Assembly (NCBI RefSeq): GCF_016907715.1
Contig: NZ_JAFBCM010000001.1
Location: 2,728,001-2,792,000 of the forward strand
Length of the DNA stretch: 64,000 nucleotides
Direction: 5' to 3'
Origin: Tenggerimyces flavus
GTDB lineage: Bacteria > Actinomycetota > Actinomycetes > Propionibacteriales > Actinopolymorphaceae
The notes beneath the pieces are model-generated. The model did not search any database. It saw only the letters and a list, made by a program, of their open reading frames with translations, and was not told the origin of the DNA. Made by a program: the position numbers and the translations under genes. Shown one piece after another: positions 1-64,000 of this stretch. Within the stretch, counting starts at the first letter, position 1. Every line of letters starts with the position of its first letter.

Positions 1-1053
1 GATGCAGGAGTAGGCCCAGAAGTCGACCAACACCACTTTCCCCTTCAACCCCGCCACCGTCGCGGGCTGGTTGTCGGGGGTGTTGAACCATCGCTGGGTG
101 CCGCGGAACTCCGGCGCCGCCCCACACGACGCCAACTCCGCCGCCCCCGGCGTGCACTTCGCCAACTCTTCCCCGCCCTCACCGATGGCGGGGGCGAGGA
201 CGCCTTGGACGGTGTCGGACTCGGCGACCTTCTTCTCCAACCCGCCGGTGTAGTTCGGCAACGCTTTCTGCAGCAGATCGGTCACACCGAACCCCAGCGC
301 GATGGCGAGGAGGATCATCACGATCCCGCCGCCGATCCGGAACCCGCGGGCGTGGTCGCGGTACGCCTTCACCCTGCGTGCGATCCTCGAGCCGGCGGCG
401 GCGAACACCAGCAGCGGCAGCGCCGCACCGACCGCGAACGACACCGTCAACACGACGGTGCGCCAGCCGATCTGCCCCGTCGCACCGGCGACGGTGATCG
501 CGGCCAACACCGGGCCGGCACACGGCACATACAACGTGCCGAGGCCGAGGCCGAGGACGAACGCGCCGTTGGCGTTGCGGGTGACTTTCGGGAGCCGGTA
601 GAACGGCTTCTCGATCAGATGCCCCAACGCCGGGAAGATCAGGCCCAGACCGACCAGCACCAGCACGGTCAGCCCGGCCCAGCGTAGGAAGCTGTCCGGC
701 AGGCCCAGGAACGACAAGATCACCGAACCCAACAACGTGAACACACTGAAACTCACCACGATCCCCGCGATGATCCGCAACGGCCGAAAATCCCGCTTCG
801 CCTTCTTCGGCGCTGCCTCGACAACCTCATCCACCAACACCCCACCGGCAGCGTCGGTGCGGCTATGCCGTCCCGCCTTGCCCGGCGAGCCATCCGCCTT
901 GCCGGCCTGCTTGTCGGGTTGGTTCTCTTCTTTGCCGGCCGTACCCGCAAAGAAGATGATCGGCAACATCGGCAACACACACGGAGAAACCCCCGTGATC
1001 AAACCGCCCACCAAGCCGATCAAGGCCAGCGTGATCATCGAAAGCAACTCCAC
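1..1053 (-). CDS. dipZ: Cytochrome c biogenesis / thiol-disulfide protein DipZ, partial
   Basis: Membrane thiol-disulfide carrier that moves reducing power across the membrane to extracytoplasmic thioredoxin-like domains. The visible 351 residues start at a GTG (VELLSMITLALIG) and hold a CcdA/DsbD-type bundle: an early GVSPCVLPMLP segment carrying the first redox Cys and a later LYVPCAGP segment carrying the second. A periplasmic linker with Cys residues follows (around ELAKC and ASCG). The frame leaves the window inside a TlpA-like thioredoxin domain at VVLVDFWAYSCI, the start of a redox motif. CcdA fused to TlpA in one chain is the mycobacterial DipZ architecture. An ATG at 1058 is in another frame, so the GTG is preferred. 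The C-terminus lies outside the window. Family assignment is firm; the partner proteins are unknown. Confidence 0.9.
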   Translation of the reverse strand, partial: MELLSMITLALIGLVGGLITGVSPCVLPMLPIIFFAGTAGKEENQPDKQAGKADGSPGKAGRHSRTDAAGGVLVDEVVEAAPKKAKRDFRPLRIIAGIVVSFSVFTLLGSVILSFLGLPDSFLRWAGLTVLVLVGLGLIFPALGHLIEKPFYRLPKVTRNANGAFVLGLGLGTLYVPCAGPVLAAITVAGATGQIGWRTVVLTVSFAVGAALPLLVFAAAGSRIARRVKAYRDHARGFRIGGGIVMILLAIALGFGVTDLLQKALPNYTGGLEKKVAESDTVQGVLAPAIGEGGEELAKCTPGAAELASCGAAPEFRGTQRWFNTPDNQPATVAGLKGKVVLVDFWAYSCI

Positions 1054-1253
1054 TCATCGGTAAGTCAGAGGTCACCCTCACTTCGGAGCTGTCGCAGTCG
1101 TGGATGGGTCTGGCACGCAAGCTTGACGAGCGATTCCGGCGTGAGGTGAGCGAAGCGGGGTAGAGGTGGCCCGTCGACGACTGTCGATGTTCGGACGCGC
1201 TACCTGGCGTGCTGTCTCGGTGTCAGGCGCGTCGGCTGAAGGGGAGTGCTTCC

Positions 1254-1472
1254 ATGAGCGAGAGCGACAAGCTGGATCACAAGAAGGACGAAGTCGTAGG
1301 CCAGGCCAAGGAAACTCTCGGCAAGGTCACCGACAACGAAGAGCTCGAGGCCGAAGGTCGCGGCGAGCAGGCGAAGTCCAAGCTGCAGCAGGCCGGCGAC
1401 AAGCTGAGCGATGCCGCCGACAAGGCTGGCGACGCGGTCAAGGACGCGCTCAGTCGGGACGACAAGAAGTAG
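1254..1472 (+). CDS. CsbD family stress-response protein
   Basis: Small (72 aa), highly charged and Lys/Ala/Asp-rich protein beginning MSESDKLDHKKDEVVGQAKE and ending in a DDKK tail. This is the CsbD layout: a short amphipathic protein of unknown biochemistry, often part of general stress regulons. The ATG at 1254 follows AAGGGGAG about 8 nt upstream. An upstream in-frame start would add an unrelated Arg-rich leader and is less likely. The gene stands alone, with a strong hairpin (1484-1527) right after its stop, so it is probably a monocistronic unit. Confidence 0.88.
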   Translation: MSESDKLDHKKDEVVGQAKETLGKVTDNEELEAEGRGEQAKSKLQQAGDKLSDAADKAGDAVKDALSRDDKK

Positions 1473-1483
1473 GCAACAAACAA

Positions 1484-1527
1484 GGCCAGCACGACGGATG
1501 GGTCAGAGAGCCCACGTCGTGCTGGCC
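1484..1527 (+). terminator. Hairpin terminator after csbD-like gene
   Basis: A perfect 13-bp stem (GGCCAGCACGACG at 1484-1496 with its complement at 1515-1527) contains an inner TGGG/CCCA stem. It begins 11 nt after the CsbD stop. There is no clear T tract, as is common for actinobacterial terminators. Confidence 0.75.
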
Positions 1528-1531
1528 TCGG

Positions 1532-1800
1532 CGTTAGGCTCGATCTTTCGTCCAACGGTGGGTTCGCCCGGTCCAGGCCCGCCCCGGGGGGCCAATGATT
1601 CATGTTTACATGGTCATTGGCCGCTTTACGTGGGGTGGACGCCAGGTAGAGGGGCCACTGGCCGGGTAAGGCGACCACGACGCTTCACCTACGGAGTGCT
1701 TCCCGCTCGGATCACTCGAGACGTCGCCGTCCCAAGATCCCCAGCATGACAGGCACTTCCATCTTCCCAGGCCAATGTCGCCCACCAACACCTGACATCC
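1532..1800 (+). repeat. Interspersed hairpin repeat, copy A (long form)
   Basis: Copy of a family that recurs at 4913-5177 (inverted), 21549-21695, 29185-29250 and 44446-44618. It holds a GC-rich leader with TTCGTCC, a hairpin at 1590-1622 with loop TTTA (here with a one-base bulge), then a strongly conserved block GCTTTACGTGGGGTGGACGC followed by CAGGTAGAG, a GGCCACTGGCC palindrome and CGGAGTGC. Copies A and B share a further 100 bp or so of tail. ORFs crossing it are not credible genes. Confidence 0.85.
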
Positions 1801-1867
1801 CGAGGTTAGGTCGCGGCCAGGCGGGATGCGAGGTGGCGCGCGTCAGGCGATCTTTGACAGACGCGGC

Positions 1868-2281
1868 CTAAAGCTTCCGGCGAGCCCTACGGCGGAGCTG
1901 CAGGATGCGGCCGGTGCCAGGAATGGCGACGATGAGCACGCCGGCGATCGCGGCGAACAGCAAGGCGACCCCCAGCGGGAGCGACCCCTCCGCGGCGAGG
2001 AACGAGATCTGGACCTTCTGCTGGTTCTGCAACACGAACACCAGCAGCAGAATCAGCACGACAGTCGCGGCGATCAACACGACCCACAACCCACCCGTAC
2101 GGGACCGGAGCGTCTCCTTGGCTCCCGGCCTCGGCGCTTCGGGACTCGGCGCTGCGTGCTTCGGGGCCTCGACCTCAGCGCTCGCCGGTTCGACGGGAAC
2201 CGCGACGGGAGCAGACGTCTCCGGGACGTCCTTGGTGGCCGGCGGCTCTTCGCTGGACGGCTGACGCGGTCGCTGGTCCAT
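1868..2281 (-). CDS. LapA family (DUF1049) membrane protein
   Basis: 137-aa protein starting MDQRPRQPSSEEPP. The first 65 residues are Pro/Glu/Ala-rich and probably disordered and cytoplasmic. Then come two membrane helices (WVVLIAATVVLILLLVFVLQ and LPLGVALLFAAIAGVLIVAI) separated by NQQKVQISFLAAEGS, the typical LapA core, and a basic tail (RRRARRKL). The family takes part in envelope or LPS assembly in proteobacteria, but its role in actinobacteria is not established. The ATG at 2281 is preceded by a GGGGG run, whereas an upstream ATG at 2317 has no ribosome site. It lies 136 bp downstream of the B12 photoreceptor-like gene on the same strand. Confidence 0.8.
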   Translation of the reverse strand: MDQRPRQPSSEEPPATKDVPETSAPVAVPVEPASAEVEAPKHAAPSPEAPRPGAKETLRSRTGGLWVVLIAATVVLILLLVFVLQNQQKVQISFLAAEGSLPLGVALLFAAIAGVLIVAIPGTGRILQLRRRARRKL

Positions 2282-2417
2282 CAGGTGACCCCCTTGGTGG
2301 TTGTCGTGCCGGACCACTCGTACCCACTCACGAGAACATCACCGACTCGATCTCGCAACGATAGGAGCACGCAGGGCGACTGGTTCCTGCGGGTACACAA
2401 AACGGGCACATGCCTCA

Positions 2418-3269
2418 TCACGTGAGCTCCCTCAGCACGGTGGCGAACTGTCCGGCGTCCGCCGCCCACAGGTCGGCACCCAGGGATCGGGCGGTGGCCA
2501 GATCGGGGACCGCGGGTCCGCCCATCGCCACCGGAGTGCCGGGCCGTGCCCGGCGGACGGCGGCAGCGGTACGGCGGGCCGCGGTGGCGTGCCCGTCGGC
2601 ACTCACGGACACCCCGACAGCCACCAGCGCGGGGGTGGCGACGACCGCGTCGACCACCGCTTCGACCGGCGTGTTCGAGCCGAGATCGATCACCGCGAAA
2701 CCCGCCCCACGCAGGACATCTGCCGTCAACGCCACCGGCAGCGCGTGCGGATCCCCGGCCACCCCCGCGAGCAGCACCGTTCCGCCGGGACGCCCTGGCC
2801 GGCGGAACAACGGGCCGAGGCGTCCCAACACCCGTACGGCGACCGCGGTGGCGCGATGTTCGTCGAACACCGACAACCGGCCGCTCTCCCAGCCGTCCCC
2901 GATCGCCCGCATGGCCGGGCCGATCGTGTGCAGGACGACCTGGGTCGGATCGGCACCACTGGCCAACGCTGCTTGGACGACCGCCCACGCGCCCGGCTCG
3001 TCGCCAGCGACCAGCCGATCCTCCAACCGACTCGCGTAGACCCGCGACGGATGCCCACGACGCGGTACGTCGTTGGTACGGCGCCGCGAGCGTGTCCGCA
3101 CCGGACCCGGTGTGACGTTGGCGAGGTCGTCGGGGCTGATCCACCACCGCCCGCGGCTACGGGTCGCGGCCAGCCGCCCGAGCCGCACGTACCGATAGGC
3201 GGTCATGTAATGCACGCCGAGCCGCCGAGCTGCCTCGGTCAGGTCGATCGACGGAGCACTGTCAGTCAC
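2418..3269 (-). CDS. CarH/LitR-like cobalamin-binding light-responsive regulator
   Basis: 283 aa. Residues 8-50 form an excisionase/MerR-type helix-turn-helix (LTEAARRLGVHYMTAYRYVR, with a W-W-I-S wing). Residues 75-150 match the helical B12-binding cap and 160-283 the Rossmann B12 domain. The key signature is W127-x9-E137-H138 (WESGRLSVFDEH), the Wx9EH motif that in CarH packs on the adenosyl group of AdoCbl. H175 in GDPHALP sits where the lower cobalt ligand is expected. In CarH, light breaks the Co-C bond and releases DNA. The start overlaps the stop of the prenyl synthase gene by 4 bp (ATGA), so the two are translationally coupled. Role inferred: light control of isoprenoid/carotenoid synthesis. 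Confidence 0.82.
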   Translation of the reverse strand: MTDSAPSIDLTEAARRLGVHYMTAYRYVRLGRLAATRSRGRWWISPDDLANVTPGPVRTRSRRRTNDVPRRGHPSRVYASRLEDRLVAGDEPGAWAVVQAALASGADPTQVVLHTIGPAMRAIGDGWESGRLSVFDEHRATAVAVRVLGRLGPLFRRPGRPGGTVLLAGVAGDPHALPVALTADVLRGAGFAVIDLGSNTPVEAVVDAVVATPALVAVGVSVSADGHATAARRTAAAVRRARPGTPVAMGGPAVPDLATARSLGADLWAADAGQFATVLRELT

Positions 3270-4348
3270 CGGGACCGCCAGGCGGTCTGGTAGGCCAGCT
3301 TGGTCAACGCCGGCACCGCGTCGGGATGAAGGGCCGAATCCTCAAGCGCTGTTACCGATCGCCGCACCGCCTGGGAGATGAGGTATTCCACCTCGGCTTG
3401 AGCGCCGGTGGACTCCACGACCTCGACGAGCTCATCGACGTCGTCGTCGCTGAGCTCCGGATCGCCCACCCGCTTGAGGATCCGCTGCTCCAGCGCTCCT
3501 GTGGCGCGTTCCGTGGCGATTGCCAACAACCTGGTGGGCTTGCCGTTCCGCAGGTCCTCGCCGACGGGCTTGCCCGTCTCGGCGGAATCGCCGAACACGC
3601 CGAGCAGGTCGTCCCGGAGCTGGAACGCCTCCCCGAGCAGCAGCCCGTACTGACTCAGGCCGTCCGGGAACGTCGGACTCCCGGACAGCGCGTACCCGAG
3701 CCGCAGCGGACCGAGAACGGTGTAGTGGGCGGACTTGAGAACGGCGACCGCCGCGGCATGGTCGACGGTCGGGTTGCCGGTGGCGCTGCCGTGCAGGTCG
3801 AGGTACTGACCGATCATCAGGTCGCCGCAGAGCCGGTGCCAGATCCGGCTCGCTGCCGGCCGGAACTCGGCGGCCAGCCGGTGCGCCAGCGTGAACGCGA
3901 CGTCCCCGACGAGCACTGCCATCCCCTCCGACACCCGCCGCACCTCGCCGCGCCAACCGTGCTCGCGATGGGTCGCCGCGAGGGCCGCATGGACAGAGGG
4001 ACGCCCGCGTCGGAGCGGTGACCCGTCCATCACGTCGTCGTGGATCAACGCGAACGTGTGGAGGAGCTCCAACGCGGCCCCGGCCCGTACCAAGTCCCCA
4101 TCGAGCGCGCCGGCCGACCGGCCAGCAGCCGCGACGTAGCCGGCGTGACAGAACGCCGGCCGGAGTCCCTTCCCGCCGTCCAGGGCGGTGCGGAGCTCTG
4201 CGAACAGGCCACCGACCTCACCGAGCTGACAGCGGGCCGCTTCGGTGTCGATCAGGTCGTGCAGGTGCGCCCGTACCGCGCCGACGAAGGCGGTGACTCC
4301 GCCCTCGGCCGGCGAGCCGTGGAGAGAACCTGCGTGGACCGTCGCCAT
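3266..4348 (-). CDS. Polyprenyl (geranylgeranyl-type) diphosphate synthase
   Basis: 360-aa trans-prenyltransferase that condenses IPP with allylic diphosphates. The first Asp-rich motif is HDDVMD (about residues 103-108, in ALIHDDVMDGS) and the second is RDDLLGVFGD (about 243-252); GKGLRP provides the IPP-binding Lys and Arg. Length and the short DDxxD form fit an actinobacterial GGPP synthase of the CrtE type, but product length cannot be read securely. The ATG at 4348 has a strong GGAGG 5 nt upstream. It heads an operon with the photoreceptor-like regulator and diverges from the SRPBCC gene across a palindromic site. No other carotenoid gene is in view. Confidence 0.88.
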   Translation of the reverse strand: MATVHAGSLHGSPAEGGVTAFVGAVRAHLHDLIDTEAARCQLGEVGGLFAELRTALDGGKGLRPAFCHAGYVAAAGRSAGALDGDLVRAGAALELLHTFALIHDDVMDGSPLRRGRPSVHAALAATHREHGWRGEVRRVSEGMAVLVGDVAFTLAHRLAAEFRPAASRIWHRLCGDLMIGQYLDLHGSATGNPTVDHAAAVAVLKSAHYTVLGPLRLGYALSGSPTFPDGLSQYGLLLGEAFQLRDDLLGVFGDSAETGKPVGEDLRNGKPTRLLAIATERATGALEQRILKRVGDPELSDDDVDELVEVVESTGAQAEVEYLISQAVRRSVTALEDSALHPDAVPALTKLAYQTAWRSR

Positions 4349-4390
4349 CGGCCCTCCTTCGACCGTCTACCCGAAACCATCTACCGCTTT

Positions 4391-4406
4391 GTTTTAGCAC
4401 TAAAAC
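4391..4406. promoter_or_regulatory. Palindromic operator candidate between prenyl synthase and SRPBCC genes
   Basis: GTTTTAGCACTAAAAC is a perfect 7-2-7 inverted repeat in the 98-bp divergent gap, 42 bp upstream of the prenyl synthase ATG and 40 bp upstream of the SRPBCC ATG. It is AT-rich in a GC-rich setting. The coupled CarH-like regulator is the obvious candidate ligand. Confidence 0.5.
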
Positions 4407-4446
4407 CCAGGGTAGGCCCGGGCTACACGACAATCGAAGGAGCAGT

Positions 4447-4908
4447 ATGGGTACCGAACAGTCGATCGAGGTCGAGGTTCCGGTCACGACCGCCTACAAC
4501 CAGTGGACTCAGTTCGAGGACTTCCCGCACTTCATGTCGGGGGTGGAGTCGATCAGCCAGCTCGACGACCAGCGCAACCACTGGGTCACCAACATCGCCG
4601 GTGTACGCCGCGAGTTCGACACCCGCATCACCGAACAGGTCCCGGACGAACGCGTCGCGTGGACCACCGAGAGCGGCTCGCCCCGCCAGTCCGGCGTGGT
4701 CACGTTCCACCGCATCTCGCCCACGCAGACCAAGGTGATGGTGCAACTCGACCTCGAGCCCGAGAACCTCGCCGAGAAGATCGGCGACAAGGTGGGCATC
4801 ATCGACGCCCAGATCAAGGCGGACCTTGGCAAGTTCAAGACGTTCATCGAAGCACGCGGCGCCGAGACCGGCGCCTGGCGCGGCGACGTCGACCGACCCA
4901 CGCCATAG
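4447..4908 (+). CDS. SRPBCC family (polyketide cyclase/dehydrase-like) protein
   Basis: 153-aa single-domain protein of the START/Bet v1 fold: N-terminal beta strand (SIEVEVPVTTAYNQW), helix-rich FEDFPHFMSGVESI, a central antiparallel sheet and a long C-terminal helix. It matches the COG5637-type branch, which binds small hydrophobic ligands; its ligand is unknown. The ATG follows GAAGGAGCAGT. It diverges from the prenyl synthase/CarH-like operon across the 4391-4406 palindrome, so light-linked co-regulation is plausible but inferred. Repeat copy B follows its stop directly. Confidence 0.78.
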   Translation: MGTEQSIEVEVPVTTAYNQWTQFEDFPHFMSGVESISQLDDQRNHWVTNIAGVRREFDTRITEQVPDERVAWTTESGSPRQSGVVTFHRISPTQTKVMVQLDLEPENLAEKIGDKVGIIDAQIKADLGKFKTFIEARGAETGAWRGDVDRPTP

Positions 4909-4912
4909 GGCG

Positions 4913-5177
4913 TGATTTCAGGTGTTGGTGGGCGACGCTGGCCTGCGAATGACGGAAGTGCCTGTCCTGCTGGGGAGCCTTGGGAGTGCGACGTCTCGAG
5001 TGATCTGAGCGGGAAGCACTCCGTAGGTGAAGCGTTGTGGTCGCCTTACCCGGCCAGTGGCCGCTCTACCTGGCGTCCACCCCACGTAAAGCGGCTAATG
5101 ATCATGTAAACATGATCGTTGGCCCCAGGTCGGCCGGACCGGGCGAACCAACGGCCGGACGAAAGATCGAGGCTAAG
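4913..5177 (-). repeat. Interspersed hairpin repeat, copy B (inverted, long form)
   Basis: Reverse-orientation copy of the family seen at 1532-1800. The hairpin is at 5093-5124. Two of its arm positions differ from the consensus, yet they remain T-G pairs on the + strand, so a transcript from that strand would still fold. It abuts the SRPBCC stop. Confidence 0.85.
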
Positions 5178-5229
5178 CGGGCAAGAAAGAATCGGCCAGC
5201 TGGCCGACGTTCGTCGCGGCGGAGGATCG

Positions 5230-5889
5230 TCAGCGTGAGGCGCGCTGGTCCTGTCGACGCCTGGATTGCCGCTGGCTCTTGCTGACGTTGCCGCAGTCGG
5301 ACATGCTGCACCACCGTCGGGACCTGTTCTTCGTCGTGTCCAGGAACAGCCAGCCGCACGACGTTCCGCCGCGGCCGAAGCCAGGGCAGAGCTTGATCCT
5401 GGCGGACGCGGGGTCGCGGAGCAGGTCGAGCGCGGACAGACCCACCTGCCCGAGCACGACTCCCGGGTCCGGGTCGGGCCAGCTGAGGTCGAGGCCGCCG
5501 ACGCGAGGCTGCCAGGTAGCGGCCGCCAACGCCTCCGCGCTGCTTGTTCGAAGCACGGCGACATCGCCGGCAGCAGGTGCGGTGCCGACGACGAGCGAGG
5601 TGAAGACCCGGTAGACCGCATCACGGAGGGTCAGGGCTCGGCTCAGCAGGTCGGTGGACTCGACCAGGTGCCACAGCTCCGCGGCGCGTGGCCGGTCGTA
5701 GAGCCCCTGACGGAAACCCCAGGCGACCAGGTCGTAGCCGTCGTTCAGGTCGTCCCGGAGGTCGGGAACCGTCGACAGGTCGGTGTCCGGAGTGCCGCCC
5801 CTCGGCTCGACCGTGTTGGCGAAGTCGAGGCAGAGCGCGCCGCCGACGCTTGGTCCCTGCGCGTCGATGCGCGCGTCCAGTTCCTGCAC
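5230..5889 (-). CDS. CGNR zinc finger (ABATE-domain) regulator
   Basis: 219 aa. The N-terminal two thirds form the ABATE domain (starting around GGALCLDFANTVEPRGG). The C-terminus carries the CGNR treble-clef finger: a first Cys at KLCPG, a second at GTSCGWLF, then RRWCSMSDCGNVSKSQRQ with the remaining Cys pair; here the usual R of CGNR reads V. Such proteins are putative stress-linked transcription factors. The basic tail continues to the stop. The gene diverges from the MFS exporter at 5977, leaving 87 bp for shared control, so it probably regulates that transporter. Confidence 0.85.
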   Translation of the reverse strand: MQELDARIDAQGPSVGGALCLDFANTVEPRGGTPDTDLSTVPDLRDDLNDGYDLVAWGFRQGLYDRPRAAELWHLVESTDLLSRALTLRDAVYRVFTSLVVGTAPAAGDVAVLRTSSAEALAAATWQPRVGGLDLSWPDPDPGVVLGQVGLSALDLLRDPASARIKLCPGFGRGGTSCGWLFLDTTKNRSRRWCSMSDCGNVSKSQRQSRRRQDQRASR

Positions 5890-5976
5890 GTCTACCGCCT
5901 AACCGCGTTTTGCTGGTACGGTCGCCCTGATTCCACCTATCCGACTTTAGCCGGTGGACGAAGGGAAGGGTCACTC

Positions 5977-7386
5977 GTGGCGGCCGACCATGCGAACCTT
6001 CGCATCGCGGCGCTCGGCTTCGGCCAGCTCGGGGTCGTGGTGGCGTTCCAAGCGGTGGCGATCGTCCTGCCCTCGATTGGCGCCGACCTGCGGATCTCCC
6101 CGGCGTTGCTGCAATGGGTCGTCGGGGCGACCGCCCTGACGTACGCCGGTGGTCTGCTGGTGGCGGGCCGCCTGGCCGATCGGTACGGGGGACCACGCAT
6201 CCTCGTCGCCGGATCGCTCCTGATGGCGGCGGGCAGCATCGCCGCGGCGATCGCTCCGCACTTCGCGGTGCTCCTGCTCGCCCGCGTCGCTCAGGGAATC
6301 GGCATGGCGCTCTACACACCGGCGATGGTGTCGTTGCTGGCCACGGGGTTCGCCGCTGGCGCGGACCGTCACCGGGCGCTGATCTGGTGGAACGTCGCCG
6401 GCGGCGCCGGAGGACTCATCGCCGTCACCGGCGGAGGGATGATCGCCAACCACGGCTGGCGAGCGACGTTCCTGCTGCTGGCACTCGCTCCATTGGTGAC
6501 GGTTCTGCTGGCGAAGGCCGCGTTCGGCCGGTTCCAGCCCGAGCAGCGATCCGCTCAACGCCGGGTCGACGTGCTGAACGCCAGCCTCCCGTCGGCAGCC
6601 GCGACCCTGCTCGTCCTCGGCCTCACGGGACTGCAACAGGGCATGCCCATCGGCGTCCTCCCGCTCGCCATCAGCGTCGTTCTCGTGGTCGTGTGGCTGA
6701 AGCGGGAACGCCACGGCCGGCACCCCCTCGTTCCGTCCTCACTGCGTCGCTGGCCCGCGCTGCAGCCGATCGTTCTCGCGACCTTGCACGGCGCGGCGAT
6801 CAACACGCCGATCTTCTTCTACGGACTGTTCCTGCAGACGTTCCGCGACGCGACCCCACTTCAGGTGGGTCTCGGCTTCATCCCCGCGAACGTCGGCCTC
6901 ATCTCCGGCGCCGTCCTCGGCGGCGCGATCATCCGGCGTCGAGGACACCACGCCGCGATGATCTCCGGCATGGTCGTCATCGTCGTCGGGATCGGGCTCC
7001 TCCTCACCGTCGACGCGCGGAGCACGGTCTGGCACCCGTTCCTCCTTGCCTGGTTGGTCTTTGGCGTAGGCGCCGCCGTTGCCCACGCTGGATTCATCGG
7101 ACTGGCAGGGAAGGAGTCAGCGGACGAGTCGGGAACGACGGCAGGATTCCTCACCTCCGGCGGGCAGATCGGCACCGCCATCGGACTCGCCGTGTTCGTC
7201 GGGCTCGCCGGGATCCCGGCCGACAACCTGACCGGCTACCGGATCGCCTTCCTCGCGGCCATGCTCGCGGCCGCTCTCGGCGCTGCTGTGGCGGCGATCG
7301 GTCGTCAGTCCGCGCCGAGCGTCCACGCCTCGACGGAGGCGTCGCCCTCGACCTCGAGCCGCCACGGCGGTGGGGTCGTGGGGTAG
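5977..7386 (+). CDS. MFS transporter, DHA2-like drug exporter
   Basis: 469-aa integral membrane protein with about 14 hydrophobic segments. Motif A is visible after TM2 (GRLADRYGGPRILVAG), and motif C-like sequence is in a later helix. DHA2 proteins are proton antiporters that export drugs or dyes. The GTG at 5977 (VAADHANLRIAALG) follows GAAGGGAAGGG; the frame stays open upstream but that part is antisense to the CGNR gene. Its last 82 bp overlap the 3' end of the convergent GH32 gene. The neighbouring CGNR factor is the likely regulator; the substrate is unknown. Confidence 0.85.
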   Translation: MAADHANLRIAALGFGQLGVVVAFQAVAIVLPSIGADLRISPALLQWVVGATALTYAGGLLVAGRLADRYGGPRILVAGSLLMAAGSIAAAIAPHFAVLLLARVAQGIGMALYTPAMVSLLATGFAAGADRHRALIWWNVAGGAGGLIAVTGGGMIANHGWRATFLLLALAPLVTVLLAKAAFGRFQPEQRSAQRRVDVLNASLPSAAATLLVLGLTGLQQGMPIGVLPLAISVVLVVVWLKRERHGRHPLVPSSLRRWPALQPIVLATLHGAAINTPIFFYGLFLQTFRDATPLQVGLGFIPANVGLISGAVLGGAIIRRRGHHAAMISGMVVIVVGIGLLLTVDARSTVWHPFLLAWLVFGVGAAVAHAGFIGLAGKESADESGTTAGFLTSGGQIGTAIGLAVFVGLAGIPADNLTGYRIAFLAAMLAAALGAAVAAIGRQSAPSVHASTEASPSTSSRHGGGVVG

Positions 7387-8603
7387 AAGCGGACGGTCGA
7401 GCTGCGGCCGCTGCCGGTGAACAGCTCGCTGACCGAGCCGTCCAGGAACCAGCGCAGCGTGAGCTCCTCGCCCGGCTCGGCGAACGTGAACCGTCCGCCG
7501 TGCGCGCGGGGGTCGGAGCTCGCGGCGTCCCGGTCGACGGTCACCGTTCCGTCCGCCACCTCCACGACCAACCGCTCGTCCGGCCCGCAGTGCAGCGTGA
7601 GCCGCGCGGATCCCGCCACCCGGGCAGAGACCTCCAGTTGGGCCGGCAGGTCGTCAAGAGACTCGACGCGCTGATTCCGCAGTGCCGTCAGGGCTTCGAC
7701 CGGCACGGAAGCCAGCCGTCCGTCCGAGGCGAGCGACACCGAACGCGGCAGCGAGAGCATCCCCGACCAGTCCGCCTCGACCGTCCACTCCTGCGTACGC
7801 CCCTCGGTCACCCAGCCCCACACCAGCGGACCGACTGGGCTCGAACGCATCGCCGACGCGGCGTAGAAGTTCGTCCCGAGGTCGACCCGGTGCACGGTCT
7901 CACCCACAAGGGAGAACACGTCGTTCGTCCCACCGCTGGTCCACGAGTACTGGCTGATCAGCAGCGCGTCCTGGCCGTCGAACGTCAACACCTGTGGGCA
8001 TTCCCACATCTCACCCGTGTCGTAGTCGGCGCCTCGCGTCCGCGGCAGCTCCGCGAACGGGCCCTCGTACGTCCATGACGTCAGGTCGGTCGACGCGTAC
8101 AGCCGGGCCGTCCCCGGCCCGCCCGCACGACCCGAGCCGACCACCATCCGCCAGCCCTCGCCGTGCTGCCAGACGAACGGGTCGCGGAACTCTTTGACCT
8201 GCTCCTCGGGTGACGGATCCGCCACCACCGGCACCGGCGGCCCGAATGAGGCGCCGCCGTCGACCGACGTCGCTGCTACCACCGACTGGTACGGATGCCC
8301 CTGCCGGAAGCCCGAGTAGAACGCCGTCAGGCCGTCGTCGGTGACGACCGCGTTGCCCGACCAGCAGCCGTCGCGGTCGATCCCGTCCGGATCCGGACTG
8401 ATCGCGGGCCGGTGGTACTGCCACGTCACCAGGTCGGCGCTGCTCGCGTGTCCCCAGGCGACCGCACCGCGGCGCGGCGTGTCGGACACGTACTGGAAGT
8501 AGAGGTGCCAACGCCCGTCCACGTACACAGGGCCGTTGGGGTCGTTGACGTAGCCACGGGGCGGGCGGACATGGAAGCGCGGGAAGTGATGATCGGCCGG
8601 CAC
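7305..8603 (-). CDS. GH32 beta-fructofuranosidase (sucrose/fructan hydrolase)
   Basis: 432 aa. Glycoside hydrolase family 32 motifs occur in order: nucleophile motif [10 protein letters not shown] (residues 18-27), FRDPFVW (RDP, stabiliser Asp) and EMWECPQ (acid/base Glu). An N-terminal five-blade propeller is followed by a beta-sandwich from about residue 300 ([20 protein letters not shown]). No signal peptide is evident, so it is probably intracellular and hydrolyses imported sucrose or fructo-oligosaccharide. It is slightly short for the family but complete. It is divergent from acpS across 35 bp, and its 3' end overlaps the MFS gene on the other strand. Confidence 0.9.
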
Positions 8604-8638
8604 AGCCGCAAGACTACTGTCTCTGCGAGGATGGTCCG

Positions 8639-8992
8639 ATGATCGTCGGGCTGGGCATCGACGTCGTGGATGTCGAACGGTTCGGCGTGACGCTCGAGCG
8701 CACGCCGGGCCTGCGTACGCGCCTGTTCACCGAGGCCGAACGTGGCCGCTCGGTCGCGTCGCTCGCCGCGCGGTTCGCGGCGAAGGAGGCCCTGGCCAAG
8801 GCGCTCGGCGCCCCGGTCGGCCTGCAATGGCAGGACGCCGAGGTGGTGACCGACGCCGACGGCCGACCCTGGCTGGAGGTCCGCGGCACGGTCGCCGAGC
8901 AGGCCGAGAAGCTTGGCGTGACGAGCATGCACCTCTCGCTGTCGCACGATGCCGGAATCGCTTCTGCCGTTGTCGTTCTGGAGAAGGCGTGA
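8639..8992 (+). CDS. acpS: Holo-[acyl-carrier-protein] synthase AcpS
   Basis: 117 aa, normal for group I phosphopantetheinyl transferases. It moves 4'-phosphopantetheine from CoA to a Ser of ACP. The Mg-binding motif [10 protein letters not shown] is at residues 6-15, and the second signature [12 protein letters not shown] at about 45-56. The ATG at 8639 follows GAGGATGGTCCG. The stop overlaps the GTG of nnrD by 4 bp (GTGA), giving the acpS-nnrD pair found in many actinobacteria ahead of alr. Confidence 0.95.
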
Positions 8993-10383
8993 GACGAGCA
9001 CACACCGTCGAGCAGGTCCGTGCGGCCGAGGCCGCGTTGATGGCGACGCTGCCGCCGGGCACGTTGATGCACCGTGCCGCCGCTGGTCTCGCCGCTGCCT
9101 GCATGGACTTCCTCGGTAGGGCGTACGGTGCCCGCGTCGTCGTCCTCGCCGGCTCGGGCGACAACGGCGGCGACGCTCTGTACGCCGGCGCGCGGCTCGC
9201 TCGCCGCGGCGCGCGCGTCGAGGCCGTGCTGCTCAACCCCGAGAAGGCGCATCAGGGCGGGCTCGCCGATTTGCTCGCCGCCGGCGGCGAGGTCGTCGAC
9301 CGGGTCCGGGACGCGGACCTCGTACTCGACGGCGTCGTCGGCATCGGTGGCCGGCCGGGCCTCAGGCCCGAGGCCGAGCGGGCGCTGGACGTTGTCGAGG
9401 CGGCCGGAATCCCCCTCGTGGCCGTCGACGTCCCCAGCGGTGTCGACGTCGATACCGGCGAGACGCCGGAACGGCACGTCAAGGCGGAGTTGACGGTCAC
9501 GTTCGGCACCCACAAGATCGCCCACTTCGTCGACCCAGCAAGGGAATCGGCCGGCAGCGTCGAGCTCGTCGACATCGGTCTCGATCCGTACCTGCCCGAG
9601 CCCGCGCTCGAGGTCCTGCAACCCAGCGATGTCAAGGCGCTCTTGCCTACGCCGGGGCACGAGGCGCAGAAGTACAGCCGCGGCGTCGTCGGCGTCCTCG
9701 CCGGCTCGCAGCAGTACACCGGCGCCGCCGTTCTCGCCGTGGGCGGCGCGTTGGGTGGCCCGGTCGGCATGGTGCGCTACGTCGGGCCGGACGAGCCGGC
9801 GGCGTTCGTACGGCAGCGCTATCCCGAGGTGGTCGGAGCCGGCCGCGTCCAGGCGTGGGCGATCGGGTCGGGTCTCGGCGACGACGAGTCGCAGGCCGAG
9901 GAGGTACGAAACGCCTTGCGGAGTGGGCTTCCCGCGATCGTCGACGCGGACGGCCTGCGCTACCTGCCGGAGAGTTGTGACAGTCCCGTCCTCCTCACAC
10001 CGCACGCGGGGGAGCTGGCGCGGATGCTCGGAGTCGACCGCGAGGACGTCGAGAAGCGCCGGCTGCACCATGCGCGCGAGGCCGCGAAGCGATGGAACGC
10101 GACCGTTCTGCTCAAGGGTTCGGCAACGGTCATCGCCGGACCCGACGGTCGCATCCGGGTGAACACGGCGAGCACGTCGTGGCTCGCGACCGCGGGGTCC
10201 GGCGATGTCCTGTCGGGCTTGTGTGGCTCGTTGCTGGCATCGGGGCTGTCACCGTTCGATGCCGGCAGCGTGGGCGCCTACCTGCACGGCACCGCTGGCC
10301 AGTTGGCCGCGGATGGCGGCCCGGTGACCGCTCAGGCGGTCGCCCACGCTTTGCCCGACGCGATCAGACGCGTCCTCAGCTAA
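8989..10383 (+). CDS. nnrD: Bifunctional NAD(P)HX epimerase/dehydratase NnrD
   Basis: 464-aa fusion that repairs hydrated NAD(P)H. The N-terminal YjeF-N epimerase domain (about 1-205) has the nucleotide loop [16 protein letters not shown] and the catalytic-site segment [11 protein letters not shown]. The C-terminal ribokinase-like dehydratase domain (about 215-460) has [23 protein letters not shown] and the ATP-site motif [10 protein letters not shown]. The GTG start ([14 protein letters not shown]) overlaps the acpS stop; the frame is open further upstream but that is antisense-like Arg-rich sequence. It is co-transcribed with acpS. Confidence 0.95.
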
Positions 10384-10388
10384 CGGGA

Positions 10389-10530
10389 CTAGTCCGTGAC
10401 CGAGTGACCGCGCATCGGCCGGTACTTCGAGCTCTTCTCCATGTGTACGGCACCGGGCCGCCGTTGCGCGCGGTGAGCCAGGTGTTCGCGCGTTCGATGA
10501 TCTGCGCCCGCGCGAGCGTGGTGCTTTCCC
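10389..10530 (-). pseudogene. Possible remnant of an NlpC/P60-like or related hypothetical gene
   Basis: In two frames of the minus strand a short protein-like stretch can be pieced together: RAQIIERANTWLTARNGGPV in one frame, then MEKSSKYRPMRGHSVTD and an in-frame stop in the next. It resembles the N-terminal part of actinobacterial proteins that continue into a Cys-Ser-Gly catalytic motif, which is absent here. If real it is frameshifted and cut short. The evidence is weak, and no other gene fits in this gap. Confidence 0.25.
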
Positions 10531-10549
10531 GACGTCAACGGGGTTGAAC

Positions 10550-11608
10550 CTAGTTTGATGATGTGCGCCGGAAAGAAATGGGTTGGGCGCTTGGATACCG
10601 GTCCAGATAGGCGGGGATCTCGGCCGCGGGCGTACGTACGGAGGTCGCGGCCAGAACGGCGTGCAGGAACGCCAGCGTGACGACGTCGGCCGAGGCTGCC
10701 TGGATCGCGAAGATGCCACCCAGCCTGCGGTCCTCGGGCCACCACTCAGGCGCGGCTTCGGCGGGATCCGCGGTACCGGTCGCGAGGCCGAACACGGCGT
10801 CGCCGTCGGCAAGCGTGTGAACGGGACGGACGGCACGCGCGAGGCCGTCGTGGCCCGTCATCGCCATCCGCCGCGCCTCGGGCCTGGTCAGCTTCGCGTC
10901 GGTGGCGACGACCGCGAGCGTGGTGTTGAGATCCCGGCCAGACGGTGGCTCCTGTGGCAGTGGATGCTCGCTCGGGATGCCGGGGCGGAGGGCGTCGTCG
11001 GGGACGTACGGCGCGGCGAGCAGCTCGCCGGTCCGTTCGTTGACGGGGGAGCCGGCCGCGTTCGCCGCGACGATCGCGCCGACGGTGACGCCGCCGAGCC
11101 GGATGCTCGCGGTGCCGATGCCGCCCTTGAGCGTGCCGTTCGCCAGCTGCGTTCCGGTGCCCGCTCCGACCACGCCGACGTCGACGGTGGTGCTGAGCGC
11201 GGAGACCGCCTCGTACCCCATCGCCGCGTCCGGCCGGGCCTTGACCTCGCCGCCGCGACCCACATCGAACACCACCGCGCCCGGCACGATCGGCACCACG
11301 ACGGTCCCGCGGAGCGACAGGCCACGCCCCTGTTCCTCGCACCAGCGCTGGACGCCGCCGACCGACGCGAGCCCGTACGCGCTGCCGCCGGTCAGCACGA
11401 CGGCGTGCACCAGATCGGAGATCGTGCCCGGAGCCAGGATGTCGGTGTCCTGCGTACCCGGCCCACCGCCACGTACGTCGACCGCGCCGACCGTCCCGTC
11501 CGGCGGGACGACCACCGTGACCCCGCTCAGCCAACCGTCCCCGATGCGTTGGGCCTGCCCGACCTGGATCCCTGGAACGTCGGTGATCGACCCGTACGGA
11601 TTCCCCAC
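10550..11608 (-). CDS. P1 family (DmpA/NylC-type) peptidase
   Basis: 352 aa, an Ntn-like self-processing hydrolase. The start region GSITDVPGIQVGQAQRIGDG is typical of the family. The Gly-rich TGGSAYGLASVGGVQRW contains the conserved active-site Tyr region, and LNTTLAVVATDAKLT has an Asn-Thr pair where the chain self-cleaves to expose the nucleophilic Thr. Members include aminopeptidases and nylon-oligomer hydrolases; the substrate is not predictable. The GTG at 11608 (VGNPYGS) is chosen; the longer frame would run into the alr promoter. It is divergent from alr by 53 bp. Confidence 0.88.
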   Translation of the reverse strand: MGNPYGSITDVPGIQVGQAQRIGDGWLSGVTVVVPPDGTVGAVDVRGGGPGTQDTDILAPGTISDLVHAVVLTGGSAYGLASVGGVQRWCEEQGRGLSLRGTVVVPIVPGAVVFDVGRGGEVKARPDAAMGYEAVSALSTTVDVGVVGAGTGTQLANGTLKGGIGTASIRLGGVTVGAIVAANAAGSPVNERTGELLAAPYVPDDALRPGIPSEHPLPQEPPSGRDLNTTLAVVATDAKLTRPEARRMAMTGHDGLARAVRPVHTLADGDAVFGLATGTADPAEAAPEWWPEDRRLGGIFAIQAASADVVTLAFLHAVLAATSVRTPAAEIPAYLDRYPSAQPISFRRTSSN

Positions 11609-11661
11609 CCGGCCGAGTCTAGGACTGGTTCTTCGCGGCACTCTGGGACACTGAAGGTCGC

Positions 11662-12807
11662 ATGGACGCACCACTTCGCGCTGAGGCGTATGTCGACCTC
11701 GCGGCGATTCGAGCCAACGTCGCCGCGTTGCGGGGCTATGCCCGCGATGCGGACGTGATGGTCGTGGTCAAGGCCGACGGGTACGGGCACGGCATCGCGG
11801 CCACCGCTCGGGCCGCTGTCGCAGGCGGCGCGACCTGGCTCGGGACCGCAGTGCTCGAGGAAGCGCTCGCCGTCCGCGCGGCCGGCGTCACCGCGCCGAT
11901 CCTCAGCTGGCTCGCCACTCCCGGCGAACCGTACGAGGACGCGCTCGCCGCCGACATCGACCTCGCTGCCTATGCACCCTGGCAGCTCGCCGACATCGCC
12001 GCCGCGGCCGCCGCGCGCGGCACGACCGCCCGCGTCCACCTCAAGGTCGACAGCGGTCTCGGCCGCGGCGGCGCCCAGCCGCACGACTGGGCCGCCCTCC
12101 TCGACGCCGCCGCGCGGGCTCAGGCCGACGGCACCGTCCACATCGTGGGCGTCTGGTCTCACCTCGCCTGCGCCGACGAGCCTGGCCACCCCTCGATAGA
12201 GCTGCAGCGGAAAGCTTTCGAGCAAGCTTTGTCGGAAGCTGAACGGAAAGCTGTCCGGCCAGAGATCCGGCACCTCGCGAACTCAGCGGCCACCGTCTCC
12301 GCTCCGCGGACGCACTACGACCTCGTCCGCGCCGGCATCGCGACGTACGGCCTCTCACCGATCCCCGACCATCAGACCTCCGAGCAGCTCGGGCTCACAC
12401 CCGCGATGACGCTTCGCGCGAGGTTCGCGCTGGTCAAGCGCGTCCCCAAGGGCCACGGCGTCTCGTACGGCCACCGCTACGTCACGCCGGACGCCACCAC
12501 GCTCGGGCTCGTGCCGCTCGGCTACGGCGACGGCGTCCCGCGCGCCGCGAGCAACGTCGGTCCGGTCTGGGCGGCCGGCGCGGTCCGCAGGATCGCCGGC
12601 ACCGTCTGCATGGACCAGTTCGTGGTCGATCTGGGTGACGCCACCGCGAAGGAAGGCGACGACGTCGTGCTGTTCGGCCCCGGCACCAGCGGCGAACCCA
12701 CCGCGCAGGACTGGGCCGAGGCGACTGGCACGATTTCGTACGAGATCGTGACCCGCCTCGGCACCCGCGTGCCGCGTACCTACGGTGGGCTGGAGGGAAT
12801 CGCGTGA
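11662..12807 (+). CDS. alr: Alanine racemase
   Basis: 381-aa PLP enzyme that makes D-Ala for peptidoglycan. The PLP lysine is K37 in VVVKADGYGHG; the catalytic Tyr lies in GVSYGHRYVT, and the dimer-contributed segment TVCMDQFVVDLG is present. Length is standard. The start ATG (MDAPLRAEAYVDLAAIRANV) matches the family N-terminus. Its stop overlaps the GTG of the next hydrolase gene by 4 bp (GTGA), and the chain alr-hydrolase-tsaE is translationally linked. Confidence 0.96.
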   Translation: MDAPLRAEAYVDLAAIRANVAALRGYARDADVMVVVKADGYGHGIAATARAAVAGGATWLGTAVLEEALAVRAAGVTAPILSWLATPGEPYEDALAADIDLAAYAPWQLADIAAAAAARGTTARVHLKVDSGLGRGGAQPHDWAALLDAAARAQADGTVHIVGVWSHLACADEPGHPSIELQRKAFEQALSEAERKAVRPEIRHLANSAATVSAPRTHYDLVRAGIATYGLSPIPDHQTSEQLGLTPAMTLRARFALVKRVPKGHGVSYGHRYVTPDATTLGLVPLGYGDGVPRAASNVGPVWAAGAVRRIAGTVCMDQFVVDLGDATAKEGDDVVLFGPGTSGEPTAQDWAEATGTISYEIVTRLGTRVPRTYGGLEGIA

Positions 12808-13934
12808 GTGAAGGCGACAAGACCGGCGTCGGCGTACTCGGCCGACGGACCGGCCTGGTGGGAGCGGCCGCCGGCGTGCTGACCGCCGGTGCGGCGATCG
12901 GCCTCGCGGTCGAACGGTTCGCCGTCGGCCGGCGGCGGATGCCGGACCCCGAGCTGGACGGCGAGCCGTTCGGCTCCCGCCGCGGCACGCCACTCGTCGT
13001 CAAGACCGACGACGGCCTGGAGCTGTACGCCGAGGTCGACGAGCTCGATTCCGACGTCATCCCCAAGCAGCGCCGCAAGAAGCCGCCGGTCACCGTGGTG
13101 TTCAGCCATGGGTACGCGCTGAACCTGGACTGCTGGCACTTCCAGCGCAAGGAGCTGGCCGGCGAGTACCGGATGGCGTTCTACGACCAGCGCTCGCACG
13201 GTCGGTCCGGGCGGTCGCCGTCGGAGCAGACGAACATCCCCCAGCTCGGCCGGGACCTCGCCGCGGTGCTGCAGGAGGTCGCGCCGGAGGGCCCGATCGT
13301 GCTCGTCGGCCACTCGATGGGCGGCATGACGATCCTCGCGCTCGCCGACCAGCAGCCCGAGCTGTTCGCCGAACGCGTCGTCGGCGTCTGCCTGCTCGCC
13401 ACCAGCGCGGGCGGCCTCGACAAGGTGACGCTCGGCGTTCCCGGACCGGTCGGTCGGCTGGTCCACCGCGTCGCGCCCGCGTTCGTCGCCGCACTTTCGC
13501 GCGCCCCCGACCTGGTCGAGCACGGACGCAAGGCCGGCAGCGACGTCGGCTACCTGCTCACCAAGCACTACTCGTTCGGCTCGAAGGTCCCACCCGCGCG
13601 GGTGGAGTTCGTGGCCGAGATGCTCGCGGGGACGCCGATCGACGTGGTCGCCGACTTCTTCCCCGGCTTCGCCGAGCACGACAAGTACCACGCGCTCGCG
13701 ACGTTGGACGGCATCGAGGCGCTGATCATGTGCGGCCAGGGCGACCTGATCACGCCGGTCGAGCACAGCCGCGAGCTGGCCTGGCGGCTGCCGAACGCGG
13801 AGTACGTCGAGCTCGAGGACTGCGGGCACATGATCCTCATCGAGTACCCCGACGAGGTCAACGCCCACTTGCGGGAGCTCCTCGTGCGGTCGAAAGCCGT
13901 TGCTGGCACGAGCAAACGGAAGAGTCGTCGATGA
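12804..13934 (+). CDS. Alpha/beta hydrolase
   Basis: 376 aa. An N-terminal hydrophobic segment (about residues 17-37, LVGAAAGVLTAGAAIGLAVE) may anchor it in the membrane. The hydrolase fold then shows an oxyanion HGY (VFSHGYALN), nucleophile elbow GHSMGG, and late Asp (CGQGDLITP) and His (EDCGHMILIE) of the triad. It sits in the conserved position between alr and tsaE. The natural substrate is unknown. The GTG start overlaps the alr stop, and the stop overlaps the next ATG. Confidence 0.88.
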   Translation: MSEGDKTGVGVLGRRTGLVGAAAGVLTAGAAIGLAVERFAVGRRRMPDPELDGEPFGSRRGTPLVVKTDDGLELYAEVDELDSDVIPKQRRKKPPVTVVFSHGYALNLDCWHFQRKELAGEYRMAFYDQRSHGRSGRSPSEQTNIPQLGRDLAAVLQEVAPEGPIVLVGHSMGGMTILALADQQPELFAERVVGVCLLATSAGGLDKVTLGVPGPVGRLVHRVAPAFVAALSRAPDLVEHGRKAGSDVGYLLTKHYSFGSKVPPARVEFVAEMLAGTPIDVVADFFPGFAEHDKYHALATLDGIEALIMCGQGDLITPVEHSRELAWRLPNAEYVELEDCGHMILIEYPDEVNAHLRELLVRSKAVAGTSKRKSRR

Positions 13935-14848
13935 TCGATCTGCACGTCGTCGAGGCGACGGCCAAGGACGCGGCCGACGTCGTCGACGTGATCCACGCGG
14001 CGTTCGGAGCCCGTCCGCCGATGAACCCACCGAGCACCGCGCTGCAGGAGACGGTCGCCTCGGTGGAGCAGGCGGTCGAGTCCGGCGGCGGTCTGCTCGC
14101 GACCGTGGACGGTCATGCCGCCGGGACGATGCTGTTCGTGGAGCAGGACGGCTGGCTGCACTTGCGCCGGGTCTCGGTCCATCCGCGGCACCAGCATCGC
14201 GGCGTCGCGACCGCGATGGTCGGCTGCGCCGAGGAGGTCGCGGAGGTGCGCGGCCTGGACGGCGTACGCCTCATCGGGCGAGTCGAACTCCCGACCACGT
14301 TGGCGTTCTGGCGTCGCCGCGGCTACCTCGAAGCCGAACGCAACGAGCCCGACGTGCACTTCGCGAAGCGGCTGCCGGTGGAGCTCGCCGCGCCGACCGC
14401 CGATGACATGCGGGAGCTCGGCGTACGGCTGGCCGGCGTTCTGCGCGCCGGTGATCTCGTCCTGCTCGCCGGCGAGCTCGGCGCCGGCAAGACGACGTTG
14501 ACACAGGGAATCGGCGCCGGCCTCGGCATCCGCGGCGACGTGACGTCCCCGACGTTCGTCATCGCGCGCGTCCATCCGTCGCTCGACTCCGGCCCGGCGC
14601 TCGTCCACGTGGACGCGTACCGCCTGGGCGGCGTCCTCGAGCTCGACGATCTCGACCTCGACGCCTCGCTGGACGAGGCGGTGACCGTCGTCGAATGGGG
14701 CGAAGGGCTCGCCGAGGGGCTCGCCGACGACCGGCTGGAAGTGGTACTGACCAGAACGGTCGGCGCCGATGGCGACGAGCGCTGGGTGCGCATCGTGCCC
14801 GTGGGCAGGCGCTGGCTGGACACTCCGCTCCGAAAGTTTCGGAGCTAG
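13931..14848 (+). CDS. tsaE: GNAT acetyltransferase fused to TsaE (t6A ATPase subunit)
   Basis: 305 aa with two domains. Residues 1-148 form a GNAT fold; the acetyl-CoA loop reads HPRHQHRGVATAM, followed by FWRRRGY. Residues 150-305 are TsaE, the P-loop ATPase of the N6-threonylcarbamoyl-A37 tRNA complex: Walker A GELGAGKTT (181-189), TSPTFVIARVH, VDAYRL and VVEWGEGL with the conserved Trp. TsaE alone is about 150 aa, so the fusion is clear and no internal stop or shift separates the parts. The ATG overlaps the previous stop (ATGA). tsaB and tsaD lie further downstream but are separated from it. Confidence 0.92.
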   Translation: MIDLHVVEATAKDAADVVDVIHAAFGARPPMNPPSTALQETVASVEQAVESGGGLLATVDGHAAGTMLFVEQDGWLHLRRVSVHPRHQHRGVATAMVGCAEEVAEVRGLDGVRLIGRVELPTTLAFWRRRGYLEAERNEPDVHFAKRLPVELAAPTADDMRELGVRLAGVLRAGDLVLLAGELGAGKTTLTQGIGAGLGIRGDVTSPTFVIARVHPSLDSGPALVHVDAYRLGGVLELDDLDLDASLDEAVTVVEWGEGLAEGLADDRLEVVLTRTVGADGDERWVRIVPVGRRWLDTPLRKFRS

Positions 14849-14922
14849 CCTTCCGACTTTGGCCGGCTGCAACACGTCTGCAACGCTGGACACTCTGTCA
14901 AGGCCGATGCCTAGCATGAGCA

Positions 14923-17064
14923 ATGGATACGACCTGCGCGAAGACGAGCAGGCGAGGTTTCCTCTACGGTTCCGCGGTTGCCGCCGGATCCGTCGTCCTT
15001 GCCGCCTGTTCCGGAAGTTCCAATGCTCCTCAAGGCTCCGGTAACGGTGGCCAGTCCAGCGGTACGCCCGCCTCGAAGGCCAAGGGCTCGGAGACCGAGC
15101 CGATTGCACCCCCCTCGTCGTTCTCCGAGTCTCCGCTTCTCGCCGAGCAGGTCAAGGCCGGCAAACTCCCCGCGGTCGAGGAACGGCTGCCGGAGAAGCC
15201 GTACGTCGTTCCGCACAAGTGGATCGAGAAGGGCAAGTACGGCGGCAGTATCCGGCTGATGATCCCGAGCACCAGCGACGGCGACGTCCGGCAGATGAAG
15301 CAGTACATGTACGGCCACTCGTTGCTGCGTTTCGTCAACGACAGCTTGGACATCGTTCCCGGACTCGTCGAGAGCTGGGAGTCCAACGAGGAGCAGAGCG
15401 AGTGGACACTGCACTTCCGGAAGGGCCTGAAGTGGTCGGACGGGAAGCCGTGGACGACCGCGGACATCATGTTCTGGTGGAACGACATGGTGCTCAACGA
15501 GGAGCACACCGAAATCCCGCCGGACGAGTGCAAGGCGGCGAACGGGAAGCCGGCGACGTTGAAGGCGACCGACGAGGTCACCTTGGTGATGACGTTCGAG
15601 ACGCCGGCACCGCTGACGCCGGATCGCCTTGCTGGATACACCAAACGCGGCAACGGCTCGACGTGGATGGAGCCCAAGCACTATCTGCAGCAGTTCCACC
15701 CGACGTACAACAAGAGCGCGTCGAAGGAGTGGGCGAGTCTCGGTGGCGCGTTCGAGACGAAGCGCAACCACGCGAGGAACCCCGACTGCCCGACGATGAC
15801 GGGCTGGCGCGTGACGTCGTACCGCGACAGCCAGCAGGTGGTGTGGGAGCGCAACCCGTTCTACTGGGTCGTGGACCGCGAGGGTCAGCAGCTGCCGTAC
15901 GTCGACAAGCTCACGTACACGGTCGTCGGTGAGCCGCAGGTCGGAAAACTCCAAGCACAGCAGGGGAAACTCGACTACGTTCACGGTCCGTTCGCCGGCT
16001 TCGGGCTCGCCGACATCTCCGGACTCCGCCAGACCGAGAAGCAGAGCAACCTCGTGCTGCGGATGTGGGACACCGGATCGGGCACCGGGTCGATGTTCTT
16101 CTTCAACCAGGACGCGAAGGACCCGAAGCTGCGCGAGCTGATCCGCGAGCCGAAGTTCCGGCAGGCGCTGTCGCACGCGTTCAACCGGCCCGACGTGAAG
16201 AAGTCGATCTACTACACCCTCGGTGATCCGACGACGGGCACGATGGGTGTGAAGACGATCGAGTACGTCGTGAGCGACGAGGGGCGTTCGGTCTACGAGA
16301 GCTGGCGCGACAGCTACGTCAAGTACGACCCGGAGCTGGCGAAGTCGATGCTCGACGAGCTCGGGGTGGTCGACAAGAACGGCGACGGCAAGCGGGAGTT
16401 CGCCGACGGGAGCCCGCTGACGATCTGGATGGACTACCAGTCGAACGCGGCCCCGGACCACATCGCGAAGAACGACCAGCTGAAGCGCGACTGGGAGGCG
16501 ATTGGCCTTACGGTGAAGCTGAATCCGATCCCCGCGGACGGCTGGGACCCGCGCTGGCAGTCGGGTCAGCTCGTGTCGCACTGCTCGTGGGAGGTGTCGA
16601 GCGCGCGCGACCACCTGACCCAGGCGGCGTGGCTCGTTCCGGTGGAGCCCGCGCGCTGGGCGCCGTTGCAGGGGCAGTGGTACAACGTGCGCGGCACGCC
16701 GGCGGAGAAGGAGCAGGCCGACGTCGACCCGTACAAGCGCACCCCGCCCCGGGCGGCGCCGGAGCCGGGCGGGCCGGTGGAGCAGTTGTGGAAGCTGTAC
16801 GACCAGGCGAAGGTCGAGGTCGACGCGACGAAGCGGCACCGTTTCGTGTGGGACATGATCAAGATCCACATCGAGCACGGCCCGTTCTTCATGGGCTCGG
16901 TCGCCAACCCGCCGGCGCTGATCCTGGCACATCGGGACCTGAAGAACGTTCCTGACAAGGAGAATCTCGCTCAGGGCGGCCTCGTCGGTCCGTGGCAGCA
17001 CCCGTCGCCGGCGGTGTACGACCCGGAGGCCTACTTCTGGACGAACCCGGAGCAACACGCGTAG
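14923..17064 (+). CDS. ABC transporter substrate-binding lipoprotein (family 5, peptide type), copy 1
   Basis: 713 aa. The N-terminus carries a twin-arginine motif (SRRGFLYG) followed by a lipobox LAAC near residue 28, then a Ser/Gly-rich linker: a Tat-exported lipoprotein. The rest is SBP_bac_5-like (EQSEWTLHFRKGLKWSDGKP, then FRQALSHAFNRPDVKKS), which normally captures oligopeptides or oligosaccharides. It is longer than classic DppA/OppA. No permease or ATPase gene is adjacent, so it is an orphan receptor. It is inserted between tsaE and tsaB and is closely similar to the gene at 21839. A strong hairpin follows its stop. Confidence 0.9.
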   Translation: MDTTCAKTSRRGFLYGSAVAAGSVVLAACSGSSNAPQGSGNGGQSSGTPASKAKGSETEPIAPPSSFSESPLLAEQVKAGKLPAVEERLPEKPYVVPHKWIEKGKYGGSIRLMIPSTSDGDVRQMKQYMYGHSLLRFVNDSLDIVPGLVESWESNEEQSEWTLHFRKGLKWSDGKPWTTADIMFWWNDMVLNEEHTEIPPDECKAANGKPATLKATDEVTLVMTFETPAPLTPDRLAGYTKRGNGSTWMEPKHYLQQFHPTYNKSASKEWASLGGAFETKRNHARNPDCPTMTGWRVTSYRDSQQVVWERNPFYWVVDREGQQLPYVDKLTYTVVGEPQVGKLQAQQGKLDYVHGPFAGFGLADISGLRQTEKQSNLVLRMWDTGSGTGSMFFFNQDAKDPKLRELIREPKFRQALSHAFNRPDVKKSIYYTLGDPTTGTMGVKTIEYVVSDEGRSVYESWRDSYVKYDPELAKSMLDELGVVDKNGDGKREFADGSPLTIWMDYQSNAAPDHIAKNDQLKRDWEAIGLTVKLNPIPADGWDPRWQSGQLVSHCSWEVSSARDHLTQAAWLVPVEPARWAPLQGQWYNVRGTPAEKEQADVDPYKRTPPRAAPEPGGPVEQLWKLYDQAKVEVDATKRHRFVWDMIKIHIEHGPFFMGSVANPPALILAHRDLKNVPDKENLAQGGLVGPWQHPSPAVYDPEAYFWTNPEQHA

Positions 17065-17084
17065 CGGCTGGCTTCCCGGAGGGA

Positions 17085-17142
17085 TTCGAATGAGGGACGT
17101 CCCTGTAGCGATCTCTTCGATAGAGGGCGTCCCTCATTCGAA
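17085..17142 (+). terminator. Hairpin terminator after SBP copy 1
   Basis: Perfect 15-bp inverted repeat: TTCGAATGAGGGACG at 17085-17099 and its complement at 17128-17142, with a 28-nt loop that also contains partly pairing GGGACGTCCC-like sequence. It lies 20 bp after the SBP stop. No T tract. Confidence 0.7.
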
Positions 17143-17216
17143 ACGTCGGAGCCGGCGGTGGCGCGGCGGTGGCGGCGAGTGGCGAGGGGCGCGCGAGTTT
17201 GGTTGACTCGTGGCCC

Positions 17217-18023
17217 GTGACTAAGATGAGCGCGCCCTCGCTGACGATGTTGTGGGAGTCCGTCGATCCGTCTTCGGCGCTGGCCGAGCGGTTCCGGTTC
17301 GAGTCGCCGGCCGCGGTGTCGTCGTGGCTGGGCGGCGTGCTCGACCGGCACTGGGGCCTCGCGCTCACGTCCTGCGACCGGCTCGTGCTCAGCTCCACCA
17401 ACCTGATGGCGTGGATCACCGTTGGCGAACGTCGCATGATCGCGAAGTGGTCGGTGAACGTGCCGGCCTTCCCACGCCTCGCCGCGATCGCCGACCTCAC
17501 CAGCTGGCTGGACCAGCGCGGCATCCCTGTTTCCGCCCCGCGGCAAGCTCGAGACGGGCGGCTGCAGCTGGAGCTGGACGGGTTCTCGCTCGCGCTGCAG
17601 AACGTGATGCCCGGCGAGCTGCTCGACGTCACCGACGCCGCGCAGGTTCGGGCGGCGGGGGAGATGATGGCCACGCTGCAGCTCGAGCTCGCCGCGTACC
17701 CGCACGTCATCCCCACGGCCGAGCCGCCGCGACCCGGCACGCAGCTGGTGGGGAACGACTTCCGTTCGGCCAACATCCTCTGGGCCGACGGCCGGATCAC
17801 CGCCGTGCTCGACCTGGAGGAGGCCCAGTACAAGCGTCGGGTCGAGGACCTCGCCCAGGCCACTGTCCTGCTGGGGACGCGCTTCCACAACTGGGCGCCG
17901 ACGCCGCCGGACATCCGCGACGCGTTCCTCGCCGCCTACCAGGCGGTCCAGCCGCTCACGTCCGAGGAGCGGGACGAGCTCCAGAGCCTCGTGGCGAAGA
18001 TGATCGCTGGGTGGCCGAGCTAG
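17217..18023 (+). CDS. Phosphotransferase (APH/homoserine-kinase-like) family protein
   Basis: 268 aa, kinase-like fold. The catalytic loop reads GNDFRSANILW, where the usual HGD is replaced by GND but the catalytic Asp and the following Asn are kept. The metal-binding Asp follows in AVLDLEEAQYKR. The N-terminal lobe has ITVGERRMIAKWSV with the ATP-binding Lys. Related proteins phosphorylate aminoglycosides, homoserine or choline; the substrate here is unknown. GTG at 17217 is used; ATG at 17226 is equally possible because neither has a clear ribosome site. It converges on rimI with a 4-bp overlap. Confidence 0.75.
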   Translation: MTKMSAPSLTMLWESVDPSSALAERFRFESPAAVSSWLGGVLDRHWGLALTSCDRLVLSSTNLMAWITVGERRMIAKWSVNVPAFPRLAAIADLTSWLDQRGIPVSAPRQARDGRLQLELDGFSLALQNVMPGELLDVTDAAQVRAAGEMMATLQLELAAYPHVIPTAEPPRPGTQLVGNDFRSANILWADGRITAVLDLEEAQYKRRVEDLAQATVLLGTRFHNWAPTPPDIRDAFLAAYQAVQPLTSEERDELQSLVAKMIAGWPS

Positions 18024-18475
18024 AGCTCGAGCCGCAGCACGACCGCGTCGACGTTGCCGGCGTCGTAATAGCCGGGGCGGCGCGCGAGCGGGGCGAAGCC
18101 GAACTCCTCGTACAGCTTGATCGCGCCGTGGTTGTCCGCGCGTACCTCGAGCAGCGCCTCACCGCAGCCGCGCCTGCGCGCCTCGTCGAGCAGCGCGCTG
18201 AGCAGGGAGCGGCCGACGCCCCGGCGCCAGGCCTGCGGGTGGACGGCGATGCGTTGCACGTCGGCGGTCTCGGCCATCGCGAGCAGCGACGCGTAGCCGA
18301 TCACGTCGTCGCCCTGCTCGGCGACCAGCACGTACCTCGTGTCGGGAACGCCGTCCAGCTCGCCCCGGAGGGCCTCCTCGCCCCACGCGTCGCGGCCGAA
18401 GCACGCGGTCTCGAGGCCGCGAAGGACATGTAGGTCCTGCGTACTCGCCGGCCGGAACATGTCCATGGCGACCAT
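18020..18475 (-). CDS. rimI: Ribosomal protein bS18 N-acetyltransferase RimI-like
   Basis: 151-aa GNAT. The acetyl-CoA binding motif is QAWRRGVGRSLLSALL, after the strand VQRIAVHP; the RimI-type end is NHGAIKLYEEFGFAPLARRPGYY. RimI acetylates the N-terminal Ala of S18 and in actinobacteria is routinely encoded next to tsaB. The start ATG overlaps the tsaB stop (TGATG), so expression is coupled. The pair runs opposite to the rest of the alr/tsa cluster. Confidence 0.9.
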   Translation of the reverse strand: MVAMDMFRPASTQDLHVLRGLETACFGRDAWGEEALRGELDGVPDTRYVLVAEQGDDVIGYASLLAMAETADVQRIAVHPQAWRRGVGRSLLSALLDEARRRGCGEALLEVRADNHGAIKLYEEFGFAPLARRPGYYDAGNVDAVVLRLEL

Positions 18476-19107
18476 CACCGCGCCAACACGCTCTTGCGCC
18501 CGGTGGCGATGGTCACGTCCGGCCGGCGGAGGTAGAGCGGCTGCGGCTCCAGCTCGTGCACCCTGCCCGTGGCGACGATGGTGGCGAGGGTGGCGGCGCT
18601 CGGGAACTCGGGGCCGGTGGGCTTGGGGAACGCGTCGGGGTAGAGGAGCGGGCCCCTGCCGGCGACCGAGTGGTCGGTGGCAACGTCGGCGGGCTTGGCG
18701 ACGTCGGGTCCGTCGACCCTGGTGTGGGGGTCGGCGTACCTCGCCCAGTAGACCTCCTTGCGCCGCGCGTCGGTGGCGACGAGGAATGGTCCGTCGGCGG
18801 TGACGTCGGCGGCGAGGATGTCGAGGGTGCAGACGCCTCGTACCGGGATGCCGAGCACGTGGCCGAGCGTGCGCGCCGTGACCAGGCCGACGCGGAGGCC
18901 GGTGAACGGGCCGGGGCCGACGCCGACGGCGATCGAGGTCAGCGCGGTCCGGTCGACGCCGGCTTCGGCGAGAACGTGGGCGATGCCGGGCGCGAGCAGC
19001 TCGCCCTGGCGCATGGCGTCGACCACCGTCGACTCGGCGACCACGCGTTGCCCGTCGTGCAGGGCAACCGTGACCGCGGCCGTGGCGGTGTCGAACGCGA
19101 GCAGCAC
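18475..19107 (-). CDS. tsaB: tRNA t6A biosynthesis protein TsaB
   Basis: 210 aa, inactive ASKHA-fold paralogue of TsaD that scaffolds the TsaBDE complex making threonylcarbamoyl-A37 in ANN-decoding tRNAs. It starts MLLAFDTATAAVTVALHDG; the family segment GVGPGPFTGLRVGLVTARTL is intact, followed by VATDARRKEVYWARY. It is co-transcribed with rimI. Inverted placement relative to tsaE and tsaD is unusual for actinobacteria, where all lie on one strand. Confidence 0.94.
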   Translation of the reverse strand: MLLAFDTATAAVTVALHDGQRVVAESTVVDAMRQGELLAPGIAHVLAEAGVDRTALTSIAVGVGPGPFTGLRVGLVTARTLGHVLGIPVRGVCTLDILAADVTADGPFLVATDARRKEVYWARYADPHTRVDGPDVAKPADVATDHSVAGRGPLLYPDAFPKPTGPEFPSAATLATIVATGRVHELEPQPLYLRRPDVTIATGRKSVLAR

Positions 19108-19238
19108 GTGGCCAGCCTAGCTTCGACTGCCTCGTCGTTGCGCCGAGAGCTTCGCTGTCAGCAGAGTCGGCGACGCTGAGAGTGAACTCGGGGTGGTTCG
19201 CGTTGCCTTGGGGTCGCCAGTCCGGGAGGCTGCACGGC

Positions 19239-20189
19239 ATGCGCATCGTGGTTCTGGGCGGGACGAAGTTCATCGGCCTGGCGATCAGTGCCCGGCTGCT
19301 GCGGAACGGGCACGAGGTGCTCGTCGTCCACCGCGGCGACACCGAGCCGGAGTCGCTGGCCGCCGCCGAGCACCTGCACGTCGACCGTTCGGGGCTGCGC
19401 CGCGAGCGGGCGCGGATCGAGGCGTTCGGACCCGAGGCCGCGGTCGAGGTGTACGCGATGAACGGGCGGGACGCCACGGCGGCGCTCGATGTCCTGCCGG
19501 CAGGGATCCGGCTGGTGGCGATCTCCAGCGGGGACGTCTATCGCGCTTACGACGGGCTGCACTCCGGCCGCGTCACCGACGCGGTGCCGCTCGTCGAGAC
19601 CTCGCCGCTGCGCACCCGGCGGTTCGTCGATGGGCGCGACTTCGAGAATCTCGAGGTCGAGCCACCGTTCCTCGAGCGCGGTGGCGCCGTGCTTCGGCTG
19701 GGCGCGGTGTACGGGCCGCACGACTACCAGCGGCGCTTTGAGTTCATCCTGCGCCGGCTGCGTGGAGAGCGGGACCGGATCCCGGTGGGGTCGGGGCAGT
19801 TCCTGTTCAGCCGCGTGTACGTCGAGGACGTCGCGGCAGCGGTGGAGCTCGCGCTGACGACGGACGCGGCGCAGGGCGAGGCGTTCAACGTGGTGGAGCG
19901 CGACACCGCCCCGTTCGGCCTGTTCGCCCAACAGATCCTCGACGCCGCCGACTCCTCCGCCGAGCTGGTGCCGGTGGCCGACTCCCAGCTGCCGAAGGAC
20001 CTGTCCCTCACCGGGATCGTCAGCCAGCACCTGCTGATGGACTCGGCGAAGGCGCGGACCGTTCTGGGCTGGGAGCCCAGCAACCGCGAGGAGGCCCTTG
20101 AAAAGTCGGTGGCCTGGCACCTCGCCCACCCGCCCGCCGTCTGGGACCCCGACTTCGACGCCGACGACCGCGCCCTCAAAGGTCGCTAG
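19239..20189 (+). CDS. NAD-dependent epimerase/dehydratase family protein
   Basis: 316 aa. The Rossmann motif GGTKFIG is at residues 7-13 after MRIVVL, with no YxxxK in the usual place; VAISSGDVYRAYDG holds the equivalent S/Y region. The C-terminal half (GWEPSNREEALEKSVAWH) is typical of extended SDRs acting on nucleotide sugars. The substrate cannot be assigned. The ATG at 19239 is preferred because the upstream frame lacks homology. It is divergent from tsaB. Confidence 0.82.
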   Translation: MRIVVLGGTKFIGLAISARLLRNGHEVLVVHRGDTEPESLAAAEHLHVDRSGLRRERARIEAFGPEAAVEVYAMNGRDATAALDVLPAGIRLVAISSGDVYRAYDGLHSGRVTDAVPLVETSPLRTRRFVDGRDFENLEVEPPFLERGGAVLRLGAVYGPHDYQRRFEFILRRLRGERDRIPVGSGQFLFSRVYVEDVAAAVELALTTDAAQGEAFNVVERDTAPFGLFAQQILDAADSSAELVPVADSQLPKDLSLTGIVSQHLLMDSAKARTVLGWEPSNREEALEKSVAWHLAHPPAVWDPDFDADDRALKGR

Positions 20190-20330
20190 GGTCCGCCGAA
20201 GGTAGGGCAAGCACTACCTCGAAGGTCTGGCATGCACCCGACTGAAGAGGGATGTGCGCATCATGGTTTGCCGACACGCTGATCACGATGCTTGAGGCGT
20301 TGGTTTCAAGCGCGATCGGCGGAGGACATC

Positions 20331-20492
20331 GTGAAGCTGCGGAGGATGGTGCGACAGGGCCTGGTGCTGCTGGTCTTCATCGGGGCCGCCGCGATCGGGG
20401 CGCACCTGTCGATGGACGGCGAGCGCACCGTGAGTCCGTGCGTGCCGGGCATCGAGGCCGCCTGGCGCGTCGTGCAGGTGCTGTTCACGTAG
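20331..20492 (+). CDS. Small single-pass membrane protein
   Basis: 53 aa starting at GTG 20331 with GGAGG 6 nt upstream. A basic N-terminus (VKLRRMVRQG) leads into one hydrophobic helix (LVLLVFIGAAAIGAHL) and a short exposed tail with a single Cys. Unrecognised. It ends 9 bp before tsaD on the same strand and could be co-transcribed with it. The good ribosome site and hydrophobic pattern support it, but coding is not certain. Confidence 0.5.
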   Translation: MKLRRMVRQGLVLLVFIGAAAIGAHLSMDGERTVSPCVPGIEAAWRVVQVLFT

Positions 20493-20501
20493 GCTCGTCC
20501 G

Positions 20502-21548
20502 GTGAGTGACGAGCCGCTGGTCCTGGGCATCGAGACATCCTGCGACGAAACCGGAGTCGGAATCGTTCGCGGCTCGACCCTGCTCGCCGACGCGATCGCG
20601 TCCAGTCTCGACGAGCACGCGCGGTTCGGCGGCGTCGTCCCCGAGGTCGCCAGTCGCGCGCACCTCGAGGCGATGGTGCCCGGCATCGAACGGGCCTGCA
20701 AGCAGGCGAACGTACGACTCGACGACGTCGACGCGATCGCCGTCACCAGCGGCCCCGGCCTAGCCGGCGCGCTGCTCGTCGGCGTCGCGTCAGCGAAGGC
20801 CCTCGCGCTCGGGCTCGGCAAGCCGCTGTACGGCGTCAACCACCTCGCCGCGCACGTCGCCGTCGACACGCTCGAGCACGGCCCGCTTCCCGAACCCTGC
20901 TTGGCGATGCTCGTCTCCGGCGGCCACTCCTCCCTGCTCCTCGTCGAGGACGTCACCCAGAAGATCGACCCGCTCGGCTCTACCATCGACGACGCCGCGG
21001 GCGAGGCGTTCGACAAGGTCGCGCGGTTGCTCGGACTGCCGTTCCCCGGTGGCCCGTACATCGACCGCGAGGCCAAGCAGGGCGACAACGCGTACGTCAC
21101 GTTCCCGCGCGGCCTCACCGGGCCGCGCGACTTCGAACGGCATCGCTTCGACTTTTCCTTCTCCGGCCTCAAGACCGCGGTCGCGCGCTGGGTCGAGGCC
21201 CGCGAACGCTCCGGTGAACCGATTCCGGTCGCCGACGTCGCGGCCTCGTTCCAGGAGGCGGTCTGCGACGTCCTCACCCGCAAGGCCGTCGACGCCTGCA
21301 AGAACGCCGGCGTGACCGACCTGCTCATCGGCGGCGGCGTCGCCGCGAACTCCAGGCTGCGGGTGCTCGCGGAGGAACGCGCCGGCAAGGTTGGCATCCG
21401 CGTCCGCGTACCGAGGCCCGGCCTCTGCACCGACAACGGCGCGATGGTCGCCGCCCTCGGCGTCGAGCTGGTGTCCCGTGGCGTCAGCCCCTCCGCCCTC
21501 GACCTGCCGGCGGACTCCTCGATGCCGGTCACGAGCGTGCTCGCCTAG
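20502..21548 (+). CDS. tsaD: tRNA N6-adenosine threonylcarbamoyltransferase TsaD
   Basis: 348 aa, catalytic subunit of the t6A complex. It starts at GTG ([20 protein letters not shown], the canonical N-terminus). The metal site is H-x3-H in [33 protein letters not shown] and the C-terminal [11 protein letters not shown] plus CTDNGAMVA follow in order. Complete and normal in length. Repeat copy C begins within a few bases of its stop. Confidence 0.97.
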
Positions 21549-21695
21549 CCTCGGGATTTCGTCCGGCGGTGGGTTCGACCGGTCCGGCCCCGCCCTGTCC
21601 CGCCCTGCCCTGGGGCCATTGATCATGTTTACATGATCATTTGCCCCTTTACGTGGGGTGGACGCCAGGTAGAGCGGTCACTGGCCGGGTAAGGC
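21549..21695 (+). repeat. Interspersed hairpin repeat, copy C
   Basis: Medium-length copy directly after the tsaD stop. The TTCGTCCGGCGGTGGGTTCG leader, hairpin around 21612-21647 with loop TTTA and two arm mismatches, and the block TTTACGTGGGGTGGACGC are conserved; the tail is lost after CGGGTAAGGCG. Confidence 0.85.
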
Positions 21696-21719
21696 GCGAG
21701 GCCAGCCTCGGCGTTCTCG

Positions 21720-21748
21720 TTGACATGCCCGTAACACGGTCATACGAT
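21720..21748 (+). promoter_or_regulatory. Sigma-70-type promoter candidate for SBP copy 2
   Basis: TTGACA (21720-21725), a 17-bp spacer and TACGAT (21743-21748) lie 91 bp upstream of the ATG at 21839. Spacing and hexamers are close to consensus. Confidence 0.6.
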
Positions 21749-21753
21749 CGCGA

Positions 21754-21777
21754 GAAATCGATTCCACGAAATCGATT
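21754..21777. promoter_or_regulatory. Tandem GAAATCGATT boxes downstream of the promoter
   Basis: Two identical GAAATCGATT boxes (21754-21763 and 21768-21777), 14 bp start to start, each containing the palindrome AATCGATT. Position just after the -10 suggests an operator for a repressor of the solute-binding gene. Confidence 0.45.
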
Positions 21778-21838
21778 GCCGCCCTCGGGGGTACGGGCGC
21801 ACGACTGTTTGCCATCACATCCGAGGGGATTCGACATC

Positions 21839-23974
21839 ATGACCGACCCTGGCCTCAGCCGACGTACTCTGCTGCGGGTGTCCGCGGTCGCGGCGGGCAG
21901 CGTCGCTCTCGCCGCGTGCTCCAGCAACAACCCGGGCAGCACCGGCAGCGGGAACGGCAACGGCACGTCCTCGCCGACCAACTCCGCCGCTGTCGGCTCG
22001 ACCGTCGACCCGCTCCCGAAGCCCGCGAAGTTCAACGAGGCGCCGCAGCTCGCCGAGCAGGTCAAGTCGGGCAAGCTCCCGGCCATCGCCGAGCGGCTGC
22101 CGGAGAACCCGTACGTCATCCCGCACAAGTGGGTCACCCCCGGCAAGTACGGCGGCCAGATCTTCACGTTCACGCCCGGTACGGAAGAGGGCTCGCACGC
22201 GGAGTACATGTACGGCCACTCCTTGCTGCGCTACCTGAACGACGGCCAGGACATCGGGCCCGGACTCGTCGAGAGCTGGGAGTCCAACTCCGAGGCGACC
22301 CGCTGGGAGCTGCACTTCCGCAAGGGCCTGAAGTGGTCCGACGGTCAGCCGTGGACGACCGAGGACATCATGTTCTGGTGGGAGGACATGGTCCTCAACG
22401 AGGAGCACAGCGAGGTCCCGCCGGACGAGGCCCGTTCCGGCAAGGGCACGTTGATGAAGATGACGGCGCCCGATCCGCTCACGATCGTGATGGAGTTCGA
22501 TGCCCCGGCCCCGTTGACCGCCGACCGGCTGGCGATGTGGGTCAACCGCGGGAACGGTCCCGGCTGGATGGAGCCGAAGCACTACATGAAGCAGTTCCAT
22601 CCGAAGTACAACCCGAAGACGCCGAAGACCTGGGCGTCCGACGAGGGCCAGTTCGACCAGAAGCGCGCGTGGACCCGCAACCCCGACTGCCCGGTGATGA
22701 CGGGCTGGCGCTGCAAGTCGTACGACGAGGGCAAGATCGTCACGTTCGAACGAAACCCGTACTACTGGTGCGTGATGCCGAACGGCGACCAGCTGCCGTA
22801 CCTCGACGGGATGACGCTCACCGCGGTGGCGCGGGCGGAGATCCAGAAGCTGCAAGCCCAACAGGGCAAGGTGAACTTCGCGTACGGCGGCTTCACCGCG
22901 CTGTTCCTGGCCGACGTCGCCGGCTTCAAGCAGGCCCAGTCGAAGAACCACCTGCGCGTACTGCTCTGGGACGCCGGCGACGGCAGCGGTTCGCTGGTCT
23001 TCTTCAACCAGGACTACTTCGAGCCGAAGCTGCGCAAGCTGTTCCGCGACGCCAAGTTCCGGCAGGCCCTGTCGCACGCGTACAACCGCAAGGAAGTGCG
23101 CCGCGCGGTCTACTACGACACCGGTGAGCTGACGACCGGGACGATGAGCCCGAAGGCGATCGAGTTCCAGATCGACGGCGAGGCGAAGAAGAACTACGCA
23201 GCATGGCGGGACTCCTTCATCGACTACGACCCGGAGCTCGCGAAGAAGATCCTCGACGAGATCGGCATCGTGGACAAGGACGGCGACGGCAAGCGGGAGA
23301 TGGCGGACGGCACGAAGCTCCGGATCCACCTCGACTACCACGCCGACTCCGCGCCCGAGCACGTGTCGAAGAACAACCTGCTGGCGCGCGACTGGAACGC
23401 GATCGGCATCGACACGAAGCTCAACCCGGTGGCGCCGGAGGGGTACGGCGACCAGTGGCGGTTCGGCAAGCTGATGACGAACACGAACTGGGAGACCGGC
23501 GACGGGCCGAACTGCCTCGTCTACCCGCAGTGGATGGTGCCGATCGAGTCGTCTCGCTGGGCGCCGTTGCAGGGCGAGTTCTACAACGTCCGTGGGACGC
23601 CCGCGGAGAAGGAGCAGCTCGACCTCGACCCGTTCAAGCGCACGCCGCCTCGGATGGAGCCCGAGAAGGGTGGCCCGATCGAGAAGCTGTGGCAGCTGTA
23701 CGACCAGAGCAAGATCGAGCCGGACGCGGTGAAGCGTCGTCAGCTGGTGTGGGAGATCGCGAAGGTGCACATCTCCGACGGCCCGTGGCTGCTCGGGGTG
23801 TGCGCGAACACGCCGTACATCGTGCTGGTGCACGAGGACATGAAGAACGTGCCGGAGAAGGAGAACCTCAAGCTCGGTGGCTTCGCGGCCCCGTGGATCC
23901 ACCCGTCGCCGGCGGTGTACGACCCGGAGACCTGGTACTGGACGAACCCGGAGGCGCACACCACCACGCCGTAG
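21839..23974 (+). CDS. ABC transporter substrate-binding lipoprotein (family 5, peptide type), copy 2
   Basis: 711 aa. Signal LSRRTLLRVSAVAAGSVALA then lipobox AAC marks a lipoprotein with a twin Arg. Collinear with the gene at 14923 over its whole length, including WESNSEATRWELHFRKGLKW, WTTEDIMFWWEDMVLNEEHS and FRQALSHAYNRKEVRRAVYY, so the two are paralogues. Binding of oligopeptide or glycan is expected from the family. No transporter permease is nearby. A promoter and tandem boxes lie upstream, and it converges on a GntR gene 16 bp away that may regulate it. Confidence 0.9.
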   Translation: MTDPGLSRRTLLRVSAVAAGSVALAACSSNNPGSTGSGNGNGTSSPTNSAAVGSTVDPLPKPAKFNEAPQLAEQVKSGKLPAIAERLPENPYVIPHKWVTPGKYGGQIFTFTPGTEEGSHAEYMYGHSLLRYLNDGQDIGPGLVESWESNSEATRWELHFRKGLKWSDGQPWTTEDIMFWWEDMVLNEEHSEVPPDEARSGKGTLMKMTAPDPLTIVMEFDAPAPLTADRLAMWVNRGNGPGWMEPKHYMKQFHPKYNPKTPKTWASDEGQFDQKRAWTRNPDCPVMTGWRCKSYDEGKIVTFERNPYYWCVMPNGDQLPYLDGMTLTAVARAEIQKLQAQQGKVNFAYGGFTALFLADVAGFKQAQSKNHLRVLLWDAGDGSGSLVFFNQDYFEPKLRKLFRDAKFRQALSHAYNRKEVRRAVYYDTGELTTGTMSPKAIEFQIDGEAKKNYAAWRDSFIDYDPELAKKILDEIGIVDKDGDGKREMADGTKLRIHLDYHADSAPEHVSKNNLLARDWNAIGIDTKLNPVAPEGYGDQWRFGKLMTNTNWETGDGPNCLVYPQWMVPIESSRWAPLQGEFYNVRGTPAEKEQLDLDPFKRTPPRMEPEKGGPIEKLWQLYDQSKIEPDAVKRRQLVWEIAKVHISDGPWLLGVCANTPYIVLVHEDMKNVPEKENLKLGGFAAPWIHPSPAVYDPETWYWTNPEAHTTTP

Positions 23975-23990
23975 GTCGAAACGGTGCGCG

Positions 23991-24851
23991 CTAGGCAGTC
24001 GCCGCCGTCGCCGTCACGTGGGGGCGGCGGTGGTCGGCGATGGCGGCCTCGAGGTTGGACGACCAGTGGATGGTGTTGCCCGACGCCGGCATCACGACCT
24101 CGGACACCTCCGCGGGCGTGCCGTCGGCGACGAACACCCGGGTGTTCTCCCACACGTCCAGCTCGCGCGCGATCTCCAGCGTCCGTGCCTCCCACTGGGT
24201 CGGCCTTCGTACGCGGAGATCCTCGTCGACCCGTTCCACGACCTTCCCGAGGGAGTAGAGCTCGGCGATCGTGCCCCCGGGCCAGGGCTGCTGGGCGGGA
24301 TCCGCGACCGGCGTTCCCTTGACCAGCGCCAACGGGAGGCAGGAGACGCGGATCTGTACAGCCACGCCGCGGGCGTGCTCCACCAGCACCCGCCGCAGCA
24401 GCGGCGTGCCCTCCGGCACTGAGAGCAGCTGGGCGTGCGAGGCCGACGCCGCGATCTCGGTGAACGCGGCGTCGATCCCGTACTCGGTCCAGGTGATCCC
24501 GTGGTCGGTGCAGAACGCCGCGGTCGGCTCGTGCGTGGCGCCGGAGAGCACCCGCGCGAGCTCCTCGCCGTACCGCGACGTCGCCAGCCGTCGGACCGGG
24601 ATCGACGCGCGCACGGTGGTCGGCTTCCCGCGCCGGCGGATCATGCGTCCTTCGCCGCGCAAGAGCTCGTAGGCCTCGCGCACCGTCTGCCGCGCGACAC
24701 CAAGCTCGTCGGCGAGATTCGCCTCGGACGGAACGGTGTCGCCGGTCTTCAGCTGGCCGCGCAGGATCAGGTCACGGATCGCGTCGGCGATCTGGCGGTA
24801 CGCCGGCCGTCCGTCATCGGTATCGAGGGCGGCCGGGTCGATCAGCCACAT
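23991..24851 (-). CDS. GntR family (HutC/UTRA) transcriptional regulator
   Basis: 287 aa. The winged HTH lies at about residues 15-80: YRQIADAIRDLILRGQLKTG, VPSEANLADELGVARQTVRE, then the wing MIRRRGKPTTVRA. A UTRA ligand-binding domain fills the C-terminal part (from about 95 on). HutC-type members bind sugar or amino-acid derivatives and recognise GTNTANAC; a matching GTCTAGAC lies at 24896-24903, 45 bp upstream of the start. Its convergence with SBP copy 2 suggests control of uptake. ATG at 24866 is an alternative start. Confidence 0.88.
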   Translation of the reverse strand: MWLIDPAALDTDDGRPAYRQIADAIRDLILRGQLKTGDTVPSEANLADELGVARQTVREAYELLRGEGRMIRRRGKPTTVRASIPVRRLATSRYGEELARVLSGATHEPTAAFCTDHGITWTEYGIDAAFTEIAASASHAQLLSVPEGTPLLRRVLVEHARGVAVQIRVSCLPLALVKGTPVADPAQQPWPGGTIAELYSLGKVVERVDEDLRVRRPTQWEARTLEIARELDVWENTRVFVADGTPAEVSEVVMPASGNTIHWSSNLEAAIADHRRPHVTATAATA

Positions 24852-24892
24852 GCACGGAGCGTACATCGAACTTCCGAGAATCTGAATTACCA

Positions 24893-24906
24893 GAAGTCTA
24901 GACTTC
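24893..24906. promoter_or_regulatory. GntR/HutC-type operator
   Basis: GAAGTCTAGACTTC, a perfect 14-bp palindrome centred on GTCTAGAC, matches the HutC-subfamily consensus GTNTANAC. It lies upstream of the GntR gene, consistent with autoregulation. Confidence 0.6.
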
Positions 24907-24921
24907 CGTACGACTGAGCGC

Positions 24922-25320
24922 CTAGGATCCGTAGCCATGGCGTTGCGGTCGGTGAGCGTCGCCCCGCTTCGACCGCAACGCCGCGCCCCCGTCCGTCCCC
25001 CAGGCCCGGACGGGGGCGCCTGGACGGGGGAGACGGGTCGACGTCGGAGAAGTGGCCATGCCGATCGAGGTGAAGCAAGCCGGGCGGTGGGCAGGCCGAA
25101 CCCGACGTCGACCCGTTCGTCCTCGCCCGATCCGGCGGTCCACCTTGTCCAGCCGGGCCGTCAGCTCGTCGAACCGGTCGTCCACGCGGGCGTACTGCTG
25201 CAGGACGTTGCCGATCTGCTTTTCGGAGAGCTTTGCCGAAAGCAAGTGCAAAAGGTGTCCGGTCAGGCTCACCACGGCCACCACGACGACGCCAAGAAAC
25301 GTCCACTGGTCGGTGCTCAT
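24922..25320 (-). CDS. Small membrane-anchored coiled-coil protein
   Basis: 132 aa. One membrane helix (TFLGVVVVAVVSLTGHLLHL) is followed by a heptad-like segment (KLSEKQIGNVLQQYARVDDR, FDELTARLDKVDRRIG). The last 60 residues are Arg/Pro/Ser-rich with no pattern and may be disordered or a frame run-out. Unrecognised. A promoter (TTGACT-16 bp-TAGATA) sits 48 bp upstream of the ATG. It diverges from an XRE regulator, with which it may form a unit. Confidence 0.55.
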   Translation of the reverse strand: MSTDQWTFLGVVVVAVVSLTGHLLHLLSAKLSEKQIGNVLQQYARVDDRFDELTARLDKVDRRIGRGRTGRRRVRPAHRPACFTSIGMATSPTSTRLPRPGAPVRAWGTDGGAALRSKRGDAHRPQRHGYGS

Positions 25321-25367
25321 CGCGACCCTCCTCGTTGGTTGGAACGGTGAGCGTCGCCAAGTAGGAG

Positions 25368-25395
25368 TATCTAGCAGTAATTAGAGGTAAGTCAA
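25368..25395 (-). promoter_or_regulatory. Promoter candidate for the coiled-coil gene
   Basis: On the minus strand TTGACT (25395-25390), a 16-bp spacer and TAGATA (25373-25368) lie in a markedly AT-rich patch between the divergent genes. Confidence 0.5.
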
Positions 25396-25412
25396 GGGAG
25401 ATACTTGTCGGT

Positions 25413-25434
25413 AGGTAGCGGTAACTCGCTACCT
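25413..25434. promoter_or_regulatory. Inverted repeat upstream of XRE regulator
   Basis: AGGTAGCG-6 nt-CGCTACCT, a perfect 8-bp inverted repeat 31 bp before the XRE GTG. Likely autoregulatory operator. Confidence 0.4.
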
Positions 25435-25465
25435 GAAGCCGAACGTCGATGTCACACTGTCCGTT

Positions 25466-25867
25466 GTGGGAACGGATCGCGAACGGCTCGGCCAGGTCGC
25501 CAAACGGCGCCGGCTCGCGCTCGGGCGCACGATCGCCGAGGTCGCCAAGGCGGCCGGCATCACCGCGAAGACCGTCGGGCAGATCGAGGCGGGCAACCGG
25601 GTCCGCGAGCTCACGCTGTGGCGGCTGAACGCCGGGCTCGACTGGCAGGAGGGCTCGAGCCAGGCCGTCCTGAACGGTGGCGAGCCCTCACCGCTGGATG
25701 GGGCGGCCAAGGAGCGGCCGCGGTACACCCGCGAACAGCTCGTCGCGGCGCTCGGGCTGTTGCACCAGATCGTGGACGTGGCGGAGGTGTCCGCCGTCGA
25801 GCGGGATCGGATCCACAGCCGGATCGTGGAGCTGGAGGAGCGGCTGCGCTCCCTCGTCACGGCCTAA
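25466..25867 (+). CDS. XRE family helix-turn-helix protein
   Basis: 133 aa. HTH of the lambda-repressor type at about residues 7-60 (RLGQVAKRRRLALGRTIAEV, then AKAAGITAKTVGQIEAGNRV). The C-terminal part has a predicted helical segment (SAVERDRIHSRIVELEERLR) that could dimerise. Ligand or partner unknown. GTG start at 25466 (MGTDRERLGQ). Divergent from the small coiled-coil membrane gene; the AT-rich gap with promoter and inverted repeat suggests shared control. Confidence 0.8.
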   Translation: MGTDRERLGQVAKRRRLALGRTIAEVAKAAGITAKTVGQIEAGNRVRELTLWRLNAGLDWQEGSSQAVLNGGEPSPLDGAAKERPRYTREQLVAALGLLHQIVDVAEVSAVERDRIHSRIVELEERLRSLVTA

Positions 25868-26093
25868 AGGGGCCATTCCGAGCCCGTTCCGACGCGGAGG
25901 GTAGCCGTCCGCCGACCACCCAGGCGTAACCATGGCTGGCGTGAGTAACTGAGAGCAACTACGCGTAAGTACTTCCCCCAAGGCCTTCCCTAACAGTGTG
26001 CGGCCGGTGACAATGAGTGTTCCACCCGCCCGCAGCGGGACGTCGCGGAGCGGGACCGGCCTAGGAGGTCCATTCGGCTAAGGGGATGGGAAG
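25868..26093. other. Intergenic region, no gene seen
   Basis: 226 bp with no convincing ORF. An AT-richer patch around 25940-25970 (GTAACTGAGAGCAACTACGC) loosely resembles the 25370-25390 patch upstream of the XRE gene. A GGAGG lies near 26064 but is not followed by a start at proper spacing. Confidence 0.5.
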
Positions 26094-26408
26094 GTGACTC
26101 GTCGGTGCGCAGTGGTGGCCAAGCTCTTCGGGCAAAGCCACCTCACGGACCTTGGGGCCTGGGGTTTGGGAATCGTCGCTGTGGTGCTGTTGCTCGTCGA
26201 CACGTTCGACGGCAAGCCCAGTCCGCACCTCGGCAGATGGGGCATCGCGATCGGACTCGTGGTGTTGGGGCTCTGGCTCGCGCCAGCGCGCCAGAACCTG
26301 AGACGACGGGGCGATGCGGAGGAGGAGCATGAGGTCGATCAGTTCTTGGAACGGTTGGTCGATCGTGCGGAGAAGTCGGTCGAGGACCTCGACCGAGACC
26401 GCACCTGA
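26094..26408 (+). CDS. Small two-helix membrane protein
   Basis: 104 aa from GTG 26094, preceded by GGGAAG. Two hydrophobic helices (LGAWGLGIVAVVLLLVDTF and LGRWGIAIGLVVLGLWLA) are joined by a short loop, then a charged acidic C-terminal helix (EEEHEVDQFLERLVDRAEKS). Unrecognised; pattern typical of small actinobacterial membrane proteins of unknown role. Ends in a terminator shared with the convergent rhodanese gene. Confidence 0.6.
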   Translation: MTRRCAVVAKLFGQSHLTDLGAWGLGIVAVVLLLVDTFDGKPSPHLGRWGIAIGLVVLGLWLAPARQNLRRRGDAEEEHEVDQFLERLVDRAEKSVEDLDRDRT

Positions 26409-26467
26409 CCGAAGCGGCGGTCGGTCAGGACCGTGAGACCAGCGTCGGCGCTACCGCTGGCGCAGGC

Positions 26468-26516
26468 GTCGCAGGGCCCCGAGCCGAGTTGGGGCGCCCG
26501 GCTCGGGCCCTGCGAC
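26468..26516. terminator. Bidirectional terminator hairpin
   Basis: An 18-bp stem (arms 26468-26486 and 26499-26516) with one bulged C and a 12-nt loop, between the convergent 26094 and 26576 genes. Confidence 0.7.
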
Positions 26517-26575
26517 GACCGACCAGACTGGGCCTTCCGCCTGTGACGTACGTCGGCGGTGCTGGCGGATGGCTC

Positions 26576-26941
26576 CTAGCGGAGCAGCCGGCGCCACCAG
26601 GACTCGCGGACGCGGGGACCCGGCGACGGGCTGCGTTCGATCGGGAGGCCGGCTGCCTCCCACGCCTTCGTTCCGCCCTGCAGGCTGAACGAGGTGCGAC
26701 CGAGGCGGGCGAACGTCTCGGCGGCGCGGCGCGAACGGTTGCCCATCGAGCACACCGCGATCACGTGGCCCGGCGGCAACGTCGAGAGCAGGAACGGGAT
26801 CCGGTCCAGCGGCACATGTACGGCTCCCGCGATGTGCCCGCTGGCGTACTCCTCGGCCATCCGCACGTCCACGACCAGATCACCCGACCGCCACATCGCC
26901 TCCGCGGTGGGCACGTCGATCGACTCGAACTCCGCGTTCAC
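26576..26941 (-). CDS. Rhodanese-like domain protein
   Basis: 121-aa single rhodanese domain: LVVDVRMAEEYASGHIAGAV, then VPLDRI, the active-site loop CSMGNRS with the sulfur-accepting Cys, and GGTKAWEAAGLP at the end. Such proteins transfer sulfane sulfur or act in persulfide sensing. The ATG shares a base with the stop region of the upstream propeller gene (26941), so it may be the third gene of the ECF sigma operon. Confidence 0.85.
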   Translation of the reverse strand: MNAEFESIDVPTAEAMWRSGDLVVDVRMAEEYASGHIAGAVHVPLDRIPFLLSTLPPGHVIAVCSMGNRSRRAAETFARLGRTSFSLQGGTKAWEAAGLPIERSPSPGPRVRESWWRRLLR

Positions 26942-28299
26942 TAACGCTCGTCCCGCACCGCATAGAGGGCGTTCTCATCCGACATGCCCTTCTGCGGCTT
27001 GGTCGCGAGCTCGCAGGTCCGGTCGACCGTGCACCGGACGATCGCCCACTCGCCGTCGACGTACGCGGAGAGCAGGACCGCCCGGTCCGACTCCCAGACG
27101 GGGTTCGTCATGAGCTGCGAGTCGCCCTCGAGCGTCACCAGCACCTCGTTCGTCCGCGCCTCGACGAGCCGGACGAGGTTCGGGCCGAGCCCGTCGGTCT
27201 GTACGTGGATCGAGGTGCCGAACTCGCCTCCGGGTGAGAACGTGTCGATCCGGTACTCGCAGTCCCTCCAGAGGTTGTCGCCTGGCTGGGAGATCCGCGC
27301 CACCGCGCCGCAGGGGAACATGCCCGACGGCCGGCCGAGGGAGACGAGTCCGGACTCGGGGTGGGTCTTCCAGACGATGTGCACGCCGTCCCAGGTGGTC
27401 CACTTGTCGGTGGCGCCGTTCCACAACATCGTGCCTTCGTCGTAGCTCGACATGACGACCCGTGTCCCCACGATGCCGACCGCCTCGAGCGGGCCGTGTG
27501 TCTCGCCCTCTCGGATCACGGTGCCGGTCTCCGCGTCCGCGTAGGTCACCGAGGCCGTTCCTTCGCCCGGACTCGTTCCCGAGACCGACGTGCTCCACGC
27601 CATCCGCTTCCCGTCCGCCGAGACGCCGGCCCACGAGATCACCGCGGTGGGAGCCGAGCTCCGCTCGGCGAGCGGGACCCGGTCACCGTTGGGACGGATC
27701 AGGGCGAGGTCCGGGGCGCCGCCCTGCGCATCCGCGGCCCACACGACGTCGCCGGCACCGACCACAGCCAGCAGCCGGTCGTTCGCCCCGATCCGTCGGG
27801 TCTCGCCGTCGTCGTGCACGGTCCGGCCGTCGACGTACGGGACCTTCGGCGCCGGGCCGCGGTCCAGCTCGTCGAAGTCGAACTCCCAGGTCTTCTTGCG
27901 CGTCGGTTCCGGGTCCTGCGGCTTCGGGTTCGGGTTCGGCGCGTTCGACTGCGGCGTACGCGACGGCGACTGCGAAGGCGCGACGGGCGGCGAGAACGAC
28001 GGAGACGGCGAAGACAGGTCCGGCGAGGGCACCGCCGCCGTCACGCTCGTCGACGGGGATGGCCCAACGAAGTCGCTGCTGTTCGGCCTGCCGTCGTTGA
28101 AGATCTGCAGGCCCACCGGGACCGCGATGGCCAGGGCCGCGACGCTCGCGACGACAGCACCGGCGCGGCGGCGCGCACGGATGCGGGACGCCTGCTTCAA
28201 CGCGGAGCCGGTGAGATGGGAACGAAGCGGCACGTGTGCGGCCTGCCGCTCCAGGGACTGAGTGAGCCGCTCGTCCAAGTTGTCGTCGTTGTTGTTCAT
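26941..28299 (-). CDS. Membrane-anchored beta-propeller protein paired with ECF sigma (module 1)
   Basis: 452 aa. A 45-residue cytoplasmic N-terminus (MNNNDDNLDERLTQSLERQA) precedes one membrane helix (AGAVVASVAALAIAVPVGLQ), then a 70-residue Ser/Pro-rich stalk and an extracytoplasmic WD40/TolB-like propeller (repeats such as VSADGKRMAWSTSVSGTSPG). It directly follows the SigE-family sigma gene with a 4-bp overlap (ATGA), the position of an anti-sigma factor, but no HHCC zinc motif is present. Closely related in layout to 48699-50012. Inferred to be a surface sensor that controls its sigma factor. Confidence 0.72.
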   Translation of the reverse strand: MNNNDDNLDERLTQSLERQAAHVPLRSHLTGSALKQASRIRARRRAGAVVASVAALAIAVPVGLQIFNDGRPNSSDFVGPSPSTSVTAAVPSPDLSSPSPSFSPPVAPSQSPSRTPQSNAPNPNPKPQDPEPTRKKTWEFDFDELDRGPAPKVPYVDGRTVHDDGETRRIGANDRLLAVVGAGDVVWAADAQGGAPDLALIRPNGDRVPLAERSSAPTAVISWAGVSADGKRMAWSTSVSGTSPGEGTASVTYADAETGTVIREGETHGPLEAVGIVGTRVVMSSYDEGTMLWNGATDKWTTWDGVHIVWKTHPESGLVSLGRPSGMFPCGAVARISQPGDNLWRDCEYRIDTFSPGGEFGTSIHVQTDGLGPNLVRLVEARTNEVLVTLEGDSQLMTNPVWESDRAVLLSAYVDGEWAIVRCTVDRTCELATKPQKGMSDENALYAVRDER

Positions 28300-28823
28300 C
28301 GGGCTCCCTCCTCTGCGACAGTCGACGTACTGGCTGGTGGTGGGCCGAGCCGCCCGCGCAAGGTGGCGAGGGCACGGCTGGTCTGGCTCTTGACGGTGCC
28401 GACCGAGCAGTCGAGCGCGGCGGCCGTCTCGAGCTCACTGAGGCCTTCGTAGTAACGCAGAACGACAGCGGCCCGCTGGCGCGGTGGCAACGTGCACACG
28501 AGCTCCCACACCTCGTCCCGCTCGCTCTGGTCGAGTGTCGGTGGTGGGTCGGGGCGCTCGGGCAACGTGTCGGTCGTGTGTTCCAACCGACGCCAGGCCC
28601 GGCGCCACCAGCTCGAATGCTCGTTGATCATCGTGCGGCGGACGAACGCGTCGAGCGCGCCCTTGTCCCGAATCTTGTTCCAGGCAAGGTACGTACGCGC
28701 GAGCGCGATCTGAACCAGATCCTCCGCCGCGTGATAGTCCCCGGTGAGGAGGAAAGCCGTACGCAGCAGCGCCTTCTGGCGTGCGGCCGCGTAGGAGCTG
28801 AACTCCTCGGTGACGTCGGTCAT
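28296..28823 (-). CDS. SigE family ECF RNA polymerase sigma factor (module 1)
   Basis: 175 aa. Region 2 is seen in LLRTAFLLTGDYHAAEDLVQ, then IALARTYLAW and FVRRTMINEHSSWWRRAWRR; region 4 in LPPRQRAAVVLRYYEGLSEL, then ETAAALDCSVGTVKSQTSRA. This NEHTSWWRR motif is typical of the actinobacterial SigE (SigM-like) subgroup. The ATG at 28823 has GGAGG 5 nt upstream and is preferred over an upstream start. It heads an operon with the propeller and probably the rhodanese gene. Confidence 0.9.
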   Translation of the reverse strand: MTDVTEEFSSYAAARQKALLRTAFLLTGDYHAAEDLVQIALARTYLAWNKIRDKGALDAFVRRTMINEHSSWWRRAWRRLEHTTDTLPERPDPPPTLDQSERDEVWELVCTLPPRQRAAVVLRYYEGLSELETAAALDCSVGTVKSQTSRALATLRGRLGPPPASTSTVAEEGAR

Positions 28824-28937
28824 GACGTCCTCCACCACTATCGACACACTCAGGGGATGCGGTCACCCCGAGATAGGTTGCATCGCCCCGTGGACATTCG
28901 TTCGTGAGCGGCCAACTATCCCACGTATTGGTAGGCC

Positions 28938-29136
28938 CGTGAGTCGACTGTTGTCGTCGCCGGCCAGCTCGTCCTCCGTACGCATCGGCAGGACTGGCAC
29001 CACATACCAGACGCCCCTCGACGCCTTCCCCGTCGAGGGCGGCTATCTGTTTGTCTTGGTGTACGGGTGGCGCCCGGACTGGGTGCGCAACGTCCTGGCC
29101 GGAGCGGGGCCGCGCCTGCTTCGCCACTGGGCTTGA
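28938..29136 (+). pseudogene. Truncated F420-dependent nitroreductase/quinone reductase-like gene
   Basis: A 66-residue stretch (RIGRTGTTYQTPLDAFPVEG, then GYLFVLVYGWRPDWVRNVLA) matches the middle of deazaflavin-dependent nitroreductase family (DUF385) proteins, including the conserved T-P and D-WVRN-L-A segments. These are normally 130-150 aa; both the N-terminal helix and the C-terminal third are missing. Repeat copy D and an IS3 element lie just downstream, so it looks like a casualty of local rearrangement. Confidence 0.6.
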
Positions 29137-29184
29137 CGGCCGGAGGGCTCTGGCCAATCACCAATCGACCGTTCCAGCGGCCCG

Positions 29185-29250
29185 GGCCAATGATCGTGTT
29201 TACATGATCATTGGCCGCTTTACGTGGGGTGGACGCCAGGTATTGGGGTG
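29185..29250 (+). repeat. Interspersed hairpin repeat, copy D (short form)
   Basis: Only the hairpin (29185-29216, loop TTTA, one G-T pair) and the GCTTTACGTGGGGTGGACGC plus CAGGTA block survive; the sequence then diverges. The likely original 3' end of the HNH gene runs into it from the other side. Confidence 0.85.
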
Positions 29251-29366
29251 GTTGGCCGTGTGGGGTGACCGCTGGCGGGCGGCGCGCGCTCCGCTGGCCC
29301 CGGCCGCGGTTTAGGCGGCTGGGGTGGGCTGCCCCGCGCTTTCCGGACCGCTTCGTTTGCGGGCGT

Positions 29367-30287
29367 TTATGCTGCGAGCTGCTGATTCAGGTACTCGTTG
29401 CGGACTTGCTGGGGAGTCCGGTAGCCGATTCCTGAGTGGATTCTTCGGCGATTGTAGAACAGTTCGATGTAGGTCGCAATGTCGTCACGGGCTTTCTTGC
29501 GTGTTGGATAGGCGGTGCGATAGACACGCTCGACCTTCAGCGTGGAATTGAACGATTCGGCAAGTGCGTTATCGTAACAAGTCCCGGTCCGTCCCATCGA
29601 GGCGCGCATCGCGAAATCCTCGATCCTGGCCGCGAACTCACCAGAGGTGTATTGCGTTCCGCGGTCAGAGTGGAAAATGCAATCTTCCGCGAGATCGTGA
29701 TTTCGCGCCGCCATGCCGAGCGCGTCGGCGACAAGTTGAGCGCGCATGTGGTCGGCCATAGCATAACCAACGACTTCTTTGTTGAAACAATCGATCACAG
29801 TCGCCAGATAGAGCCACCCTTCCCAGGTATGAATGTAGGTAATATCGCCCACGAGCTTCGTTCCCGGTGCCGCGGCGGTGAAGTCGCGGCGGACCAAGTC
29901 CGGGACGGCCGGGTCGACATCGCCGGGGATCGTGGTAACCCTGTACGGACGCGGCTGGCAGGGCATCAAGCCCAGCTCACGCATCAGGGCGCGGACCAGC
30001 TCCTCACCGACCTGCTCGCCGGCGCCGACCAGCTCGACGTGGATACGCCGGTATCCGTACGTGCCGTCGGACTCGTCGAACAACGCCCGAATCTTGACCT
30101 TCAGATCCTCGCGCCGTCGGACGGTCGCACTCATCGGCCGACACCGCCATTCATAGAACCCCGATGTCGACACGCCAAGCCAGCCGCACATCTTCCGAAC
30201 ACTAGGGACATTTCGTGGAGCATCAGCCGAATCGTGGTCGGCGACCATGGCAGCACACTCATCGACGACCTCGTACCTGCTGGTCAC
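29367..30287 (-). CDS. IS3 family transposase OrfB (DDE integrase core)
   Basis: 306 aa. An N-terminal HTH_21 segment (YGYRRIHVELVGAGEQVGEE) precedes the DDE retroviral-integrase fold: first Asp in KLVGDITYIHTWEGWLYLAT, second Asp in HSDRGTQYTSGEF, Glu in NALAESFNSTLKVE. Ends FYNRRRIHSGIGYRTPQQVR. GTG start overlaps the orfA stop (GTGA), so it is made by coupling or by -1 frameshifting; a CTAAAAC stretch in late orfA could serve as the slip site. All catalytic residues are present. Confidence 0.93.
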   Translation of the reverse strand: MTSRYEVVDECAAMVADHDSADAPRNVPSVRKMCGWLGVSTSGFYEWRCRPMSATVRRREDLKVKIRALFDESDGTYGYRRIHVELVGAGEQVGEELVRALMRELGLMPCQPRPYRVTTIPGDVDPAVPDLVRRDFTAAAPGTKLVGDITYIHTWEGWLYLATVIDCFNKEVVGYAMADHMRAQLVADALGMAARNHDLAEDCIFHSDRGTQYTSGEFAARIEDFAMRASMGRTGTCYDNALAESFNSTLKVERVYRTAYPTRKKARDDIATYIELFYNRRRIHSGIGYRTPQQVRNEYLNQQLAA

Positions 30288-30577
30288 CGTTGCTCCTTCG
30301 CGAAGTATGCCGCCGCTCGTTTTAGGAAGTTGTTCTCCATCTCCAGCTCGCGAACTTTCCGCTCGAGTTCCCGTAGTCGCGCCCGCTCAGACAACTCCAA
30401 CGGCGACTCCTCGCCGACGTGCGTTTCGCGGTAGGCCTTCACCCAATTGCCCAAAGTGGTCTCACCGACCCCGATTTCACGCGCGACATCGGCAATTCGG
30501 CGGCCGCTCTCGACCACCAGCCGAGCCGCCTCCTCGCGAAACTCCGGCGTGAACGTGCCCTTCCTTCTCGCCACCAC
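30284..30577 (-). CDS. IS3 family transposase OrfA (HTH subunit)
   Basis: About 97 aa. The HTH is FTPEFREEAARLVVESGRRI, then DVAREIGVGETTLGNWVKAY, followed by a leucine-zipper-like helix (LRELERKVRELEMENNFLKR). GTG at 30577 or 30574 with AAAGGAG upstream. The reading frame has no stop upstream and continues into the HNH gene, so a fused 532-aa product is possible. Confidence 0.88.
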   Translation of the reverse strand: MVARRKGTFTPEFREEAARLVVESGRRIADVAREIGVGETTLGNWVKAYRETHVGEESPLELSERARLRELERKVRELEMENNFLKRAAAYFAKEQR

Positions 30578-31882
30578 CAATTCTCCTTTCCAGACGGGAC
30601 CGTATGCGGTCCGCAGTCCGGAAAGTGGGAGGCACGCCAGGGTGAGGCGGTGGTTGCGGAGTGGTTGTTGGTGGGGGTCTATCCAGTCTGGGGGTAAGAA
30701 CTCCGGTAACCCATCGAGCGCGATGCGGACTTGCCACGCGCCTTGGTGGATCAACCGGTGGTGGTACCCGCAGAGCAGGACGCCGTTGTCGCGGGTAGTG
30801 GGCCCGCCCTTACTCCACGGAACCACATGATGGGCGTGACACCAACCAGGAGGCCGATCACAACCGGGAAACGCGCAGCCACCGTCTCTGAGCTCGAGCA
30901 ACCGGCGCAGCTTCCCCTGGAAGAGTCGCTGCTGGGTGTCGGTCAGCAGTGTGACGCGGCCGGGCTGGTCGTCGGGCTTGACCAAGAATGCCCGGTCTGC
31001 TTCACACATGAGTTGGTCGACGAGTTTGCGCGAGAGTTCGATCCCGGTGTGCAGGGTCCGCCCACCAGTCTGGGTGACGGTGACGACCAGCTGGGTCGGG
31101 TTCCCACCATGGGAGGGCACCAGCTTCTCAGCCAACAACCGGCGGCAGGCCTCATCCAGAGCGTCGACGTTGCGTTGTTCGGGGAGGCGGGTGTCGCGGC
31201 CGTCGGGTCCGGGCTGGGGTGCGGCGAGTGGGTCGAGGACGAGTTTGAGGCGTTCCCCGACCACTTTGGGGAGTCGGGCGGTGACTCGCCATGTCCCTGA
31301 CGTGGTGTCGAAGGTCATGCGGAGGAACCGGTCGCGTTCGGCGCTGGCTTCTTCTTGTTTGAGTTTCAGTTCCAGGACCTGGTCGGCAAGGTCCGGCGCG
31401 ACGGTCTCCAAGAGCCGGTTCCCGACCTTGCCCAAGACTTTGGGGTCGAAGGTGGCGGCGTTCTTCAGCAGGGTGGCTTCGACCTCGGAGCGGAGTTCCG
31501 GGGTGGCGATGTGGGAGGGCAGCATCGTCACGACCCGGGAGATCACTCGTGCGTGCGGAACAGAAATCTCGCCCTCAGCCAACGCTCGAGCGGTGGCGGG
31601 AAGGTCGGCGTGGAGGTGGCTGGCCAGCTTCACCATCGCACCGGCCTCAGCCGAAGGAACACGAAGGACGCCGGCAACCCACTGCGCGGTGTTCGCCGCG
31701 CCCGCAGTGACGGCGAGGTTCCGGGCGTCGGCCTCGCGGATCAGTTCGAGCTGGCGGCCCTGGAGTTGGTTCAGCTGGGTGGCGTTGTCGAGGAGTGCGG
31801 TGGTGAGTTGGTCATCGGACATCGACCACGCCGACACACCATCGGCGGTGCCGATGGTGTTCGAGCAGGTGGTCGATTCCAT
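30284..31882 (-). CDS. DUF222 / 13E12-repeat HNH endonuclease, 3' end fused in frame to IS3 orfA
   Basis: Continuous 532-codon frame. Residues 1 to about 415 are a DUF222/13E12 protein (SDDQLTTALLDNATQLNQLQ start; helical DUF222 region; HNH module GCAFPGCDRPPGWCHAHHVV then PWSKGGPTTRDNG, LLCGYHHRLIHQG). This family is abundant in actinobacteria and of uncertain role, possibly selfish. At 30639 the IS3 terminal repeat begins, replacing the native C-terminus; translation then crosses the IS end and runs through orfA. The native tail can be traced beyond the IS at about 29260-29324. HNH residues are intact, so activity could persist. Confidence 0.85.
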   Translation of the reverse strand: MESTTCSNTIGTADGVSAWSMSDDQLTTALLDNATQLNQLQGRQLELIREADARNLAVTAGAANTAQWVAGVLRVPSAEAGAMVKLASHLHADLPATARALAEGEISVPHARVISRVVTMLPSHIATPELRSEVEATLLKNAATFDPKVLGKVGNRLLETVAPDLADQVLELKLKQEEASAERDRFLRMTFDTTSGTWRVTARLPKVVGERLKLVLDPLAAPQPGPDGRDTRLPEQRNVDALDEACRRLLAEKLVPSHGGNPTQLVVTVTQTGGRTLHTGIELSRKLVDQLMCEADRAFLVKPDDQPGRVTLLTDTQQRLFQGKLRRLLELRDGGCAFPGCDRPPGWCHAHHVVPWSKGGPTTRDNGVLLCGYHHRLIHQGAWQVRIALDGLPEFLPPDWIDPHQQPLRNHRLTLACLPLSGLRTAYGPVWKGELVVARRKGTFTPEFREEAARLVVESGRRIADVAREIGVGETTLGNWVKAYRETHVGEESPLELSERARLRELERKVRELEMENNFLKRAAAYFAKEQR

Positions 31883-31954
31883 AGCAGAATTCTACCAAAG
31901 GAATCGGCTTAATGCCCAACACGGCAAGGGAAATCCCCGACATCATCCAAGCCG

Positions 31955-32170
31955 CAAGCAAGCTGGGGACTCCACAAGCAACCGCAACACGGCAGCAGAC
32001 GGAAAAGGCAAGCAGGCCTGTCCCGGGGAACTGTTCCGGGGGCGGGGGCGGCGCGTGAAAAACAGGTGGCCGGACCGGGGCGAGTCAAGGGCCGCAAAGC
32101 GGTCGCGAAGCGACGCCGCCCGACTGCGAAGCCGCCGCGGCGCCCTTGACGCGCCCCGGACCGGCCACCA
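31955..32170 (+). repeat. Long inverted-repeat element, copy 1
   Basis: About 216 bp. Its right part is a large hairpin with 27-bp arms at 32065-32091 and 32143-32169 (25 of 27 pairs; arms begin GGTGGCCGGACCGGGGCG), enclosing a small TCGCGAAGCGACGCC motif. Its left part holds CACGGCAGCAGAC and a CCCGGGGAACTGTTCCGGGG hairpin. The same arrangement occurs inverted at 58937-59163. ORFs through it are Arg/Pro-rich and not credible. Confidence 0.8.
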
Positions 32171-32581
32171 CAATCGACCGCCGCCACAGCCCGACCAGCT
32201 ACTTCGCCCAAGCAGGGTTGGGTAAAGCAACATAAACAGCACACCCCACAAGGGGACGATGGGTGAAGAGGATGGGAGTGACGGGATGCGTGAGATGGCA
32301 ACCCGGTGGGCGAAGTGGCAGCCCGGTGAGTGAGAGTGGCGGGCCGACGTGTGAGGTCACGATGGTGAAGAGGGGTGGGACTTCCGGGGCATGGGGTGGA
32401 GTGACGGTCGCGCGGTGCGCGAGGTGGCCGACCGGTGGGTGAGGTGGCAGCGTGAGGTGTCGGGGGTGGTGGGCAAGAGCCCGTCCAGACGGGGACACCC
32501 TTCCGGAAACCCGCCGAAGTTCCGTAGCGGTCAGCATGCCGGCGCCAACCCCACACGCGACGCTCCGCGCGCCGGCGGACA
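32171..32581. other. Intergenic tract with degenerate GGTGGGTGAGGTGGC repeats
   Basis: No gene found. Several imperfect copies of a 15-bp unit occur: GGTGGGCGAAGTGGC near 32303, GGTGAGTGAGAGTGGC near 32326 and GGTGGGTGAGGTGGC near 32434. They look like decayed tandem repeats. The right edge is the end of an ABC ATPase remnant. Confidence 0.5.
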
Positions 32582-33018
32582 TCAGCGCCAGCGTGCCGTT
32601 GCATCGGGCGGCGTGGGCAGCCGTCTGGCAACGCGGTCAGGTCCGGGGATACCCGCGATCGGCCGGAACCCTCGGTGGGGAAGGGCATCCAGCAGCTCGC
32701 ACGTGTACGTATGCCAGGGACCGGCGAGCGCCTCGTCGAGCCGGTCTCGACCAGCCGGGAGGCGTACATGATCGCGACCTCGGCCGCGGTGCGCTCGGCG
32801 GCCGCGACGTCGTGCGTGATCATGAGCACGGCGGTGCCGTCGTCGGCGAGCCCGCGCAGGGTGTCGGCGGTCCGTTCGACCAGCGGGCCGTCCAGGCCGG
32901 TGGTGGGCTCGTCGGCGAGGACGACCTGCGGGCGGCCAGCCAGCGCGAGCGCGAGGACCACGCGTTGCGCCATCCCGCCGGACAACTCGTGGCTCCGCAA
33001 CTGGCCGGGCCGCCTCAA
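32582..33018 (-). pseudogene. ABC transporter ATPase remnant (oligopeptide/nickel type)
   Basis: Begins without a Walker A region, at the signature motif [20 protein letters not shown], then Walker [13 protein letters not shown] and the H-loop VLMITHD. After RLVETGS the homology changes frame and continues as [20 protein letters not shown], the C-terminal dipeptide-transporter pattern, to a stop at 32582. So it is 5'-truncated and frameshifted. The truncation point coincides with the stop of the response-regulator gene (4-bp overlap), as if the two-component genes had replaced its upstream half. Confidence 0.8.
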
Positions 33019-33659
33019 CTACCGAGATAACGGAGAACGGCGAGAACCCGGCGGCTGTATCCCGGCTGATGGGAGAGCTCGAGCTTGTCGAAGATCGCGT
33101 TGATGTGCTTCTCCACCGCGCTCTGCGACACGTGCATCCGGTCCGCGATCGACGCGTTCGTGAAGCCCTGCGCCATCTGGTCGAGGACGTCGCGCTCGCG
33201 TGCCGTCAGGCGGCCCAGTGGCGAGGTGTGCGACGTACGGGACAGCAGCTGCCGCACCACCTCGGGATCGAACGCAGCCCCGCCCGCGCCGACCCGGTCC
33301 AGCGCCTCCAGGAACTCGCCGACCTGCGCGACCCGGTCCTTCAGCAGGTAGCCGATCCCGTCCGCGTCGTGGGTGATCAGCTCCGCCGCGTACCGCTTCT
33401 CCACGTACTGCGACAGCACCAGCACGCCGACCGACGGGAACAGCCGCCGGATCTCCAATGTCGCTCGCAGTCCCTCGTCGGTGTGCGTCGGCGGCATCCG
33501 TACGTCGACGACCACCGCGTCCGGCGGCGACGCGCGCACCGCCTCCACCAGCGCGTCACCGTCACCCACGGCGGCCACGACCTCGTGCCCCTCCTCGACG
33601 AGCAGCCGCACCAATCCCTCGCGCAGCAACGTCGAGTCCTCGGCCAGGATCACTCGCAT
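33015..33659 (-). CDS. NarL/FixJ-type response regulator
   Basis: 214 aa. Receiver domain 1-120 with acidic E7 D8, phospho-acceptor D52 (VVVDVRMPP) and Lys in [10 protein letters not shown]. LuxR-type HTH at 148-210 ([20 protein letters not shown], then [20 protein letters not shown]). It is encoded right after its histidine kinase with a 10-bp overlap. Together they form a complete two-component pair; the target genes are not evident, because the downstream ABC gene is broken. Confidence 0.95.
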
Positions 33660-34816
33660 GGCAGCTCCGCCGTGATCGTCGTGCCGCCACCGGCCGGGCT
33701 CACCACGGCGAACGAACCGTCCAGCGCTGCCACGCGCCGAGCCAGCCCCGCCAGGCCGCCGCCCGAGGCATCGGCCCCACCCACGCCGTCGTCCGCGATC
33801 CGCACGTGGATCATCTTGTCCGACTGGGAAATCGTGACGTCCACGCGGTGCGCGCCGGCATGCTTCGCGGCGTTCGTCACGGCTTCGCAGACCACGAAGT
33901 ACGCCACCGCTTCCACGTTGCGCGGCGGCCGCCCGGCGAGCGCGAAGTCCAGCTCGACCGGGACGGGCGAACGATCGGCCACGTTCTCCAACGCCGCGGC
34001 GAGCCCCTGCTGGTCCAGCGCCGCGGGGTAGACACGCCACGACACCTCGCGCAGCTCGTGCAGCGCCTGTTGCGACTCCTCGTGCGCCTGCACCAGCAGC
34101 TCCGCGGTCTTGTCCGGCGACTGGCTGCGCCGAGCCCGGCCCAGCAGCATGCCCAGCGCGACGAGCCGCTGCTGGACGCCGTCGTGCAGGTCCCGCTCGA
34201 TCCGCCGCCGCTCGCCGTCGACCGCCTCCACGACCAGCGCGCGGCTCTCCGACAGCTCGCTGACTCGCCGCTGCAGCAGGGCGTTCGCAGTCGGGCCGAG
34301 AATCCGCCGTACCAGCGCACGATCCAGCCCCGCGACCCCGGCGATGCCGACAAGATCGAGGTAGAGCAGCACGGCGCCGGGGATCGCGGCGAGCGCGACC
34401 GTCTCCCACGTCACTCGCCCGCCGGACTCGACGAACGACCACGGGAAGCCGGTCGTCCAGGCCAGCAGCATCGAGCCGGTGACCGCGAGCCCGAAGCCCA
34501 AAAGGAAGAGGACGAACAGCCCGAGCAAGCCGACGACCCAGCGCAGCGCCAGGTACCGCATCGCCTGCCAGCCAGTGAACTCGTGCTCCTCCACGCCGCC
34601 GAGATACCGGACGACGCGCCGCCGTTCCAAGCCAGCAAGAGAACGAGCGCCGGCAAGCACCGGCGGAACGACGATCTCCCTTGCGCGTGGCCAGATCCAG
34701 CTCGCGCCGACCGTGAGCCCCGCGACGATGACGAAGCAGAGGTCGAGGAACGCCGTCGCCGCACCGATCGCCACGCCGAGCGTGACGCGACCTGCGGACC
34801 GAAGGCGTTCCCTCAC
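33650..34816 (-). CDS. NarL-type sensor histidine kinase
   Basis: 388 aa. Two pairs of membrane helices in the first 180 residues form a DUF-like sensor with short loops. The dimerisation/phospho-acceptor box is GERRRIERDLHDGVQQRLVA (HisKA_3, His in LHDG); the ATPase part shows NAAKHAGA (N box) and IADDGVGG (G1 box). The GTG at 34816, 5 nt after the GNAT stop, is chosen; the frame is open to 34843, which would overlap that gene by 22 bp. Likely operon: GNAT, kinase, regulator. Confidence 0.92.
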   Translation of the reverse strand: MRERLRSAGRVTLGVAIGAATAFLDLCFVIVAGLTVGASWIWPRAREIVVPPVLAGARSLAGLERRRVVRYLGGVEEHEFTGWQAMRYLALRWVVGLLGLFVLFLLGFGLAVTGSMLLAWTTGFPWSFVESGGRVTWETVALAAIPGAVLLYLDLVGIAGVAGLDRALVRRILGPTANALLQRRVSELSESRALVVEAVDGERRRIERDLHDGVQQRLVALGMLLGRARRSQSPDKTAELLVQAHEESQQALHELREVSWRVYPAALDQQGLAAALENVADRSPVPVELDFALAGRPPRNVEAVAYFVVCEAVTNAAKHAGAHRVDVTISQSDKMIHVRIADDGVGGADASGGGLAGLARRVAALDGSFAVVSPAGGGTTITAELPCE

Positions 34817-34821
34817 CCCTA

Positions 34822-35631
34822 CTACTTCACCAGGAAGCGCCACTGAGTGACCGTCTGAAAGCCGGACGACAGGTAGAGCCGTACGCCGCCCTCATTCCGC
34901 GCCGGGGTCACGACGCGGACGCCGCTCGCGCCGGCGCGAGCGAGCGCGCGGCACGTCGCGAGCACGACCCGCCGGCCGTATCCGTGGCCGCGGTGCTCCG
35001 GATCGGTGGCCACCGGCTCGAGCAGCCCGCACGCGCCAGGCCGGGACATCCAGCCTGTCGCCACGGCCGCGGGGGCGCCGGTGGGCGTACGCAGCAACAG
35101 GTCGAACCGGCCGTCGTAGGCCGAGCTCGCCGCCGCCCGTTCCCACCGCTCGACCGTGAACGTGGACCCCTCGAACCCGGCCCGCTGGACCGCGACCCGA
35201 GCGGCCACGTCGTCGGCACCGGCGAGTGGCGCCACGGCGTCGTCGAGGAGGTCGAGATCCTCCGACGTCGTCGGGCGGTAGAACGCCTGCCAGGGGTCGT
35301 CACCCAGCCGCCGCCCGTCGGCAAGCAGCGCCTCCCGCAGAGCGGTCCCGTCCGGAGTGTCGACGACCTTCACGCTCGCCAGGTCCGACCGTATTCTGGC
35401 GGCGAGAACGTGGTCCTGCCGATGGTCCGGTGCGACCGAGAGCGTGATGTCCTCGTCACCCGAGCCGATGCCGACTGCCGCGATCTCGCCCGAGTCGTTC
35501 TCCCAGATCCGCGGCTCGAAGTCCTCGTTCCGTGTGGCCCAGCCGACGTCGCCCGCGTGCACGTTGGTCCCGCCGCCACCTTCCGGCTCCCATGCCGCCA
35601 GCGCCGAGATCGCTCGTTCCGATGTACTCAC
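34822..35631 (-). CDS. GNAT family N-acetyltransferase
   Basis: About 269 aa. The C-terminal GNAT domain (from about 110) has ATDPEHRGHGYGRRVVLATC as acetyl-CoA loop and GGVRLYLSSGFQTVTQWRFL at the end. The N-terminal half may be a degenerate second GNAT lobe. Substrate unknown. The start is uncertain: GTG 35631 (VSTSERAIS) is given, 35670 is possible. It precedes the kinase gene by 5 bp on the same strand. Confidence 0.8.
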   Translation of the reverse strand: MSTSERAISALAAWEPEGGGGTNVHAGDVGWATRNEDFEPRIWENDSGEIAAVGIGSGDEDITLSVAPDHRQDHVLAARIRSDLASVKVVDTPDGTALREALLADGRRLGDDPWQAFYRPTTSEDLDLLDDAVAPLAGADDVAARVAVQRAGFEGSTFTVERWERAAASSAYDGRFDLLLRTPTGAPAAVATGWMSRPGACGLLEPVATDPEHRGHGYGRRVVLATCRALARAGASGVRVVTPARNEGGVRLYLSSGFQTVTQWRFLVK

Positions 35632-35713
35632 GAGGGAACAGCATGTCAGCACCGCTGCCCGATCGGCCAATTTTGCCTACGGATGGCGCAGTCCAGGGGC
35701 CACCGGCGGTTTC

Positions 35714-37168
35714 ATGGTGGACATGGCTAGCGCACCTCAGCTCCGCAGGTCCCTCAACGTCTGGCAAGCCGTCGGCCTCTCCGTCGCGCTGATGGCACCG
35801 AGCATGGCCGCGAACATCAACCCGCAGGGCATGATCCCGTCGGTCGGCCGTGCGGTCCCGCTCGCCTTCCTGCTCGCCGCGGTCGGTGTGCTGCTGGTGG
35901 CGTACGGGTTCGTCCGGCTCTGCCAGCACTTCCACCACGCGGGTTCGGTGTACGGGTTCGTCGGCGCGACGCTCGGGCCGCGGACCGGGGTGGTCGCCGG
36001 CTGGGGACTGCTCGGCACGTACACGTTCTACGGCGTCGTGACGAGCTCGGCGGCCGGCATCTTCGGCACCGCGTTCCTGCAGGAGGTGGGGATTTGGCCG
36101 AACCCACCAGTGCTCGCGCCGTTCCTCCTCACCGCGGTCGCGCTGGTCGGCGCGCTGCTGCTGACGGTCGTGCCGGCTCGGCGGGGTACGAGTGTGCTGC
36201 TGACCGTGGAGATCGCGACGCTCGTGCTGATCCTGCTGACCATCGTCGTCGTGCTCGTGCGGCTGCTGTCGGGGAGCGCGCCGGGCGGGCGTTCGTTCAC
36301 CCTCGAGGTCTTCACTGTGGCCGCCGGGACGGACGTGTCGGCGGTGTTCCTCGGTGTGGTGTTCGGCTTCCTGTCGTTCGCCGGCTTCGAGGCCGCCGCG
36401 ACGCTGGGGGAGGAGGCGGCGAACCCCAAGCGCGACATCCCGCGGGCGATCCTGGGCACGGCGATCTTCGGCGGCGTGTACTTCGTCGTGGTCACCGCGG
36501 TCGAGATGATGGGCTTCGGTACGGATGCCGCCGGAGTCGAGGCGTTCGGCTCTTCGCCTTCCCTGCTTGGTGATCTGGGCTCGTCGTACGTCGGCGGCTG
36601 GGTCGGGTATCTGATCAGCGCGGGCGCGGCGGTGAGCGCGTTCGGTTGCTGTCTGGCCTGTGTGGTCGGCGGATCGCGGCTGCTGTACGCGTTGTCGCGG
36701 GACAGCGTGGGCGAACGAGGACTCGGCAAGCTCACCGCCGCGGGGACGCCGGGGCGGTCGGCCGTCGTGGTGGCGAGCGCGATGGCGCTGATCATCGTCG
36801 TGTGCGTGGTCGCGTTCGGCGCGGTGCCGTTCGACACGTTCCTGTGGTCGGGAACGATCGGGACGCTGATGCTGCTCGTGGTCTATGTGCTGACGACGAT
36901 CGGCGTGATCTGGCTGCTCTTCGTCAAGCGGGCCTTGCCGGTGCGGCGATGGGAGATCGTGATCCCCCTCGGCGCCCTGGTGGTGCTGGGCTACACGCTG
37001 TACCGGAACGTGATCCCGTACCCCTCGGAGGGGCCGGCGCGGTTCTTCCCGATCGTCGCTGGAGCGTGGCTCCTCGTCGGCGTGGTCGCGATCCTGCTCG
37101 CCCCGGGAGTGGCGCGCCGTCTCGGGCAACGTCTGACCGAGAGCGAGGGTCTCTCTCTGAGCAAGTAA
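35714..37168 (+). CDS. APC family amino acid permease
   Basis: 484 aa with about 12-14 hydrophobic helices. The conserved APC start is seen in RSLNVWQAVGLSVALMAPSM, and the FAGFEAAATLGEEAANPKRD segment (TM6 plus loop) is the hallmark of amino acid/polyamine antiporters and permeases. Substrate not predictable. ATG 35714 is used; 35723 is a second possibility. Divergent from the GNAT gene. Confidence 0.88.
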   Translation: MVDMASAPQLRRSLNVWQAVGLSVALMAPSMAANINPQGMIPSVGRAVPLAFLLAAVGVLLVAYGFVRLCQHFHHAGSVYGFVGATLGPRTGVVAGWGLLGTYTFYGVVTSSAAGIFGTAFLQEVGIWPNPPVLAPFLLTAVALVGALLLTVVPARRGTSVLLTVEIATLVLILLTIVVVLVRLLSGSAPGGRSFTLEVFTVAAGTDVSAVFLGVVFGFLSFAGFEAAATLGEEAANPKRDIPRAILGTAIFGGVYFVVVTAVEMMGFGTDAAGVEAFGSSPSLLGDLGSSYVGGWVGYLISAGAAVSAFGCCLACVVGGSRLLYALSRDSVGERGLGKLTAAGTPGRSAVVVASAMALIIVVCVVAFGAVPFDTFLWSGTIGTLMLLVVYVLTTIGVIWLLFVKRALPVRRWEIVIPLGALVVLGYTLYRNVIPYPSEGPARFFPIVAGAWLLVGVVAILLAPGVARRLGQRLTESEGLSLSK

Positions 37169-37210
37169 CGCTTTCGCCCTCCGCCGCCACAAGCGGGTGT
37201 AAGCAAGGCG

Positions 37211-37792
37211 ATGAAGGGGGAGCAGGTGGCAGGCAAGCTGACGGCGATCAGCCACGACCGGGAGGCGTTCCGGGCGTTCTACCGCACGCATGTGGAGGCG
37301 GTGCAACGCTTCATCGCGCGCCGCGTCGACGACCCGTACCTCGCTGCCGATCTGACCGCCGACGTGTTCCTCGCGGCGATCTCCTCGGCGGCGACCTACC
37401 GGGGGAGCGGCGCCGGCGAGCTGGCGTGGCTGTACGGGGTCGCGCGGAACGTCGTCGCGACCGACCGCCGGCGCCGGTACCTCGAGCGATCCGCGGTCGG
37501 GCGCATCGCCGGCCGACGGCTGCTCGAGCCCGACGACTTAGTGCGGCTGGAGGAACGCATCGACGCGGAGGCTCGCTCGCGGGAGCTCTACGCCGCGATG
37601 GACGCACTGGTCGAGGGCGAACGAGCGGTCCTGGAGCTGGTCGCGCTGGATGGCCTGAGCGTGGCGGAGGCCGCACGAGCGCTGGGTATCCGGCCGGTGG
37701 CAGCACGAGTGCGGCTGCATCGGGCCCGGAAGCAGCTACGTGACCAGCTCACCCCTTTCGTCGCCGCCAACCCGAGCTTGACGGAGGCATGA
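37211..37792 (+). CDS. ECF-type RNA polymerase sigma factor (module 2)
   Basis: 193 aa. Region 2: FRAFYRTHVEAVQRFIARRV, DDPYLAADLTADVFLAAI, LAWLYGVARNVVATDRRRR. Region 4: LELVALDGLSVAEAARALGI, RPVAARVRLHRARKQLRDQL. A GTG at 37226 behind GGGGGAG is an alternative start. The stop is followed after 1 bp by the ATG of the single-pass membrane protein at 37794, so they form one unit. This belongs to a different ECF subgroup from the two SigE-type factors. Confidence 0.9.
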   Translation: MKGEQVAGKLTAISHDREAFRAFYRTHVEAVQRFIARRVDDPYLAADLTADVFLAAISSAATYRGSGAGELAWLYGVARNVVATDRRRRYLERSAVGRIAGRRLLEPDDLVRLEERIDAEARSRELYAAMDALVEGERAVLELVALDGLSVAEAARALGIRPVAARVRLHRARKQLRDQLTPFVAANPSLTEA

Positions 37793-37793
37793 G

Positions 37794-38369
37794 ATGACAA
37801 GGTTCGAAGACAAGCTGGAGCTGGAGCTCGAAGCCGTGGTGGCAGAGAACGCGGCGCCCGCACCGAAGCGGCGCCGTTTCGGCTGGAAGCCCCGGATCGC
37901 CTTGGTGGGAGCGGTGGCCGCGGCCGCCACGGCGATCGCGGTGAGCGGCGTGGTGCAGCCCGCGAGTCCCGCCTGGGCGGTCGAAAAGACCGGCGACGAT
38001 ACGGTGCGGATCAAGTTCATCGAGCTGCGGGATCCGGACGGCTTGGAGCAGGCACTGGCCAAGCTCGGCATCCGGTCCGAGATCGCCTTCGTGCCTTATG
38101 GAAGGCGATGCGCTCACAAGCCAGGTCAGAAGTTCGATCCGGACGGTCCGGTCGACATCGTCCCCGGCGAGAGCGAACATTGGGATTCGATCGAGCTTCG
38201 CTATCGACCGCAGCGACCCGACCAGACTGTCGTTCTCCGTCTCGCCGATCACCGTTCATCCAGTTCGGCTCTCGTTTCCTCCCTGTCGTTCTACAACGTC
38301 ATCGGCCCGGTGAGTCCGTGCGAGATGCTCGGTGGGACCGATGAGACCACGGAGGTCGAGCCCAAATAG
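37794..38369 (+). CDS. Single-pass membrane protein paired with ECF sigma (module 2)
   Basis: 191 aa. A 33-residue cytoplasmic part (MTRFEDKLELELEAVVAENA, then PKRRRFGWKPR) precedes one membrane helix (IALVGAVAAAATAIAVSGVV) and an extracytoplasmic domain with two Cys (RRCAH and SPCEM) that could pair. No zinc anti-sigma motif. Its position right after the sigma gene suggests a regulator or target, but sequence gives no function. Ends at a bidirectional terminator. Confidence 0.7.
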   Translation: MTRFEDKLELELEAVVAENAAPAPKRRRFGWKPRIALVGAVAAAATAIAVSGVVQPASPAWAVEKTGDDTVRIKFIELRDPDGLEQALAKLGIRSEIAFVPYGRRCAHKPGQKFDPDGPVDIVPGESEHWDSIELRYRPQRPDQTVVLRLADHRSSSSALVSSLSFYNVIGPVSPCEMLGGTDETTEVEPK

Positions 38370-38374
38370 CGGAC

Positions 38375-38406
38375 TGGCCGCGGCGGATCGCTCTCCGCCG
38401 CGGCCA
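38375..38406. terminator. Bidirectional terminator hairpin
   Basis: TGGCCGCGGCGGA, 6-nt loop, and perfect complement (13 bp), between the convergent genes ending at 38369 and 38417. Confidence 0.8.
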
Positions 38407-38416
38407 GCTCCTTGCG

Positions 38417-40975
38417 CTAGCTCGCCGAGGTGAACGCGTAGACGTTGCCGTCGTACGCGCCGATCACGAGGGCGTTGCCCGATACCGCGGGTGACGAGGC
38501 CACCCAAGGGCCGAGGCGGTGCTTCCACAGCTCCGCGCCGGTGGCCGCGTCGAGGGCCCGGACGAAGCCGTCGTTGCCACCCACGTACACCACGTCGCCC
38601 GACACCGCCGGCGAGGAGAGCACGCCGTGTCCGGTCTGGTGGCTCCACCGCTTCAGGCCGGTCGCGAGGTCCAGCGCCGTCACCGAGCCGTCGGCGAACG
38701 ACACGTACGCGACCCCGTTCGACACCGCCGGCGCGGACGCCGTGCCGTCGCCGGCCAGGAACGACTTGCCCGGGCTGCGGTACCGCCAACGCTCAACCCC
38801 GGTTGAAGGATCGAGCGCCACCACGATGTCGCCCTGGAACGTCATCAGCAGCTGGCCATCTGCCAGGACCGGAGCCGTACGGGTCCAGCCTCCGGCCGGT
38901 GCCTTCGCCCACTTGCGCGTCCCGGTCGCGGTGTCGAACGCGCTCAGCAGGCCGCCCTGTGCCGCGTGCACCACCAGCCCGTCCGCCACGGCAGCCGTGC
39001 CGAACGAGTGCCAGTTGCCGCCGATCCCGCTGTTCGCGATCCACTTCCGGGTCCCGGTCGCGGCGTCGATCGCCTCCAACGCCGTTCCCGCACCGGTCGA
39101 GTAGCTCTGGTAGATCACGCCGTCGACGACCGTCGGCGCCTGGTACATCCACACCCGGTCGCCCGGGTTGCCGGCGCGGTACGACCACAGCACCTTGCCG
39201 GTCGAGGCCTTGATCGCGTACACGGTGCCGCGGATCGACGTCGCGTACACGACCCCGTCGACGACCGACGGCGTTCCCTCGACCTGCCCGTCGGCCTTGA
39301 CCGACCACCGCAGCTTGCCGGTCGCGAGATCCAACGCGTGCACGGCGTTCAGCTTCACGTCGTTCTCGTCGCGTACGCCGATGTAGACGCCACCGTCAAC
39401 CACGGCAGGCGATCCGGTCAGGATCTTGCCCTGGGTGAAGTGCGTCCACGCCAGCCGCAACGGCGGCTTGACAGCGTCCGTCGTCAGCCCGGTGTGCGCC
39501 GGGTTGCCGTGGAACGCCGTCCACGGCGCACCCTGCTCGGGAGCAGCGGATGCGGCGACCACGCTGAACGTGCCCTCCTGCCAGCTCTTCGTGCCGTCCG
39601 TGCCGGTCGTCTCGACCGTGATCTTGTGTGAACCGAGTAGCCAGGACCGGGCGTCGACCGGCGCGGTCCACGTCCAGTCGCCTACGGCGGACAGCGATCG
39701 CCAACCACCGTTGTCGATGCGGTAGCGCGCGCTCGCCACCTCCAGCGAGGTGTCGTACGCGTTCACCTCGATCGCCGTCCTCGCGCGCGGCAGCGAGCCG
39801 CCGGGAGCGGGGTTGACGATCGTGAGGTTCTTCGACTGGCCGTACTCACGGAACGGCAGGTTGATCCGGTTGCCCTTGAAGCTGACGACGCGGAACCCGT
39901 TCGGCGTCTGGTCGATCGTGTACGACGACGAGGTGGTGACCGCGTGCAGCGCGCCCTTGATCGGTGCCGCATCGACGTCGTTGGAGTGCGTGTGCCCGGC
40001 GAGCAGCAGCTTGGTGTTGTGCCGCTCCAGCAGTTTCACCAGCGCGGGCAGCTTGTCGACGGTCGTTGCCTGCGGCGTGTTGATCGGGATGTGCGTGATC
40101 ACGACCACCTGCTGCCACCGCGGCACCAGCGCCAGGTCCTGCTCCAACCAGCGCAGCTGGTCGGGCTGGTTGAGGCCCTGGATGTTGTCCAGCATGACGA
40201 AGTGCCGGTCGCCGGAGCTGAACGAGTACCACTCCGGTCCGACCGTCTGCCGGTAGTTGTCGACCAGGTCGGCGTAGGTGTTGCCGGACTGGAAGAAGTA
40301 CTCGTGGTTGCCGATCGCCGGCCAGACCGGGATCGTCGACACCTTCGTCCCGGCGCGGAAGTCGGCGAACTCCTGCAGCGTCGCGTTGTTCGTGAGGTCA
40401 CCGGAGACGACCGAGAAGAGCGGCCGGTCCTTCGGCGTGGACGTCGCGATCAGCTTGTTGATCTGGGCGATCTGGCCGCTGAAGCGTTCCTTGTTGTTGG
40501 TCGTACCGGCCTGGACGTGGACGTCGGCCAGCCCGATGAACCGGTAGCTGCGGCGGGTGGCGTCGCTGTTCGGCCGCAGGGCGAAGTCGACGATCGCGTT
40601 GCCTGCCGCGTCCGGGGTCACCGGTGCGTAGAAGCGCGGGATGTTGTCGGCGTCGGGTGCGGGGACGAAGCCTGCGGGGGAGCTGACGAACACCAGATCG
40701 GTTTTGCGCCGTTCGGTGTTGACCGTCAACGCGTACTTGCCGCGGTGGTCGGTGCGCTTCACGACGTCGCCGTCGGAGATGGCGACGTTCGGGATGCCTG
40801 GTTCGTTGCCGTCCTTGGTGCCGTCCTTGTCGAGGTCGGCGAAGACCTGACCGGTGACGGCGGCGGTTCCGGGCGGCGCGTCGGCGTGGGAGGACTCGGT
40901 CTGGACGAGGGTAGTGGCGAGACTTCCGGCGACAACCGTGGCGCCGAGAACAGCCAACCAGGGTTGAGGTCTCAT
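38417..40975 (-). CDS. Secreted calcineurin-like phosphoesterase with PQQ-type beta-propeller
   Basis: 852 aa. Signal peptide (residues 1-32, WLAVLGATVVAGSLATTLVQ). Residues 38-130: SdrD/B-like or Cna-B fold with a Ca-loop-like DLDKDGTKDGNE. Residues 140-370: metallophosphoesterase with LADVHVQ, SGDLTNN, IGNHEY, THIP and GHTHSND motifs, all metal ligands present. Residues 375-470: Ig-like domains. Residues 480-852: seven or so PQQ/BamB-like repeats (ATGKLRWSVKADGQVEGTPS, VDGVVYA). Calcineurin plus propeller in one secreted chain is an uncommon layout; probable extracellular phosphoesterase. It is 10 bp downstream of the Ni/Co exporter gene on the same strand. Confidence 0.88.
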   Translation of the reverse strand: MRPQPWLAVLGATVVAGSLATTLVQTESSHADAPPGTAAVTGQVFADLDKDGTKDGNEPGIPNVAISDGDVVKRTDHRGKYALTVNTERRKTDLVFVSSPAGFVPAPDADNIPRFYAPVTPDAAGNAIVDFALRPNSDATRRSYRFIGLADVHVQAGTTNNKERFSGQIAQINKLIATSTPKDRPLFSVVSGDLTNNATLQEFADFRAGTKVSTIPVWPAIGNHEYFFQSGNTYADLVDNYRQTVGPEWYSFSSGDRHFVMLDNIQGLNQPDQLRWLEQDLALVPRWQQVVVITHIPINTPQATTVDKLPALVKLLERHNTKLLLAGHTHSNDVDAAPIKGALHAVTTSSSYTIDQTPNGFRVVSFKGNRINLPFREYGQSKNLTIVNPAPGGSLPRARTAIEVNAYDTSLEVASARYRIDNGGWRSLSAVGDWTWTAPVDARSWLLGSHKITVETTGTDGTKSWQEGTFSVVAASAAPEQGAPWTAFHGNPAHTGLTTDAVKPPLRLAWTHFTQGKILTGSPAVVDGGVYIGVRDENDVKLNAVHALDLATGKLRWSVKADGQVEGTPSVVDGVVYATSIRGTVYAIKASTGKVLWSYRAGNPGDRVWMYQAPTVVDGVIYQSYSTGAGTALEAIDAATGTRKWIANSGIGGNWHSFGTAAVADGLVVHAAQGGLLSAFDTATGTRKWAKAPAGGWTRTAPVLADGQLLMTFQGDIVVALDPSTGVERWRYRSPGKSFLAGDGTASAPAVSNGVAYVSFADGSVTALDLATGLKRWSHQTGHGVLSSPAVSGDVVYVGGNDGFVRALDAATGAELWKHRLGPWVASSPAVSGNALVIGAYDGNVYAFTSAS

Positions 40976-40985
40976 GGGGCTCCTC

Positions 40986-42419
40986 TTAAGCGAACTGGGT
41001 AAAGGCGGAGATCGTCAGGACGATTCCGACCGCGGTGAGGACGACCGCACTCACCTGCGGCGTCTTGGCGAGCAACCGTTGCCCCCGTGGTCGACTGGCG
41101 ACGACGTTGCGTCCCCAGACGAGTGAGAGGCCCACTACGACGAGCGTCGCGGCGAGGCCGAGGGAGAACGCGGCGATCAGGGTGAGTCCGAACGCGATCC
41201 GTCCGGCCGCTGTCGCGCCGAGCAGGACGACGAGGGCCGACGGCGAGGGCAGCAGGCCGCCGGAGGCGGCGAGCGCGAGGATGCCCGGCCAGGAGAGCGG
41301 CTTCACCCCGTCCGGCAGCTCGTGGCTGTGGCCGTGTCCGTGGCCGTGTCCGTGGCCATGTCCATGTCCGTGTCCGTGCCCGTGACCATGGCCGTGCGCT
41401 TCGGTGGTCTTGCGCCGGAACCAGCGCCGGCACATCCACAGACCCACGCCGAGCACGGCGATGCCGGACGCGAGCGACAGCCACGGGAAGAGCTCCTCGG
41501 GCGCGAACGCCTCCCAGGCCTGCCACAGCCCGACGCCGATCACCAGCACGCTGAGCGTGTGCATCAACGCGACGACGACGCCGATCGCGACGGCGTCGCG
41601 GGCGCGGCCCTGGGTGCCGACGACGTACGCCGCCATCACCGACTTCCCGTGCCCGGGGCCGAGAGCGTGCACGCAGCCGAAGAAGAACGCCATCGCGAAC
41701 AGGCTGGCGGCGGTGATCGGCGAGTCGAGCGTGCGGTTGGCGAGCGCGGACAGGTCGGTGTCGCCGAACGGGTTGTCGGCGGACTTCAAGGTGGTCTTGG
41801 CGGCCGCGTTCTTGGTGTCCTTCGCGTCCGGGACCAGCGGTTGGCCGCCGGGGTTGAAGATGAACGTCCTGGTCTTGCCGTTCTCGTGCAGCCAGGCGAG
41901 ATTCGCGTGCTGCTCTTGGCCCTTCTGCGCGAGGAAGAGCCGGTAGTCGATCGCGTAGTCCTGGACCGCTGTGGGAAACGCGAACCGCAGCGTGACGTGC
42001 AGGAGCGGGATGTCACCCATCATCGCGACGCCGCCGAGGTCGGTGAGCTTGCCCGCGCTGGTCGCCTCGACGGACTCGAGCTTCGGCGCGACGGCTTGGC
42101 TCGCGTTCGTGATCTTGACGCCGTCGGTGACGAGCTTGACGAGCTCGGCGCGTTGCAGCTTCAGCCCGTTGCCGGCGCCGGGGATCGGCGTGTCACCCTC
42201 GGTGCTGAGGACGAGGGCTGCGGAGAGCTGGCGGGCATCGAGGTAGAGGTCGTACTCGACGTCGTTCCCCGCGATCCGGATCTCGGAGAACCCGACGTTT
42301 CCGTTGTGTGCTTGGGCGAGAGTCGGCGCGGCCAGCGCGAGGACGAGGGCGGCGAGGAGAACTCCCAGCGCCCGGCGCACAAGCGGTGGCCGGGCGGCTC
42401 GGAGCGGAGGCCGTCTCAC
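40986..42419 (-). CDS. Nickel/cobalt exporter (RcnA-like) with fused extracytoplasmic domain
   Basis: About 477 aa. A signal-like helix (LGVLLAALVLALAAPTLAQA) leads to a 200-residue beta-rich domain (HNGNVGFSEIRIAGNDVEYD) and then an RcnA/NicO membrane domain: FGCVHALGPGHGKSVMAAYV has the family H-x4-G-P-G-H-G-K motif, and SGGLLPSPSALVVLLG the second. Between them is a cytoplasmic His-Gly tract of about 25 residues, expected to bind metal. GTG 42419 is used. Metal efflux is inferred; the metal is not proven. Confidence 0.88.
   Translation of the reverse strand: MRRPPLRAARPPLVRRALGVLLAALVLALAAPTLAQAHNGNVGFSEIRIAGNDVEYDLYLDARQLSAALVLSTEGDTPIPGAGNGLKLQRAELVKLVTDGVKITNASQAVAPKLESVEATSAGKLTDLGGVAMMGDIPLLHVTLRFAFPTAVQDYAIDYRLFLAQKGQEQHANLAWLHENGKTRTFIFNPGGQPLVPDAKDTKNAAAKTTLKSADNPFGDTDLSALANRTLDSPITAASLFAMAFFFGCVHALGPGHGKSVMAAYVVGTQGRARDAVAIGVVVALMHTLSVLVIGVGLWQAWEAFAPEELFPWLSLASGIAVLGVGLWMCRRWFRRKTTEAHGHGHGHGHGHGHGHGHGHGHGHSHELPDGVKPLSWPGILALAASGGLLPSPSALVVLLGATAAGRIAFGLTLIAAFSLGLAATLVVVGLSLVWGRNVVASRPRGQRLLAKTPQVSAVVLTAVGIVLTISAFTQFA
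41320..41397. repeat. Hexanucleotide tandem repeat encoding (His-Gly)n
   Basis: About 13 imperfect CCGTGT/CCGTGG/CCATGT units in frame, giving alternating His-Gly ending HSHE. Any gain or loss of 6-bp units keeps frame, so repeat length could vary between strains. Confidence 0.8.
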
Positions 42420-42485
42420 GGTGGGCAGTCTGTGCCGGTTGGGTGAACGGCACGAGGGTTGCAAGAGCCCAGTTCGTGAACGGGG

Positions 42486-42507
42486 GCGGCTGAAACCGGT
42501 CAGCCGC
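42486..42507 (-). terminator. Short hairpin after ridA-like gene
   Basis: GCGGCTGA-6 nt-TCAGCCGC, 9 bp beyond the stop of the RidA gene. Modest stem; possible terminator. Confidence 0.45.
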
Positions 42508-42515
42508 TGGCGGGC

Positions 42516-42893
42516 CTAGCGGAGGGCTGCGACGACGTCGACCTCGACGAGGATGCCCTTGATCGTGGAGCCGACCGTGGTGCGAACGGGGTACGGCGGG
42601 GTGAGGAACGACTCGTACGCCTTGTTGAAGTCGGCCCAGTCGTCGGCGCTCGCGAGGTGAACGGTCGACTTCACCACGTCGGAGAAGTCGAGGCCCTTCT
42701 CGGCCAGGACCGCGGCGATGTTGCGCATGACCTGCGCGGTCTGCTCGGCGACGCCGCCCTCGACGAGCTGTCCGGTCGCCGGGTCGACGGGGCCGAAGCC
42801 CGCGGTGTAGAGGAACCCGTTCGCCACGATGCCCTGCGAGTACGCGCCCGCGGGCGTCGGTGCCTTGTCGGTCCGGATCTCTTCCCTGGCCAT
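42516..42893 (-). CDS. RidA family (YjgF/YER057c/UK114) deaminase
   Basis: 125 aa. RidA hydrolyses reactive enamine/imine intermediates from PLP enzymes. Typical elements: APTPAGAYSQGIVANGFLYT, GPVDPATGQLVEGGVAEQTA, then PYPVRTTVGSTI with the substrate-binding Arg, and EVDVVAAL at the end. Complete. Its ATG follows AAGGAGC. Same strand as the TetR gene upstream, separated by 45 bp; whether they are co-transcribed is unclear. Confidence 0.92.
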   Translation of the reverse strand: MAREEIRTDKAPTPAGAYSQGIVANGFLYTAGFGPVDPATGQLVEGGVAEQTAQVMRNIAAVLAEKGLDFSDVVKSTVHLASADDWADFNKAYESFLTPPYPVRTTVGSTIKGILVEVDVVAALR

Positions 42894-42938
42894 GCGTGCT
42901 CCTTCGGTCCCGATGCGGTCGCTGTCGAACCTACCGGC

Positions 42939-43511
42939 TCACTCGGGTCCGGGAATCGGGCGGCCGAAGATGGCCTCGGCCACTGCCTCGAGGTGGGGTT
43001 GGAGGTCCTGTTGCTCGGCCTTGGCCAGCGCTGGCGTGCGGACGGCGGAGCGGAGGATGCCGAGGCCGAGCATCCAGGCGGCGAACAGCTCGGCCCTGAG
43101 CTGCTTGTCCTTGGCGTCTCCGGCGAGGTCGGCGAGTTTGTCGATGTGCGCGGCGCAGATCTCGTCGCGGAGCCGGTCTCGTTCGTCGTCGGAGCCGATC
43201 GACCTCAGGGCGACGATCAGCGGGTGCTCGCCGTCGTACTCTTCCCAGTCCTGGAAGACGAGCCTGCCGAGCAGCTCTCGCGGCCACTGCTCGAGGGGCG
43301 CGTCGATCATGGCGTCGGTGTGCGCGGCCATCGCCTCGTCGAACAGGCCGCGCTTGCTGCCGAAGTAGCGGAAGACCAGTGCGGGATCGACCCCGACCGC
43401 GCCGGCGACGTCGCGCACGCTGGTCCCGTCGTACCCGGCTCGCGCGAACTGCCGCCGGGCCGTCGCCAGCAGCTCCTGCCTGGTCTGCTCACGGTCGCGC
43501 TTGCGGGTCAT
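42939..43511 (-). CDS. TetR family transcriptional regulator
   Basis: 190 aa. HTH at residues 10-56: TRQELLATARRQFARAGYDG, TSVRDVAGAVGVDPALVFRY, FGSKRGLF. The C-terminal ligand domain resembles the TetR_C_17 type (WPRELLGRLVFQDWEEYDGE). It diverges from an SDR gene across 95 bp that contain two copies of GTCA-N8-TGAC, one on the SDR promoter, so it probably represses both genes. Confidence 0.9.
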   Translation of the reverse strand: MTRKRDREQTRQELLATARRQFARAGYDGTSVRDVAGAVGVDPALVFRYFGSKRGLFDEAMAAHTDAMIDAPLEQWPRELLGRLVFQDWEEYDGEHPLIVALRSIGSDDERDRLRDEICAAHIDKLADLAGDAKDKQLRAELFAAWMLGLGILRSAVRTPALAKAEQQDLQPHLEAVAEAIFGRPIPGPE

Positions 43512-43530
43512 CTCGCCTCCTCCGGGTCAA

Positions 43531-43546
43531 GTCACCAACTGTTGAC
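43531..43546. promoter_or_regulatory. TetR operator box 1
   Basis: GTCACCAACTGTTGAC. Same 16-bp GTCACC-N6-TGAC layout as box 2 at 43577-43592. It overlaps the -35 hexamer of the SDR promoter. Confidence 0.6.
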
Positions 43547-43571
43547 ATGCTAGCCGACGGCTGTCTATTCT
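43542..43571 (+). promoter_or_regulatory. Promoter of the SDR gene
   Basis: TTGACA (43542-43547), 18-bp spacer, TATTCT (43566-43571), 35 bp before the ATG at 43607. Confidence 0.6.
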
Positions 43572-43576
43572 CCGTA

Positions 43577-43592
43577 GTCACCGATCGATGAC
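43577..43592. promoter_or_regulatory. TetR operator box 2
   Basis: GTCACCGATCGATGAC, a near-perfect palindrome extending to AGTCA...TGACT. Lies just downstream of the -10 of the SDR promoter. Confidence 0.6.
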
Positions 43593-43606
43593 TTAGGAGT
43601 GGGCTG

Positions 43607-44443
43607 ATGCGCGATCTCGTGGTGGCGGGTGGGACGACCGGGATGGGCCGGGCTTTGGCGCTGCACTATCTGCGGCTGGGTGCGCGGGTGACGGTGGTGG
43701 GTTCGTCGGCGGCGCGGGGCGCTGAGTTCCTGGCCTCGGCTGGGGACGGCGATGGCGCGTTCGTCCAGGCGGACCTGCGTTCGGTGGCGGAGAACGCGCG
43801 AGTCCTGGCGGCCGTACGTTCGCGCCACTCTCGCCTCGACGGGCTCGTGCTGACCGCGATGATGGCGCCGCTTCGCCGGGAGGTGACCGTGGATGGCTTC
43901 GAGAGCGCGTTCGCCTTGTACTACGTCTCGCGGTTCGTGCTGTCCTATGGGCTGACGTCCCTGCTGGAGAAGGGGTCTGCGCCGGTGATCGTGTCCATCG
44001 GCGGGACGGGGATGACAACCGGCTCGATCGCATGGGACGACCTCACGCTGTCGCGCGGCTTCGGCATGGTGAAGGCGACCCTGCAGGCCGGCCGGGCGAA
44101 CGACCTGCTCGGCGTGCACTACGTCCAGAACCACCCGTCCGGCCGGACCCGCTTCCTCCTCGACCACCCGGGCCACACCGACAGCGGAACCAACCACACC
44201 CCCCAACCCCTGCGAACGGTCCTGCGCGTGGTCGGCAAGCTGTTCGCACAGACGCCCGAGCAGGCCGTCGCGCCGATCATCGAGCTGATGGACGCGCCAC
44301 CCTCCGGCCAGCGCCTGATCGCCTGGGACCGCGACAAGCCCGTCGACCTCGCGCTCCCCACCCTCGACCCCACCAATGCCCAGCGCCTGTACGACCTCAC
44401 CAAGCACCTGGTCGAGGACGTGGACGAAGCCGCCGCCTCTTGA
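43607..44443 (+). CDS. Short-chain dehydrogenase/reductase-like protein
   Basis: 278 aa. Nucleotide-binding GGTTGMGRALALHYL near the N-terminus. The SDR active-site region is atypical: VIVSIGGTG in place of the catalytic Ser strand, and the Y-x3-K is not obvious after GFGMVKAT, so catalysis may be altered. Substrate unknown. Under apparent control of the divergent TetR. GGAGTGGGCTG precedes the ATG. Repeat copy E follows its stop. Confidence 0.8.
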   Translation: MRDLVVAGGTTGMGRALALHYLRLGARVTVVGSSAARGAEFLASAGDGDGAFVQADLRSVAENARVLAAVRSRHSRLDGLVLTAMMAPLRREVTVDGFESAFALYYVSRFVLSYGLTSLLEKGSAPVIVSIGGTGMTTGSIAWDDLTLSRGFGMVKATLQAGRANDLLGVHYVQNHPSGRTRFLLDHPGHTDSGTNHTPQPLRTVLRVVGKLFAQTPEQAVAPIIELMDAPPSGQRLIAWDRDKPVDLALPTLDPTNAQRLYDLTKHLVEDVDEAAAS

Positions 44444-44445
44444 GT

Positions 44446-44618
44446 CCGCCGGCCTAGCCTCGATCCTTCGTCCGGCGGTTGGTTCGACCGGCCCGGCCCG
44501 GGTCGGGGGGCCAATGATCATGTTTACATGATCATTGGCCGCTTTACGTGGGGTGGACGCCAGGTAGAGCGACCACTGGCCGGGTAAGGCGACCACGACG
44601 GTTCACCTACGGAGTGCC
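44446..44618 (+). repeat. Interspersed hairpin repeat, copy E
   Basis: Best-preserved hairpin of the family: GGCCAATGATCATG, loop TTTA and perfect 14-bp complement at 44509-44540, with TTCGTCCGGCGGTTGGTTCG leader and full GTGGGGTGGACGCCAGGTAG block and tail to CGGAGTGC. It fills the gap between two convergent genes (SDR and lipase). Confidence 0.9.
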
Positions 44619-45818
44619 TTAGAGGCGTTCGAACCAGCGCAGGATCTGGGGGTAGGCCAGCACGCCGGTGGTGTTGTGGTCGACGGGGCCGACGTCGACG
44701 ATCTTCGAGTGAACGCCGTTCTGGCGCAGTTTCGCCTTGCAGCTTTCGGCATTCGCCGCTGGGACGTCGGCGTCCGCCGAGCCGACGTACATGCGGATGG
44801 GGGCGCGCGGGCGCCAGTCGGTGCAGATCTGGTCGGCGTACGCGAGGCGCGCCCGGAACTCGCCGGTGGGGTGCTTCATCAGCTCCCAGTACTCGTCCGT
44901 CAGCAGTTCGCGCGGGCTGCCCGGCAGCCCCGCGGCGATCTCCGGGAACGGGTGGGTGCCGTCCATCAACCCGTCGACCGTCCCGGCATACCGCGGCTGG
45001 AACGCCTCCGCCGGGTCGTCGTAGAGGTCCATCAGGTAACTCCACGAGGTCAGGAGGTAGGCCGTGTAGAGGGTCGCGATCTTCTTCGTCACCCGACCGT
45101 CCACCAGCGCCGGGAGCTCCACCCCGAGCGTGTCGTACGGTCCCGCCACCGGTGCCATCGCGTGCACATCGAAGCCAGGCGCCTCGCCGCGCTGCAGGGC
45201 GCGCCCGACGCTCAGCGCTCCTCGCCCGCCCTGGGAGAACCCGGTGAGGTCGACGCCACGATGCAGGCTCACGTCCCGCATGCGCGCGATCTTCTTGGTG
45301 GCTTGGAGAAGGTCGATCGACGCGCTCGTCTCGGAGTCGGTGTCGGCGTACGGATGCCGGCCCGGACCGACGCCGAGCCCGAGGTAGTCGGGTGCGGCGA
45401 CGGCGAACCCGGCGCCGGCGAACAGCAGCGACCTCGCCCGATCGGGAGCCTCGTGCAGCCTGCTCGCGGTGGTGTTCTTGGTGGCGTTCGTTCCGTGCAG
45501 GAACGTCACCAGCCGCAGCCGGCGGTCGTCGTTGCGCGGGAACGCGACGAGCCCGCTCGCGGTCGTGGGCTTGCCTTGCGGCGTGATGGTCCGGTAGACG
45601 ACGCGGTAGGCGTCGGTGCCGAACCGCGTGCGCGGGACGTCCATCCCGGAGTTGTCGAGGTAGGTCGCCAGCTCGGCGCGCGTCAGACGTTCAATGGGGG
45701 TTATCGAAACCAGGTCGCCACGCTCATGCCGTACGTCGGCGGCGGCAGGAGAGGCAACCAGGGCGAGGGAAACGGCGCCGGTGGCCAAGGCTGTGAGAAC
45801 AGTCATGCCGTTCATCAA
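44619..45818 (-). CDS. Secreted lipase (LIP-type alpha/beta hydrolase)
   Basis: 399 aa. Signal peptide of 27 residues (MTVLTALATGAVSLALVASP, cleavage near AAADV). Hydrolase features: oxyanion region TFLHGTNATKNT, nucleophile elbow GFSQGG, and late DHNTTG supplying the His. The sequence PDYLGLGVGPGRHPYADTDS is typical of the secretory lipase family (Candida LIP/bacterial homologues). Two Cys (QICTDW, ESCKAK) may pair. Extracellular ester hydrolysis is inferred. Confidence 0.88.
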   Translation of the reverse strand: MMNGMTVLTALATGAVSLALVASPAAADVRHERGDLVSITPIERLTRAELATYLDNSGMDVPRTRFGTDAYRVVYRTITPQGKPTTASGLVAFPRNDDRRLRLVTFLHGTNATKNTTASRLHEAPDRARSLLFAGAGFAVAAPDYLGLGVGPGRHPYADTDSETSASIDLLQATKKIARMRDVSLHRGVDLTGFSQGGRGALSVGRALQRGEAPGFDVHAMAPVAGPYDTLGVELPALVDGRVTKKIATLYTAYLLTSWSYLMDLYDDPAEAFQPRYAGTVDGLMDGTHPFPEIAAGLPGSPRELLTDEYWELMKHPTGEFRARLAYADQICTDWRPRAPIRMYVGSADADVPAANAESCKAKLRQNGVHSKIVDVGPVDHNTTGVLAYPQILRWFERL

Positions 45819-45864
45819 ATCCGGGCCAGACCCGCTGCCACATCAGGTGTGACCCTCGTACGGG

Positions 45865-46338
45865 TCAGGGATGCGCCGGGGCCGTCAGGGGGTCGATGGG
45901 CTGCCGCGCGACACCGGCCGCTGTCTCGACGGGGAGGCCTTCGCGGATCCAGTACTCCATGCCGCCGAGCATCTCCTTGACCCGAAAGCCCAACTCCGCA
46001 AGGGCAAGCGCGGCCTTCATCGCGCCGTCGCAGCCGGGTCCCCAGCAGTACGTGACCACCGGGACGTCCTTGTCGAGCAACTCCGGCGCCCGCTTCGTGA
46101 TCTCCGGCCGCGGCAGGTGGATCGCGCCGGGAACGTGGCCCTGCTCCCAGGACGCGGCGTTGCGGGAGTCGAGCAGCACGAAGCCCTTGTCCGCGTTCAT
46201 CGCCTTCGCGGCGTCGATGGCGGCGGCCACGTCGGAGACGTCGGTGTGGAAGGCGAGCTTGGTACGGAAATAGTTCGCGGCCGCCTCCGGGTCCGCGGGC
46301 GGGACGCGGAGCGGTGCCGTCGTCATCGTGATCGTCAT
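45865..46338 (-). CDS. Rhodanese-like domain protein
   Basis: 157 aa. One rhodanese domain: FVLLDSRNAASWEQGHVPGA, active-site loop YCWGPGCDGA with catalytic Cys, ending LGGMEYWIREGLP. The loop variant C-W-G-P-G-C carries a second Cys. It diverges from an Lrp/AsnC regulator by 93 bp, a pairing common in actinobacteria, so Lrp control is likely. Confidence 0.87.
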   Translation of the reverse strand: MTITMTTAPLRVPPADPEAAANYFRTKLAFHTDVSDVAAAIDAAKAMNADKGFVLLDSRNAASWEQGHVPGAIHLPRPEITKRAPELLDKDVPVVTYCWGPGCDGAMKAALALAELGFRVKEMLGGMEYWIREGLPVETAAGVARQPIDPLTAPAHP

Positions 46339-46431
46339 GCCGTCAACGCTAGGCACTCTGGCCGGGCACGGGAACGGACGATCCACGGCGTTGCCGTTGT
46401 CCGGCCGGCGATTCCCTGGTATCCAGGCTTC

Positions 46432-46887
46432 GTGGCCGCTGAATCCCTGGACGAGACCGACTGGCGCATCCTCGTCGCCCTGCAACAGAACGGACGGGCC
46501 AGCTTCGCCGACCTCGCCCGGACGGTGTCGATGTCGCCGAGCGCTGTCACCGAACGCGTACGACGACTCGAGTCGCTCGGCGTGATCGCCGGCTACACGG
46601 CCGTGCTGGACACCGAACGGCTCGGGCTCACCGTGCTGGCGCTGGTACGGATTCGCTACCCGACCGGCAACTACAAGCCGTTCCACGACCTGATCGCGAA
46701 GATGCCCGAGGTGATCGAGGCGCACCACGTCACGGGCGACGACTGCTTCATGCTGAAGGTGCTGGCCCGGTCGATGCGGCATCTCGAACAGGTCACCGGG
46801 CGACTGGCCGGACTCGGCCCGGTGACGACCAGCGTGGTCTACTCGAGTCCGTTGCCGCGCAGAGAAATAGGACCACCTGGTCACTGA
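46432..46887 (+). CDS. Lrp/AsnC family transcriptional regulator
   Basis: 151 aa. N-terminal HTH (DETDWRILVALQQNGRASFA, DLARTVSMSPSAVTERVRRL) and C-terminal RAM/ligand domain (HDLIAKMPEVIEAHHVTGDD). GTG start at 46432 (VAAESLDET). Such regulators sense amino acids; the adjacent divergent rhodanese gene is the probable target. A large stem-loop follows the stop. Confidence 0.9.
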   Translation: MAAESLDETDWRILVALQQNGRASFADLARTVSMSPSAVTERVRRLESLGVIAGYTAVLDTERLGLTVLALVRIRYPTGNYKPFHDLIAKMPEVIEAHHVTGDDCFMLKVLARSMRHLEQVTGRLAGLGPVTTSVVYSSPLPRREIGPPGH

Positions 46888-46900
46888 GCCAAGGCATCAC

Positions 46901-46988
46901 GCTCGGGGGTGGCGGCTTCCGGGGGCCGAGGACGAGCCTAGGCCGGAGGCCGCCATGGTCGCCGCAGGGCCACCCGCCGCCCCCGAGC
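46901..46988 (+). terminator. Large stem-loop after the Lrp gene
   Basis: 15-bp outer stem with one mismatch (46901-46915 with 46974-46988, GCTCGGGGGTGGCGG) enclosing further GGCGGC/GCCGCC pairing. It is 13 bp after the Lrp stop and 107 bp before the next gene. Terminator or a structured leader. Confidence 0.5.
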
Positions 46989-47094
46989 ACGCGACCCGAA
47001 GCCCGTGAGGCCGCTAGCGGCCGAGCGGTGCGAGCGGTCGTCATGTGCGCAGTATCGTCGCTCCCCAAGACCATTGACGGAAGGCTTTGCTGCT

Positions 47095-48222
47095 GTGCGG
47101 ATCGAGACGGTCGACACCTGGGTGGTCAACGTACCGTTGACGCAGGCTTTCACGAGCTCGTTCGAGACGAAGGCGGGGACCACTCGGACGGTGGTGCGGG
47201 TGCGGACCGACGACGGCGTCGTCGGTTGGGGCGAGACCATGCACGGCCGCCCTGTCGCGACGCTGATCGACAAGCTCGCGCCGAAGCTGATCGGGACCGA
47301 CCCGTTCGAGCTCGAACGGATGGCGAAGACGCTCGAGATGGTGCCGTTCTTCTATGGCTACTTGGGTTATGCGGCGCTGGCGGGGATCGACATCGCGTGC
47401 TGGGACATCATCGGCAAGGTGTCGGGGCAGCCCCTGTCGCGGTTGCTCGGCGGCTCGTTCCGTACGAACGTTCCGCTGACGTGCCTGATCACCCGGGCCG
47501 ACGCGGGACCTGAGCCGTCCGACCTGCCTCAGCAGGTGGCTGATGCGGCGCGAACGACCCGTGAGCGTTGGGGATTCGACGCGATCAAGCTCAAGGGGAC
47601 GAGTGACCCGGTGGGCGACGTCGCGATCATGGAGGCGTTGCGTACGGCCCATCCGGACGCCAAGCTGCGGGTGGATCCGAACGCGGCGTGGACCGTGCAC
47701 GAGACCATCGAGGCGGGGCGGCGGTTGGTGCCGCTGGGCTTGGAGTATCTCGAGGATCCGTGCCCTGGCATCGAGGGCATGGCGCTGGTGCGGCAGCGGG
47801 TGGGCATCCCGTTGTGTACGAACATGTGCGTGGTGCGCTTCGACGAGTTCGCGCCGGCGGTGCGGGCTGGGGCGATCGACGTTCTGCACGGCGATGTGCA
47901 CAAGTGGGGCTCGATCATGGGGACGAAGCAGCTGGGGCGGCTCTGCTCGACGTTCGGCCTCGGCATGAACCTGCACAGCGGCGGCGAGCTCGGCCTGTCC
48001 ACCGCGGCGCACCTGCACCTGGCGGTGGCGATGCCCGAGCTGCGGTACGCGATCGACTCGATGTACTACCTGCTCGCCGACGACATCCTCACCGAACGGC
48101 TGCCGATCGCCGACGGCGCGATGACCGCGCCGACGGGACCGGGCCTCGGCGTCGAGCCCGACCTGGACAAGCTCGAGCAGTACGCCGCGGCCAACGCGGC
48201 GGACGGGGATCACACGCTCTGA
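47095..48222 (+). CDS. Mandelate racemase/enolase superfamily enzyme (glucarate dehydratase-like)
   Basis: 375 aa. Enolase N-terminal capping domain (1-125: IETVDTWVVNVPLTQAFTSS) then TIM barrel. Catalytic and metal residues: Lys in DAIKLKG, Asp in LRVDPNAAW, Glu in LEYLEDPC, then LCTNMCVVR and HGDVHKWGSI with the His/Asp pair typical of the glucarate dehydratase branch. It abstracts a proton alpha to a carboxylate of a sugar acid; exact substrate uncertain. GTG 47095 follows GGAAGG. Confidence 0.88.
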   Translation: MRIETVDTWVVNVPLTQAFTSSFETKAGTTRTVVRVRTDDGVVGWGETMHGRPVATLIDKLAPKLIGTDPFELERMAKTLEMVPFFYGYLGYAALAGIDIACWDIIGKVSGQPLSRLLGGSFRTNVPLTCLITRADAGPEPSDLPQQVADAARTTRERWGFDAIKLKGTSDPVGDVAIMEALRTAHPDAKLRVDPNAAWTVHETIEAGRRLVPLGLEYLEDPCPGIEGMALVRQRVGIPLCTNMCVVRFDEFAPAVRAGAIDVLHGDVHKWGSIMGTKQLGRLCSTFGLGMNLHSGGELGLSTAAHLHLAVAMPELRYAIDSMYYLLADDILTERLPIADGAMTAPTGPGLGVEPDLDKLEQYAAANAADGDHTL

Positions 48223-48226
48223 GCCG

Positions 48227-48595
48227 TCATCTCCACTCGCCAGTCCAGTCGTACAGCGGCGCCGACGTCTCGAACTCGCGCAGCGTGTGGATCAGCCCGT
48301 CCCGCGAGGTGGAGATCGTCGCCCCGTCGAACGTGGTGCGATCACCGTCCGACGTGCACTCGAACGTCCACTGCGCCGCCTCCCGATCGCCCGCGCCGAA
48401 GGAGTCGGTGACCGTCCACCGGTGCACGACCCGCTCGAGCGCGAACCACGCCACCGCCCACTCGCGCACCCGGTCCCTGCCCCGATACACCGGCCCGTAG
48501 CACTCGGTGATCACGCAGTCCTCGGTGACCGCGGCGGCGATCCGGTCGGGATCGTTCGCCACCCACGCCTCGATGTAGCGGGTCAGAGGTTCCAT
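48227..48595 (-). CDS. SnoaL-like / NTF2-fold protein
   Basis: 122 aa. A cone-shaped alpha+beta barrel of the SnoaL type: RYIEAWVANDPDRIAAAVTE, DCVITECYGPVYRGRDRVRE, WAVAWF and later sheet strands. Family members are small isomerases, hydrolases or binding proteins; function here unknown. Its 3' end almost touches the enolase-family gene on the other strand. Confidence 0.8.
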   Translation of the reverse strand: MEPLTRYIEAWVANDPDRIAAAVTEDCVITECYGPVYRGRDRVREWAVAWFALERVVHRWTVTDSFGAGDREAAQWTFECTSDGDRTTFDGATISTSRDGLIHTLREFETSAPLYDWTGEWR

Positions 48596-48625
48596 CCCGC
48601 AAGCATAGGAAGGGAGTCCCGTCCC

Positions 48626-48677
48626 GTGATCATGAAGCCAAACTGGTCGTATACGACCAGTCCGCCTTCATGATCAC
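48626..48677. terminator. Nested palindrome hairpin
   Basis: Outer stem GTGATCATGAAG with perfect complement (48626-48637, 48666-48677) enclosing the 20-bp palindrome at 48642-48661 centred on GTCGTATACGAC. A further TCATGATCAC half lies at 48680-48689. Situated 21 bp after the stop of the propeller gene; probable terminator. Confidence 0.65.
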
Positions 48678-48698
48678 GTTCATGATCACCGGCCAGCG

Positions 48699-50012
48699 TC
48701 AGCCGTTGCGGGCGTCGAGGGTCTGGTCGCTCCAGCCGTCGGTCGAGTCTTCGCGGGGCGAGGTCGCGAGCTCGCACTTGCCCGCGAGCGTGCACCGGAC
48801 GATGGCGGTTCGCTTGCCGTCGACCGCGGTGAACAGGAACGTGTCCGAGGACTCCCACGTCCGCTGCAGCGGCTGCTGCCCCTTGATCTGCAGGACCCGC
48901 TTCCCCGTCGACGCGTCCAGCACATAGAGGTCGATCGAGGCCGTGTAGTTCCGATCCGGCGTCGGCACCATGGGAGTCGGCGTGCCCCCGCCCGGCTTCG
49001 AGGTCGGCACCGCCGGCCAGTCCTCCATCTCCACGAGCTCGTGACGCACCCGCGCCGACAGCAGGTGCTTGCTGTCCGGTGCGAACGCCACGGCCCAGTG
49101 GTCGTAGTCGCAGCTCTGCCACAGCCGCCGCTTGTCGGGCACCGCGACCAGGTCGAAGCAGATCTCCGGGTCTTGGCTGGAGGCCCGGCCGACAGCAGCC
49201 AGAGAACCGTCAGCGGACATGCCGGCGAGACCGTACGCGTCGTACCAGGCGGTCAGCTCGTTCGTCGACGTGTCCCAAGCCTGCACGGGCTTGGACAACG
49301 CGTTCGTGGCCCGTTCGACGATGACCGTCTTGCCGTCGATCGCGCGCGGCACGGCGAGCTTGTCGTCGCCCGTCCCGAGACTCAGCGTCCGAACGATCGT
49401 GCCGGAAGCGGTGTCGGCGAGATAGAGCGTCGTCGTGGTCTCGCCGTCCACCTCGTAGAACGAAGACCACGCCATCGTCCGGCCGTCGGCGGAGATCGCC
49501 GGGCGGTGAAACACTCCCTTGCCCATCGGCCGTCGCGAGCCGTCCGCGCCCACCAGGATCAGCTCGCGCATCCCATCGACATCGTGCGCCGCCACGACCG
49601 CGTAGCCGGACGCGACCTTCGCCAGCTCGCCCACGTACTTGTAGTCCCGGAACGAGATCGCCTTGCCGCCGTCGCGGATCACGCCGTTGGCGTAGTACGC
49701 GACCGCCGGCTCCGGACCGCGCGAGAGCTTGTCGAAGTCGATGCTCACCGGCCCAGGAGCCGCGGCGGTAGACCCGCTCGCCACCGGCTGGTCGGTCGCT
49801 GTCCCGTGGGTGGGTAGCGGCGCGCGGACGAACGAGGCGCCGAACGGCACCGCCGCCGTGACCAGCGCGGCGCCCGCCGCGGCGAAGCCCACGCGACGGC
49901 GGCTCCGGCGCCGGTGGGCGCGGCGCACGATGGCGTGCGGCACCGGTTCGGCGCGGACGCCGTCGGCTACGCGGTGCAGGGCACCGCGGAGCAGGTCCTC
50001 GGCCTCGGTCAT
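48699..50012 (-). CDS. Membrane-anchored beta-propeller protein paired with ECF sigma (module 3)
   Basis: 437 aa. Cytoplasmic N-terminus of about 40 residues with basic RRAHRRRSRRR, one membrane helix (VGFAAAGAALVTAAVPFGAS), then a TolB-like propeller (SADGRTMAWSSFYEVDGETT, YLADTASGTIVRTL). The juxtamembrane segment IDFDKLSRGPEPAVAYYANG parallels FDFDELDRGPAPKVPYVDGR in the 26941 gene, showing common ancestry. Starts inside the sigma stop (ATGA). Probable sensor or regulator for the sigma factor, inferred from position. Confidence 0.72.
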   Translation of the reverse strand: MTEAEDLLRGALHRVADGVRAEPVPHAIVRRAHRRRSRRRVGFAAAGAALVTAAVPFGASFVRAPLPTHGTATDQPVASGSTAAAPGPVSIDFDKLSRGPEPAVAYYANGVIRDGGKAISFRDYKYVGELAKVASGYAVVAAHDVDGMRELILVGADGSRRPMGKGVFHRPAISADGRTMAWSSFYEVDGETTTTLYLADTASGTIVRTLSLGTGDDKLAVPRAIDGKTVIVERATNALSKPVQAWDTSTNELTAWYDAYGLAGMSADGSLAAVGRASSQDPEICFDLVAVPDKRRLWQSCDYDHWAVAFAPDSKHLLSARVRHELVEMEDWPAVPTSKPGGGTPTPMVPTPDRNYTASIDLYVLDASTGKRVLQIKGQQPLQRTWESSDTFLFTAVDGKRTAIVRCTLAGKCELATSPREDSTDGWSDQTLDARNG

Positions 50013-50512
50013 CGGGCATTCCTCTCTACGGACGTGGGTTCGGTGAGGACGGAGCGGAGCTCGGCGATGGCGCGACTCGTACGGCTCTTCACCGCACTCA
50101 CCGAAACGCCCAGCGCCGCGGCGGTCTCGGCCTCGGTGAGGTCCTCGTAGTAGCGGAGGACCACCGCGACGCGTTGCTTCGCCGGCAGCCGCTCGACCAG
50201 GTCCCACAGGTCGCGATCCCGTTCGCCCAGGTCGTCCAGCGGTTGGTCGGGCACCTGCTCGCGGGTGACCTCGCGGCGCCGCCAGGCCCGCCGCCACCAG
50301 CTCGTGTGCTCGTTGACCATCGTCTTGCGGATGTAGGAGTCGATGGCCTCGCGTCGCTCGATCCGAGCCCACGCGAGGAACGCCTTCGCGAGTGCGGTCT
50401 GCACCAGGTCCTCGGCGGCGTGGTGGTCGCCGGTCAGGAGGAACGCGGTGCGCATGAGCGCGCGATACCGCGCGTACACGTACGCGTGGAAATCCTCGGC
50501 GGCGTCGGTCAC
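50009..50512 (-). CDS. SigE family ECF RNA polymerase sigma factor (module 3)
   Basis: 167 aa. Region 2: LMRTAFLLTGDHHAAEDLVQ, TALAKAFLAW, YIRKTMVNEHTSWWRRAWRR. Region 4: LPAKQRVAVVLRYYEDLTEA, ETAAALGVSVSAVKSRTSRA. Clearly paralogous to the factor at 28296. The second GTG (50512) sits 8 nt from GGAG and is preferred over the first at 50518. The longer frame upstream is antisense to nothing known and lacks homology. Confidence 0.9.
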   Translation of the reverse strand: MTDAAEDFHAYVYARYRALMRTAFLLTGDHHAAEDLVQTALAKAFLAWARIERREAIDSYIRKTMVNEHTSWWRRAWRRREVTREQVPDQPLDDLGERDRDLWDLVERLPAKQRVAVVLRYYEDLTEAETAAALGVSVSAVKSRTSRAIAELRSVLTEPTSVERNAR

Positions 50513-50526
50513 CGTCACCTCTCCCT

Positions 50527-51708
50527 CTACGAGGAAGGACGCGGCGAGTGGGGCAAAGGTCGCAAACGACTTTCGCACAGCAGCGCGACCGTGCTCTCCG
50601 GCGTGCGGGTGAGGACCAGCGTCGCCTCGTTCGGCCCCTTCGCGACCAGGCGCTTGCGTACGTCGGCCGGGTCGACGTCGAGACCGCGCTTCTTGATGGT
50701 CAGCCGGCCGACTTTCCGGTCCTTGAACAGCTTGCGGAGCTGGCGCTCGTCGTACCGCAGCACGTCGGTGATCTCGTACGCGGTCGCGAACGGCGTCGCC
50801 ACCAGTTCCTGAGAGGTGAGGTACGCGATCTCCGCGTGCAGCAGTGCGCCCCCGACCAGCGGCGCGACCGCGGTGACGAGGCCGGCGCGGACGACGGCAC
50901 CGTCCGGCTCGTACAGGTAGCCGGACGGCGGAAGCACGTCCGCGCCGCCCGGATCGTCGGCGTCGGTCAGCGAAGCCCCGGAGGCGAGAACGGTGGCCCG
51001 CCGCCGCGCGGACACGAAGCGCCCCGACCACAGCGCCGCCTCCTTGACCTCGCCGCGCTCGCTGACCCACTCCGCCTCGACCCCCTCGGGGACCAGCCGG
51101 TGCGGGATGATCGGCGCGGTCTTCACACAGGCGTCGCTCTCGAGCAGGGCGAGGACGAACGACCACGGCGGCGAGTACGCGGCCGGGTCGAAGATCCGCC
51201 CGCGCGCCCCACGCCGCGCCGGGTCGGCGATCGCGACGTCGTACGGCGAGCGGTCGTACGACTCGACTTCCGCCTGCTCGACGGTCGCGGCCAGGCCCAG
51301 CACCTCGAGGTTGGCCCGGGCGAGCTCGACGGTCAGCGGGTCTCGGTCGACGCCGGTCGCCTGGAGGCCGGCGCGGGCGAGGGCGAGCAGGTCGCCGCCG
51401 AGGCCGCAGCACAGATCCACGACCGCCCCGTTCAGGCGCCGCGTCCGGTGCTCGGCGACCGCCCGGGTGGTCGCCTGCTCCAGGCCCTCGCGGGTGAAGA
51501 AGAGGAGGGCGGCGTCCGCTCCGAACTTCGCCGCCGCCTGCTGCCGGAGCGAAGCCTGGGTCAGCGCTGCCGCGACGAGGTCAGCCGGATGGTCCTTGCG
51601 CAGGCGGGTCGCCAGCCGTACGGCGTCCGCCTCCCGGTAGCCCTCGCAGGCGGCCAGCAACCGCGAGCCCGCAGGCGTCCGGAGCGCCCGGAACGTCTCC
51701 AGTTCCAA
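50527..51708 (-). CDS. Class I SAM-dependent methyltransferase with THUMP-like C-terminal domain
   Basis: About 393 aa. A helical N-terminus (LETFRALRTPAGSRLLAACE) precedes a Rossmann MTase with motif I VVDLCCGLGGDLLAL, acidic VDRDPLTVELARANL and IADPARRG. The C-terminal 80 residues (LFKDRKVGRLTIKKRGLDVD) match a THUMP-like RNA-binding domain. The family is found beside groES in many actinobacteria; an rRNA or tRNA target is possible. Start is uncertain: TTG 51708 behind GGGG is used, TTG 51720 is possible. The CIRCE sites lie just upstream. Confidence 0.85.
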   Translation of the reverse strand: MELETFRALRTPAGSRLLAACEGYREADAVRLATRLRKDHPADLVAAALTQASLRQQAAAKFGADAALLFFTREGLEQATTRAVAEHRTRRLNGAVVDLCCGLGGDLLALARAGLQATGVDRDPLTVELARANLEVLGLAATVEQAEVESYDRSPYDVAIADPARRGARGRIFDPAAYSPPWSFVLALLESDACVKTAPIIPHRLVPEGVEAEWVSERGEVKEAALWSGRFVSARRRATVLASGASLTDADDPGGADVLPPSGYLYEPDGAVVRAGLVTAVAPLVGGALLHAEIAYLTSQELVATPFATAYEITDVLRYDERQLRKLFKDRKVGRLTIKKRGLDVDPADVRKRLVAKGPNEATLVLTRTPESTVALLCESRLRPLPHSPRPSS

Positions 51709-51724
51709 ATGGCACCCCAATCCA

Positions 51725-51751
51725 TTGGCACTCAGGTTGACCGAGTGCTAA
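51725..51751. promoter_or_regulatory. CIRCE operator 1 (HrcA)
   Basis: TTGGCACTC-N9-GAGTGCTAA. Differs from the consensus TTAGCACTC-N9-GAGTGCTAA at one base. Between the methyltransferase start and groES. Confidence 0.88.
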
Positions 51752-51770
51752 AGACGGCCTAGATTCAGAG

Positions 51771-51797
51771 TTGGCACTCTCGACCTTAGGGTGCCAA
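51771..51797. promoter_or_regulatory. CIRCE operator 2 (HrcA)
   Basis: TTGGCACTC-N9-GGGTGCCAA, a second CIRCE 46 bp from the first with compensating changes in both arms. Upstream of groES. Confidence 0.82.
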
Positions 51798-51909
51798 TGA
51801 CAGCATCAGCGAGCTGGTCGGTCGACACCGCGACGACGACCTGCCGTTCGCGTCCAAACGGTCATGTTCCACAGTCACCGTGACATCCCGTGAAAGGGGA
51901 GGTCAGCAA

Positions 51910-52206
51910 GTGTCGGTCTCCATCAAGCCGCTCGAGGACCGCATCGTCGTTCAGGCGCTCGACGCCGAGGAAACGACTGCGTCCGGGCTCGTGATTCCCG
52001 ACACCGCGAAGGAGAAGCCCCAGGAGGGCGAGGTCCTCGCGGTGGGGCCGGGTCGCATCGACGACAACGGCAACCGTGTTCCGCTCGACGTCGCTGTCGG
52101 CGACAAGGTGATCTTCAGCAAGTACGGCGGCACCGAGGTCAAGTACAACGGCCAGGACTACCTGATCCTGTCCGCTCGCGACGTGCTCGCCATCGTCGAG
52201 AAGTGA
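51910..52206 (+). CDS. groES: Co-chaperonin GroES
   Basis: 98 aa. Starts at GTG ([20 protein letters not shown]) behind GGGGAGG; mobile loop [20 protein letters not shown] and roof/base elements are complete. Heptameric lid of the GroEL cage. Preceded by two CIRCE elements and followed after 97 bp by groEL, one heat-shock operon under HrcA. Confidence 0.98.
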
Positions 52207-52222
52207 TCTTCCGCTGACCTGA

Positions 52223-53929
<1,707 letters not shown>

Positions 53930-53948
53930 GGTCAGCGCTCTCGTCTCA

Positions 53949-54000
53949 GTAACGAAGACGGGCGGGACAACCAATCGGTTGTCCCGCCCGTCTTCGTTAC
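53949..54000 (+). terminator. 24-bp perfect hairpin terminator of groEL, abutting the serpin ATG
   Basis: Arms 53949-53972 and 53977-54000 pair perfectly over 24 bp with a 4-nt loop (AATC). The last base of the stem touches the ATG of the next gene at 54001. Confidence 0.9.
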
Positions 54001-55263
54001 ATGACCTCACGACGCGATGTGCTCGCGGCAGTCCTCCTCGCCGCGGTCGCGGCAGCCTGCGGGCGGGAGTCCTCACCTGGCAACAAGGTTCGGCCGACCC
54101 GGTTGATCCATCCGCCTCCGATCGAGGCGACGACGTACGCGGTGAACGGCATGACCGCGTTCGGCGCGAAGCTCTTCGACCTGGTGTCCGATCCGACCAA
54201 GAACGCCGTGTTGTCACCCTTTTCGATCGCGACCGCGTTCGGCATGGCCCGTGCCGGCGCGCGGGGCGAGACCGAGGAGCAGATCGACAGGGTGCTCGGC
54301 TTCCCGTGGAACCCGCATCTGGCGCTCCACCGGCTCGCCGACGACATCGTCACCGCGAAGGCGATTCCGCCGAAGAGCAACGCGAAACGCAAGCCCGAGG
54401 ACGACCCCAAGCCGCCGGTGGTGGCGATCGCGAACGGGCTGTTCGCTCAAGCGGGCATCGACGTGGTGAAGGCGTTCCTCGACCTTGTGGCCGAGCAGTA
54501 CGGCGCCGGCGTGCAGCGCGTCGACTTCACCCAGCCGGACCGGGCGATGGCGTTCATCAATGCCTGGGTCCGGGAGCAGACGGCCGACCGGATCAAGAAG
54601 CTGTTCGACGACCTCGACCCGACAACACTGCTGGTGTTGGCGAACGCCGTGTACCTGAAGGCGGACTGGACCGTGCCGATGCTTCCCATGTCGGACCAAC
54701 CGTTCCGCCGGTCGGCCGGCACAGTCCCGGTCCCGACGATGTTCAGCCGGGACGAACGGCGGTACGCCGAGGGTCCGGGTTGGCAAGCAGGGGAGCTCAC
54801 CTACTTCGGCGGTGAGCTGGCGATGTGGGTCGTCGTCCCCCGCGGCGACGCCGCGCCGGCGTCGCTCCTGACGCCGGACGTCCTCGACACGATCTCGTCC
54901 AAGCTCAAGAAGGCGCAGGTCGATCTGACCATGCCACGTTGGGATTTCGCGACCGATCTCGACCTCGTCCCGCCGCTCCGCGAGCTCGGCATGGAGGTGC
55001 CGTTCACTCCCGAAGCGGACTTCTCCGGCATGCTGCCCGGCGTGATGATCGACCAGGTCGTGCATCGGGCGAACATCACCGTCGACGAGTGGGGTACCGA
55101 GGCCGCCGCGGTCACGGGTATCTCTGCCGTTCCCGTCTCGGCGCCCGCGCCGGGAATCCCCCTGCGTGCCGACCACCCGTTCGCGTTCGCGATCATGCAC
55201 CTGCCGACCAAGACGCCCTTGTTCCTCGGCCAGGTCGTCGACCCCACCGCTAAGGACGCCTGA
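54001..55263 (+). CDS. Serpin family protease inhibitor, lipoprotein
   Basis: 420 aa. Lipoprotein signal (SRRDVLAAVLLAAVAAAC, lipobox Cys20). Serpin core: NAVLSPFSIATAFGMARAGA, NAVYLKADWTVP, and the hinge EWGTEAAAVTG at 363-373, with small residues as needed for loop insertion, so it should be inhibitory. Counting from E363 as P17 gives P1 = V379 in AVPVS, suggesting an elastase-like target. The C-terminal HPFAFAIMH and PLFLGQVVDP match. An internal Lys/Pro-rich insert lies near residues 125-140. No Shine-Dalgarno is possible because the terminator fills the upstream region; translation may be leaderless, or the true start may be internal. Confidence 0.87.
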   Translation: MTSRRDVLAAVLLAAVAAACGRESSPGNKVRPTRLIHPPPIEATTYAVNGMTAFGAKLFDLVSDPTKNAVLSPFSIATAFGMARAGARGETEEQIDRVLGFPWNPHLALHRLADDIVTAKAIPPKSNAKRKPEDDPKPPVVAIANGLFAQAGIDVVKAFLDLVAEQYGAGVQRVDFTQPDRAMAFINAWVREQTADRIKKLFDDLDPTTLLVLANAVYLKADWTVPMLPMSDQPFRRSAGTVPVPTMFSRDERRYAEGPGWQAGELTYFGGELAMWVVVPRGDAAPASLLTPDVLDTISSKLKKAQVDLTMPRWDFATDLDLVPPLRELGMEVPFTPEADFSGMLPGVMIDQVVHRANITVDEWGTEAAAVTGISAVPVSAPAPGIPLRADHPFAFAIMHLPTKTPLFLGQVVDPTAKDA

Positions 55264-56875
55264 GGTCGAGGCGGTACAGCGTGGTGCTGCCGCTCACCTC
55301 GTTCGCCACCGCGAGCATCGGCGTCCCGCGTACCGGCGACTCGTCGGCAGGGATGAACGTCACGCCCTCCGGGCCGAGATCTCCTGTTTGGTTGGCGAAA
55401 TCGCGGTTGTTGACGTACGACACGAACTCCGCGCGGTACGGGTTGGTGATGTCGTACACCAGCACGCCGCCGACGCGCTCGAGGCTGACGAACGCGTACG
55501 TACGGCCTCGCACCTCGCCGATCGTGACGCCCTCGGGCTCGGGACCCTTGTCGTCGCTGCGGCCGTCGAAGTTCGCCTCGGTGTGGTTGGAGTTGAAGAA
55601 CGCAGGTTTGGCCTCGGCAGTCACACGCTCGAACTCGTCGCCGGAGTCGAAGACCTGCCGGCCGTTCGTGGTCCAGATCGACATCGAGCGGGCGCCGAAC
55701 GCGTACAGCCTCTCGTAGCAGGAGCCGTCGGCCTTGAGCCCGCTGGCGATGCTGACGTTGAGGCGGCCGAGCTCGGCGTCCTCGGTCACGGAGGGGTCGA
55801 ACGCGCCGGCACACAAGGGAGCCAGCCCGTCGTCGCCGAGGTCCTTGACCCGCGCGGCCTCGACGTAGTCGCCCCACTCGCGGACGTCGCCCTCGTTCGC
55901 GGTGACGAGGAACGTCCTGCCACCGAAGGTGTACGACGCGACGGCGTCCGGCTGGTACATGCCGTAGACCGGCACTCGGTCGATGGCGATCGCGTCGTCC
56001 CGGTCGGACGGGTCGATGCCGTTGTGCTTGCGTGAATGGTCCTTGACGCCGAGGGCACGGAGCTCGGTGACGCGCGCCTTGCGGATGTCGATCTCGGCGA
56101 TCGCGTTGGCTTCTTGGAGAGTGACGTACGCTGTCCTGCTCCGCTTGTCGACGGTGATGTACTCGGGCTCGAGGTTGGCCGACACCGGGAACTGCGTGTT
56201 CACCTTGGGGCCGAAGATCCTTACCCCATGGGGGACCTTGCGCTCGAACCGGTGGAAGTCGGCGAGCTCGACGTCGCGCTGGCGCGGAACGCCGCGGCGC
56301 GGGGTGTCGATCACCGCGACCGAGCCCTCGGGGTCGACGGTGAAGTCGTCGTTCGGCTCGCCCTCGTTGGCGGCGAGCAGGTAGTCGCCGTCCGGCGTGA
56401 ACGCCACCATGTCGGGCTGCGCGCCGACCCGTACCGCGCCGAGCGGCTTGCCGGTGCTGCTCCGGCCGTCGAAGAACACGACCCAGCCGTTGTCGGTCTT
56501 CGTGGCCGACTCGACGGCGACGGCGACCAGGCCGTCCCGGCGGACGTCGACGGAGTTGGCCGACGAGCCGTCCGGGATCGTCGAACCATCGGCGGCCGTC
56601 GTGCCCGTCGTCTGCAGGTCGAAGAGCTTGGTCGGCGTCGCCGGCTTCCGGGCGTCGAGGACCTCGATCTTGGCCTGGGCGGCGTTCACGACGAAGAGGC
56701 GCTTGGACTTGGCGTCGTACGTGACGATCTCGGCCGCGGCCTCGTCGAAGATGCCGGTGGCATAGGTGCCGACTTGAGTCACTGTGAGGTGTTTGCCGTT
56801 ACTGGCTTGCGCCGTTGGCGTCAGGGCGATGGTGGCGGCGACCAGACCTAGGCAGGCGGCGATACGGAGCTTCAC
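55250..56875 (-). CDS. Secreted choice-of-anchor I family beta-propeller protein
   Basis: 541 aa. Signal peptide (residues 1-24, LRIAACLGLVAATIALTPTA). Then a propeller-like domain with repeats such as KRLFVVNAAQAKIEVLDARK, AFTPDGDYLLAANEGEPNDD and TFLVTANEGDVREWGDYVEA, and near the end GPEPEGVTIGEVRGRTYAFV. This is the choice-of-anchor I / alkaline-phosphatase-like (PhoX-neighbour) family, of unproven function. No C-terminal anchor is seen, so it is secreted. Converges on the serpin gene with a 14-bp overlap. Confidence 0.85.
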   Translation of the reverse strand: MKLRIAACLGLVAATIALTPTAQASNGKHLTVTQVGTYATGIFDEAAAEIVTYDAKSKRLFVVNAAQAKIEVLDARKPATPTKLFDLQTTGTTAADGSTIPDGSSANSVDVRRDGLVAVAVESATKTDNGWVVFFDGRSSTGKPLGAVRVGAQPDMVAFTPDGDYLLAANEGEPNDDFTVDPEGSVAVIDTPRRGVPRQRDVELADFHRFERKVPHGVRIFGPKVNTQFPVSANLEPEYITVDKRSRTAYVTLQEANAIAEIDIRKARVTELRALGVKDHSRKHNGIDPSDRDDAIAIDRVPVYGMYQPDAVASYTFGGRTFLVTANEGDVREWGDYVEAARVKDLGDDGLAPLCAGAFDPSVTEDAELGRLNVSIASGLKADGSCYERLYAFGARSMSIWTTNGRQVFDSGDEFERVTAEAKPAFFNSNHTEANFDGRSDDKGPEPEGVTIGEVRGRTYAFVSLERVGGVLVYDITNPYRAEFVSYVNNRDFANQTGDLGPEGVTFIPADESPVRGTPMLAVANEVSGSTTLYRLDLRRP

Positions 56876-56927
56876 GCATGCAAATTAGGGGCGGCAGGCG
56901 AACGCCAGTTGACGTACCGGCGAACAG

Positions 56928-58121
56928 CTAGCTCTTCGGCGAGGGGATGTGCCGCGGGATCCAGCGGCCGAGGACGGCGGCGCCGCCGAGCCCGATCACG
57001 CCCATGACGAGGACGGCTGGACCCAACGCGGACAGGCCGGTGATGCCGGCGATCAGCAGCGGGCCGGCCCCGTTCCCGAGGTCGGAGAAGAGCCGCCAGA
57101 CGCCGAGGAACTCCGTCCGCGCTTCTGGGGGCGAGAGGTCGGCGCCCATCGTCATGATGAGGCCCGAGCCGATTCCGTTCCCGAAGCCCATGACGACCGC
57201 GACGGCGGCCAGCGTCGCGGGCGTGTGGGTCAGGGGGAGAACGAGGTGGGCGATGCCGAGGATGAGCATGGACGGAACGGCGACCCAGGCTCGTCCGACG
57301 CGGTCCATGACCTTGCCGGCGGGATAGAACATCAGCATGTCGACCGCCGCGGAGATGCCGAAGATGATGCTGACGGCGGCGGGGTCGAGGCCGATCTGGT
57401 CCGCCCACAAGGGGATGACGACCTGACGGGATGCGCGGATCGCGCCGATCAGCAGGGCGCCGACGCCGAGCGTGCGGAGGACCGCGAACTGCTGCTTGGC
57501 GATCTGGACGGTGCCCTTGGGCGCTTCGTTGGTGGCCCGTCGCTGTTGGTCGCGCTTGGTCGGGTCGGCGAGGACGAACAGCACGCCGGCGGCGACGATC
57601 GCGGTCACCAGGTGCAGGGCGTACGGCCCGTCGGTGTGCCAGTAGTGGGCGGCCAGCGCGCCGAGGAACGGGCCGATGAACATGCCGATCCGCTGCGCGC
57701 CGCCGAGCGTGGAGAGCGCGCGGGCCCTGAGCTGGTAGGGGACGAGCTCGGTCAGATAGGCCTGTCGTGCGAGGCCCCAGACACTGCCGGCGAACCCGGT
57801 GGCGAGGATCGCGATGCCGAGCATCCAGATCGTGGTGGCGAGGATGCAGACGAGGAGTGCGGCGGCGGCGAGAACGGTGGCGGCGAGCATCGCCCTTCGT
57901 TCGCCGACCCGTGCCGCGAGCGCGCCGGCCGGGATGTCGCCGACGATCTGGCCGAGCCCGACGAGCCCGACGACGAGGCTGGCGAGCCCGATGGAGGCGC
58001 CGAGGTCGCGGGCGGACAGGGCGATGATCGGGACGATCGCGCCCTGGCCGATGCCGTAGAGCAGCGAGGGCAGGTACACCGGGGCCGCGACCGAGCGCAG
58101 GGTGACCTGATCATCTGACAT
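56928..58121 (-). CDS. MFS transporter
   Basis: 397 aa, 12 hydrophobic helices in two halves split by a basic loop (DPTKRDQQRRATNEAPKGTV). Motif A-like GALAARVGERRAML after TM2 and a degenerate repeat FYPAGKVMDRVGRAWV after TM8. Substrate unknown; may export a drug or metabolite. Nothing nearby suggests the ligand. The start ATG follows GAGGACCTC. Confidence 0.85.
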   Translation of the reverse strand: MSDDQVTLRSVAAPVYLPSLLYGIGQGAIVPIIALSARDLGASIGLASLVVGLVGLGQIVGDIPAGALAARVGERRAMLAATVLAAAALLVCILATTIWMLGIAILATGFAGSVWGLARQAYLTELVPYQLRARALSTLGGAQRIGMFIGPFLGALAAHYWHTDGPYALHLVTAIVAAGVLFVLADPTKRDQQRRATNEAPKGTVQIAKQQFAVLRTLGVGALLIGAIRASRQVVIPLWADQIGLDPAAVSIIFGISAAVDMLMFYPAGKVMDRVGRAWVAVPSMLILGIAHLVLPLTHTPATLAAVAVVMGFGNGIGSGLIMTMGADLSPPEARTEFLGVWRLFSDLGNGAGPLLIAGITGLSALGPAVLVMGVIGLGGAAVLGRWIPRHIPSPKS

Positions 58122-58530
58122 GAGGTCCTCATGATGGCGCAGCTTTTAGCGCGATGTGTCACCGACCCCCCACTTGGCGTGCGGAAATCCCGGGATGTGG
58201 GCAGAATCTGGGAAGGAATCCCACTCAGGGGGATGTTGCCTGCGGCCACGATCCCGCATCGTGATCTGGGCATCGTTTGCCGGCAACTCATCCCACGACT
58301 ATCCCGCTTTTCGGGATTGCTCCATTGTGGGCGCGGATCTCACCGGCTGAGACGGCTTGGCGGGAAGCCTCTTGGCCGCTCTAGCGCGCTGGGCCCAACC
58401 CACTTCGCATCGATCGGGGGCGAGAACTGACTGCTGCGACGCCGACAGCGGCTGGCGAGCGGCCGCACCGGCGGAGCGGCCAGTGGCGTGGGGAGCGGTC
58501 GGAGCCGATCTGATGGCTGAGCAGGGTCAG

Positions 58531-58571
58531 CGCGAAGACTTTTGGCCGCTCTGGCGCTAATTCTCTTCGCG
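58531..58571. repeat. 41-nt hairpin, copy 1
   Basis: CGCGAAGA ... TCTTCGCG, 8-bp stem, total 41 nt, followed by CTAATCCGTGATGTGG. Same total length and flanks as copy 2. Confidence 0.55.
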
Positions 58572-58621
58572 CTAATCCGTGATGTGGCTGGTGTGACTCA
58601 TGTGGTGCGGCTCGGTCGTTG

Positions 58622-58659
58622 ATCTCCATAGGTCGGTTAGTTGGCCGACCTTTGGAGAT
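58622..58659. repeat. Two-part hairpin
   Basis: ATCTCC/GGAGAT and AGGTCGG/CCGACCT stems separated by an internal 2x2 loop, 8-nt terminal loop. Confidence 0.5.
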
Positions 58660-58709
58660 GAGCTGGCTCCCACCAGCGGGGTGGCGGGTGGCCGGGTGTG
58701 GAGAGATAG

Positions 58710-58750
58710 CGCGGAAGATTTGGGGTGCTATAGCGCCCATAGTTTCCGCG
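58710..58750. repeat. 41-nt hairpin, copy 2
   Basis: CGCGGAA ... TTCCGCG, 41 nt, enclosing GGGTGCTATAGCGCCC; followed by CTGATCGAGGATGTGG. Stem bases differ from copy 1 on both sides, preserving pairing. Confidence 0.55.
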
Positions 58751-58839
58751 CTGATCGAGGATGTGGCCGCTGGTGCTGGTGCGACCACTCACTACATAGG
58801 TCGATGGACAGCTGAGTCGATGGCCATACACGTCACGGC

Positions 58840-58852
58840 GGGGGGGGGGGGG
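58840..58852 (+). repeat. Homopolymer of 13 G
   Basis: Uninterrupted G tract in non-coding DNA. Either slippage-prone or an uncertain base count. Confidence 0.8.
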
Positions 58853-58936
58853 CTCTTCCTGTGGGCAGCTGGAGCTGTTGCGTCGGCGAGCACTCCTGAG
58901 TTTGGAACTGGCGTGGGCTGTGGCGCCGGCCGAGTG

Positions 58937-59163
58937 TGGTGGCCGGTCCGGGGCGCGTCAACAGGGGGCGCCTCTCTGAGGGGCGCTTCGCGCAGGAGGA
59001 GAGAGGCGTCGCTTCGCGATCTTCGACCCTTGACCCGCCCCGGACCGGCCACCAGTTTCATACGCGCCGCCCCACCCCCGGGAACAGTTGCCCGGGCCAG
59101 GACTGCTTGTCGTTCCGGTCTGCTGCCGTGCGTGGGTCGCTTGTGGGGCCCCCGCTTGCTTGT
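58937..59163 (-). repeat. Long inverted-repeat element, copy 2 (inverted)
   Basis: Reverse-orientation counterpart of 31955-32170. Arms at 58938-58961 and 59030-59053 pair over 24 bp with one mismatch. On the minus strand it reads CCACAAGCGACC, CACGGCAGCAGACC, a perfect CCCGGGCAACTGTTCCCGGG hairpin, GGGGCGGCGCGT, then the long arm, in the same order as copy 1. Confidence 0.8.
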
Positions 59164-59248
59164 CGTGCAGATGAAGCCGGGAGTTCCTGTCGGTTGTGGT
59201 CACTAGCCTGTGGCTCGATCGCCCGCCATCGGTGCTGAGGGGATGCTG

Positions 59249-59715
59249 ATGAACAAGCTGTTCGATGAGGAGATTCGCGGCCATCACTCCATGCGCGATC
59301 TGCTGCTGACGCTGGTTTCCGACTCCCACCTCGACTACAAGTTTGCCCGGCCGCAACCCGACTCTGGGTGGACAGCTGGTCGAGCTGGGCGAGACACAGG
59401 GCGTCTACACCCACTCGTTCGCGACGTTCGAGCTCGACTGGACGCACCGCGAGCTTCCGCCGCCTTCGCCGGTCACGGTGGCGGGGCTGCAGGGGTGGTT
59501 CGCTGAGCAGGACGCCGCGATGAAGAGCGCGCTCGATCGCTTCTCCGAGGAAGAGCTCCGCGTCGACCGGATCGACCGCGGGCATGGGTTCGTCGCCTCG
59601 CCGTTCGTGCAGCACCAGGTCTACCGCGAGGCCGTCTACCTCTACTACGGCAAGCTCAGCGTCTACCTCAACGCGCTGGAGACCGACGCCGTCCCAACTG
59701 GGCTGCGTTCGTCGG
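59249..59715 (+). pseudogene. DinB/YfiT-type protein, frameshifted
   Basis: Begins MNKLFDEEIRGHHSMRDLLL, then TLVSDSHLDYKFARPQ. Near 59355 the homology passes to another frame and goes on as TLGGQLVELGETQGVYTHSF, ATFELDWTHRELPPPSPVTV and FVQHQVYREAVYLYYGKLSV. Together they make one DinB-like four-helix protein with plausible His ligands, broken by one frameshift. The second frame stays open to 59921, antisense to the MocR gene. Real decay or a base-calling error cannot be told apart here. Confidence 0.7.
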
Positions 59716-59726
59716 ATAACCCAAGC

Positions 59727-61226
59727 TCAGAGCACCAGGCGCTGCACGGGACGGGACTCCACCGGTCCGTGCCGGTTGAGCTCCATCCACGCGCGGGCGA
59801 GACGGTCGACGAGCTCGACGAGAACCGGCTCCGGGAACGTGTACGGCATCCGGATGTGGTTGCTGCGTACGGAGTCGAACATCATCGCCGAGCCAGGGAT
59901 CACCTCGACGCCGTGGCGTAGCGCGACCTGCGCGTACACCTCCGCGTCCACGCCCGGCGGCAGCTCGACCCAGATCGCCGGGCCGCCGTCCGGACGCCGC
60001 CACCGCCAGGTCGGGAGTTGCTCGCGGAGCAGCCGCTCGAGCGTGTCGAGCTGCGGCCGCAGATGCGCCGCACGTTCGCTCTGGATCTGGTTCAGGCGCG
60101 GCAACAGGCGTGCCGCCACCGCCTGCTCGAACACCGGGCTGCTCAGGTCGGCCAGCACCTTCCGGCGCGCCAACCGTTCGATGATCTCCGCCGGAGCGCG
60201 CACCCAGCCGATCCGCAGCCCGCCCCAGACCGCCTTGCCCAGCGAGCCGATCGACAGCACCTCGCCGCCGGGACCGGCGAACGAACCGAGCGGCGCCGGC
60301 TGCGGCGCGTCGTACGGCTCGGCGATCCGCAAGCCCAGGTACGCGTTGTCCTCGACGATCGGCACGCCTGTCCTCGTGGCGATCTCGGCGAGCTTCCGGC
60401 GGCGCGACTCGGACATCAGCGTGCCGGTCGGGTTGTGGTACGTCGGCATCACGTACGCCAACGTCGGCTCGTAGTCGATGCACGCGGCCGCGAACGCGTC
60501 GGCGCGCGCCCCCTCGTCGTCGAGCGGAACGGTGACGAGCTCCGCGCCGGCGGCCTGGAACACGTCGAAACAGCCGGGCCAGCTCGGCGACTCGACCAGC
60601 ACGCGGTCGCCGCGCGTCAGGTAGAGCTCGGCGATCAGCGCGAGCGCCTGCTGCGCACCGGTGGTCATCAGCACCTGGTCGGGCGCGGTCGGGAACCCGC
60701 CGCTGGTGAGGTAGTTCGCGACCGCCTCGCGGCAGATCGGCAAGCCGGTCGGGAAGAACCCCTGGCTCTGCAGCAGCGCGGGCATGTCGTGCTCGGCGAC
60801 CTCGCGCATCACCTCGAGCAGATCCTGGTCGCCTGGCTCGGCGGCGCAGGCGAGCGAGATCAGCTCGCCCGGTCCGTCGATCAGCCGCTGGAAGATCGTG
60901 GCACCGCGGCCGCCCGGCACGCGGCCGTCACTGGGACCCCGGCTGCCGGACCGGCGCGCGATCCGCGTCCCGCTCCCGCGCATGCTCTCGACGACGCCGT
61001 TCTCGCGCAGGTCGTCGTACGCCGCCACGACTGTCGTCCGGCTCACCGCTAGCAGGTCGGCGAGCTGACGTTCGGACGGCATCCGGTCGCCACCCGCGAG
61101 CGCGCCGCCTTCGACCGCCCGCCGGACGGCGTCGGCGAGCTTCCGGTACATCGGACCGTCCCCGACCGTCCACGATCCGAGAGCGCGGCCCACTTCGAGA
61201 ACAGAAGAGTCCACTTTACGTGCCAT
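59727..61226 (-). CDS. MocR-type GntR/aminotransferase fusion regulator
   Basis: About 499 aa. N-terminal GntR HTH (MYRKLADAVRRAVEGGALAG, then MPSERQLADLLAVSRTTVVA), a linker (RRSGSRGPSDGRVPGGRG), then a fold-type I aminotransferase domain from about 120: TTGAQQALALIAELYL, MPTYHNPTGTLMS, and the PLP Lys in SIGSLGKAVWGGLRIGW. MocR proteins usually control PLP, GABA or amino-acid genes and use PLP as a sensor; no target is adjacent. ATG 61226 (MARKVDSS) preferred over 61238. Confidence 0.92.
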   Translation of the reverse strand: MARKVDSSVLEVGRALGSWTVGDGPMYRKLADAVRRAVEGGALAGGDRMPSERQLADLLAVSRTTVVAAYDDLRENGVVESMRGSGTRIARRSGSRGPSDGRVPGGRGATIFQRLIDGPGELISLACAAEPGDQDLLEVMREVAEHDMPALLQSQGFFPTGLPICREAVANYLTSGGFPTAPDQVLMTTGAQQALALIAELYLTRGDRVLVESPSWPGCFDVFQAAGAELVTVPLDDEGARADAFAAACIDYEPTLAYVMPTYHNPTGTLMSESRRRKLAEIATRTGVPIVEDNAYLGLRIAEPYDAPQPAPLGSFAGPGGEVLSIGSLGKAVWGGLRIGWVRAPAEIIERLARRKVLADLSSPVFEQAVAARLLPRLNQIQSERAAHLRPQLDTLERLLREQLPTWRWRRPDGGPAIWVELPPGVDAEVYAQVALRHGVEVIPGSAMMFDSVRSNHIRMPYTFPEPVLVELVDRLARAWMELNRHGPVESRPVQRLVL

Positions 61227-61372
61227 TGGCCCTGCCAATCATTTCGCTTCTTGGTCAGAGTATGAGGGAGAAAGCGCTAGATCGCCAGAACGTACGGGGA
61301 AACCCGACGCAAGATAGTGGACCTCTCGGCCGAGACAAGTGGACTCGCGAGCGGTGGACAAGGAGGAGCTCG

Positions 61373-61714
61373 ATGTTTGCGATCACCTGCGAGGAGTGCG
61401 ACCGGACGTACCTGGTCAGCACGTCCAGCATTCAGGCTCTCTACTCCACCGAGCCCGGCGTCATCGTCGCCGAAGTGGCCTGCCTGCGCGGGCATCTGGT
61501 GCGGGTCGTGACCGGGAACGCCACCCCCAGCTCCACCCCGGTCGCCGCCGGCCCCACGGTGCCGCAGCCGCGGCACGCCGCGGACGCGACCGGCCCGTCG
61601 GTGACCGCGACCGAGCCGCCGGGGATCCTTGCCCGCGCGTCCGCGTGGGTGTCGGCGAAGCTCGCCGTGCAGGCGTGGATGTTCAGTCGGTTCGACTACC
61701 GCGTCGCGCCGTAA
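61373..61714 (+). CDS. Hypothetical protein with N-terminal CxxC motif
   Basis: 113 aa, ATG at 61373 with AGGAGG 7 nt upstream. Residues 1-45 hold CEEC (6-9) and a later CLRGH that could ligate zinc. A Pro/Thr/Ala-rich linker follows, then an amphipathic helix (ILARASAWVSAKLAVQAWMF) ending FDYRVAP. Not recognised. Stands alone between MocR (divergent) and an SDR gene. Confidence 0.65.
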   Translation: MFAITCEECDRTYLVSTSSIQALYSTEPGVIVAEVACLRGHLVRVVTGNATPSSTPVAAGPTVPQPRHAADATGPSVTATEPPGILARASAWVSAKLAVQAWMFSRFDYRVAP

Positions 61715-61830
61715 CGCCGTACCCCTCTGGCCTCGGCTGGCCGTGGTGCCTGACCCCACCGCGGCCGGCCGGGAACCTTTCGTCCCCTCTCGGGTATGTT
61801 GTCGTTGACTACTTCGAGGAGGGTGGACCG

Positions 61831-62685
61831 ATGGAGTGGGACGTCCACGGCAAGACCGTGCTCGTGACCGGAGCCAGCAGTGGCATCGGGCTCGAGGCCT
61901 CGATCGCGCTCGCCCGGCGGGGCGCCCGGGTGGTCATGGTCGGTCGCGACCCCGGACGGATCGCGTCCGCCACGGCGGCGGTCGCCTCGCGCGCCCCCGG
62001 TGCCGAGGTCGAGCTGATCAGGTCCGACTTCGCTTCGCAGGAGTCGGTGCGTTCACTCGCCGAGCGGGTGCTGTCGACGTACGACCGGCTGGACGTGCTC
62101 GTCAACAACGCCGGCACGGTGAACAAGCGGCGCCGGCTGACGGTCGACGGGATCGAGTCGACGTTCGCGGTCAACCACCTCGCGCCGTTCCTGCTCACGA
62201 ACCTGCTGCTCGACCGCGTCGTGGCCAGCGCCCCTGCGCGCGTTGTCACGGTGTCGTCGGTGGGACATCTGAACGCGTCACTGGACTTCGACGACCTGGG
62301 CTACGAGCGCGGGTACGGGGTGATGAAGGCGTACGCGCGATCGAAGCTGTGCAACGTGCTGTTCTCCTCCGAGCTCGCGCGCCGGCTGCCCGCCGAGGTC
62401 ACCTCGAACGCCCTGCACCCGGGCGGAGTGAACACCAACATCTGGTCCGGCGCCCCGACCTGGGCGAAGCCGGTCATCGCGCTGCTCATGCGGCCCTCGT
62501 TCATCACCGCCGAGCAGGGCGGCTCGTACCTGGCGGACCTGGTCGCGAACCCGGCGTACGCGGCGCTGACCGGCGCGTACTTCGACCGCGACCGCGCCGT
62601 GCCACCGTCGGCGCGGGCGCAGGATCCGGAGCTCGCGCAGCGGCTTTGGGACGTGAGCGCCAAGCTGGTGGGCCTGCCCGCCTGA
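61831..62685 (+). CDS. Short-chain dehydrogenase/reductase
   Basis: 284 aa. Classical SDR: cofactor motif VTGASSGIGLEAS (TGxxxGIG), NNAG, catalytic Ser in VTVSSVGH, and the Tyr-x3-Lys equivalent in MKAYARSKLCN. This matches the retinol dehydrogenase/protochlorophyllide reductase-like SDR branch. An R in VGRDPGR after strand 2 suggests NADP(H). Substrate unknown. The ATG follows GAGGAGGGTGGACCG. A 7-bp GGGCCTG/CAGGCCC stem straddles the stop. Confidence 0.9.
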   Translation: MEWDVHGKTVLVTGASSGIGLEASIALARRGARVVMVGRDPGRIASATAAVASRAPGAEVELIRSDFASQESVRSLAERVLSTYDRLDVLVNNAGTVNKRRRLTVDGIESTFAVNHLAPFLLTNLLLDRVVASAPARVVTVSSVGHLNASLDFDDLGYERGYGVMKAYARSKLCNVLFSSELARRLPAEVTSNALHPGGVNTNIWSGAPTWAKPVIALLMRPSFITAEQGGSYLADLVANPAYAALTGAYFDRDRAVPPSARAQDPELAQRLWDVSAKLVGLPA

Positions 62686-62713
62686 GCGGCAGACAGGCCC
62701 GACCCGCGGTGAC

Positions 62714-63100
62714 TCAGTGGCCGTAGTAGAAGAAGTACGTCGGGCAGATCACGCCGGGAGCCGTGCAGCCCGGCGGGCGGTAGGCGATGTCGGACGTCGG
62801 CCAGCCGTTGTACCCGTACCGGCCACGGACCTCGTTGCACGCGCCGTAGCTGACGCCGATGCCGCAGTCGTAGCGGTACTTCCACAACTGGGCGGACGCG
62901 ACCGCGTCGCCCCGAGCCAGGTCGACCGTCGCGCCGGTGTACGTGGGCGGCAGCTCGACGAACGGGAGCGTCGGGACATCGATCGCGAGAGGCGCAGGCG
63001 CCTCGCGTTGCTCGGCTGCCTGTGCGGGCGCGGCTACCAGGAGGGCGCCGGCGACCAACGCCACTGCGGTCACCAGACGTCGCGCGAGAGAGCTTCGCAC
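62714..63100 (-). CDS. Secreted Cys-containing mini-protein, paralogue 1
   Basis: 128 aa. Signal peptide of 28 residues (LVTAVALVAGALLVAAPAQA, cleavage AQA-AEQ). After a linker unique to this copy, the C-terminal 50 residues carry RYDCGIGVSYGACNEVRGRY and YRPPGCTAPGVICPTYFFYY: four Cys, so two disulfides are likely. GTG start with AGAAAGGACA upstream. Paralogous to 63190-63513, 89 bp away. Family not recognised. Confidence 0.75.
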   Translation of the reverse strand: MRSSLARRLVTAVALVAGALLVAAPAQAAEQREAPAPLAIDVPTLPFVELPPTYTGATVDLARGDAVASAQLWKYRYDCGIGVSYGACNEVRGRYGYNGWPTSDIAYRPPGCTAPGVICPTYFFYYGH

Positions 63101-63189
63101 GGTTTGTCCTTTCTAGGGGGTTTTGGACCCATGCATCCTGCCACTCCCTCGCTGGCGTACCGCTGGCGCCGGGTCTAACTGGGAAGCCC

Positions 63190-63513
63190 TTATGACCGGC
63201 CGTAGTAGAAGTAGTACGTCGGGCAGATGACGCCTGGAGCCGTGCAGCCCGGCGGGCGGTAGTAGATCCTGGAGGTCGCCCAGCCGGCGTAGTTGTACCG
63301 GCCGCGGACCTCGTTGCACGCGCTCCGGCTGACGCCGGTGCCGCAGTCGTACCGGAACCTCCACTTCGCGGCCGCGAAGGTGTCGTAGTTCGAGAAGCCG
63401 CTCGCCGGGGGCGCTTCGCGTGGCTCGGCGGCTTGGGCGGGTGCGGTGAGCAGCAGGGCGCCGGCGATCAGCGCGACGGCGGTCACCAGGAGTCGCACGG
63501 CAGTGCTTCGCAC
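63190..63513 (-). CDS. Secreted Cys-containing mini-protein, paralogue 2
   Basis: 107 aa from GTG 63513, matching the start and AAAGGACA ribosome site of paralogue 1. Signal peptide LLVTAVALIAGALLLTAPAQ, then mature RYDCGTGVSRSACNEVRGRY and YRPPGCTAPGVICPTYYFYY. The four Cys and spacing are identical to paralogue 1; the linker is shorter. A tandem gene duplication of an apparently new small secreted family. Confidence 0.75.
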   Translation of the reverse strand: MRSTAVRLLVTAVALIAGALLLTAPAQAAEPREAPPASGFSNYDTFAAAKWRFRYDCGTGVSRSACNEVRGRYNYAGWATSRIYYRPPGCTAPGVICPTYYFYYGRS

Positions 63514-63657
63514 GAGGTGTCCTTTCTGCGGGTAGCTGGACGACATCACCGTGCCGATCGCCGCTGGCGCCCTTCTAGCGCGCCGCTAGCGCGGTGGCGC
63601 CGCCGGTCGTTGGGCTGGTCCCGCTAGCATGAGGAGACGTTCGCGACCGGAGGAATG

Positions 63658-64000
63658 ATGACAAGCCCCGCCGACGTCCCCGGCCTTTCTGTTCCCGATG
63701 CCCTCACGTTCGACGACGTCCTGCTGCTGCCAGGCCCGTCGGACGTCATCCCCAGTGAAGTCGACACGAGTACGCGCGTCTCCAAGCGCATCGAGGTCAA
63801 GATCCCGCTGCTCTCCAGCGCGATGGACACCGTGACCGAGGCGCGGATGGCGATCGCCATCGCGCGCCAGGGCGGGCTCGGCGTCCTGCACCGCAACCTG
63901 TCCATCGACGACCAGGCCCAGCAGGTCGACCTCGTGAAGCGCTCCGAGGCCGGCATGGTCGCGCAGCCGATCACGATCGGCCCGGACGCCTCGATCGGCG
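63658..64000 (+). CDS. guaB: IMP dehydrogenase GuaB, partial
   Basis: Converts IMP to XMP, first step of GMP synthesis. 114 residues visible: [20 protein letters not shown], then [40 protein letters not shown]. The CBS domains begin near the window end (VKRSEAGMV). ATG 63658 with GGAGG 4 nt before it; ATG 63655 overlaps. The catalytic Cys loop is beyond the window. Confidence 0.96.

Follow-up and report, generated by a model that had tools for sequence, protein, structure and literature searches.

In the parts of the published descriptions drawn on here, several known systems resemble the repeat studied below. MITEPsy1 of Pseudomonas syringae is likewise a short MITE with inverted ends that duplicates CTAG or YTAA, whereas it measures 100 nt, has other ends and is thought to derive from ISPsy2; the part of its description used here mentions neither a central palindrome module nor a positioning on stop codons, both of which are features of the present element (PMC3189936). 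REPs are also dispersed extragenic palindromes and a specific target of several ISs (PMC1525189), but they are 20–40 bp long (PMC3733652), whereas the palindrome studied here is enclosed in a CTAG-bounded element, in a genome with no Y1 transposase match. The termini of GTAG-tagged REPs supply TAG stops and these repeats are favoured between convergent genes (PMC3733652), as are pneumococcal BOX/SPRITE repeats, among which BOX termini supply stops at 36 gene ends (PMC3049150); however, both differ from our element in sequence and size, and the excerpts of these sources describe no CTAG-bounded stop donor acting on two strands (PMC3733652, PMC3049150). Finally, the mycobacterial MIRU is an apparently mobile repeat that has entered a 4-nt junction between genes and hardly affects the gene, but it occupies the start codons of coupled genes (PMC12548453), whereas the element here uses stops, including shared convergent stops.

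The two kinds, MITE and REP-like palindrome, are already known. Note that no description of CTAG/stop-codon MITEs in actinobacteria was found in the literature searched, which covered few subscription papers. Starting from five copies in the window (the whole 64-kb stretch of DNA that was analysed), we consider that the repeat is a family of MITE-like non-autonomous DNA transposons, with a probability of about 0.78.

Copy number, boundaries and ends

The sequence-only reading had claimed a five-copy hairpin repeat family in the window, and all five copies are real: the 20-mer core is present four times exactly and once with one mismatch (≤3 allowed), for 0.00 expected by chance. In the source genome (8.52 Mb, single contig), the 24-base core was found in 88 + 79 = 167 copies (≤3 mismatches; reversed-pattern control 0), and it is exact in at least 100 of these 167 places among the matches listed. 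The hairpin 24-mer pattern matched at 213 places forward and at 214 in reverse (control 0), that is, at least 214 hairpin sites, because one palindrome or hairpin may match on both strands. The suggested hundreds of copies per genome are roughly right in view of these two counts, the window (5 copies in 64 kb) being denser than the genome mean of ~1.25 per 64 kb, and the reservation that no further copies might exist in the genome falls away with the 167 cores. Rfam covariance models at the gathering score had no match in the window.

All five loci previously proposed exist, with corrected limits. Copy 1 (1534–1809, + strand) is a full-length element of the main family (family I) of 276 bp with TTAG at either end, a hairpin at ~1590–1622 with one extra T in its arm, and the core at 1625–1648; its right end has a TTAG in common with the left end of a deleted copy of another element, MITE-B (1806–1871, + strand). 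Copy 2 (4905–5176, − strand) is a near full-length family I element with a left TTAG (5176–5173) and a right CTAT (4908–4905), the latter carrying the stop codon (4906–4908) of a + strand gene (4447–4908). Copy 3 (21545–21705, + strand) belongs to family I with the right arm deleted and the right end CGAGGCCAG, and its left CTAG (21545–21548) includes the TAG stop of tsaD (20502–21548). Copy 4 (29182 to about 29275, + strand) consists of the central module only (hairpin 29185–29216, and core), without family I ends, and adjoins a block of IS3-type and DUF222/HNH genes. Copy 5, the noted locus (44454–44622, + strand), is again a family I element with the right arm deleted, bounded by a left CTAG (44454–44457) and a right TTAG (44619–44622) that holds the stop of a convergent gene (44619–45815). 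Its hairpin 1 (44509–44540, + strand) has a 14-bp stem and a TTTA loop, and elsewhere in the genome an IS (IS-A) has inserted into this same hairpin; its palindrome 2 (44541–44570, + strand; GCTTTACGTGGGGTGGACGCCAGGTAGAGC) lies within the most conserved stretch of the element. The hairpin, the TTTA loop and the core are shared as claimed, but only copies 1 and 2 carry the GGCCACTGGCC palindrome without change.

Across 106 aligned copies, the left end is sharp and the right end fuzzy, and the latter was resolved by ordering the copies that face a convergent gene by their distance to the stop of that gene. Full-length copies terminate with CACCAACACCTGAAATCCCGAGG immediately before CTAG, measure 259–285 bp and have imperfect inverted ends (CTAGCCTCG..TTTC and CTGAAAT..CGAGGCTAG). 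The inverted repeats, CTAGCCTCGaTCtTTCgTCC on the left and CTAGCCTCGGGAtTTCaGG on the right (reverse complement), match imperfectly over ~16 nt; the right end, again as reverse complement, also reads CTAGCCTCGGGAtTTCaGGTG, and the family I ends are of CCTCGGGATTTCAGG-like type. Among 116 family I copies, the left end is present in 87, the right end in 56 and both in 46, with ≤6 edits allowed in the left-end scan (7 edits admitted spurious matches), and a few two-ended copies retain doubtful ends. The sequence outside these 46 elements has no conserved consensus.

As in MITEs, the elements are short, non-coding and in high copy number (the 167 cores above; 28/46 two-ended copies span 259–285 bp and the rest are shorter, many short copies being found, mostly internally deleted). 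Terminal inverted repeats are present, albeit imperfect, and a candidate target duplication is seen as CTAG at both ends of 22/46 two-ended copies (24/46 depart from it at one or both ends) and as TTAG at both ends of window copy 1. The MITE option of the sequence-only reading is thus supported by inverted ends, CTAG/TTAG flanks, sharp boundaries and unbiased orientation. From these sequences we infer transposition and target duplication; alternatively, CTAG could belong to the inverted repeat itself.

It had also been asked whether the conserved block is the end of a known IS, or whether an IS with matching ends exists. Each of the 43 right-end matches (≤3 mismatches) is part of an element that has the hairpin module nearby, and none is part of a long IS. 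A related autonomous element is usual for MITEs without strictly defining them; here, no autonomous element with family I ends was found, ~19% of the genome being read directly and the rest covered by pattern and family searches. A PF13340 partner, which we take to be a link to IS5-type transposases, was considered and rejected: PF13340 has no match in the source genome and five in a sister-genus genome (G005), at loci without the element ends of that genome.

The peptide LPGQWPLYLASTPRKAANDH, shared by predicted proteins in the window, was rightly regarded as a product of the repeat, since it is a reading of the opposite strand, exact in two copies, with one mismatch in one, four in one and a broken frame due to a stop in one of the others. 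A protein-coding repeat with a genuine shared peptide might be suspected from the open frames on the opposite strand in 4/5 window copies, but the internal stop and the four mismatches just mentioned, together with a core that shows no change, even at third codon positions, in at least 100 of 167 places among the matches listed, make this reading practically negligible. Annotators should be warned that such elements create false antisense ORFs and sit flush against true gene ends.

Position at gene ends and stop codons

Using gene calls from a purpose-written codon-usage script, and no standard caller, we placed 131 copies relative to genes: 75 lie between convergent genes, 6 between divergent genes and 1 inside a gene. 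Within tandem gene pairs, 27 copies follow the orientation of the genes and 22 oppose it (p = 0.57), showing no bias. A same-strand upstream gene is present for 70/89 left-ended copies, and the mapping against gene 3′ ends, as the sequence-only reading had advised, showed that the upstream stop coincides with bases 2–4 of the left tetranucleotide in 40/70 (36 TAG, 4 TAA) and is one base off in 3 more. In convergent pairs, the right end can provide the stop of the other gene; overall, the 46 two-ended copies supply stops to both neighbours in 7 cases, to the upstream gene only in 9, to the downstream gene only in 17 and to neither in 13.

The tetranucleotide itself is rare, with 489 CTAG observed vs 2,454 expected from composition in 866,896 bases. 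Away from elements, 323 CTAG comprise 95 stops (17 serving two convergent genes at once), 172 intergenic sites and 56 sites in genes, and among convergent gene gaps the 4-nt overlap is the commonest (19/155), both backgrounds being drawn from the same element-rich stretches. That convergent genes may overlap by four bases at their stops is described as a general phenomenon in the part of the source used here, CTAG being one of four possible tetramers (PMC2174442).

The genes upstream of elements look whole, as judged from their predicted proteins. An NCBIfam scan of 20 among 39 listed upstream proteins gave 13 matches and 7 proteins without match, and several of the matches reach nearly the end of the model: TsaD (312/314), PrmC (252/253), SigJ-type (280/281), adenosine deaminase (354/364), LacI-type (329/331) and SDR (252/253), to which Pfam adds an M55 peptidase (263/264) and an RNase II-type C-terminal domain (57/59). 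Two proteins fall short of their family model, LipL-type (381/420) and DkgA-type (260/275), both being poor-scoring matches. TsaD ends at the equivalent codon in 7/7 family relatives, none of which has the hairpin at this locus; these relatives stop with TGA and therefore show the natural gene end, not an empty CTAG.

Regarding mechanism, we suppose a trans-acting DDE transposase whose target is of CTAG/YTAR type and which would put the elements into CTAG; target copying would involve either all four bases of CTAG or the TA inside it. The duplicated CTAG would then restore a stop to the gene on each side, including the overlapping stops of convergent genes. We propose that insertion would be nearly silent and that copies would build up at 3′ ends because CTAG is rare and frequently provides a TAG stop. 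An IS630-family element reportedly transposes preferentially to TA in CTAG (Tenzen and Ohtsubo, 1991), and the IS630 family, alike in its CTAG target preference, is a candidate partner type only. The family may thereby offer a testable case in which target choice renders a transposon harmless, CTAG being rare in a GC-rich genome and its duplication regenerating stops on either strand.

The gathering of 75/131 copies between convergent genes could also be expected of a functional 3′-end RNA element or terminator under selection, perhaps a domesticated mobile element, which we judge unlikely on the whole of the evidence. A strand-specific 3′ RNA element would not be expected to give the 27:22 split within tandem pairs, which disfavours this form of the 3′-end option raised from the sequence, but a bidirectional terminator would require no orientation, and that form is not disfavoured. 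However, CTAG targeting by itself predicts the location.

The central module: conservation, folding and IS landing

The central module is made up of hairpin 1, palindrome 2 and a short tail. Under the MITE-like reading, one feature is odd for a plain MITE: the centre (0.91–0.95) is kept more strictly than the ends (0.85/0.83). Mean pairwise identity among the 28 full-length copies is 0.851 for the left end, 0.745 for the left arm, 0.907 for hairpin 1, 0.940 for palindrome 2, 0.945 for the next 26 bases, 0.839 for the right arm and 0.834 for the right end, the copies being fetched mainly from the 100 listed exact-core sites of the 167, with diverged copies under-represented.

In 59 diverse modules, 95.3% of the cells of hairpin 1 are paired, with compensatory changes at columns 7–32 (AU 23, CG 21, GC 3) and 36–65 (GC 28, CG 13). 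None of the 500 shuffles and no slid version reached the observed covariation score of 0.099; the covariation support is nevertheless modest, because the pairs with changes on both sides (6) match the shuffled mean (6.0). Folding is strong (z −5.9 to −7.7 in the four strands folded), and it speaks, with the compensatory changes and the covariation score, for the 3′-end RNA element introduced above, against which stand the modest covariation support and the absence, on inspection, of a long T tract past the hairpin: the AT-rich stem is followed by GCTTTACG, unlike an intrinsic terminator. The covariation of the module fits a DNA cruciform, an RNA hairpin and palindrome-correcting mutation alike, and our best guess is that the module is either a mobility structure or a bidirectional terminator insulating its neighbours.

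The hairpin is also a secondary landing site for two ISs. IS-A (ISL3 family; DDE_Tnp_ISL3, E = 1.5e-47) occupies at least 9 sites, one of them split, and all 9/9 lie in the hairpin, 40 of 517 first-look candidates having been scored. Its insertions are accompanied by an 8-bp duplication in the hairpin loop, TGTTTACA, which is present on both sides at 7 sites, while the left copy reads GGTTTACA at 2. IS-B (DDE_Tnp_4) was found in the 3′ arm of the hairpin at 2/2 detected sites, with 3-bp ATT duplicated. With two unrelated ISs using this hairpin, targeting of the REP kind is extended to a palindrome of an actinobacterium that lies within a MITE.

A palindrome hit by both ISs at every site found is what REP/BIME-like elements would display, and the central module might accordingly be the actual repeat, disseminated by an enzyme of its own, with the CTAG-bounded surround being secondary. 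The module is indeed the most conserved part of the element, is found without family I ends and within families with other ends, recurs in a sister genus with altered sequence, and, like REPs, serves as a target of ISs (PMC1525189), while termini of GTAG-REPs are described, in the part of the source used here, as supplying TAG (PMC3733652). On the other hand, the element is far longer than a REP and its outer ends are reproducible down to CTAG. The search advised in the sequence-only reading for a REP-associated tyrosine transposase (RAYT; Y1_Tnp, PF01797) gave no match in the source genome, with a positive control in 5/14 genomes. Hairpin 1 bears no GTAG/CGTC tag; in family I, a GTAG precedes the short GGCCACTGGCC palindrome by three bases, and a second family (family II) is without this palindrome. 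The REP-like option is thus retained as an analogy, the palindrome attracting ISs in the manner of REPs in a genome without a RAYT match; as an explanation of the whole repeat, we regard it as rather unlikely.

Related families and distribution among genomes

Many copies consist of the central module without family I ends. In family II, the central module is common to both families and the flanks differ, with right ends such as CAACAGGTCCTAG. MITE-B is a separate YTAR-bounded MITE with ends like CTAGGSCGTGTCT and GGSCGTGTCT, in which 11/14 inverted pairs are 173–194 bp apart; it adjoins several copies, and a few module copies carry a MITE-B end.

By BLAST, the repeat is absent from 37 other genomes. 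A covariance-model search, run on 293 genomes including the source genome (14 candidates scored per genome, strict filters), showed that the element family also occurs in the sister genus, where BLAST had missed it: matches were obtained in the source genome, in G005 (at least 14, i.e., all 14 scored candidates; best 4.2e-14) and, weakly, once in G261. The G005 copies follow the same plan, with the hairpin CCGTAATGATCACG-TATA-CGTGGTCATTACGG, the palindrome and ends of CTAG-GGCGTGTCC type, and in 4/9 loci read an open frame of 126–486 codons terminates at the CTAG of the element end. The single match in G261 was not counted (E = 3.6e-4 per genome, so ~0.1 expected by chance over 293 genomes); in this genome, from another family of the order, the hairpin is followed by a long palindrome, CTGTACATGGCGTGCATGCCATGTACAG. 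The lack of matches in 37 genomes by BLAST and in 290/293 by the strictly filtered covariance model speaks further against a functional 3′-end RNA element. In addition, the exact core 27-mer and the hairpin pattern had no match in a collection of genome contigs, nor the hairpin pattern in one of viral contigs, both of which may exclude the source or very near genomes.

We tentatively raise a further idea, itself improbable, that the module is a transferable cassette serving mobility or insulation, which is recognized by a putative non-RAYT factor and has been swapped between CTAG-targeting families with different ends and between two genera. Selection would then keep the module over the ends, and insertion into stop codons, including shared convergent stops, would confer near-invisibility to selection.

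The module may otherwise belong to DUF222-HNH genes, presumably of 13E12 type, which would be its mobilising partner and for which we know of no transposase role. It lies 3′ of paralogous DUF222 genes at five loci, including that of the window, and DUF222 matches number 27 in the source genome and 77 in G005 (fragments counted separately), both genomes bearing the module. However, among 15 DUF222 loci read in the source genome, the module lies within ~110 bases downstream of the longest ORF's stop in 3, elsewhere in the locus in 3 and is absent in 9, which leaves this association very improbable.

Minor observations were also made on the window. An IS3-type transposase (rve, 29367–30287) lies between the lone module and the DUF222-HNH ORF (30284–31882), whose final domain is HTH_Tnp_1, an arrangement that looks like an insertion of the IS into the gene; at four other loci of the genome, DUF222 paralogues have the module 3′ of them with no IS between. 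A second, seemingly unrelated inverted-repeat pair joins 32146–32192 with 58915–58961 (94%) and 31965–32101 with 59017–59153 (80% complementary). Finally, 15085–16928 and 21995–23829 are 72–79% identical in DNA, and the second encodes a solute-binding protein (SBP_bac_5), a match from which the two are therefore probably paralogous transporter genes.
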